From NCBI GenBank assembly GCA_903840415.1, contig CAIMFY010000008.1, positions 1 through 32,865 on the forward strand: a stretch of DNA of 32,865 nucleotides, written 5' to 3'. The translations under genes and the position numbers were made by a program. The notes under the pieces are model-generated. The model saw only the letters and a list, made by a program, of their open reading frames with translations, was not told the origin of the DNA and did not search any database. How positions within the stretch are numbered: position 1 is the first letter of the stretch; every line of letters starts with the position of its first letter. This document shows, piece after piece, positions 1 through 32,865 of this stretch. Origin of the DNA: an uncultured Opitutia bacterium (GTDB lineage: Bacteria > Verrucomicrobiota > Verrucomicrobiia > Opitutales > Opitutaceae).

Positions 1-1248
1 TACCGGGACGAGCGAACGCTCGGCGAGCGCACCGTGGCCGATTTCGCGACGACCGGGGCCGATGAAGCGGCCGGCTTCGCCGACGGAGAACGGCGGGAAA
101 TTATAGTGAAGAATAAAACTCTTCGACTTCGCACCGCCGGTGAGGCCGTCCATGTCCTGGGCTTCCTTGGTCGGCCCGAGGGTGACGATGGCGATGTTCT
201 GGGTGTCGCCGCGCTGGAACATGGCCGAGCCGTGCACGCGGGGGAGGACACCGACCTGCGCCTGAATCGGGCGGAGCGTCTTCGCATCGCGATGATCTGA
301 ACGGACGCCCTTGGCGAGGACGGTGGCGCGGTAGGCTTTGTATTGGAGGTCTTCGAAGACGACGTTGAGGTCGACATCGGTGAACTTGCCTTCGCCGAGT
401 TCGGCGAGGAGGGCGGCCTTCGCCTCTTCCTTGAGGAGCTTCACGTTCGCGGAGCGGATGTTCTTCTCGAAGCCGAAGATGGCGGCGGAAACGCGCTCGG
501 CGGGGACGACGCGCTCGATGATCGCGCGGGCCTCGGGCGTGGCGCCGACGAGCTTGAAGGTCTGCTTGGATTTTCCGGCGAGGGTGACGAGTTCCTTGAT
601 CGCCGTGATGATCGGCTGGATGGACTCGTGGCCGAAGGCGAGGGCCTCGACGAATTTCTCCTCGGAGATTTGGTCGGCGGAGCCTTCGATCATCAGCATG
701 TCTTTCGAGTTGCCGACGTAGATGAGGTCGAGTGACGAGGAATACATCTGCTCGATCGTCGGGTTGGCGACGAACTTGTCCTCGATGAGCGCGACGCGGA
801 CGCAGCCGATCGGCCCGTTCCACGGAATGTCGGAGATAGCGAGCGCGGCGCTGGCGCCGTTGACCATCGCGATGTCGGAATCGTTGATCAAATCGGCTGA
901 CATCAGTGTGCCGATGATCTGCACTTCATTGAGGAAACCCTCGGGGAAGAGCGGGCGGCAGGGACGATCGCAGAGGCGGGAGATCAGGATCTCGCGCTCG
1001 GAGGGACGGCCCTCGCGCTTGAAGTAGCCACCGGGGAAACGGCCGGCCGCGGCGTATTTGTCGCGGTAGTCGCAGGTGAGCGGGAAGAAATCCTGGCCGG
1101 GACGCATGGTCTGGGCGACGCAGGCGGTGACGAAGACGTTGGTCTCGCCGACGCAGACATTGACGGCGCCGCCAGCGAGCTGGGCGATAGAGCCGGTGGA
1201 GAACGTGAGCCCGAGGCCGGGCACGGTGACATTATATTTCTGATTCAT
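1..1248 (-). CDS. pnp: Polyribonucleotide nucleotidyltransferase, 3' end cut by window
   Basis: PNPase degrades RNA phosphorolytically from the 3' end and is part of the cytoplasmic RNA-decay machinery. The 416 codons present run in frame from ATG at 1248 to base 1. They cover the first RNase PH domain (about residues 1-215), the helical linker and the beginning of the second RNase PH core. The family motif GRFPGGYFKREGRPSERE is at residues 69-86, followed by SRLCDRPCRPLFPEGF. The visible end, GALAERSLVP, is the start of the catalytic second core. The KH and S1 RNA-binding domains would lie outside the window. The start is fixed by the MNQKYNVTVPG N-terminus. It lies downstream of rpsO, as in many bacteria, after a hairpin-rich leader of roughly 250 bases that may control it. 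The identification is secure. Confidence 0.97.
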   Translation of the reverse strand, partial: MNQKYNVTVPGLGLTFSTGSIAQLAGGAVNVCVGETNVFVTACVAQTMRPGQDFFPLTCDYRDKYAAAGRFPGGYFKREGRPSEREILISRLCDRPCRPLFPEGFLNEVQIIGTLMSADLINDSDIAMVNGASAALAISDIPWNGPIGCVRVALIEDKFVANPTIEQMYSSSLDLIYVGNSKDMLMIEGSADQISEEKFVEALAFGHESIQPIITAIKELVTLAGKSKQTFKLVGATPEARAIIERVVPAERVSAAIFGFEKNIRSANVKLLKEEAKAALLAELGEGKFTDVDLNVVFEDLQYKAYRATVLAKGVRSDHRDAKTLRPIQAQVGVLPRVHGSAMFQRGDTQNIAIVTLGPTKEAQDMDGLTGGAKSKSFILHYNFPPFSVGEAGRFIGPGRREIGHGALAERSLVPV

Positions 1249-1346
1249 TTCGATTTCGGATGCGGACGGATTGTGTCTGCGGATAAGGCGAGCGCGGTCA
1301 GCGACACACGACTGGGGACGGCTCGGGGCTTCCGGGATCGGAAGCA

Positions 1347-1488
1347 GCGGTGGCACGGGGCCACCGCGGTTGGGGTTTCACGAAACCCGCTTTTTGTCTG
1401 CTCGGTCTTCGCGCGAGAGATTCCCGTTTGCCGCCCGTTGGCGAGTTTGCCGCGGCGGCAAACGGAAATGTCCCGGCTCGGAACCGAG
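1347..1488 (-). promoter_or_regulatory. Hairpin-rich pnp 5' leader
   Basis: The spacer between the rpsO terminator and pnp has several perfect inverted repeats. CCGTTTGCCGCC (1424-1435) pairs with GGCGGCAAACGG (1454-1465), a 12-bp stem. GTTTGCCG (1445-1452) can instead pair with CGGCAAAC (1456-1463), so the two stems exclude each other. Further stems are 1373-1378/1383-1388 and 1347-1354/1360-1367, plus a short one at 1477-1488. In E. coli the pnp leader hairpin is cut by RNase III and mediates autoregulation by PNPase. An equivalent role here is inferred from position only. No convincing promoter was found in the spacer. Confidence 0.5.
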
Positions 1489-1489
1489 T

Positions 1490-1531
1490 GTCAGTAAAGA
1501 CAACAGGCGACCCGCGGTTCGGGTCGCCTGT
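1490..1531 (-). terminator. Rho-independent terminator of rpsO
   Basis: A perfect 12-bp inverted repeat (1503-1514 with 1520-1531, loop CGGTT) lies 12 bases past the rpsO stop. Read on the minus strand it is followed by TTGTCTTTACTGA, a moderately T-rich tail. Its placement between rpsO and pnp matches the attenuating terminator known in the E. coli rpsO-pnp operon, so some read-through into pnp is likely. Confidence 0.75.
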
Positions 1532-1543
1532 GTGACGAAAGCG

Positions 1544-1810
1544 TTATTTGCGAAGGTTCAGCTTCTGCAACAGCTCGGTATATTTCGGAAGGTTATGCTT
1601 CTTGAGATAATCGAGGAGTTTGCGACGGCGGGATGCCATCTGCAGGAGGCCGCGGCGGCTGTGGAAGTCTTTGCGGTGCGTGCGCAAGTGCTCGGTCAAG
1701 TGATTGATCCGGGCGGTGAGCAGCGCGACTTGGACTTCGGACGAGCCGGTATCCTTCTCGTGAGTTTTGTATTCTGCGATGATTTCGGGTTTAACGACTG
1801 TGGTGGACAT
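1544..1810 (-). CDS. rpsO: 30S ribosomal protein S15
   Basis: Primary 16S rRNA-binding protein of the small subunit platform. The 88 residues match the usual S15 length. The family signature is plain: [19 protein letters not shown] followed by [18 protein letters not shown] and [12 protein letters not shown]. The basic helices contact the three-way junction of the 16S central domain. The ATG at 1810 gives the standard N-terminus. It is preceded by a 226-base spacer after the DUF721 gene, so it probably has its own promoter, although no clear one was recognised. The terminator at 1490-1531 separates it from pnp. Confidence 0.98.
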
Positions 1811-2036
1811 GGTTTATGGGTTTGGTTTCACGACTGTAGGGAACCCTTGCGGGCTCCGTGGCGCCCGCTTACCGCGACCGAAATCGCGACTCGCCGGCGT
1901 CACCGTTCCAATCCGGCGGAGTGCCGGACCAGTCATGGTGGGCACCCGCAACCGGCGGATGTCCACTGACGCAAGGGAACAGATTCCAGAATCGGCCCGG
2001 GGCGCGCAAGCGAAAATTTTGGTGCCACCGAAGACT

Positions 2037-2447
2037 TTAACCCGCGCGCAAGTTAAGGGCTTTGACGGTCTCGCAGCCGGGGAGTTTCCGGATGCGGGTG
2101 ACGATTTCCTCGCGGTTGAGAAAAAGCTCGTTGCGGACGACGGAGTGCGCGGCGAAGACGGTGAGTTTGCTGCGTTCAAGGCGTGCGGCGTGCGAGTAGG
2201 CAGCGTTGGCGGCGCCGACGAGTTCGGTCCAGTGATCGCGGATGACCTGTTCGGGCGAAGCGCGGCCGATCTGGTGCTGGACCATCAACTGCTCGACGAT
2301 GGTCGCGAGTGATTGCGTGGCGCGGCGCTTCGAGCGTGGCGGATCGTCGGGCGCGACGCCGCGGAGATCGCCGACGAGTTCTTCAGCGAGTTTGCTGAAC
2401 CGGTGCGGCTCCTCAGCGACGGGGTTCGCGATGATTTTCCGCTTCAT
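2037..2447 (-). CDS. DUF721 (DciA-like) protein
   Basis: A 136-residue protein starting at MKRKIIANP. The C-terminal half carries the DUF721 pattern: VIRDHWTELVG, then hydrophobic SKLTVFAAHSVVRNEL and a terminal helix ending VKALNLRAG. DUF721 proteins include DciA, the ancestral loader of the replicative helicase DnaB. Whether this copy has that role is inference. An in-frame start at 2519 would add 24 low-complexity residues and a longer overlap with the upstream gene, so 2447 was preferred. It overlaps the glycosyltransferase upstream by 35 bases, which suggests co-transcription, and is followed by rpsO. Confidence 0.75.
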   Translation of the reverse strand: MKRKIIANPVAEEPHRFSKLAEELVGDLRGVAPDDPPRSKRRATQSLATIVEQLMVQHQIGRASPEQVIRDHWTELVGAANAAYSHAARLERSKLTVFAAHSVVRNELFLNREEIVTRIRKLPGCETVKALNLRAG

Positions 2448-3213
2448 AGAGTCGGGAGTACCGGACGAAAGCGCCGAAGGCCGTGGCCCACGCGATGTAG
2501 AAACCGGGAAAGCCGTCAAGGCAGCCGCACTTGAACACGTAGGCGCGGAAGAAACGCCAACCCGGTCGGATGATGGCGGCGGCCAGAGAGAACTTTTTTC
2601 CGCCCGCTTGCTGCTGTCGCACGAAAAGATCGGCGAAGGGATTTATTTTGGCGACATGGCTAGCGAGCGTCGGGAACGAATAGTGGTGCAGATCGCCGCG
2701 CAGCGTGGCGACCGGGCCGGCGCATTCGATCTTTTCGTGGACGAATTCGTCGCCGCCCCAGCGCGCGCGGTCGCGATGGAGAAAACGCAGGCTGTGGTCG
2801 GGATACCAGTCGCCGTGAGTAATCCAGCGGTCGATGAACCAGACTTTACGGGGGAAACGCGCGCCGGCAAACTGGTCGCGATCGGGGCGGGCGAAAAACG
2901 CGATCAGATCTTCGCGGAGTGCGGCGGAGACTTCCTCGTCGGCGTCGATCGAGAGCACCCACGGATGGGCGGCGAGGGCGAGAGCGGCGTTCTTGGTGTC
3001 GCGGTAGCCGTGCCACTCGAGGTGCGCGACGCGCGCGCCGAATTTTTCCGCGACGGCGGCGCTGTCGTCGATCGTAGCGTTAAGGACAACCACGATGTCT
3101 GCGACCCAACCTTGGACGCTCGCGAGGCAGCGCGGCAAGTTGTGCGCTTCGTTCTTCGCGACGACGACGACTGAGATGCTCAATGGTGCTGCCACGCGAC
3201 GATGAAGGATCAA
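2413..3213 (-). CDS. Glycosyltransferase family 2, WaaE/KdtX-like
   Basis: A GT-A fold sugar transferase of the group that adds glucose to the lipopolysaccharide core. The opening strand LSISVVVVAKNEA is the family-2 nucleotide-sugar site, and SIDADEE (about residues 88-94) supplies the metal-binding DXD. The later YPDHSLRFLHRDRARW and FVHEKIEC segments are typical of WaaE/KdtX homologues. The start is uncertain. TTG at 3213 overlaps the upstream stop as TTGA, giving 266 residues; GTG at 3195 would also fit. A TTG farther upstream (3267) would overlap the neighbour by 58 bases and looks unlikely. It is coupled to the next glycosyltransferase and probably acts at the inner membrane on a cell-surface glycan. 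The exact sugar is not predictable. Confidence 0.8.
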   Translation of the reverse strand: MILHRRVAAPLSISVVVVAKNEAHNLPRCLASVQGWVADIVVVLNATIDDSAAVAEKFGARVAHLEWHGYRDTKNAALALAAHPWVLSIDADEEVSAALREDLIAFFARPDRDQFAGARFPRKVWFIDRWITHGDWYPDHSLRFLHRDRARWGGDEFVHEKIECAGPVATLRGDLHHYSFPTLASHVAKINPFADLFVRQQQAGGKKFSLAAAIIRPGWRFFRAYVFKCGCLDGFPGFYIAWATAFGAFVRYSRLYEAENHREPRR

Positions 3214-4154
3214 ATTTTCCCGACGAGCGAGCGCGGGATTTGGTAAAGATAGCCGCACGAGCGCCAACCGCGGACGAGGGCTTTTTTCGCGGCATCCGTC
3301 TGGAAACCGAGCCAGTAAACGAGTGCGAGCAGGGCAAAGCCGAGGGCTTTCACGAGGTTACCGAGAAATCGCGACGCGAAATAACCGCCCGCGCCCGTCT
3401 GGCCGGCGCGATCGATGACGCGGGAGCGGGCGGAGTCGAACGCGTGGCGCGCGGCGTAGCGAAAGGTCGTGCGACTCGCCGGCATCTGGTGCTGCACGGC
3501 GGCGGCGGGCGCGAACCACACTTCGAGACCGGCGGCACGCACGCGGCGGATCATTTCGCTGTCGCCGCCGGAGAAATAATTTCCCGCGGCGCGATCGAGG
3601 GCAGTATGAAACGGGCCAAGGTTTTCAAAAATCCATTTCGGAAAAGCGAGGTTGGCACCCATCGGCGAGTGGCGCGCCGCGATCGGGCCGAGGTCGGCGC
3701 GGAAGGCGAGGGGCGCGTGCCATTCGCGCACCCAGACGGGCAGACCGTCGGGGAAAATCGGAATCACTTCGCCGCCGACGGCACCGATCTTGCGGGCGGC
3801 GGCATCGGCGATAAGGGCGACGGTCATGTGCGCGAGCCAGTCGGGTTGCACCAAAATGTCGTCGTCACCGAAGACGATAATTTCGCCGCGCGCCTCGGTG
3901 AGGGCGCGGTTGCGGGCGTGGTCGAGGCCCTGTTTTTCCTCCCGGATGAGACGGGGTGCGGGTTGCGCTGCGGCGAACTCGGCCACGACGGCGGCGGTGT
4001 GGTCGCGCGAGTTGTTGTCGATGACGAGGATCTCGTAGTGGTGGCGCGGGAATTGTTGCGCAACGAGGCCGGCGAGCGTCTGGCGCAGGTAGTCGGCGCG
4101 ATTGTAGGTGGGAATCGCGACGGTGACCTTGAGCGTGGCGGCAGGCGGTGGCAT
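3210..4154 (-). CDS. Glycosyltransferase family 2
   Basis: A 314-residue GT-A glycosyltransferase. VTVAIPTYNRADYL (about 11-24) is the nucleotide-binding start, ILVIDNNSRD follows, and FGDDD (95-99) is the DXD metal site. GLDHARNRALTEARGE between them is typical of family-2 enzymes. A hydrophobic segment near the C-terminus (ALGFALLALVYWLGF) suggests membrane association. ATG at 4154 was chosen because the longer reading frame adds 77 arginine- and proline-rich residues that run into the divergent methyltransferase gene. It heads the glycosyltransferase-DUF721-rpsO series and diverges from the methyltransferase across 85 bases. Donor and acceptor are unknown. Confidence 0.82.
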   Translation of the reverse strand: MPPPAATLKVTVAIPTYNRADYLRQTLAGLVAQQFPRHHYEILVIDNNSRDHTAAVVAEFAAAQPAPRLIREEKQGLDHARNRALTEARGEIIVFGDDDILVQPDWLAHMTVALIADAAARKIGAVGGEVIPIFPDGLPVWVREWHAPLAFRADLGPIAARHSPMGANLAFPKWIFENLGPFHTALDRAAGNYFSGGDSEMIRRVRAAGLEVWFAPAAAVQHQMPASRTTFRYAARHAFDSARSRVIDRAGQTGAGGYFASRFLGNLVKALGFALLALVYWLGFQTDAAKKALVRGWRSCGYLYQIPRSLVGKI

Positions 4155-4187
4155 GGAGCGCCGACGAGTGAGCGCGGGGTCAGGCGG

Positions 4188-4215
4188 GCGCGCAAAGAAA
4201 AAGCTTTCCGCGCGC
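4188..4215. repeat. Imperfect inverted repeat in divergent spacer
   Basis: GCGCGCAAAG (4188-4197) and CTTT-CC-GCGCGC (4204-4215) form an interrupted inverted repeat around an A-rich centre. It sits in the 85-base spacer between divergent glycosyltransferase and methyltransferase starts. It could be a shared operator or a transcript hairpin. There is no further evidence for either. Confidence 0.3.
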
Positions 4216-4239
4216 GGCGGCGGACGGTTCGCTGAGCGC

Positions 4240-4950
4240 ATGGCGTTCAAGCACTGGCCCTTCGTCCGCGATGTCCGCTTCGCGCAGAAATGCGGCCGTT
4301 TCCTCCGCGGTGCGCGCAAACGGCGGGGCGACTTGAACTGGGACGAGTATCTCCGCATCGCGCGGCATTTTAAGCTCGATGACATGGGTAGCTTTCCTGA
4401 GCGCGGCTACCTGTTTCAGCTCGCGAGCGATCTGCCGGCGGAGGCGCAGGTGATTGAGGTGGGCTCTTGGATGGGGGCGTCGACGTGCTTTATCGCCGGT
4501 GGACTCAAAGGCACGGCGGCGAAGATTTTCGCGGTGGATAATTTTCAGGGGCTATCCACGTGCGGTGAGGACGCGGTGTGGTATGAGCGGCATTTCCAGA
4601 AACTCGGGGCTAAGAGCACGCTGGAAATTTTCCGGCAGAATTTTGCGGAGCTGGGTTTCGCATCACGCGCCGAACCAGTGGTGAATGATTCGCTCGCGGC
4701 GGCGACGCAGCTCGCGGCCAAACGCGGGACGATCGATTTCGTTTTTATCGACGGCGATCATTCTTACGAGGCGTGCAAGGCGGATATCCTCGCCTGGGTG
4801 CCGTTTGTGAAACGCGGCGGCGTGATCGCGTTTCACGACTTTGGCAGCCGGGCGGATGGCGTGACGCGCGCGATTTTCGAGGAAACGAAGGCGGGGCGCT
4901 TCGGCCAGATCGTCGGTGTGGCGGGGACGATTATTGCGTTTCGATTGTGA
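4240..4950 (+). CDS. Class I SAM-dependent methyltransferase
   Basis: A 236-residue Rossmann-fold methyltransferase of the Methyltransf_24 type. VIEVGSWMGAS (71-81) is the SAM-binding motif I. The acidic end of strand 2 is IFAVDNF (about 96-102). VFIDGDHSYEACKADI (168-183) is the characteristic motif of this group, followed by the strand RGGVIAFHDF. ATG at 4240 begins MAFKHWPF and leaves a sensible divergent spacer; the upstream extension is antisense to the neighbouring glycosyltransferase. Its position among glycosyltransferases suggests methylation of a sugar or glycan precursor, which is inference. Its last 20 bases overlap the end of the convergent family-9 glycosyltransferase gene. Confidence 0.82.
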   Translation: MAFKHWPFVRDVRFAQKCGRFLRGARKRRGDLNWDEYLRIARHFKLDDMGSFPERGYLFQLASDLPAEAQVIEVGSWMGASTCFIAGGLKGTAAKIFAVDNFQGLSTCGEDAVWYERHFQKLGAKSTLEIFRQNFAELGFASRAEPVVNDSLAAATQLAAKRGTIDFVFIDGDHSYEACKADILAWVPFVKRGGVIAFHDFGSRADGVTRAIFEETKAGRFGQIVGVAGTIIAFRL

Positions 4951-5974
4951 GTCGGGCGGCGACGGCGGCGTAGACTTGATCGACCGTCAACTTGCGGACG
5001 CAGTAGCTGCGGTAGGCATCGCCTTTAACGCAGGGCGTGGGAGCGGTGGCGCCGAGGCAGGAGCAGGGCAGTGAGGTTTGGAGCACGGTGTGGTGGGGGC
5101 CGTTCGGGCGCCAGATGATGGCGTTCTGCGAACCGAAGAGCGCGACGACTGGCGTGCCGACGGCAGCGGCGACGTGCATCGGGCCGCTGTCGTGGCAAAG
5201 GAACACGTCGAATTGCGCGGCGAGGGCGGCGAATTCACCGACGGGCAGCGTGCGTTCGAGGGCGATGAGGTGCGACTTCGCGTGCGAACGAATTTCCAGC
5301 ACGAGCGATTGTTCGGCCGGGCCGGCGACGAGGAAGATTTGCGCGCCCAGTTCGTCCTGCAGACGGTCGCAAACCGCGGCGAAGCGTTCGGGCGGCCAGA
5401 CCCGGTGGGCGCTGCGGCTACCGGGATGAACGAGGATTTTTTTCCCGCCGCGCGGAACCAGTTTCTTTGCGACTACGAGATCGGCGGGACGCGGGACGAG
5501 CCGCACTTCGCGCGACGCGAGCGGAACGCCGATGGGTGTGAGCAGTTGCAGGTAGGTTTCGGTGATCGAATGGGAATCGTAGAACGCGTTCGTGACCTTG
5601 GCGGAGTGCGTGTAGATACTCGGATAGCGAAAGTTGATCAGTTCACGATCGAAGGCCACGCGGATGAGCGCACCGGTGAGGCGTGTGAGCACGGCGGTTT
5701 TTTCCGTGTTGTCGAAGTCGAGGACGTGCGTGAAGCCCGAGGCGCGCAGCGAGCGCAGAAACGCGGGCCACTTGGCGAGCCGGCGCGGAAACGTGAGCGT
5801 GTCATTGACGTCAGGATTGAGCGCGAGCACTCCGGCGTAGGGCTCCTCGGTGAGCGCGGTGATCCGGGCGGCGGGCCAGTGGAGCCGGAGATTGCGAAAG
5901 GCCGGGCCGAGCAACACGATGTCGCCGAGATAGCGGCGGCGGATGACGAGGACGTGCGGGGCGTCGGCGAGCAT
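4931..5974 (-). CDS. Glycosyltransferase family 9 (heptosyltransferase-like)
   Basis: A 347-residue GT-B enzyme related to the ADP-heptose:LPS heptosyltransferases. It opens with HVLVIRRRYLGDIVL, the family-9 N-terminal motif. ILVHPGSRSAHRVWP marks the start of the C-terminal donor-binding domain, and DVFLCHDSGPMHVAAAVGT is the hallmark GT9 motif before VVALFG. ATG at 5974 was chosen because the frame upstream is an arginine-rich shadow of the ABC exporter. It lies 29 bases after the exporter stop and probably shares its transcript. The probable role is addition of heptose or another sugar to the lipopolysaccharide core on the cytoplasmic side of the inner membrane. The 3' end overlaps the methyltransferase gene on the other strand by 20 bases. 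Confidence 0.88.
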   Translation of the reverse strand: MLADAPHVLVIRRRYLGDIVLLGPAFRNLRLHWPAARITALTEEPYAGVLALNPDVNDTLTFPRRLAKWPAFLRSLRASGFTHVLDFDNTEKTAVLTRLTGALIRVAFDRELINFRYPSIYTHSAKVTNAFYDSHSITETYLQLLTPIGVPLASREVRLVPRPADLVVAKKLVPRGGKKILVHPGSRSAHRVWPPERFAAVCDRLQDELGAQIFLVAGPAEQSLVLEIRSHAKSHLIALERTLPVGEFAALAAQFDVFLCHDSGPMHVAAAVGTPVVALFGSQNAIIWRPNGPHHTVLQTSLPCSCLGATAPTPCVKGDAYRSYCVRKLTVDQVYAAVAARLTIETQ

Positions 5975-6003
5975 CGAAAAAAGAGCGCAACAAGACTGCG
6001 CCG

Positions 6004-7755
6004 CTATGCGCTGTTGCCCTGCTGGCGATCGTAAAGCGAACGATAAAGCGCATTTGCAGTGTAGAGCTCGACGTGGTTGCCGGTTGCGACAATGCGCCCT
6101 TGATCGAACACGAGGATTTTCGTGGCGTCGCGAATGGTGGAAAAGCGGTGCGCGATGATGAAAACGGTTTTGCCGACGACGAGTTTTTTGAGCGCTGCCT
6201 GAATCGCAGCTTCGCTGTCGCCGTCGAGCGCGCTGGTGGCCTCGTCGAGGATGAGGATGGGAGCGTTGCGGAGAAATGCGCGCGCCAGCGCGATGCGCTG
6301 CTTCTGTCCGCCGGAGAGACGGCCGCCGCGCTCGCCGACGACAGTGTCGTAACCGAGCCCGCCTTCGAGTTTGACGATGAAGTCGTGGGCGAAGGCGTCG
6401 CGCGCGGCCTGCTCGACTTCGGCGCGCGTGGCGCCGGCGCGGCCGAGCTGGAGATTCGCGAGGATCGTGTCGTTGAAGAGCACGGGGTCTTGCGAGACGA
6501 CGGCGATGTTGCGTCGCAGATCGGCGAGGCGCAGCGAGCGAACGTCGTGGCCATCGATCGTCACGCGGCCGGCAGCGACCTCGTAAAAACGCGGGACGAG
6601 GTTCGCAAACGTGGTCTTGCCCGCGCCGCTTGGTCCGACGAGCGCGCAGACCGTGCCGGCGGGCACCGTGACACTCACACCGCGCAGGACGGGCTCGTTG
6701 GTTTTGTAGGCGAACGAGACATCGTCGAACACGACGTCGCCGCGCAGTCGGCCGACAGTGACGGGTTGCGCGGGGTCGGCGATCGTGACGGGTTCGTTGA
6801 GGACGACCTCGATTCGATCGAGTGCCGCGGTGCCGCGCTTGAGCTCGTTGTTGAGCGTGCCGACTTTCTTGATCGGCTCGTAGCACATGTAGAGCGCGAG
6901 GATGACGGAGATGAACGTCTCGAGTTGCACGCCGCGGCCGTAGGCGAAGACGAGCGTGCCGGCGATGCCGATCGCGGAGAGCACCTCGATTGCCGGCGTG
7001 AGCGCCTGGGCATACTTCGCGATCTTCATTTGCGAGGTGATGAGTTCGCGGCAGGCGACGGCGAAGCGCGTGGTCTCGCGCTCCTCAAGGCCGAAGGCGC
7101 GGACTTCGCGGGCCGCAGCGAGATTTTCGGAGAAATGGCTCGTGACATCGCCGAGCTGCGCCTGCATTCGCGCGGCGCGTTTCATGACTTTACGCCCGAC
7201 GTAGCGCACGGGAAACACCGTGAGCGGCACCGCGCCGAGCGTGATGAGCACCATCAGCACGCCCTGCTGCGCGAACGCCTGCCAAACGAGAAAACCGAGC
7301 GCACCGAGAAGCTGCATCGGCTGCTTCACACCGTCGTTGGCGAGCAGGGTGAGCGTGAACTGGAGTTGACCGGTATCGGCGAGACCGCGCGAAAGCAGGT
7401 CGCCGCTGGACTTGCTCTGGAGAAACGAGAGTGGCAACACCTGCAACTTGCGGAAATAATCGAGGCGGATCGCCTCGAGGATGCGCACGCCGGCGAGTTG
7501 GGTGTAGTAGCTGTTGAGGTAGCCGCTGATGGCGCGCAGCAGGAAGGCAAGCGGGATCGCGCCGGCGATTAGGGCGATGGTGCCGAGCGGCAACGCCCCG
7601 CCGGTGCGGTCAAAGATCGGCGGGAAAACATATTTGATGAGCGACGGCAGCGCCACGCCGCTCGTCGCCCCGAACAGCAGCGCGTAAAAAATCGCCGCAA
7701 TGATCGGGCCGCGGACGGTGCGGAAATATCTGAAGTAGGGACGGAGACGGCGCAT
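6004..7755 (-). CDS. ABC exporter, MsbA-type (fused TM and ATPase)
   Basis: A 583-residue half-transporter with an N-terminal type-1 exporter membrane domain (about 1-325, hydrophobic segments near 18-40, 55-75, 148-185 and 255-290) and a C-terminal ATPase. Walker A is GPSGAGKT (374-381), the Q-loop is VVSQDP, the signature is LSGGQKQR (480-487), Walker B is ILILDEATSALD (500-511) and the H-loop is IIAHRFST. All key residues are intact, so it should be active as a homodimer. MsbA itself flips lipid A-core across the inner membrane. The family-9 glycosyltransferase next door fits that role, but drug or glycolipid export cannot be excluded. It follows oppC by 51 bases on the same strand. Confidence 0.85.
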   Translation of the reverse strand: MRRLRPYFRYFRTVRGPIIAAIFYALLFGATSGVALPSLIKYVFPPIFDRTGGALPLGTIALIAGAIPLAFLLRAISGYLNSYYTQLAGVRILEAIRLDYFRKLQVLPLSFLQSKSSGDLLSRGLADTGQLQFTLTLLANDGVKQPMQLLGALGFLVWQAFAQQGVLMVLITLGAVPLTVFPVRYVGRKVMKRAARMQAQLGDVTSHFSENLAAAREVRAFGLEERETTRFAVACRELITSQMKIAKYAQALTPAIEVLSAIGIAGTLVFAYGRGVQLETFISVILALYMCYEPIKKVGTLNNELKRGTAALDRIEVVLNEPVTIADPAQPVTVGRLRGDVVFDDVSFAYKTNEPVLRGVSVTVPAGTVCALVGPSGAGKTTFANLVPRFYEVAAGRVTIDGHDVRSLRLADLRRNIAVVSQDPVLFNDTILANLQLGRAGATRAEVEQAARDAFAHDFIVKLEGGLGYDTVVGERGGRLSGGQKQRIALARAFLRNAPILILDEATSALDGDSEAAIQAALKKLVVGKTVFIIAHRFSTIRDATKILVFDQGRIVATGNHVELYTANALYRSLYDRQQGNSA

Positions 7756-7806
7756 CAGGGCTGGATGTGACGGCGATTGAACGCACCGCGGGCGAATCGT
7801 TCCACC

Positions 7807-8697
7807 TCAATCTTTCGACGAGCGCACATCGAGGGCATCGCGCAGGCCGTCGCCGAGGAAGTTGAGCGAGAACAGCGTGAGCGAGAAGATCGCGCCGGGG
7901 AAAATCAGCAGCCACGGAAATTCCTCCATTTTTTCCGCGCCGTCCTTGATCAGCACGCCCCACGAACTCATCGGCGGCTGCACGCCGAGGCCGAGGAAAC
8001 TAAGAAACGCCTCCAGCAGCATGACGCCTGGTATCGTGAGCGTGGTGTAAACGATGATCGGGCCGAGGACGTTCGGCAGGATGTGGCGAAAGATGATCCG
8101 GCGGCGGCCGAAGCCGAGCGAGCGCGCGGCCTCGATGAACTCCATTTTCTTAATCGCCATCACCTGACTGCGGACGATGCGTGCCATCGTGAGCCACTCG
8201 ACGGCACCAATGGCGACGAACAGCAGGACGATGTTTCGCCCGAAAAACACCATCAGCAGGATCACGAAGATCGCGAACGGCAGGGAATACATGATGTCAA
8301 CCGCGCGCATCATGACGGCGTCGAGTTTGCCGCCGAAGAAGCCGGCGACCGCTCCGTAGGTAACGCCGATGCTGAGCGCGACGAGCGTGGCGGCGAGGCC
8401 GACGGCGAGCGAGATGCGGCCGCCAAAAAGCAGGCGCACGAGCAGATCGCGGCCCAGCGTGTCGGTGCCGAGCCAGTGCGCGGCGCTCGGGCGCACGGCG
8501 CCGAGATCGAGGTTCTGTTCCTCGTAGCCGTAGTGCATGAGCCACGGGCCGGTGACGCAGGTGAGCGTGGTGACGATGAGCGCCCACAGGCCGAAGACGG
8601 CTAGTTTGTTTTTCTGCAACCGCAGCCACGCGTCGTGCCAGAGCGAGTTGCCCTTTTCGATGGGCTCGGTGGCGATGGTGGTGGCAGCGGTGCTCAT
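7807..8697 (-). CDS. oppC: Oligopeptide/dipeptide ABC transporter permease OppC
   Basis: A 296-residue inner-membrane permease of the peptide/nickel importer family. The N-terminal OppC_N segment (SLWHDAWLRLQKNKLAVFG) leads into the first membrane helix. The cytoplasmic EAA loop that docks the ATPase reads EAARSLGFGRRRIIFRHILP. About six hydrophobic segments are seen, and a C-terminal NFLGDGLRDALD is typical of OppC/DppC. It begins 6 bases after oppB, so the two are translated from one message and should form the heterodimeric channel. No ATPase genes follow; the next gene is an exporter. Confidence 0.92.
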   Translation of the reverse strand: MSTAATTIATEPIEKGNSLWHDAWLRLQKNKLAVFGLWALIVTTLTCVTGPWLMHYGYEEQNLDLGAVRPSAAHWLGTDTLGRDLLVRLLFGGRISLAVGLAATLVALSIGVTYGAVAGFFGGKLDAVMMRAVDIMYSLPFAIFVILLMVFFGRNIVLLFVAIGAVEWLTMARIVRSQVMAIKKMEFIEAARSLGFGRRRIIFRHILPNVLGPIIVYTTLTIPGVMLLEAFLSFLGLGVQPPMSSWGVLIKDGAEKMEEFPWLLIFPGAIFSLTLFSLNFLGDGLRDALDVRSSKD

Positions 8698-8703
8698 GGC
8701 GCG

Positions 8704-9624
8704 TCAGCTTTCGAGGCGGACCTTCGGGTTCATCCACGCCTGGGCGATGTCGACGGCGAGGTTGAGCGCCATGATGAGCGCCGCGTAAAGGATAACCGTG
8801 CCGAGCACGAGGGTGTAGTCGCGGTTGAAGGCGCTGTTGACGAACTCGCGGCCGACACCAGGCACTTGAAAAATCGTTTCGATGACGAACGATCCTGTGA
8901 GAATACCGGCCGTTGCCGGTCCGAGAAACGACACCACCGGCAGCAATCCGCCGCGCAGTGCATGGCGCGTGACCACGCGAAATTCGGAGGCGCCCTTTGC
9001 ACGTGCCGTGCGGATGAAATCTTGGTGCAGGATCTCCAGCAGCCCGCCGCGCGTGAGTCGCGAGATCGGGGCGGCGTAGGCGAGGCCGAGCACGAGACAC
9101 GGCAACACGCGATCGGCGGGTTCATACCAGCCCGAGGCGTTGAACCAGCCGGCGTGGATCGCGAGCGCGAGCACCAGCAGCGGTCCGACGACAAAAGTCG
9201 GAATCGAAATACCCGTCATGCCGAATCCGGAGGCGAGATAGTCGACCCAGGTGTTCCGGCGGATGGCGGCGAGCGTGCCGAGACCGATGCCGAGCACGAG
9301 CGCGACGGCGAGTGACTCCGCGCCGAGCTCGGCGGAGACGGGCAGCTTGTCGCTGAGGATTTCGTTGACGGTGCGGTTCGGGTATTTGAACGACGGTCCG
9401 AGATCGCCGTGGGCGAGGCTGCCGAGGTAATCGAGGTATTGGCGCCAGAGCGGCTTGTTGAGTCCGTAGTGCGCCTCGAGGTTGCGCAAAATCTCCGGCG
9501 TGACGGCTTTCTCCGCGGTGAACGGACCGCCGGGGACGAAGCGCACCATGAAAAACGTCGCCGTGATCACGAGAAAGAGCGCGAGCAACGACTGCAGGAA
9601 GCGCGACGTGATAAAGCGGAGCAT
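8704..9624 (-). CDS. oppB: Oligopeptide/dipeptide ABC transporter permease OppB
   Basis: A 306-residue permease partner of OppC. The N-terminus MLRFITSRFLQSLLALFLV, with the following FVPGGPF, is the standard OppB/DppB opening. The EAA loop is HQDFIRTARAKGASEFRVV. The C-terminal ending AWMNPKVRLE is likewise typical, where family members usually end in DPR. Six hydrophobic segments are seen. It lies 62 bases downstream of oppA-type gene 1 and 6 bases upstream of oppC. It is the only permease pair in the window and probably serves all three binding lipoproteins; that sharing is inference. Confidence 0.92.
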   Translation of the reverse strand: MLRFITSRFLQSLLALFLVITATFFMVRFVPGGPFTAEKAVTPEILRNLEAHYGLNKPLWRQYLDYLGSLAHGDLGPSFKYPNRTVNEILSDKLPVSAELGAESLAVALVLGIGLGTLAAIRRNTWVDYLASGFGMTGISIPTFVVGPLLVLALAIHAGWFNASGWYEPADRVLPCLVLGLAYAAPISRLTRGGLLEILHQDFIRTARAKGASEFRVVTRHALRGGLLPVVSFLGPATAGILTGSFVIETIFQVPGVGREFVNSAFNRDYTLVLGTVILYAALIMALNLAVDIAQAWMNPKVRLES

Positions 9625-9686
9625 GGTTCAGCGGACAGAGAATGGCGTGTGGCGGAGCGAGGCCAGCCGGAAAGTCGGCCGCGCGT

Positions 9687-11306
9687 TCAGGGTGCGAGTT
9701 CGACGTATTTCCACGGATAATTGTCGAGGTAGGTGGTACGAAAATTCTTCACGTCCGGGCGCACGAGCCGGGTGTAAGTGTAGAAATAAATCGGCATCAC
9801 CGGGAGTTCATCGAGGAGGATTTTCTCCATCCGCTGGTAAACTTCGTAGCGATCAGCGGTGGTCTTGGCATCGAGCGACTGGGTGAGCAGGCGGTCGAAT
9901 TCGGCGTTGCCCCAATTGGTGTTATTGTTCCCGCCGCCCGTGCGCCAGAGATCGAAAAACACGTGCGGATCCACGTAGTCGGCGATCCAGCCAGCGCGTT
10001 GGATTTGAAAATTCGTGGTCTTCTGCGAATCGAGATAAACTTTCCACTCCTGATTATAGATCGTCAGATCGATGCCGAGATTCTTGCGCCACATCTGCTG
10101 AAGGGCCTCGGCGATCGTGCGGTGTTTTTCGAGGGTGTTGTAGAGGAGTTCGATTTTCGGCAGGCCGGCGCCGCCGGGATAGCCGGCCTCGGCGAGGAGG
10201 CGCTGCGCTTCGGCGATGTCGCCGGTTAGATGGTGACGGCTTTGGTAGCCGCCGACGCCGGGCGGCACGAGGGCGAAAGCGGGCTGCTCCTCGGCCAGCG
10301 TGACATTTTTCACCAAGCTTTCGCGATCGATCGCGAGGGCGAAGGCGCGACGAACGCGGACGTCATCAAACGGTTTGCGCTGGACGTTGAAGCGATAGAA
10401 ATAAACGCCGCAGTAAGGATCGGTGCGCAGCACCTCGGGTTGCTCGCGGCGATAGACCGGGATTTTCGAGAGCGGCACCTCGTAGGTGAGGTCGAGTTGG
10501 TTGGTGCGAAACATCCGTTCCTCGGTCTCGGCGAGTTCGACCGGGAAAAACTGAATCTCATCGAGCTTCACCCGCGCCCGGTCCCAGTAGGTGGGCGAGG
10601 GCTTGACGACAATGACTTGGTTGGGGCGCCACTCGGTGAGGACAAAGGGGCCGTTGCCGACAAAATTGGCAGGGCGCGTCCAATCGGAGCCCTTGCGATC
10701 GAGGCCGCCGAATTTCGCAATGACATCGATGGGCACGGGAAACCACGCGTGGTGGAGCATGGCTTGCAGCAGAAAAGGCGTGGGCTGCCGCAGCGTGAGG
10801 CGGAGTGTGCGATCGTCCGGCGCCTGAAAACCGGTCTCCGAAAAATCTTTCAACTTGCCGTGGAAATAATCTTCGCCGCCCCCGACGTAAAAAAACATGT
10901 AGGAATAATCGGCGCCGAGCGCGGGTGTGAGCATCCGTTGGGCGGAGCGGACGAAGTCGCGGGCGGTGACGAGTTGGCCGTTGGACCACTTCGCATTGGC
11001 GCGGAGATGAAAGGTGTAGGTAAGACCATCCGGCGAAACCTCCCAGCGCTCCGCGACGCCGGGCTCGAGCGTCTTGCCGTCGGGTGCGAGTGCCACGAGT
11101 CCCTCGTAGAGCGAGATCATCAGCCGGTATTCGGGTGTGCCGGTGATGGTCTGCGGATCGATGTCCTGGGGTTCGGTGCCGTTACCGACACGAAGGATTT
11201 TTTTGGCCAGCGCGGTGGCGGTGCCTACGGGCGGGTTTTCCTTTCTGGCGCAGCCGGCGGCGACGAGGAGGGACAGGAAAAGGGAGGCGATCAAACGCGA
11301 CGGCAT
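9687..11306 (-). CDS. oppA: Peptide-binding lipoprotein 1 (OppA-type, SBP family 5)
   Basis: A 539-residue extracytoplasmic solute-binding protein. The signal peptide ends in the lipobox LVAAGC with Cys19 as the lipidated residue. The mature protein shows the family-5 motifs: LRVGNGTEPQDIDPQ, WEVSPDGLTYTFHLR, AKWSNGQLVTARDFV, VRRAFALAIDRESLV and QQMWRKNLGIDLTIYNQEWK. ADYVDPHVFFDLW and GNNNTNWGNAEFD near the C-terminus fit OppA of peptide importers. It directly precedes oppB-oppC and is the most conventional of the three paralogues, so it is likely their main receptor. A REP-like palindrome pair lies upstream. Confidence 0.93.
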   Translation of the reverse strand: MPSRLIASLFLSLLVAAGCARKENPPVGTATALAKKILRVGNGTEPQDIDPQTITGTPEYRLMISLYEGLVALAPDGKTLEPGVAERWEVSPDGLTYTFHLRANAKWSNGQLVTARDFVRSAQRMLTPALGADYSYMFFYVGGGEDYFHGKLKDFSETGFQAPDDRTLRLTLRQPTPFLLQAMLHHAWFPVPIDVIAKFGGLDRKGSDWTRPANFVGNGPFVLTEWRPNQVIVVKPSPTYWDRARVKLDEIQFFPVELAETEERMFRTNQLDLTYEVPLSKIPVYRREQPEVLRTDPYCGVYFYRFNVQRKPFDDVRVRRAFALAIDRESLVKNVTLAEEQPAFALVPPGVGGYQSRHHLTGDIAEAQRLLAEAGYPGGAGLPKIELLYNTLEKHRTIAEALQQMWRKNLGIDLTIYNQEWKVYLDSQKTTNFQIQRAGWIADYVDPHVFFDLWRTGGGNNNTNWGNAEFDRLLTQSLDAKTTADRYEVYQRMEKILLDELPVMPIYFYTYTRLVRPDVKNFRTTYLDNYPWKYVELAP

Positions 11307-11345
11307 CGTGCAATCAGAGCAAGCGGCGGGCCGACCGCAAGGGTG

Positions 11346-11414
11346 GGGCGGACTTCAGTCCGCCCTCGGTTCGTATATTCAGCGCACGGACAGGGTGGGC
11401 TAAAGCCTCGCCCT
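11346..11414. repeat. REP-like pair of palindromes
   Basis: GGGCGGACTTCAGTCCGCCC (11346-11365) is a near-perfect hairpin. A second, AGGGTGGGC-TAAA-GCCTCGCCCT (11392-11414), lies 26 bases away. The second overlaps the stop codon of the M28 peptidase gene. Neither has a T-run on the coding (minus) strand, so they are not classical terminators there. Read on the plus strand the second hairpin is followed by T7. Paired palindromes of this shape resemble repetitive extragenic palindromes and may stabilise or attenuate the transcript between the peptidase and oppA 1. Confidence 0.5.
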
Positions 11415-13071
11415 ATTTTTTTAGCATCGCGTCGCGCCGAGCTTTGAACTCGTTGCCGGGTTTCCACTCGGGCCACTGCGGGTCGTTGGCAACGCGGAGG
11501 CCGACTTGGAGCAGGAACTCGGTGTCTTGTGCCGCGCCCTCGAAGGTCCAGTTGGGTTTCACCTCGTCGCTGACTTGATGGTAGTCGTGCGCGATGTAGT
11601 CGTTGATGAGTTTCTCGCCGTAGTCGGTGGTCTGGCCGATGAAAAGTCTGCCGGACTTCGCATAGTAGGCCGGCACGCCGACCTTCGCGAATTCGAAATG
11701 GTCGCTGCGATAATACGAGCCGCGCTCGGGATGGCTGTCGGGTTTCATGTCGCGGCCCTGTGACTTCGCGGCGGCGGCACCGAGATCGTCGAGCGACGAG
11801 GCCCCGAAGCCGATCGTTTCCATGTCGCTCGTGGGGCCGAATTGGTTGGCGCCGTCCATGTTGATATTCGCGACAGTCTGGGTGAGCGGATAGAGCGGAT
11901 TTTGCGCGTAGTAACGCGAACCGAGGAGGCCCTTTTCCTCGGCGGTGACGGAGAGGAACAGGATGCTGCGGCGCGGTTGCTGCGCGAGTGGTAGAGCGCG
12001 GCAGGCCTGCGCGAGTTCGAGGAGCACAGCGACGCCCGCCGCGTTGTCGGCCGCGCCGTTGTAGATCTGATCGCCCTTGAGGCGGTTGTCGCGGCCGAGG
12101 TGATCCCAGTGTGCCGTGTAGATGAGATATTCACTGCGCAGCTTCGGATCGGTGCCGGGGAGAACGGCGGCGACGTTGCGCGAATCGACGTTGCGCAGGG
12201 TGCTGTCGATCGTGAACGACGCTTTCGCGCCGAGGTCGGCGGGGCGGAAATCGCGGGTGGCGGCGAATTTTTTCAACGCGTCGAAATCGCGGCCGGCCGC
12301 GGTAAAGAGCCGTTTCGCGGCTTCGAGCGTGAGCCAGCCTTCCATCGCGACGTGGCCGGCGTTGCCGTCCGGCGTGCGGATCTCGAAATTTTCCCGGGTG
12401 CGGCTCGTGACGACGACGCCGAAGGGATAAGCCGCGGGTCCGGTCTCGTGGACGATGAGGCACGCGATGGCGCCTTTCTCGGCGGCGATTTCGTATTTAT
12501 AAGTCCAGCGTCCGTAGTAGGTCATCGCATCGCCGCCGAAAATCTTCGGGTCGAGCTTGCCGGTCTTCGGATCGATGACGGGCGGATCGTTGATGAGCAT
12601 GACGACGGTCTTGCCGCGGACATCAACGCCCTTGTAGTCGTCCCACCCAAATTCCGGCGCGACGATGCCGTAGCCGACGAAGACCACGTCGCTGTCCTTC
12701 ATCGCGATGTGCGGCTGCACACGGCTCGTCGGGCCGACGAAGTCGTTGATGGGTTCCATCGGCAGCGTTTGCTGGCCGACCGTGAACTGGAGTGTGGGCT
12801 TCGAAGTGATGCCGACGAGCGCGACTTTTTGGATGTAGGTGCCGTCCGGATTGCCGGGCGCAAGGCTGAGCCGTTTGAATTCACCGACGAGATAGTCGAC
12901 GGTTTTCTCCTCGCCCGGGGTGCCGGGGCCGCGGCCCTCGAACTCGTCGGAAGCCAGAATCTTCGTCCGCGCGAGAATACTCGGGGCGGAAATCTGGAAC
13001 GGCGAATCGGGCGCGGCGAGCGCCGACGCCGCGACCAGCACAGAGGAAGCGAGCAGTGGCAGAATACGCAT
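11413..13071 (-). CDS. Exported M28 family zinc metallopeptidase
   Basis: A 552-residue aminopeptidase-type enzyme with an N-terminal signal peptide (MRILPLLASSVLVAASALAA). The M28 zinc ligands are visible: His321 and following Asp in TAHWDHLG, Asp342 in NGAADNAAG, Glu378/Glu379 in TAEEKGLLGS, Asp406 in NINMDG and His458 in RSDHFEF. About 100-280 forms an inserted protease-associated-like region. ATG at 13071 was preferred over 13095 because it starts the signal peptide directly. M28 enzymes of this kind release N-terminal residues from peptides outside the cytoplasm. Beside the peptide importer genes, this one may prepare substrates for uptake. Confidence 0.9.
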   Translation of the reverse strand: MRILPLLASSVLVAASALAAPDSPFQISAPSILARTKILASDEFEGRGPGTPGEEKTVDYLVGEFKRLSLAPGNPDGTYIQKVALVGITSKPTLQFTVGQQTLPMEPINDFVGPTSRVQPHIAMKDSDVVFVGYGIVAPEFGWDDYKGVDVRGKTVVMLINDPPVIDPKTGKLDPKIFGGDAMTYYGRWTYKYEIAAEKGAIACLIVHETGPAAYPFGVVVTSRTRENFEIRTPDGNAGHVAMEGWLTLEAAKRLFTAAGRDFDALKKFAATRDFRPADLGAKASFTIDSTLRNVDSRNVAAVLPGTDPKLRSEYLIYTAHWDHLGRDNRLKGDQIYNGAADNAAGVAVLLELAQACRALPLAQQPRRSILFLSVTAEEKGLLGSRYYAQNPLYPLTQTVANINMDGANQFGPTSDMETIGFGASSLDDLGAAAAKSQGRDMKPDSHPERGSYYRSDHFEFAKVGVPAYYAKSGRLFIGQTTDYGEKLINDYIAHDYHQVSDEVKPNWTFEGAAQDTEFLLQVGLRVANDPQWPEWKPGNEFKARRDAMLKK

Positions 13072-13114
13072 CAATCCAGCGTGGGGACGCGACACGGTTT
13101 GGCAACTCCCCGCG

Positions 13115-14581
13115 TCACTGCATCCGGCGGTAGAGCTGTGGCGCCGATCCGCGGCGGATCAGGTGGCTGATCTCGCCGCGCGAATCTCGCTCGAACGAAA
13201 AAATATCCGGCTCCTCGAGCGTGAAAAACTCGTGGTCCGACTGCGGGAAAATTTCAACCCGTGGCCGGCTGCCCACCTTCAGGTAAAAGCGGCCCTGACT
13301 TTGGAAGGCGATCAGCGTGGTCTCTTCTCGCTGATAGCGGCCGATGAAATCGGCGAACGCCTCTGGCGTGAGCGGGGCGGCGGTTTTCTCGACAACGCCA
13401 TAGTCGGGCCAGTCGTATTCGCGGGCGATCGCGCGCAGGATTTCGTCGGCGAGCGCGGAGCCGTTGTCGGAGTTGGTCATGATGATCGCGCCGCGGCCGG
13501 CGAACGGATAAGTGACCAGCATGCAGCGAAAACCTTCGTTGGCGCCACCGTGGGAGAGCTGGAGTTTCTCGCCGTGATTTTTAACGCCGAATCCGAGGCC
13601 GTAGTCGCTGCCCGCGATGGGCGGCAACACGATTTGGCTGGCGGTGGCAGCGGTGAGCAGACCGTCCTTTGCCTCCAACATGCGTTGCACGGCGATCGCA
13701 AATCGCGCGAGATCGCCCGGCGTGGTCCACAGGCCGGCAGCAGCGATTTCGGGATAAACGTGAGCGTTACCCGGGATGGGCGTGCCGTTGGGACGGTGGC
13801 CGGCAGCGGCGCGGGGCGCGAATTCGGCGGGCAGCGGTTGCTCGCAGGTGCTCGCGTTCATGCCGGCCGGAGCAAGGACCCGCTGGCGCACGAATTCGGG
13901 AAACGTCACTCCGGTTACGTCGAGTACGAGTTGCTGCACGACGCAGTAGCCGCCGCCGGCATAGCGCCACTTCGTGCCAGGGGTGAGATCAATGCGGATG
14001 GGTTCGGAGTTGGCGGGTCGGGCGCCGTCGAGGACTTGGCGCAGAGTGGGCCGCGGCTCGCCCGCGGCGTAGCCGGCGAATCCGTGAACCGTCACGCCCG
14101 CGGTGTGGCTCAGCAAGCGGCGCAAGGTGGCGCGCTCGTCGCCAGCGACATTCACGGTGGGCAGTTTCCACGACGTGAGTTTTTCGTTCACGTCGGCATC
14201 GAGTGCGAGCTTGCTGGCGTCAACGAGCGTGAGTGCGGCGACGGCCGTGACGGGTTTGCTGATCGAGGCGGCTTGAAAGAGCGTGTCGGGCGTGACGGGC
14301 GCGGTTTCTCCGGCGCGAGCGATGCCGTAGGCGCGCGCCCACTCGACAGCGCCGTGGTTGATGACCGCGATGCTCGCGCCTGGGATCTTGTAGAACTTCA
14401 TCCGCGCCTCGATCGTCCAAGGTTCGGCCTTCGCGCCGACGACGCGGGCCGGCGGCAGCAAGCCCGACTCCACGGCAGCGATCTTGGCCGCGAGCGCGGC
14501 GTCAGGTCCGGATTCCACCGCAAACGCAGCGGAAGCGGTGATCACCAGCGAGACCAGTTTATTTTTCGTCGAGGAAAACAT
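13115..14581 (-). CDS. Exported serine hydrolase, beta-lactamase/DD-peptidase (S12) family
   Basis: A 488-residue penicillin-binding-like serine hydrolase. The predicted signal peptide covers about residues 1-21. The active-site SxxK is S106-I-S-K109 in QAASISKP. The second motif is Y207-A-G, where the usual YxN asparagine is replaced by glycine. The third box is HGG in LSHGGANEGF. A C-terminal beta-rich extension follows the catalytic domain from about residue 380. ATG at 14581 lies inside the end of oppA-type gene 2 (23-base overlap), which implies coupling. The family includes esterases, D-aminopeptidases and beta-lactamases. A peptide or peptidoglycan-related substrate is plausible from context, but resistance activity should not be assumed. 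Confidence 0.85.
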   Translation of the reverse strand: MFSSTKNKLVSLVITASAAFAVESGPDAALAAKIAAVESGLLPPARVVGAKAEPWTIEARMKFYKIPGASIAVINHGAVEWARAYGIARAGETAPVTPDTLFQAASISKPVTAVAALTLVDASKLALDADVNEKLTSWKLPTVNVAGDERATLRRLLSHTAGVTVHGFAGYAAGEPRPTLRQVLDGARPANSEPIRIDLTPGTKWRYAGGGYCVVQQLVLDVTGVTFPEFVRQRVLAPAGMNASTCEQPLPAEFAPRAAAGHRPNGTPIPGNAHVYPEIAAAGLWTTPGDLARFAIAVQRMLEAKDGLLTAATASQIVLPPIAGSDYGLGFGVKNHGEKLQLSHGGANEGFRCMLVTYPFAGRGAIIMTNSDNGSALADEILRAIAREYDWPDYGVVEKTAAPLTPEAFADFIGRYQREETTLIAFQSQGRFYLKVGSRPRVEIFPQSDHEFFTLEEPDIFSFERDSRGEISHLIRRGSAPQLYRRMQ

Positions 14582-16145
14582 TCGAGTAGAACCGCGTCCA
14601 CAGTGCGTCTTCCCGCCAGCCATGGACGTGCGGGGACGTGAGCCAGTGGTGGGTGTTGAAATAGAGTGGCGCGATCGCGGCGGAGTCGAGAAGGCGCTGC
14701 TCGGCGGCGGCGAAATCGCCGTCGGCGAGGGCGCGATCAAAGTCTATATCAGTCCACTGCGGGAAATTTTCGGACGCGCCCGCAGTGAAGCGATTGAGCA
14801 GATCTGCGGCATCGGCGACGTCGGGAATCGCAGTGATAAAGCCGATGTCGTAGTCGCCGCTTCGGAGCGCGCTCACATGGACTTTGGCATCGCGCACGGC
14901 GAGAGCGACGTCGAGGCCGAGTTCCAGCTTCCACATTTGCTGGATGGCTTCGAGGACGGTCGTTTGCGAATGCGACCACGCGCTAAGTTCGAGTCTCGGA
15001 AATTTTTTTCCGCCGGGAAACCCGGCCTCGGCGAGGAGTCGCCGCGCTTCTGCGAGATCGGTTGGTGATAGGTCGGGGCTCATCTCCGACGTCGGAGTCG
15101 GGCGAAAAGCCCGACCGACCAGCGTCGGCGGCACCAGCCGCGTGGTGGGTTCCTGGTGACCGAGCAAGACGTGTTCGGTGATTTTTTTTCGGTCGATCGC
15201 GAGCGACAGGGCGCGGCGGACGCGGGCATCGGTCAGCGGCGGGCGCCGCGTGTTGAAAGTGAGAAACCGCGTCTCTGCAAGGGCGGCACGCTGGAGTTCG
15301 GCCGGCCGCTCTTGCGCGTAGGTGGCGAGTTTCGTGCGCGGCACGTCCATCGTGATGTCGATCTGACCGGCGCGGTAGGCGCGCTCCTCGGAGTCGCCGT
15401 CGTCGAAGCGGATAAACTGGATTTCGTCGAGGTGCACCGCGGTGGCAGCGCGGTAGGTGGAATTTTTTTTCACGACGATCCGCTGCTGCGGTCGCCACTC
15501 GGCGAGCGTGAACGGACCGTTGCCCACGAAGTGATCGGGCTGCGTCCAGGTGCGCCCGAATTTTTCGACAACGCGCGGATTGATCGGAATCCACGGGCCG
15601 CTCGCGACGTAGTAAGGGAATCGCGGCAGCGGCCTCGCCAGCGTGATGAGGAGCGTGCGGGCATCGGTGGCGCGAAAGCCGACGGCGGAGAAATCCGCGA
15701 GCGTGCCGGCTACGAAGGCGCGGGCATTTTTCACCGGGAAAAAAAGCTGCGCTTTCGGCGCCGCGGTGGCCGGCGTGAGTGCGCGGCGATAACTCGCGAC
15801 GAAATCCGCCGCCGTGACGGATTCGCCGTTGGACCAGCGCGCGTCGCGCAAATGAAACGTGTAGTTGAGACCGTCGGGCGAGACGTCGAAGCGCGCAGCC
15901 GCCGCTGGCAATGGCGCGCCGCCGTCGGGATTCGGCCCGAGCAGTCCCTCGCTGAGGGCCCGAATCACAAAAAATTCGTCCGGCAGCGACGCCCGCACCG
16001 GATCGAGATCAGCGGGCTCGTTGCGCTGGCTGATGCGCAACGCCTGCGCGGACACGGAAACGGGCGTAGCGGCTTCGGGTTTCGTGCAGCCGACCAGCGC
16101 GCACAAAGCGAAGGGAAAGAGAATGGGCCAGCGGTGGCGGTTCAT
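14559..16145 (-). CDS. Peptide-binding lipoprotein 2 (divergent OppA-type)
   Basis: A 528-residue SBP family-5 lipoprotein; the signal peptide ends in LVGC with Cys20. Family motifs are LRISQRNEPADLDPV, DVSPDGLNYTFHLR, ARWSNGESVTAADFV, VRRALSLAIDRKKIT and QQMWKLELGLDV. It is the odd paralogue. Between the conserved VPP and DLAEA it has nine more residues than the other two, and that DNA is a REP-like palindrome (15071-15120). The region corresponding to ADYVDP...FFDLW and GNNNTNW is replaced by unrelated sequence, so ligand preference probably differs. ATG at 16145 begins MNRHRW and directly starts the signal peptide. The gene precedes the serine hydrolase and follows the fucosidase. Confidence 0.9.
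   Translation of the reverse strand: MNRHRWPILFPFALCALVGCTKPEAATPVSVSAQALRISQRNEPADLDPVRASLPDEFFVIRALSEGLLGPNPDGGAPLPAAAARFDVSPDGLNYTFHLRDARWSNGESVTAADFVASYRRALTPATAAPKAQLFFPVKNARAFVAGTLADFSAVGFRATDARTLLITLARPLPRFPYYVASGPWIPINPRVVEKFGRTWTQPDHFVGNGPFTLAEWRPQQRIVVKKNSTYRAATAVHLDEIQFIRFDDGDSEERAYRAGQIDITMDVPRTKLATYAQERPAELQRAALAETRFLTFNTRRPPLTDARVRRALSLAIDRKKITEHVLLGHQEPTTRLVPPTLVGRAFRPTPTSEMSPDLSPTDLAEARRLLAEAGFPGGKKFPRLELSAWSHSQTTVLEAIQQMWKLELGLDVALAVRDAKVHVSALRSGDYDIGFITAIPDVADAADLLNRFTAGASENFPQWTDIDFDRALADGDFAAAEQRLLDSAAIAPLYFNTHHWLTSPHVHGWREDALWTRFYSNVFLDEK
15071..15120. repeat. REP-like palindrome inside a coding sequence
   Basis: CTCCGACGTCGGAG (15084-15097) is a perfect 14-base palindrome. 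It abuts GTCGGGC (15097-15103) and GCCCGAC (15109-15115), which form a 7-bp stem with loop GAAAA. GGTCGG at 15071-15076 and CCGACC at 15115-15120 extend the symmetry. The element is translated in frame within oppA-type gene 2 and accounts for the extra residues seen there against both paralogues. Confidence 0.65.
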
Positions 16146-16189
16146 GCGATTCGCAGCGCAGGATACAACGCGCCACTCGGCTACCATCG

Positions 16190-17668
16190 TTACGGTTGGG
16201 TGCGGACCGCGGCGAGCGAGAACAGCGCCACTTCCGAAATCGCAGGACAGGCGGACGCCGCTGTGATGCGCAGGCGCAACTTCGCCGTCACCACCGGAGC
16301 CGGCAGCCGGATCGTGCGCTGGCTACCGATCGATGTGCCGGTAGCGAATTCGCGCCAGCCGCCGTCCTGCCACGCATCGACCGCAAACGCGTCGACGCGC
16401 TGGCCGAGCGGCAGGTGCTCGCGGAGGCGAACGATGTCGAACGTTGCCGGTGCGCGGAATGCAAGCACGAGGTCGGGAGTGAGCACTTCATCGTCGGTGG
16501 CCCAGTAAGCGCTGGGCTTTGCGCCGAGGACATTGGCGGCGGCGAACGATGGATCGTCGCCGCGCGTGTTGCTCGCGGTGGCTTTCGCGCCGCTCGCGAG
16601 ATTCCGCGCAAAGATCTCGCGCCGCACCCGGCCCCATTCGCGCAGGATCGCGACATCGCCCGCGGGAATCTGCCCGCGGCGATCGGGCGGCAAGTTGAGG
16701 TTAAGCGTGGCACCGCGGCCGACCGACTCGAAGTAGATTTTGAGGAGTTCCTCCACCGACTTCACCTTGGTGTCTTCCTTTTCGTGATAAAACCAGCCGG
16801 GCCGAATCGAGACGTCGACCTCGGCAGGCATCCACACTGGGCCGCCGCGCGTGCCCGAATTCAGCCGTTTTGGGTCGGCTTTGCCCGGGAAATATCCCTC
16901 GGCATCAAGCGTCGCCCAACACGGATCGCCGGCGAAACCCTTCTCGTTGCCAACCCAGCGGACGTCGGGGCCGGCATCGCTGAACATCACGGCCTGGGGT
17001 TGCAGTTCGCGCACGATTTTCCAGGTCGTGGACCAGTCGTAGTAGGTGTTGTTGTCGATCTTTCGCTTTTCTCGCGCGCCGCCGTAGTAGCCATCGCCAC
17101 CATTCGCGCCGTCGAACCACACTTCGAAAATCGGGCCGTAGTTCGTGAGCAGTTCGCGGAGTTGGTTGCGGTAATAGGTGAGATACTCCGGGTGACCGTA
17201 GTCGATGCGGTTGCGATCCCACGGCGAAAGATAAACGCCAAACTCGAGTCCCTGGCGGTGGCAGGCATCGGCCATTTCGCGAACCACATCACCGTGGCCG
17301 TTTTTCCACGGCGAATTCTTCACTGAGTGCTCGGTGAACTTCGACGGCCACAGGCAGAATCCGTCATGATGCTTCGCCGTGAGAATCACACCGCGCAGTC
17401 CTGCTTCCTTGGCCGTGCGCACGATTTGATCGGCATCGAACTCGGTCGGGTTGAAAACGGCCTCCGGTTCGTCGCCGAGGCCCCATTCGCGATCCGTGAA
17501 CGTGTTGACGGTGAAATGGACGAACGCGAAAGCCTCGCGAGCCGGCACGAGCAACTGGCGCTCCGAGGGCAACGCGCCGAACGGCGCCGGCGATGGCGCG
17601 GACGCCGCCCAACCAACACTCGGCAACAAGCACAGCACGCGGAGCAGAATGGAGCGGACGTTCACCAC
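16190..17668 (-). CDS. Exported GH29 alpha-L-fucosidase with C-terminal carbohydrate-binding-like domain
   Basis: Hydrolyses terminal alpha-L-fucose from glycans. The catalytic GH29 barrel shows LTAKHHDGFCLWPSK, FGVYLSPWDRN and the nucleophile Asp (about residue 186) in FEVWFDGANGG. LNLNLPPDRRGQIP is the usual end of the catalytic domain. The last roughly 130 residues (from ARNLASGAKATASNT) resemble an F5/8 type C/CBM32 beta-sandwich. GTG at 17668 gives VVNVRSILLRVLCLLPSVGWA, a good signal peptide, and 492 residues. ATG at 17722 is possible but adds an acidic N-terminus and overlaps the upstream gene by 20 bases. It sits between two peptide-binding lipoprotein genes, which suggests that fucosylated glycopeptides are among the substrates of this locus. 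Confidence 0.88.
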   Translation of the reverse strand: MVNVRSILLRVLCLLPSVGWAASAPSPAPFGALPSERQLLVPAREAFAFVHFTVNTFTDREWGLGDEPEAVFNPTEFDADQIVRTAKEAGLRGVILTAKHHDGFCLWPSKFTEHSVKNSPWKNGHGDVVREMADACHRQGLEFGVYLSPWDRNRIDYGHPEYLTYYRNQLRELLTNYGPIFEVWFDGANGGDGYYGGAREKRKIDNNTYYDWSTTWKIVRELQPQAVMFSDAGPDVRWVGNEKGFAGDPCWATLDAEGYFPGKADPKRLNSGTRGGPVWMPAEVDVSIRPGWFYHEKEDTKVKSVEELLKIYFESVGRGATLNLNLPPDRRGQIPAGDVAILREWGRVRREIFARNLASGAKATASNTRGDDPSFAAANVLGAKPSAYWATDDEVLTPDLVLAFRAPATFDIVRLREHLPLGQRVDAFAVDAWQDGGWREFATGTSIGSQRTIRLPAPVVTAKLRLRITAASACPAISEVALFSLAAVRTQP

Positions 17669-17702
17669 TGAAGGGAGTAGTCGAAGCGCGGCCGGACCGT
17701 CG

Positions 17703-19316
17703 TCACGGCTCCAGCCAGACATACCGGAAATCGGTGTGGTCCATAGGGGTCGGCTGCCAGCCTTTCACCGCGGGTTGGAGCAGGTAAACGTGCGTGTTGA
17801 AAAAGATCGGAATTATCGGGGCGGCGTCGAGGACGAGCGACTCTTCCTGTGCGAGGAGCGCGGCGCGTGCGGCGGGATCAGCGGTGGCGTTGACGCGATC
17901 GGCGAGCGCATCGTAGGCGGGATCGGACCAACCGGTGTAATTGTTGCCGGAGTCGTGGCGCCACAGGTCGAGGAAAGTGGTCGCGTCGAGGTAATCGGCC
18001 GTCCAGTCGCCGAGGAGAATTTGAAAATCGCCGGCACGCCGGCTGGCCATGACAACTTTGTATTCCTGATTGACGAGCCGCGCATCGATGCCGAGGTCGC
18101 GGTGCCACATTTGCTGGATGGCTTCGGCGACGAGGCGGAGGATGTCGGAATTGTTGTAGAGAATTTCGACCGGTGGAAGACCCTTGCCACCGGCGTGACC
18201 GGAGTCGGCCAGCAGTTGCTGCGCGGTGGCCAGATCATACGCGGCGTGCGCGGGCGGCGTGTAGCCTTTCAGAATGGGCGGCACAAACGACGAAGCCGGC
18301 TGACGGCCACCGGGAAGGATTTTATCGGCAAGCGTCTGGCGATCGATGGAGAGCGCGAGGGCGCGGCGGATGCGGATATCGTCGAAGGGCGGACGGCGGA
18401 CATTGAGCCGGAAAAAAAATGTCTGCATGATCGGGTCGATGCGGAGTGCCGGAGACTTTTCGCGTTGGAGCGGGAGCACTTTCGAGAGGGGCAGCGCCCA
18501 CGTCACGTGCAGCTGGCCGGCGCGATAGGCGCGTTCCTCGGCGTCGATGTTGTCGATCGGATAGAAGCGGATGGCGTTGAGGCGCACATGGGCGCGGTCC
18601 CAATAGGTGGGCGATTTCTCGACGAGGATGCTCTGGTGTGCGCTCCATTCCTTCAGAACGAACGGGCCGCTCGATACGAGATGGCCGGGCTGCGTCCACG
18701 GTGTGCCGCGTTGGTAGGGATCGCCGAGGGCGGCGATGCTGCGGACGTTGACGGGGCGCCACGGAGAGTTGAGCAGGATTTGGAGAAAATACGGTGCCGG
18801 GTGCGTGAGGGTGACGACGAGAGTGCGGGCGTCGGTCGCGACGACGCCCACGGTGGAAAAATCCTTGGTCTGGCCCTTGTGAAACGCCTCTGCGCCGCGC
18901 AGCAGATAGAACCAATCGGCGTAGGGTGCGGCAAGCGACGGCGTGAGAATGCGGTGCCACGAGTCGGCGCAGTCTTGCGCGGTGACGGTCTCGCCATTGC
19001 TCCACTTCGCGTCGGCGCGGACGTGAAACGTGTAGGTGAGACCATCCGCGGAAATTTCCCAGCGTTCGGCCAGCGCGGGTTTCGGCGCCAGCGTTCCCGG
19101 CTCGAACGTGACCAGCGGTTCGAACAGCGCGCTCATGACTTTCGCATCGGCGAGCGCGACGACAGTGTGCGGATCAAGGTCGCTCGGTTCGGAGCCGATG
19201 CTAAAATGGAGCACGCCGTCGCGAGTACCACGTGCGACGATCGATTCGCGTTTCGCGCAGCCGGCGCCGAGAAGCAGTATGAGCGCCAAGGACAGGCGAC
19301 TGACGGCGAATCGCAT
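17703..19316 (-). CDS. Peptide-binding lipoprotein 3 (OppA-type, SBP family 5)
   Basis: A 537-residue family-5 solute-binding lipoprotein. The signal peptide ends in the lipobox LGAGC with Cys20. LHFSIGSEPSDLDPH, WEISADGLTYTFHVR, AKWSNGETVTAQDC, RIRRALALSIDRQTLA and IQQMWHRDLGIDARLVNQEY are the diagnostic motifs. TADYLDATTFLDLW and GNNYTGWSDPAYD match lipoprotein 1 in the ligand-closing region. ATG at 19316 was used; a TTG at 19325 would overlap ispF. It is the first gene of the uptake series, 5 bases after ispF, so transcription may continue from the isoprenoid genes. Paralogous to lipoproteins 1 and 2, probably by duplication. Confidence 0.92.
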   Translation of the reverse strand: MRFAVSRLSLALILLLGAGCAKRESIVARGTRDGVLHFSIGSEPSDLDPHTVVALADAKVMSALFEPLVTFEPGTLAPKPALAERWEISADGLTYTFHVRADAKWSNGETVTAQDCADSWHRILTPSLAAPYADWFYLLRGAEAFHKGQTKDFSTVGVVATDARTLVVTLTHPAPYFLQILLNSPWRPVNVRSIAALGDPYQRGTPWTQPGHLVSSGPFVLKEWSAHQSILVEKSPTYWDRAHVRLNAIRFYPIDNIDAEERAYRAGQLHVTWALPLSKVLPLQREKSPALRIDPIMQTFFFRLNVRRPPFDDIRIRRALALSIDRQTLADKILPGGRQPASSFVPPILKGYTPPAHAAYDLATAQQLLADSGHAGGKGLPPVEILYNNSDILRLVAEAIQQMWHRDLGIDARLVNQEYKVVMASRRAGDFQILLGDWTADYLDATTFLDLWRHDSGNNYTGWSDPAYDALADRVNATADPAARAALLAQEESLVLDAAPIIPIFFNTHVYLLQPAVKGWQPTPMDHTDFRYVWLEP

Positions 19317-19321
19317 GGTGA

Positions 19322-19804
19322 TCAAATTCGCTCGATCAGCACGACGGCGTGCGCGGCGATCGCGAGGCCGCGGCCGATTTCATCAAGACCTTCGTTCGTC
19401 GTCGCCTTCAACCCGATGGCATCGGCGCTGAGCTCGGTGGAGTTGGCGAGGACCGCTTTGATTTCGCCGAGGCGCGGGTAAATTTTCGGTTTCTCGGCGA
19501 TCAGCGTGGCGTCGATATTGGCGGGCGCATAACCGCGCGAGTGTAGTTCGGCGACGACGCGGCGGAGGAGGATCTGCGAGTCGATGTCCTTGTAGGTCGG
19601 ATCGGTGTTGGGAAAAAAAATGCCAATGTCCGGCAGACCGGCGGCGCCAAGTAGGGCGTCGCAAATGGCGTGGGTGAGGCAGTCGGCGTCGGAGTGACCG
19701 TCGAGACCGAAGTCGGTGTCGAACGTCACTCCGCCGAGGACGAGACGGCGGCCCGCGACGATGCGGTGGATGTCGTAACCATGGCCGATGCGGAAGGAAG
19801 ACAT
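19322..19804 (-). CDS. ispF: 2-C-methyl-D-erythritol 2,4-cyclodiphosphate synthase
   Basis: Fifth step of the MEP isoprenoid pathway, cyclising CDP-ME 2-phosphate with loss of CMP. The 160 residues match the usual length. The metal ligands are in GHGYDIHR near the N-terminus and in the signature DGHSDADCLTHAICDALLG. FPNTDPTYKDIDSQ and KATTNEGLDEIGRG complete the family pattern. It works as a cytoplasmic trimer. It follows ispD by 12 bases, the common ispD-ispF arrangement, and is separated from the peptide-binding lipoprotein gene by only 5 bases. Confidence 0.98.
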   Translation of the reverse strand: MSSFRIGHGYDIHRIVAGRRLVLGGVTFDTDFGLDGHSDADCLTHAICDALLGAAGLPDIGIFFPNTDPTYKDIDSQILLRRVVAELHSRGYAPANIDATLIAEKPKIYPRLGEIKAVLANSTELSADAIGLKATTNEGLDEIGRGLAIAAHAVVLIERI

Positions 19805-19816
19805 GGGACGGTGTGG

Positions 19817-20509
19817 CTAGGTGGTTGATTCAGCGGCGGTCGTGCGGAGGAGAAACTCAACGTAGGCGAGATCGGTGGGCGTCGTGAGCTTCGGGTTGGG
19901 ATGGGTGTTCTCGAGGAGCGCGACGGGATGGCCGAGGGCCTCGACCGCCTGCGCATCGTCGGTGATGCGAAGTTTTTTCCGTGCGACCATTGCATAGGCG
20001 CGATCGATGAGGCGGCGGGAAAAAACCTGCGGTGTTTCCATCGCCCAAAGACGGGCGCGCTCAAGCGTGCGGAGGCGGGCGTCGTCGCGGTGCTGCTTGA
20101 TGGTATCGGTCGCGCGATGGGCGAGCACGACGGCGTGTTCGCGGCGGACGATTTTGTGCAGCGCCACGAGTTGCTCGGCATGAATGAGCGGACGGGCGCA
20201 GTCGTGGATGAACACCAGCGCGATGTCTGCCGGCAGCGCGGCGAGGGCGTTGGCGACGGAGTCCTGCCGCTCGCGACCGCCGCGCACGAGGACGGACGGC
20301 GTCGGCGCGTAGGCAGAGAGCGCCATCATCTGGCGCTGATCGCGGTAAACGACGACATAGAGATCGGCGACGCAGCTCTGCATGAACGCCGCCGCGGAGT
20401 AGGCGAAGACGGGCCGGCCAGCGAGCGGTGCGAGGACTTTGTCGTCGACTGCGCCGCGCATGCGGGCGCCACTGCCGGCGGCGAGGAGGATGGCGGCGGT
20501 GCGGCTCAT
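19817..20509 (-). CDS. ispD: 2-C-methyl-D-erythritol 4-phosphate cytidylyltransferase
   Basis: Third step of the MEP pathway, forming CDP-ME from MEP and CTP. The 230 residues start with the nucleotidyltransferase loop AAILLAAGSGARM. RGGRERQDSVANAL, FIHDCARPL, METPQVF, ITDDAQAVE and NPKLTTPTDLAYVE are all diagnostic IspD segments. ATG at 20509 starts directly at this motif. A 48-base spacer separates it from pyrF upstream, and ispF follows after 12 bases, so pyrF-ispD-ispF is likely one transcription unit. Confidence 0.98.
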   Translation of the reverse strand: MSRTAAILLAAGSGARMRGAVDDKVLAPLAGRPVFAYSAAAFMQSCVADLYVVVYRDQRQMMALSAYAPTPSVLVRGGRERQDSVANALAALPADIALVFIHDCARPLIHAEQLVALHKIVRREHAVVLAHRATDTIKQHRDDARLRTLERARLWAMETPQVFSRRLIDRAYAMVARKKLRITDDAQAVEALGHPVALLENTHPNPKLTTPTDLAYVEFLLRTTAAESTT

Positions 20510-20557
20510 TTGAAGAGTGAAAGGTGAAAAACGAAGGGTGAACGATCCGGGCCGAGG

Positions 20558-21253
20558 TCAGACTGTGGAAAGCTCCGCGAGAATCGCGCGCGCGGCGGCG
20601 ACCGGATCGGGTGCCTTGAAGATTGGGCGCCCGATCACGAGGTAGGTCGCGCCGGAGCGGGCGGCGTCGGCGGGCGTCATGATGCGCGTTTGGTCGCCGG
20701 CGTCGGCGCCGCGGGGGCGGATGCCGGGTGTGACGAGTGCGACGTCGCGCGGGAGCGCGGCGCGCAGCGTGACGATTTCGAGCGGCGAACACACCAGACC
20801 GCGCAAGCCGGAATCGATGGCGAGCCGCCCGAGCCGGACGACTTGATGCTCGGGGGAATCGGCGACGCCCGTTTCGGCGAGGCCGGCGGCACTCATCGAG
20901 GTGAGCACGGTGACGCCGAGCAGTAGGAGATTCGGCGCATGGTCGCGCTGTGCTTTCACGGCCCACTGCATCATCTCTCGCCCACCGCCGGTGTGCAGGG
21001 TGAGCATCTTGATCGGGAGTTTCGCGACGGACTCGACTGCCTTGGCGACGGTGTTGGGAATATCGTGCAGCTTGAGATCGAGGAAGACATCGAAGCCGAG
21101 TCCGGCGATTTCGCGCACGCAGTCGGGGCCGCAGGAAGTGAACATCTCGAGGCCGATTTTCACGGTGCGCACGGTGCCACGCAGTTGTTGCAACGCAGGC
21201 GCGACGTCGCGCGGAGACTGGGCGTCGAGGACAAGAATCAGGTCGCAGGCCAT
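20558..21253 (-). CDS. pyrF: Orotidine 5'-phosphate decarboxylase
   Basis: Last step of UMP biosynthesis. The 231 residues carry the catalytic Asp-Lys-Asp-Asp array: Asp10 in ILVLDA, Lys32 in VKIGLEMF, then Asp59, Lys61 and Asp64 in DVFLDLKLHDIPNTV. VTPGIRPRGADAGDQ and YLVIGRPIF form the phosphate-binding loops near the C-terminus. MACDLILVLDA at 21253 is the conventional start; an upstream start at 21295 would run into ispE on the other strand. It diverges from ispE across 41 bases, a region with no promoter motif I could recognise. Confidence 0.97.
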   Translation of the reverse strand: MACDLILVLDAQSPRDVAPALQQLRGTVRTVKIGLEMFTSCGPDCVREIAGLGFDVFLDLKLHDIPNTVAKAVESVAKLPIKMLTLHTGGGREMMQWAVKAQRDHAPNLLLLGVTVLTSMSAAGLAETGVADSPEHQVVRLGRLAIDSGLRGLVCSPLEIVTLRAALPRDVALVTPGIRPRGADAGDQTRIMTPADAARSGATYLVIGRPIFKAPDPVAAARAILAELSTV

Positions 21254-21294
21254 GCTGATGGAAAAAGACTGACGGGCAGGGCGGGGCACCGCCA

Positions 21295-22188
21295 ATGTTT
21301 TCTTCGTTCGTGAAACCTGTCGTCTTCGCCGCTCCCGCCAAGCTGAACCTGTTTCTGGCCGTCACCGGCCGGCGGGCGGACGGCTTTCATGATTTAGTTT
21401 CGGTCGTGGCGCCCGTGGAGTTTGGCGACACGCTGCGGGTGGAGCCTGCGGACACTTTCAGTCTGACCTGCGACGATCCGTCGGTGCCGCTGGATGAGAC
21501 GAATCTGGTACTGAAGGCGGCGCGGGCGTTCGCCATGGCGGCGAACTGGCGTGGTGGCGCGCGATTCGTTTTGGAAAAACGCATCCCGATGGGCGCGGGT
21601 CTCGGCGGCGGCAGCAGTGATGCAGTCGCGGCGCTGCGGGCATTGAACGAGTTGGCGGGACATCCGCTTGTGGCTCCGGCGCTCGCGGAAATCGCGGCGG
21701 GTCTCGGTTCGGACTGCCCGCTTTTCCTGCACGGTGGCCCAGTCGTCATGCGCGGTCGCGGCGAACACGTCGAACCGCTCCCGGCGACCGCGGCGCCGCG
21801 GTTGAGCGGCCGGCGAGTGTTGATTTTCAAGCCCGGCTTCGCGATCGCGACGCCGTGGGCTTATCAGGCGATGGCCGCGCAACCGTCGACTTATCTGCCT
21901 GCTGGCGAGGCGGAGAATCGCCTGGCTGCGTGGGTGGGAGCAAGCGCGGCGCCGGCCGAAAATATCCTGTTCAACAATATGGAGCAGGTGGCGTTCGCGA
22001 AGTTTGTTGCGCTGCCGACGCTGCTTGAGCAACTGCGCTCGGAATTCGCGCTGGCGCCGCGGATGAGTGGGAGCGGCAGCGCTTGTTTCGCATTGTTACC
22101 TGACGTTTCACCCACCGCATCGATCGTTCGGGCGGTGCGCGCGGCGTGGGGCGAGTCGGCGTGGGTCGCCGAGACCCGGCTCGCGTGA
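21295..22188 (+). CDS. ispE: 4-diphosphocytidyl-2-C-methyl-D-erythritol kinase
   Basis: Fourth step of the MEP pathway, phosphorylating CDP-ME with ATP. A GHMP-family kinase of 297 residues. AAPAKLNLFLAVTGRRADGF (12-31) is the family N-terminal motif with the catalytic lysine, and PMGAGLGGGSSDAVAAL (98-114) is the ATP-binding glycine loop. GSDCPLFLHGG holds the catalytic Asp, and MSGSGSACFAL is motif 3. ATG at 21295 gives a ten-residue lead before the motif. Its presence beside ispD and ispF, though on the opposite strand, brings three consecutive MEP steps together. Confidence 0.97.
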   Translation: MFSSFVKPVVFAAPAKLNLFLAVTGRRADGFHDLVSVVAPVEFGDTLRVEPADTFSLTCDDPSVPLDETNLVLKAARAFAMAANWRGGARFVLEKRIPMGAGLGGGSSDAVAALRALNELAGHPLVAPALAEIAAGLGSDCPLFLHGGPVVMRGRGEHVEPLPATAAPRLSGRRVLIFKPGFAIATPWAYQAMAAQPSTYLPAGEAENRLAAWVGASAAPAENILFNNMEQVAFAKFVALPTLLEQLRSEFALAPRMSGSGSACFALLPDVSPTASIVRAVRAAWGESAWVAETRLA

Positions 22189-22225
22189 GCCGCTGCGAAA
22201 CGCCTGATTTCCACGTAAATCCGCA

Positions 22226-22256
22226 TTGACCCGCCGCGGACGCGGCGCGTTATCCT
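22226..22256 (+). promoter_or_regulatory. Possible ptsI promoter with internal hairpin
   Basis: TTGACC at 22226-22231 and TATCCT at 22251-22256 resemble -35 and -10 boxes, with a 19-base spacer that is longer than ideal. The spacer contains a 6-bp inverted repeat, CGCCGC-GGAC-GCGGCG (22232-22247), which could be an operator or lengthen the spacer locally. Initiation near 22263 would give a 40-base leader to the ATG at 22303. It is a weak candidate judged by eye only. Confidence 0.3.
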
Positions 22257-22302
22257 CATGCGCCGACCGCGCCACTCCGTGCGATCGGAATTCTCCTCGG
22301 TC

Positions 22303-24066
22303 ATGGATCCACGCGCCAAAACAGAAATCATCGTGCAAGGCATCTCGGCCTCGCCGGGGATCGCGTATGGCCAGATTTTTGTCTACATCCAGAGCGACGT
22401 CGAGGTGCCGAGCTACCTCGTCGACGGCGAGAAACGCATCGACGAGGTGGCGCGCTTCGACCGCGCGCTCGTCGCGACGCGCCAGCAGATCACCAAGATC
22501 AAAAACGAGGTCGAAAAAAACATCGGCCCCGAGGAGGCGCTGATCTTCGATGCGCACCTGATGGTGCTCGAGGATCAGGCGCTCATCGGCGAAACGATCC
22601 GTGAATTTGAGTCGTCGGGGCGCAATATCGAGACGTGTTTCAACCAGGCGTCGGGGCGCTACATCAAGGCGTTTTCCGAAATCGACGATGCCTACCTGCG
22701 CGAACGCGCCGGCGATATCCGCGATGTCGCGCAGCGCGTGTTGCAAAACCTCCTCGGTCAGGCGGAAAACGCACTGAGTCGCCTCGCCGAAAAACGCATC
22801 GTCGTCGCCAACGATTTGTCGCCGTCGGACTCGGCCAGCGTCGACCGCAGCGCCGCGCTCGCACTCGTGACCGACTCCGGCAGCAAGACGAGCCACGCCG
22901 TCATCGTCGCACGCTCGATGAAGGTGCCAGCGGTCGTCGGCGTGCGCAACCTGACCAAGCGCGTGAAGAACGGCGACTGGGCGCTCGTCGATGGATATGA
23001 CGGCATCGTCATCCTGAATCCGTCGGAGAGCACGCTGTTCCGCTACGGGAAAATTCAGGAGCAGAAAAAATCGTTCGAGACGCGGCTACTCGAGGCCAAC
23101 CGCCAGCCCGCGGTCACGCTCGACGGCGTGGCGGTGCAGCTGATGGCGAACATCGAGAAAGTCGAGGAAGTCGCCCAGGTGAAAAATTATTTTGCCGAGG
23201 GTGTGGGCCTCTACCGCACGGAATATCTCTTCCTGAATGCCTCGCGCATTCCGACCGAGCAGGAACAATTCCTCGCCTACAAGGCCGTGGTCGAGCAGCT
23301 CGCGCCCCAGCCTGTGATCATCCGCACGCTCGACCTCGGTGGCGACAAGCCGATGGCGGGCAACGCGGATCTTTTTCCGAAGGAGAACAACCCGTTCATG
23401 GGTTTCCGCGCGATCCGGTTCTGCCTCGAACACCAGGATATTTTTAAGGACCAGCTCCGCGCGATCCTGATGGCGAGCGCGCATGGCAAGGTGCGCATCA
23501 TGTATCCCATGATCAGCGGCAGCGAGGAACTGGTGCGCGCCAACGCGGTGCTTGCCGAGTGCAAGGCCGAGCTGAAACAGCGCGGCGTGGCATTCGACGA
23601 AGCGATCCCGGTCGGCGCGATGATCGAGATTCCCAGCGCGGCAATGACGGCCGACCTGTTGGCGAAGGACTGCGCCTTCTTCAGCGTCGGCACTAATGAT
23701 CTCATCCAATACCTGCTTGCGATCGATCGCGTGAACGATCGGATCGCGCACCTCTACGAGCCGACGCATCCGGCGGTGATTCGGACGCTGAAGCACATTG
23801 TCGACGAGGCGCACCGGGAGCAGGTGCCGGTGGGCGTGTGTGGCGAGATGGCCGGCGATCCGGTGTTTGCGCCGCTGCTGCTCGGGCTGGGCATCGACTC
23901 CCTGAGCATGGCGCCGGCGTGGGTGCCGTCGGTGAAATACGTGGTGCGCGCGATGAAGATGGCCGATGCGCGGGCGCTGGCGGCTGAGGCGCTCACGATG
24001 AGTTCGCCGAAGGAAATCTATGCGCGGTGCGATGCGTTTTACCGGGCGCGGGTGAAGGTGGATTGA
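22303..24066 (+). CDS. ptsI: Phosphoenolpyruvate-protein phosphotransferase (PTS enzyme I)
   Basis: Transfers phosphate from PEP to HPr, feeding sugar PTS transport and PTS-based regulation. The 587 residues match the family. The phosphorylated His198 lies in GSKTSHAVIVARSMKVPA. The PEP-binding barrel shows GVGLYRTEYLF, IIRTLDLGGDKP, NPFMGFRAIRF, YPMISG and FFSVGTNDLIQYLLAIDR. Cys513 in GVCGEMAGDP is the conserved catalytic cysteine, so the enzyme should be active. ATG at 22303 begins the conserved segment; ATG at 22258 adds 15 residues and overlaps the candidate promoter. It follows ispE by 114 bases. No HPr gene or EII component lies in the window. Confidence 0.95.
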   Translation: MDPRAKTEIIVQGISASPGIAYGQIFVYIQSDVEVPSYLVDGEKRIDEVARFDRALVATRQQITKIKNEVEKNIGPEEALIFDAHLMVLEDQALIGETIREFESSGRNIETCFNQASGRYIKAFSEIDDAYLRERAGDIRDVAQRVLQNLLGQAENALSRLAEKRIVVANDLSPSDSASVDRSAALALVTDSGSKTSHAVIVARSMKVPAVVGVRNLTKRVKNGDWALVDGYDGIVILNPSESTLFRYGKIQEQKKSFETRLLEANRQPAVTLDGVAVQLMANIEKVEEVAQVKNYFAEGVGLYRTEYLFLNASRIPTEQEQFLAYKAVVEQLAPQPVIIRTLDLGGDKPMAGNADLFPKENNPFMGFRAIRFCLEHQDIFKDQLRAILMASAHGKVRIMYPMISGSEELVRANAVLAECKAELKQRGVAFDEAIPVGAMIEIPSAAMTADLLAKDCAFFSVGTNDLIQYLLAIDRVNDRIAHLYEPTHPAVIRTLKHIVDEAHREQVPVGVCGEMAGDPVFAPLLLGLGIDSLSMAPAWVPSVKYVVRAMKMADARALAAEALTMSSPKEIYARCDAFYRARVKVD

Positions 24067-24156
24067 GGCGGCGTGGCGAAATGATGCGACGCGTTTTTGC
24101 GACACGTCTCGGGTTGCGAAATGGTCGCGGCTGAGTATGCAGGGCAGGCACAAACG

Positions 24157-24810
24157 ATGAATCAAGTCCGACGCATCTTCCGTTTGCTGGCGTGGTGGAT
24201 CGGGGCCGGCGCCGTCCTGCTACTGGGCGGCTGCAAGGATCTGTTCGTCCCGAAGCAAAAAGTCCTCGTCGATTCGATCGCGGCGCCGGGGATCGCGAAG
24301 TTGTCGGGGCAGTCGTATCGGCTGGTAGCGCGCAAGTCCGTCGTAAACAGCCAGGCGGCGCAACTCCCGGTGATCGCTGCGTGCATCAACTCCGCCTTCA
24401 TCCAAGCGGGAATGTTTGAGGCGCCGCCGAATGTGCCGTCGGACATCTTTATCGAAGTCGCCTACGGGATGGACACGGCGGGGCGCATGGATCCGTCGAC
24501 GCGGGAGAGTTTTCTCAAGTTGTCGGCGCGGGCGAATCACCACCGCACGATCGACTCCACGCAGGAGGAGGAACTGTGGGATGTGCGCGTGGCTATCGCT
24601 GGCGTGGCGGGTAGGTTAGAGAGCGCGATGCCGTTGCTGTCGCAGGTGGCGTCCCTTTACGCGGCCACGGACACGCGGGTGGAGATGACCGTCGAGGTGT
24701 TGCAAAACTCACCAGCGGTCGCCGCCGTGCGTGCGGGTGCGATCAAGATTCTCGATGAGAAGAACGCCCGGGGCGCGCCCACGGCGCAGCCCGTCGGCGA
24801 GTCGAAATAG
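24157..24810 (+). CDS. Unrecognised lipoprotein
   Basis: A 217-residue protein with a signal peptide whose lipobox LLGGC places the lipidated residue at Cys26. I do not recognise the mature domain with confidence. The stretch after residue 40 has SYRLVARK, a run ACINSAFIQAGMFEAPPN and SDIFIEVAYGMD. That layout (a helix, then a strand of alternating residues) is loosely reminiscent of DUF4136-type lipoproteins. ATG at 24157 was chosen over a TTG at 24097 because it begins just before the signal peptide. It lies 90 bases after ptsI and converges with the next gene across 47 bases. No function is proposed beyond an envelope location. Confidence 0.75.
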   Translation: MNQVRRIFRLLAWWIGAGAVLLLGGCKDLFVPKQKVLVDSIAAPGIAKLSGQSYRLVARKSVVNSQAAQLPVIAACINSAFIQAGMFEAPPNVPSDIFIEVAYGMDTAGRMDPSTRESFLKLSARANHHRTIDSTQEEELWDVRVAIAGVAGRLESAMPLLSQVASLYAATDTRVEMTVEVLQNSPAVAAVRAGAIKILDEKNARGAPTAQPVGESK

Positions 24811-24857
24811 CGCGCGCCGCGCCGCCACCTTCGCTTCCAGAACTCAGCGGCTTCCGC

Positions 24858-25436
24858 CTAAATCTTGGCAGAGGGAGGTGGCGGTTCTTCGAAGCTTTCC
24901 TTCAGGAGTTTCAGCGCCGTCAGATATTCCTTCGAGGTGGTGTCGTTGCTCAGCACGGTAAAGATGAGCGCGCAGCCGGACCAAGCTTTCACCCCGGTCG
25001 TGACATGGAGGAATTCGCCCTTCGGGTAAGGCTGCCGGCCGACGAGGCTCGCGTCGGTGAAGGAGCAGTAGGTGCCGGAGCCGCGGCGCGGATCGAGAGC
25101 CTTGAATTCGTAGCTCTTTTCCACGGAGCCTTCGGCGTATTGCTGGCAAATACTTGCGAGAAACGCCATCTGCTGGGACTCGGCGCCGAGCTGGCTGCCG
25201 GGATCGGTTTGAAACCGCACCTGCAGATCGATCGTTTCCTTGGTGTCGGTGATTTTGGCCATCATGACGCCTTGGTCGTCGCGGCCGCTGGAGTAAACAT
25301 AGCCGTCGGGCACGGCGATCGTGACGCGGTGGTTGTCGAGGAGCAGGGTTTGCTCCTGAGATTTTTCCTTGGCGAACAGCGCCGTGCCTGCGGTCAAAGC
25401 GCAGAGCGCGAGCAAAAGTTTGGGGAGGCAGCGCAT
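24858..25436 (-). CDS. Unrecognised exported protein
   Basis: A 192-residue protein with a signal peptide (MRCLPKLLLALCALTAGTA, then LFA) and a mature part of about 170 residues. Strands suggested by HRVTIAVPDGYVY and DLQVRFQ point to a compact beta-rich domain. Two cysteines (in ASICQQY and GTYCSFTD) could form a disulfide, and another is in SGCALIF. It ends in a proline run, EEPPPPSAKI. It resembles small exported proteins of unknown function, but I cannot name a family. The ATG at 25436 is preferred because it starts the signal peptide. It follows the ArsR-methyltransferase gene by 90 bases on the same strand. Confidence 0.75.
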   Translation of the reverse strand: MRCLPKLLLALCALTAGTALFAKEKSQEQTLLLDNHRVTIAVPDGYVYSSGRDDQGVMMAKITDTKETIDLQVRFQTDPGSQLGAESQQMAFLASICQQYAEGSVEKSYEFKALDPRRGSGTYCSFTDASLVGRQPYPKGEFLHVTTGVKAWSGCALIFTVLSNDTTSKEYLTALKLLKESFEEPPPPSAKI

Positions 25437-25526
25437 GGGACGGCAGTGGACTGGGGTCAAATACCAGAGACGAAACGTAGCAACGGAGTCGCAGTTCGCA
25501 ACCGGCAAGTATGCGCCGGCGGCACG

Positions 25527-26459
25527 TCAAGCTTTCACGCCGCTCGCGAGGAGCGTTTCGAAATGGGGCTCGGCAGTTTCGCGGGAGACAGCGGTAACCT
25601 CGACTTTTGCCAGTCCGGCTTTTTTCAGAAAACCGTGCAGCGCGCTCTCCTTGAAACCGAGCCAGACATCGGCGTAGAGCTCGCGCGCCTTGGTAAACGT
25701 GTGTTCGTTAAGATCGAGAATGAGGAGCTGGCCGCCGGGCCGGAGGATGCGGGCGGCTTCATTTACGGCGGTCTGCGGGTGCTGCGCGTGGTGCAGCGCC
25801 TGGCTTAGAATCGCGAGATCGACGGAGGCGTCGGGCAGCGGCACGCGCTCGATATCGCCGAGTTTGTAGACGAGGTTGGCGAGACCGTTCTTCTTTGCGA
25901 GGGCGGTGCCGACCTCGACCATGCGCGGCGAGTTGTCGATGCACCAGACCTGCCGGGCGCGATGAGCGAGGAGTTGCGAGACGAGGCCTTCACCGGCACC
26001 GAGATCGGCAATATCGATCGCGGGTGTGAGCCGGAGCGCAAGATGACCGATGGCTTCCCACGAGCGGCCGGGGCAGTGGTTTTTGCCGAGGCGGCCAGCG
26101 ATGAGATTGAAATATTGCTCCGACAGGCGGCGGCGCTTTTGCAGGATGCGATCGAGGCTCTCGCGATCTTCGGCGAGGAGTGGCAGGCCAGCGACGGAGT
26201 CGGTGGCGGCGCGCAGAAGGGCGAGAGTGGGGGCCGTCGTGGCGGAGCGGAGCGAGTAGAACGCCTTTTTACCTTCGCGCCGGTCACTGACGAGATTGGC
26301 CTGCCGGAGGATCGCGAGCTGAGACGAGATGCGCGACTGGCCCATGCCGAGAATTTCCTGCAGCTCGGCGACGGACAATTCCTCGCGCATCAACAGCGCG
26401 AGCAGCCGCACCCGCGTCGGATCGGAGAGGGTTTTCAGGATGTCCCAGGAAGCGTTCAC
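25527..26459 (-). CDS. ArsR-family regulator fused to SAM methyltransferase
   Basis: A 310-residue two-domain protein. Residues 1-75 are an ArsR-type winged helix: WDILKTLSDPTRVRLLALL, then LSVAELQEILGMGQSRISSQ as the DNA-reading helices and REGKKAFYSL as the wing. The CxC metal-binding motif of metal-sensing ArsR proteins is absent. Residues from about 130 form a methyltransferase with DLGAGEG (152-158), a motif-II-like WCIDNSPRMVE and LSQALHHAQHPQTAV. Related fusions occur beside methionine-cycle genes, so response to SAM or SAH is plausible. No such genes are adjacent here. GTG at 26459 starts the conserved domain; the longer frame from a TTG has no recognisable sequence. Confidence 0.85.
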   Translation of the reverse strand: MNASWDILKTLSDPTRVRLLALLMREELSVAELQEILGMGQSRISSQLAILRQANLVSDRREGKKAFYSLRSATTAPTLALLRAATDSVAGLPLLAEDRESLDRILQKRRRLSEQYFNLIAGRLGKNHCPGRSWEAIGHLALRLTPAIDIADLGAGEGLVSQLLAHRARQVWCIDNSPRMVEVGTALAKKNGLANLVYKLGDIERVPLPDASVDLAILSQALHHAQHPQTAVNEAARILRPGGQLLILDLNEHTFTKARELYADVWLGFKESALHGFLKKAGLAKVEVTAVSRETAEPHFETLLASGVKA

Positions 26460-26549
26460 GCGGGCGGGAGGCTGGGAAAAACCACGGCGCAACGCAACGC
26501 CGGATGCGGCGTGATCGCACGCCAAAGTTGGCGACGGAAAAATCGGGGC

Positions 26550-26581
26550 AAAAAAAAGCACCGCCCGGTGAAGGCGGCGCT
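26550..26581 (-). terminator. Rho-independent terminator of greA
   Basis: On the minus strand AGCGCCGCC and GGCGGTGCT form a 9-bp stem with one G-U pair and a 7-base loop, followed directly by eight T residues (26557-26550). It lies 20 bases past the greA stop codon. It is the clearest intrinsic terminator in the window and separates greA from the ArsR-methyltransferase gene. Confidence 0.85.
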
Positions 26582-26600
26582 GAAAGGGCAAGAATGGTGG

Positions 26601-28445
26601 TTAGGCCTTGTCGGCGTAACGACCGATCGTGACGATGGTGTAATTCTCGTCGGTGGCGCCAGTCTTCACCTTGACGGTATCGCCGGATTTCTTGCCGAGC
26701 AGCGCGGCGCCGAGCGGGGTCTTGTAGGAGACGACGTGGTTATCCGGATCGCCGTCCCAGGCGCCGAGGATGGTGTAGCGCGTCGTGGCGCCGCTGGACT
26801 CGCCCTTGACGGTGACCACGCTGCCGACGCTGACTTGGTCGATCGACGCTTCCTTGAAGTCGGTGATGCGGGCGCGGCCGAGGTCTTTCTCGAGGCTGGT
26901 TTTTTGCGACATGAGGACGGATTGGTCCTGCTTCGCCATCTTATATTCGGAGTTTTCCTTGAGATCGCCGTGTTCGCGCGCGGTGGCGATGGCCTTGGAG
27001 TTTTCTGGAATCTTCTTGGAGACGATGGTCTCGTATTCCTCGCGCTTGCGCTCGAAGCTGCCGCGGGAAACGAGGAGTTGCTCCTCCTTGCTATCTGCGT
27101 CGGCGGCGACGAGCGACTGGATCTTGGGGAAGATTTTGATGAAACGGGCGAGCAGCGACTTCTTGGTGAGTTCCTCGAAGCCTTGGTTCAGCATCAGGGT
27201 GTTCGCGAGGTCGCGCGCGGTTTCCGGGTCGGCGGTCGAGAGCAGATCGGAGATGAGATCAGTGTCTTCGCTGAGGATGTCGGCGAGCGGAATGCGGCGG
27301 GCACTCGCGGCTTGCAGCGCCTCGTAGTCGATGGCGAAGAAGACGGAGCTGAGGAGGCGCGGGGTGATGAGATCGTTGAGGAGCTTGGCGAATTTCTTCG
27401 AGTGGCGGTTCTTGACGACCCAAAGGAGGACGGGCGCGCGGAGATTCTGCTCAGTCTGCCAGCGCTTGAGCGTGGCGGCGAGTTCGTCGGCGTGATCGTT
27501 TTCGATCAGGAAGTTGATGCACTCGGTCGTGAACTTGCCCTGCGAGGTCTTCAGGAGCGTGAAGAGGATGTCGCGGCACTCGATCGGGTGGGTCTCCTTG
27601 ATGAGCTCGAGGAAACGCGACTGGAAATGCACCGGGATCTTTTCGGCGATCGCGGGCAGGTCGCGGACATTGGCGATGAGCGAGGCCTGGCTGGGATCGA
27701 AGGCGGCCTCGGAGCTGACGTATTTCGCGAGATCGTCGCGGACGGCGGCGCCGTAGAGGCGCTCGGAGGCGTCGAGTTGGTTGGAATCCTTCACGGCGTC
27801 GGCGACGCCCTTGAGGATGGCGGAGAGGTCGGCCTTGATGTCCTTCTTCGCGGTGGCACCAATCAGATCTTCGGCGAGGAGGATGCGGCGGCGAGCGGAG
27901 CGGGTGGAGTTAAACTGCTCAAGAATCTCGTCCTCGGCGGAGACGGGGGTCTCGCGGAGGATGAAGCATTCGGTCTTTTTCTCCGGCACAGCGACGCGCG
28001 GATCTTTGGCGACGGCTTTCTTGGCGACCGCCCACCATTTCTTGAATTTGTCCTCACCGACGACCTGCGCGAGGGTGATTTCCATCTCGATGACGGTGGC
28101 GGCGTGGTTCGGGTAGGATTCGAGGGCCTCGACGACGAGCTGGGCGGGGTTTTCCGCGATGAGTTCGGCGATTTTCTTTGGTTCGGTTTCCTTGCGGACG
28201 AGGAGGTGTTTGGCGGGCAGCACGTCCATCGTGCTTAGGCAAAACGTGGGATCCATCGGGTGGGCCTTCTTGCCCTTGAAGTCGATCAGGAGGCGCTGGG
28301 CGGACTCGTCGTAGCTCTTGATTTGGCCAAAGCCCCAACTGCGGTGCACGACGTAAGCGCCGGGCGCCATCGCCTCGAGTTTAGCTTTGTGCGCTTTGAG
28401 CGGCGGGTTTTTGGCGACGAGCGCGGAGACGGCTTCGGAATTCAT
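26601..28445 (-). CDS. greA: Transcript-cleavage factor GreA with long N-terminal extension
   Basis: A 614-residue protein; ordinary GreA has about 158. The last 157 residues are a complete GreA: a coiled coil with AREHGDLKENSEYKMAKQD, whose Asp and Glu are the acidic tip residues that stimulate RNA polymerase cleavage, then the FKBP-like domain (VSVGSVVTVK, SYKTPLGAALLGKKSGD). Residues 28-75 (MAPGAYVVHRSWGFGQIKSY onward) resemble the CarD/TRCF RNA-polymerase-interacting domain. About 80-455 is helical and unassigned. Chlamydial GreA proteins are also greatly extended. ATG at 28445 begins MNSEAVSALV; the frame upstream is antisense to rsmB. It rescues backtracked polymerase; the extension may tether it. 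Confidence 0.93.
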   Translation of the reverse strand: MNSEAVSALVAKNPPLKAHKAKLEAMAPGAYVVHRSWGFGQIKSYDESAQRLLIDFKGKKAHPMDPTFCLSTMDVLPAKHLLVRKETEPKKIAELIAENPAQLVVEALESYPNHAATVIEMEITLAQVVGEDKFKKWWAVAKKAVAKDPRVAVPEKKTECFILRETPVSAEDEILEQFNSTRSARRRILLAEDLIGATAKKDIKADLSAILKGVADAVKDSNQLDASERLYGAAVRDDLAKYVSSEAAFDPSQASLIANVRDLPAIAEKIPVHFQSRFLELIKETHPIECRDILFTLLKTSQGKFTTECINFLIENDHADELAATLKRWQTEQNLRAPVLLWVVKNRHSKKFAKLLNDLITPRLLSSVFFAIDYEALQAASARRIPLADILSEDTDLISDLLSTADPETARDLANTLMLNQGFEELTKKSLLARFIKIFPKIQSLVAADADSKEEQLLVSRGSFERKREEYETIVSKKIPENSKAIATAREHGDLKENSEYKMAKQDQSVLMSQKTSLEKDLGRARITDFKEASIDQVSVGSVVTVKGESSGATTRYTILGAWDGDPDNHVVSYKTPLGAALLGKKSGDTVKVKTGATDENYTIVTIGRYADKA

Positions 28446-28474
28446 GGTTGCGTGTGGGCGGGCGTGAACCGGAG

Positions 28475-28504
28475 AGTTGAGCGGACAATGACTCGCCTTG
28501 TCAA
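28475..28504 (-). promoter_or_regulatory. Candidate greA promoter
   Basis: A perfect TTGACA (28504-28499, minus strand) is followed after 18 bases by TCAACT (28480-28475), a poor -10 match. Initiation near 28468 would give a leader of about 22 bases before ATG 28445. The spacer between greA and rsmB is only 82 bases, so the two promoters must lie close together. Judged by eye. Confidence 0.35.
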
Positions 28505-28527
28505 ACTGTGTGTCGCTATCGTCCCAA

Positions 28528-29859
28528 ATGAGTGCTGTAAATGACTCGCCCCGCTCTGTCGCATGGGCCATGGCCGCCCGGCTGATTGGTCGCTGGCTGG
28601 AACGCAGCGAGCGGCTGGACGCCTTGCTCGACACGCTGCCGGCGGACTTGCACGGCGCCGAACGGGCGCGTTGCCAGCACCTCGTCTTCGGCGTCGTCCG
28701 CCATTTTGGGCGGATCGAAGCGGCGCTCGGGCGCCTCGTGGCGCATCCGCCGCGGTTTGCGACGCGGGGCGTGCTGTTCGTGGCGGGTTTCGAGTTGATC
28801 GATGCCGCGGAAAAAATGGTGGCGGACGGTATCGTGGCCAAAATTGTCCACCATGCGGTCGAGCAGGCGAAGACGCTTGCGAGCCCCGCCGAGGCCCGCC
28901 TCGTCAACGCTGTCGTCCGCAAGCTCGCGATCGGCTTGGTCGCGACTCCGCCACCAGCTGCGGCTGAGCCGGCGCAGCTCGCCGAATATTTCTCCCATCC
29001 TGAGTGGCTCGAGCGGGCTTGGCTGGCGCAGTTCGGGGCCGAAGCGACGCGGTCGCTGCTCGAATGGAACCAGCAGCCGGCCACAGTCTATGCGCGGTGG
29101 CGGGCGACCGACGAGGCGCCACCCGAGATATTGAAGCCAACGAAATGGGCGGGATTTTTCGAGGTGGTCTCGGGCCACTGGTCGGAAATCGAGCCGCTGC
29201 TAAAAACCGGAAAACTTTACCTACAAGACCCCGGCACGCGGCTCGCCGTCGAGTTGCTCGCTCCGCAGCCCGGCGAGTCGGTGCTCGATCTCTGTGCCGC
29301 GCCGGGCGGAAAGAGCCTGCTCATCGCCGACACGATGAAATCGGCGCTGCCGAAGGCGGCGGGAATTGCGGGCGGTCGGCTCGTGGCGATGGATCTGCCG
29401 GGCGCACGGATCGACCGGTTGAAGGAGAATCTGGCGCGCGTGCAGGGCGTCGAGGTGGCGCTGGTGCAGGCCGATGTGCTCGAGGGTGCGGTGTCGGCGC
29501 TGCGCGAACACAAACTACCCGAAAGTTTTGCGGCGGTGTTGATCGATGTGCCGTGCTCCAACACGGGCGTCATGCGCCACCGCGCCGACGTGAAGTGGCG
29601 GCTGCAGGAAGGCGATTTCAAGAAACACCCGAAGCAGCAGCTCGCACTTCTGCACGCGGCGGCGCGCCTCGTGGCGCCGGGCGGGCGGCTCGTTTACTCG
29701 ACGTGCAGCATCGACGCGGAGGAAAACGAGCGCGTCGTCGTCGAATTTTTCAACAGCCGGGCGGGCGGGCCGTTCAAGCAGGAGGCGAGCGTGCAGAGCT
29801 TGCCGTGGGTGACTGGCCACGACGGCGCGGCGGCGTTTCTACTGCGGCGGCGAGACTGA
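28528..29859 (+). CDS. rsmB: 16S rRNA (cytosine-967-C5)-methyltransferase RsmB-like
   Basis: A 443-residue enzyme. Residues 1-140 form a NusB-like RNA-binding domain (AMAARLIGRWLERSERLDAL). The catalytic half has the SAM motif VLDLCAAPGGKSLLIAD (252-268), LIDVPCSNTGVMRHRADVKW with Cys343, and YSTCSIDAEENE with the nucleophile Cys393. Both cysteines required for m5C formation are present. ATG at 28528 was preferred to the TTG at 28498. It diverges from greA and converges with the aspartyl protease gene, the two stop codons lying one base apart. Related RsmF/NSUN-type enzymes are less likely because of the NusB-like N-terminus. Confidence 0.9.
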   Translation: MSAVNDSPRSVAWAMAARLIGRWLERSERLDALLDTLPADLHGAERARCQHLVFGVVRHFGRIEAALGRLVAHPPRFATRGVLFVAGFELIDAAEKMVADGIVAKIVHHAVEQAKTLASPAEARLVNAVVRKLAIGLVATPPPAAAEPAQLAEYFSHPEWLERAWLAQFGAEATRSLLEWNQQPATVYARWRATDEAPPEILKPTKWAGFFEVVSGHWSEIEPLLKTGKLYLQDPGTRLAVELLAPQPGESVLDLCAAPGGKSLLIADTMKSALPKAAGIAGGRLVAMDLPGARIDRLKENLARVQGVEVALVQADVLEGAVSALREHKLPESFAAVLIDVPCSNTGVMRHRADVKWRLQEGDFKKHPKQQLALLHAAARLVAPGGRLVYSTCSIDAEENERVVVEFFNSRAGGPFKQEASVQSLPWVTGHDGAAAFLLRRRD

Positions 29860-29860
29860 G

Positions 29861-31066
29861 TCAGGGCACCAGCTCGAAAACGGCGATGCGTTTTTCCGAC
29901 TCAGCGGTGCCGTTGAGAAAGGTGAACGCGAGGTGGTCGGCGGTCGCGATCAGTTGTTCGTAGCGCGTGAGATCCCATTTCGCGATCGGTTCTCCGTTGA
30001 TGCGCGTGACGAGATCGCCGGGTTGCACGCCGGCCCGCGCGGCGGGCGAGTCGGGCACGACGCCGGCGATGCGCCAGTAGGCGGGCGTTTTGTTGAAACT
30101 GACTCCGGCGCTGCGCTGCGACGGCGAGAGGATCGGATCGTGGGTGTCGCGTTGAAAAGTCACCCGGTTGTGTTCTTGATCAAAGGTGACCGAAAAACTT
30201 CGGAGCACCGCGCCGCCTACAGTGGACAATTCGTCGGTGAGATTGACGATCGGGCGCGGGAGGGTGAAGTCGCCGATGGCGAGTGTCTCGGCGAGACGGC
30301 CAACTTGCTCCGGACGATCACCAGTGAGCGTGCCGACGGTTGCGCCGGCGCGGGGGCCGTTGGCGAAACTTGGTTCGAGTCCGACGGGATTGAGGCTGAG
30401 CGGGGCGTCGCTGCCTGAGTCGATCAGCGCGACGAAACTGCGGTCGCCGAGGCGGACGTGGATCAGCGGGGTTTTGTTGGCGTCGTCGAGCGGCAGGGTG
30501 GTGCCGGGGATGAGCGCCGTGGTGTTCGCCGGCTGAAGGACGACGCGGCTGCGCGGGTAATCGAGCGTGAGCAGGGTTTCGCGAAACAGCGGAAACCCGA
30601 GCACGCCGTCGATCTTTACGCCGAGATGGGCGGAGAGCGCGGCGCAGTCGTAGATCAACACAGGCACCTCGTCGAAATGGGCGTCGCCGAGTTCGAGGCG
30701 GCGGAGCGTGGCAGGGAGCAGTTCGGCGATGCCACCGTCGGCGGAGCGCACCCGGACGCGAGGAGCGTTGGCCGCGGTGGCGGCGATGGTCGCGTTGGTG
30801 GACGGGTAGCGTTTCGCGAGCGCGGGCGTAACGAGTGTGACGGATGAACCGGTATCGACGAGAAAGTGGTAGGGGCCGTTGCGATCCCAACGCGCCTCGA
30901 CGATGAGATAGTTGTCGAGGGTCTGCGCGGACACGACGACGAGTGGCGAGCCGAGCGTAGTCCGGCCAGGCCGCGGCGGCTCGCGGTGAAAGGGTGCCGA
31001 CAGCGTCGAGCAGCCGCCGAGCAACAGCGCCAACGAGGCGAAGAGCGAGGTGGCTGGCAGTTTCAT
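29861..31066 (-). CDS. Lipoprotein aspartyl protease with C-terminal PDZ domain
   Basis: A 401-residue protein with lipobox LLGGC (Cys19), so probably membrane-anchored in the envelope. Two aspartyl-protease motifs are present: FLVDTGSSVTLVT with Asp71 and ALIDSGSDAPLSL with Asp216. This gives both halves of a pepsin- or retropepsin-like site in one chain. GVLGFPLFRETLLTLDYPRS after the first half is typical of bacterial retropepsin-like proteins. A PDZ domain occupies about 315-390 (IAGVVPDSPAARAGVQPGDL, then VTRINGEPI). Its start overlaps the MFS stop as ATGA, so the two are translationally coupled. Substrates are unknown; regulated envelope proteolysis is inferred. Confidence 0.87.
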   Translation of the reverse strand: MKLPATSLFASLALLLGGCSTLSAPFHREPPRPGRTTLGSPLVVVSAQTLDNYLIVEARWDRNGPYHFLVDTGSSVTLVTPALAKRYPSTNATIAATAANAPRVRVRSADGGIAELLPATLRRLELGDAHFDEVPVLIYDCAALSAHLGVKIDGVLGFPLFRETLLTLDYPRSRVVLQPANTTALIPGTTLPLDDANKTPLIHVRLGDRSFVALIDSGSDAPLSLNPVGLEPSFANGPRAGATVGTLTGDRPEQVGRLAETLAIGDFTLPRPIVNLTDELSTVGGAVLRSFSVTFDQEHNRVTFQRDTHDPILSPSQRSAGVSFNKTPAYWRIAGVVPDSPAARAGVQPGDLVTRINGEPIAKWDLTRYEQLIATADHLAFTFLNGTAESEKRIAVFELVP

Positions 31067-32394
31067 TGCACCGGGGCCGGAAGTTTCCGGCTGACCACGA
31101 ACGCGATCGCGGCGAGCACCCCGGCGCAAACAAAGAGCGCGGTGCCGCCAAAAATCCAAAATACAAAACCCGCCAGCACCGGCGTGAACGCCCGCGACAG
31201 CGAGCCCAGCGAACGGAAGATGCCGAGCACGCGGCCCTGTTCCGCGGCGCTGCTGTAGAGCGAAATGAGGCCGGTGGAGGACGGATTGACGAGCCCCGAA
31301 CCGCCCGAAAGCACCGCGAGTCCGACGTAAAGCTGCCACGGCACCGCGGCGAAACCGACCGCGAGAAACCCGATGCCGGACAGCACGAGGCCCACCGCGA
31401 GCACCTTGGTTTCATTCGCAGGCCGCAGAATTTTTCGGACGATATAACCCTGCGTGACGATCGAGCAGACACCGAGAAATCCGAGGAGAAACCCGTTTTG
31501 CCGCGCCGTGTAGCCGAACCGATCCGCCGTGAGAAACGTGAGCGACGCCTCCATCGCGACGAACGCCACCGAGAACACGAAGGCCACGATGTTGACGCGC
31601 CGCACCGCCGGGTTGTCGAGCGCGAGGATGGCGCGGAGCGGATTGCGCGTCCGGGGCGTGTGCGCCTCGGCGCGGGCGGTGTCGGAAAGCGTTTCGCGAA
31701 ACCGCGCCGAAATCCAGACGAGATTGACGGCGCAGAGCGCGAGCGCGACGAGCGCTGGCACCGAGAACGGATTGATGCCGTAGCGCGCGAGCGACGGGTG
31801 GTTGTCGAGGAGGTTGAAGCGCACGAGGATCGCGCCGAGCGTCGGGCCGGTGACGAGGCCGAGGCCGAAGGCCGCCCCGACGAGGCCCATCGCTTTCGAG
31901 CGCTGTTCCCGCGACGTGACGTCGGCGACCGCGGCGGTGGCGACGGATAGGTTGCCCGAGAACGCGCCGCTCACGATCCGCGAAAGCAAGAACAGCCAGA
32001 ACGATCCGCTCACGACCCAGAGGAGGTAACCGAGCGCGTTGCCGGCGACGGTCCAGCGCAGCACGCCGCGCCGCCCGCGCCGATCGCTCAGCGCGCCCCA
32101 GAAGGGCGCGAAGACAAACTGAAGAATCGAAAATACCGAGCTGATGATGCCGCCGAAGAGCACGGCGGCGAAGTTGCGATCTTTGCCGATCCAGTGGGCG
32201 AGCGCGTCGGTTTGCCCGAGCAGCCAGCCGAGGGCGCCGGTGTGGCCTTCGAGGTTCAGGTAGTGCGCGAGCAAATCTGGGCCGAGCGGAAACCCGATCG
32301 AGAAGCCGATGAGATCGATGTAAAGCGTGAGAAAAATGACACCGAGCGAGAGTGGCTTCGCGGGAGAGGATGTGGCAGTGGTGGAAGTGGACAC
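31063..32394 (-). CDS. Major facilitator superfamily transporter
   Basis: A 443-residue membrane protein with about 12 hydrophobic segments. The first is LGVIFLTLYIDLIGFSIGFP. The loop after the second has the MFS motif A in GALSDRRGRRGVLRW, and the equivalent region of the second half is weaker. SRIVSGAFSGNLSVATAAVA and GPTLGAIL are typical of the TetA/MdtG drug-efflux branch, but the substrate cannot be read from sequence. The start is uncertain: GTG at 32394 gives a short polar leader, and GTG at 32457 would add 21 residues. It is coupled by a 4-base overlap to the downstream protease gene. Confidence 0.85.
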   Translation of the reverse strand: MSTSTTATSSPAKPLSLGVIFLTLYIDLIGFSIGFPLGPDLLAHYLNLEGHTGALGWLLGQTDALAHWIGKDRNFAAVLFGGIISSVFSILQFVFAPFWGALSDRRGRRGVLRWTVAGNALGYLLWVVSGSFWLFLLSRIVSGAFSGNLSVATAAVADVTSREQRSKAMGLVGAAFGLGLVTGPTLGAILVRFNLLDNHPSLARYGINPFSVPALVALALCAVNLVWISARFRETLSDTARAEAHTPRTRNPLRAILALDNPAVRRVNIVAFVFSVAFVAMEASLTFLTADRFGYTARQNGFLLGFLGVCSIVTQGYIVRKILRPANETKVLAVGLVLSGIGFLAVGFAAVPWQLYVGLAVLSGGSGLVNPSSTGLISLYSSAAEQGRVLGIFRSLGSLSRAFTPVLAGFVFWIFGGTALFVCAGVLAAIAFVVSRKLPAPVQ

Positions 32395-32493
32395 GTTAAG
32401 CGAATGAGCAAAGAAGCTTCCCTGCCTGACGCCAAGGCGCAAACGGAAGTTCCTCACGTCGTCCGACTGCGATCGTGGCGGCCGCGGAACGGC

Positions 32494-32742
32494 TCACTCC
32501 TGAAAGTAAACCCATCGCAGTTGCATCTGGGCGGCATAGCGACGTAGGATTTGTGACGGCGGGACCTTTTCGCGGGTGATGATTTCGCCTTCGTAAGTGG
32601 CGAGAGCGGTGCTGCCGCCGATCGGGTTGACGCCGAAGCAGCAAGCCGTGGCGGGTGAAGGGTAGAAGTCTTGGACGAGGCTGAGGACGGGTGCGCCGTC
32701 GACGCTGACGAAGAAGATCTTTTTCAACTTAGCCGTAACCAT
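32494..32742 (-). CDS. Small protein of unknown function
   Basis: An 82-residue frame, MVTAKLKKIFFVSVDGAPVL to the C-terminus VYFQE, with no signal peptide or membrane segment. It has mixed hydrophobic strands (KIFFVSVDG, ALATYEGEII) and a C-terminal basic helix (QILRRYAAQMQLRWVY). Two adjacent cysteines are in TACCFGV. Amino-acid composition looks like a real protein rather than a GC-rich shadow, and no competing gene lies on the other strand. No family recognised. It precedes the MFS gene on the same strand by 99 bases. Confidence 0.55.
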   Translation of the reverse strand: MVTAKLKKIFFVSVDGAPVLSLVQDFYPSPATACCFGVNPIGGSTALATYEGEIITREKVPPSQILRRYAAQMQLRWVYFQE

Positions 32743-32865
32743 TCAGTTGAAAGGGAGCCACCGATTGGGAACTGATTGATGGTGAATGAAACCTAATCAA
32801 TCGAAGGGCGGGAGCCCGGTTCACCAAACGGTGGCCGAGAAGCTTCAATTTGAAAGTGCCGGCCA
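32743..32865. other. Non-coding edge with short inverted repeat
   Basis: The last 123 bases hold no gene I can support. GATTGAT (32774-32780) and ATCAATC (32796-32802) form a 7-base inverted repeat around a 15-base loop, upstream of the small minus-strand gene. The composition is less GC-rich than its surroundings, as expected of a promoter region. Confidence 0.35.

Follow-up and report, generated by a model that had tools for sequence, protein, structure and literature searches.

We report that an oppA-type gene in the genome of an uncultured Opitutia bacterium (G000) carries, translated within its coding sequence, a 52-base stretch that very probably is a GTAG-type REPIN, inserted in the loop from VPP to DPAEAR in the common ancestor of G000 and G001, the sole same-genus genome among those compared. 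The window, i.e. the whole stretch of DNA that was analysed, comprises 32,865 nucleotides of G000. Firm in this reading are the existence of a repeat family that lies mostly between genes, the position common to two species, the absence in other genera, the open frame and the prediction of a disordered loop. Excerpts of Di Nocera, De Gregorio and Rocco 2013 (PMC3733652) describe intragenic GTAG REPs in the same bacterial family, and the window REPIN is therefore a clear new example and not a new kind of thing. Being common to two species and absent elsewhere, it provides a well-dated case of mobile intergenic DNA becoming protein sequence, for which the repeat family, sites without the insert and a predicted position in a loop are all available, along with a candidate mover found in a relative.

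Borders and parts of the element in gene 2

Three oppA-type genes are present on the minus strand between positions 7807 and 19325 of the window (9687-11306, 14559-16145 and 17703-19325); permease-like genes on the same strand lie near them (7807-8697 and 8704-9624), with other genes in between. The repeat is located in the gene at 14559-16145 (gene 2), the product of which matches PF00496 (SBP_bac_5) with 265 bits and has MppA and OppA structures as its best Foldseek matches. A second possible start of gene 2 is an in-frame ATG upstream, at 16187. The features are:

14559 to 16145, minus strand: oppA-type peptide-binding lipoprotein gene (gene 2), 528 amino acids, from the list of open reading frames, with ATG at 16145
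15068 to 15119, minus strand: REPIN, a decayed inverted REP pair of 52 bases, with 6 mismatches in 46 arm bases and 47.7 bits with model R1
15097 to 15119, minus strand: first arm in the reading direction, GTCGGTCGGGCTTTTCGCCCGAC, with 2 mismatches to GTAGGTCGGGCTTTACGCCCGAC and a perfect 7-bp stem
15091 to 15096, minus strand: spacer TCCGAC of 6 bases (12 bases in G001)
15068 to 15090, minus strand: second arm, inverted, GTCGGAGATGAGCCCCGACCTAT, with 4 mismatches to the reverse complement of GTAGGTCGGGGTTTATCCCCGAC
15084 to 15097, no strand assigned: 14-base perfect palindrome CTCCGACGTCGGAG, overlapping the spacer and the inner portion of one arm

An arm of 23 bases that resembles GTAGGTCGGGCTTTACGCCCGAC is thus followed by 6 spacer bases and by an inverted arm resembling GTAGGTCGGGGTTTATCCCCGAC, and the whole is translated as residues 343-360 of 528 (VGRAFRPTPTSEMSPDLS; codons 15066-15119) with the frame open throughout. 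The initial annotation had described a 14-base palindrome abutting a GTCGGGC/GCCCGAC hairpin, in frame, and we found these at 15084-15097 and 15097-15115, respectively; its element stands, and its borders (15071-15120) are corrected to 15068-15119, which takes in the two 23-base arms and the 6-base spacer. The tags at the hairpin feet have decayed to GTCG and ATAG in the window copy, a point against the REPIN reading, with GTAG in the family consensus and in one G001 arm. The end of the REPIN holds the only CTA codon (one of 53 Leu codons) and the only TCA codon (one of 26 Ser codons) of gene 2, and we regard these as foreign codons, favouring insertion.

Alignment and a recount gave 22 residues from VPP to the D of DLAEA in gene 2 and 13 in both paralogues, as had been claimed (nine extra residues); this excess is a net difference and not the size of the insert, which is about 18 residues. 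Modelling of the loop position, which had been proposed as a check, was done with AlphaFold2 (28 sequences; mean pLDDT 88.1, pTM 0.84). Specifically, values of pLDDT below 50 were predicted only within residues 1-30 and at residues 345-358, the latter being a low-confidence loop that corresponds to the insert, and the model would fit with the insert being a tolerated disordered loop.

A palindrome might arise by chance from the codons used in a variable loop, rich in Pro, Arg and Gly, within a GC-rich gene. In line with this, the folding energy of the window stretch is only moderately unusual (equalled by 40 of 5,000 synonymous shuffles; z -3.57 vs dinucleotide shuffles), other loops of the oppA-type protein also fold well, and several relatives that have no REP still form stems of 7-9 pairs. 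Folding energy is weak as a test of the palindrome, and comparison with the repeat consensus serves better: both arms match the family, with 6 mismatches in 46 bases, whereas none of 20,000 synonymous-codon shuffles reached 6 (the best had 8), and in a consensus scan of the window the next scores were 16, all of them shifted versions of the REPIN site. Chance is contradicted already by an exact REP arm at the same place in the G001 orthologue, and we consider it extremely improbable. Moreover, the covariance model R1, which is based on 37 other copies (three from G000 or G001, L065, L066 and L185) with the window copy and its G001 orthologue left out, gave the window copy a score of 47.7 bits (E 2.6e-11 in G000, with 150 candidates scored per genome).

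The repeat family and a candidate mover

A search with GTAGGTCGGGGTTTATCCCCGAC at ≤3 mismatches resulted in 119 matches, spread over 9 of the 31 Opitutaceae genomes (48 in G016, 31 in G038, 19 in G021, 9 in G001, 5 in G024, 4 in G002, and one each in G000, G007 and G022), and the reversed control pattern in none; the other 22 genomes had no family match at this threshold. In the loci around the matches, 85 of the 106 distinct clusters have at least two arms. Only three of the 106 are within a coding-like open frame, using a rule (open coding-like frame with ≥40 codons on each side) that misses copies near gene ends, and the family is thus mostly intergenic. The three are the oppA copy of G001, a gene encoding a UDPGP domain in G001 and an AtuA gene in G016. 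We also note a REPIN in G001 (L185 1439-1489; G001:C110:8238-8288) that has coding-like flanks in the same frame on both sides and no open frame fitting both; it possibly marks a broken gene or two adjoining genes.

In G000 itself, R1 detected the repeat at E <1e-4 in at least six places (C94, C74, the window, C6, C118 and C102), of which the window copy alone is open in a coding frame. An exact-hairpin pattern search of G000 gave the window copy and no second match, while a mismatch-tolerant search gave 13 matches (both strands counted; control 2), and a BLAST-type search with an 85-base stretch gave weak matches only, among them a real copy on C74 (L006). Hence, the search for other copies in the same genome, suggested with the initial annotation, yielded at least five others at E <1e-4, divergent and none of them in an open coding frame. 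The proposal that a normally intergenic repeat was inserted with the frame kept is supported by the mostly intergenic family of 119 matches together with the absence of the insert outside the genus.

According to the parts of Bertels and Rainey 2011 (PMC3116915) available to us, a REPIN consists of two inverted REPs and a spacer, can form one hairpin and is tied to RAYT genes. The family studied here has many copies in relatives, forms an inverted doublet with a spacer, is mostly intergenic and, in G016, flanks a RAYT-like gene. The REPINs of Pseudomonas fluorescens are described as extragenic in the same excerpts (PMC3116915), whereas the window copy is translated and its mobility is presumed.

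The RAYT-like gene in G016 (C23, L180) encodes 173 amino acids (1327-1848) and is situated between inverted REPs of the window family at 1268-1290 and 1874-1896, with gaps of 36 bases on one side and 25 on the other. It scores 74.4 bits with REP_Tyr_transpos (NF047646), which is below the NCBIfam cut-off of 80, and 24.5 with Y1_Tnp (PF01797), above the Pfam cut-off of 23. On the basis of its sequence and position, this gene is a candidate cognate mover of the window REPIN family. Y1_Tnp is present in 27 of the 31 Opitutaceae genomes, and a profile search of G000 for PF01797 gave no match, so that a RAYT as mover of the window copy is deduced from relatives. The likeness to RAYT/TnpA-REP systems is hence that a gene matching REP_Tyr_transpos is flanked by two inverted REPs of the window family in G016; the difference is that no such gene was found in G000 and that the L180 mover is a candidate. 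TnpA-REP cuts single-stranded REPs near CT and depends on GTAG, as stated in excerpts of PMC8266576, and this lends some help to the deduction. We considered CT beside both insertions (in G000 and G001) as a sign of such cutting; it fits, but so frequent a dinucleotide carries no weight.

The oppA loop among relatives and the number of insertions

A scan of named genomes gave 80 loci, 77 of which cover the oppA loop (L168, L169 and L174 are cut). The window REPIN family is present in the loop of one of these 77 relatives, L100, which is G001's own record; with respect to the suggested comparison with close orthologues, the insertion is thus absent outside the genus and present in the same-genus G001. 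The loop varies between 23 and 45 residues among relatives (33 in the window, 35 in G001), and its length alone therefore proves nothing. The net gain is 4-5 residues over the common class of 28-29 residues and 9 over the class of 24, while the element encodes 17-18; since the gain is smaller than the element, part of the ancestral loop was probably lost or replaced, and this was not a clean insertion.

Among five loops longer than 30 residues a GTNG-tagged hairpin is present in four (the window, G001, L103 and L163) and none in L143. That a long oppA loop always represents a REP was rejected, as neither L143 (34 residues) nor L039 (44 residues) has a GTNG-tagged hairpin. Such hairpins were detected in 4 of 78 loops, where synonymous shuffles predict 1.67, and elsewhere in these genes 14 of 1,197 control stretches had one; this is a weak signal, and a hairpin by itself is therefore no proof of a REP. 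In L163, from a groundwater Verrucomicrobia genome, GTAG-GGACGGCTCTCCGAGCCGTCC is followed some 45 bases on by GGGCGGCTCGGAGAGCCGCCC-CTAC (3477-3568), translated in the oppA loop. This is a full GTAG-tagged inverted pair with a stem unrelated to the window family; arms of its family (GTAG-GGACGG, ≤4 mismatches) number eight in the 319 loci examined, two of them in L163 (reversed pattern 0), and a scan of viral contigs for this GTAG family found nothing. The L103 loop has a single-arm hairpin, and since it differs from the L163 arm at 8 of 25 positions we regard it as only a possible remnant.

The G001 orthologue of gene 2 (72% identity) has a REPIN of 58 bases at the same place (C43:21681-21738), composed of GTCGGTCGGGGTTTATCCACGAC, a 12-base spacer and GTCGGGGATAAACCCCGACCTAC (23+12+23). 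The reverse complement of GTCGGGGATAAACCCCGACCTAC is an exact REP with 0 mismatches, and the stem of this REPIN has 15 bp, giving a fold equalled in none of 2,000 synonymous shuffles. The window and G001 copies agree in reading frame, flanking residues and the changed tag GTCG, and the difference of 6 bases between the spacers accounts for the two-residue difference in loop length. One ancestral insertion followed by drift is the simplest reading of these data. Counting against it, the arms are of C-type and G-type in the window copy and both of G-type in G001, and to explain this mismatch, the arms must have diverged or undergone conversion, or two insertions must have taken place separately. 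Two independent insertions at the same site, of a C/G-type REPIN in G000 and a G/G-type REPIN in G001, would account for the arm types and the spacers of 6 vs 12 bases, and such a coincidence has some precedent in the other GTAG family in the oppA loop of L163 and in one AtuA loop that carries three different repeats in three congeners. The change from GTAG to GTCG at the end, the frame and the flanking residues are, however, common to both copies, and we judge two insertions to be rather unlikely.

With a single ancestral insertion, the course of events might be as follows. A REPIN, i.e. a non-autonomous inverted pair of REP hairpins moved by a RAYT via single-strand transfer, would have entered the VPP-to-DPAEAR loop in the common ancestor of G000 and G001, probably at the expense of some of the former loop. 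It would have stayed because the loop tolerates it and because one frame runs through both arms without a stop. At present it may be a neutral passenger that decays roughly as fast as the gene does and, given that G000 lacks a Y1_Tnp match, it is presumably inert there.

Alternatively, selection could maintain the palindrome because of a function in DNA or RNA, for instance as a hairpin in the transcript, as a site where a protein binds or as a regulatory signal within the gene. The perfect 7-bp stem of one arm in the window copy is in keeping with this, and excerpts of PMC3733652 presume a role as RNA elements for REPs elsewhere. Yet the arms show only about the same conservation as the gene (37 of 46 positions identical between G000 and G001 by hand count, compared with 73% for the whole gene and 54% for third positions), the second arm has decayed, and a search of 14900-15300 against Rfam gave no family at E up to 1. 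A selected function is accordingly very unlikely, and we prefer the neutral passenger.

Known systems and other genes with translated repeats

In the available parts of PMC3733652, intragenic GTAG REPs are reported as most numerous in Opitutus terrae and are proposed to sit in flexible linkers or loops, and recB of two Xanthomonas species is noted to carry different REPs at roughly the same position. The Opitutus terrae repeats resemble the window REPIN in their tag, host family and occurrence as inverted dimers inside real coding sequences; what our data add to these excerpts is that unrelated families recur in the same Opitutaceae loops. We found no closer work on intragenic REPs in the open-licence literature, and make no claim that none is in print.

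Rickettsia palindromic elements (RPE), studied by Ogata and colleagues, are reportedly palindromic repeats in frame within working genes. The window REPIN would by analogy share with them the principle of a palindromic repeat inserted in frame in a gene. The initial annotation had drawn this comparison, and it holds in that the repeat is in frame in a PF00496 gene, is absent from 76 of 77 relatives and is found in several unrelated genes. The Rickettsia families listed in the excerpts of PMC3733652 are CGTC-tagged, in contrast to the window family, which is GTAG-tagged and has a RAYT-like gene.

What is new, to a modest degree, is that repeat families unrelated to one another have been captured by the same protein loops. 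Specifically, certain Opitutaceae protein loops might be standing landing sites, invaded repeatedly by unrelated palindromic repeats that are then translated; we put this forward tentatively, at somewhat less than even chances. The cases behind it are the oppA loop (with L103 as a possible remnant), an AtuA loop and the linker of a UDPGP-domain protein. If it is true, repeat families would steadily supply new loop sequence, and protein tolerance would set where repeats survive. Furthermore, if loops repeatedly capture unrelated families, the effect of an insert on the folded binding protein would be directly testable with natural orthologues with and without it.

For AtuA (PF07287), comparison of L213, L255 and L256 showed that the G016 gene has a full REPIN of the window family in frame (L213 1539-1600; G016:C30:210338-210399). 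The same loop has a 29-base palindrome in G047, found at 28 places of that genome, and a 19-base palindrome in G054, with 11 matches there (9 forward and 2 reverse, ≤3 mismatches); the orthologues in G046, G050 and G007 have no insert in the loop.

In the UDPGP-domain gene, which we take to be fucokinase-like, the seven orthologues aligned besides those of G001 and G004 have neither a REP arm nor the insert of G004. The latter (L267) is palindromic, GGTGVPPVMADQPHGRDARAT, of other sequence, had no second match among the 319 loci examined and makes the linker 16-19 residues longer. At the same linker, the G001 gene has a single REP arm in frame (L184 1472-1494), with a net change of at most about one residue.
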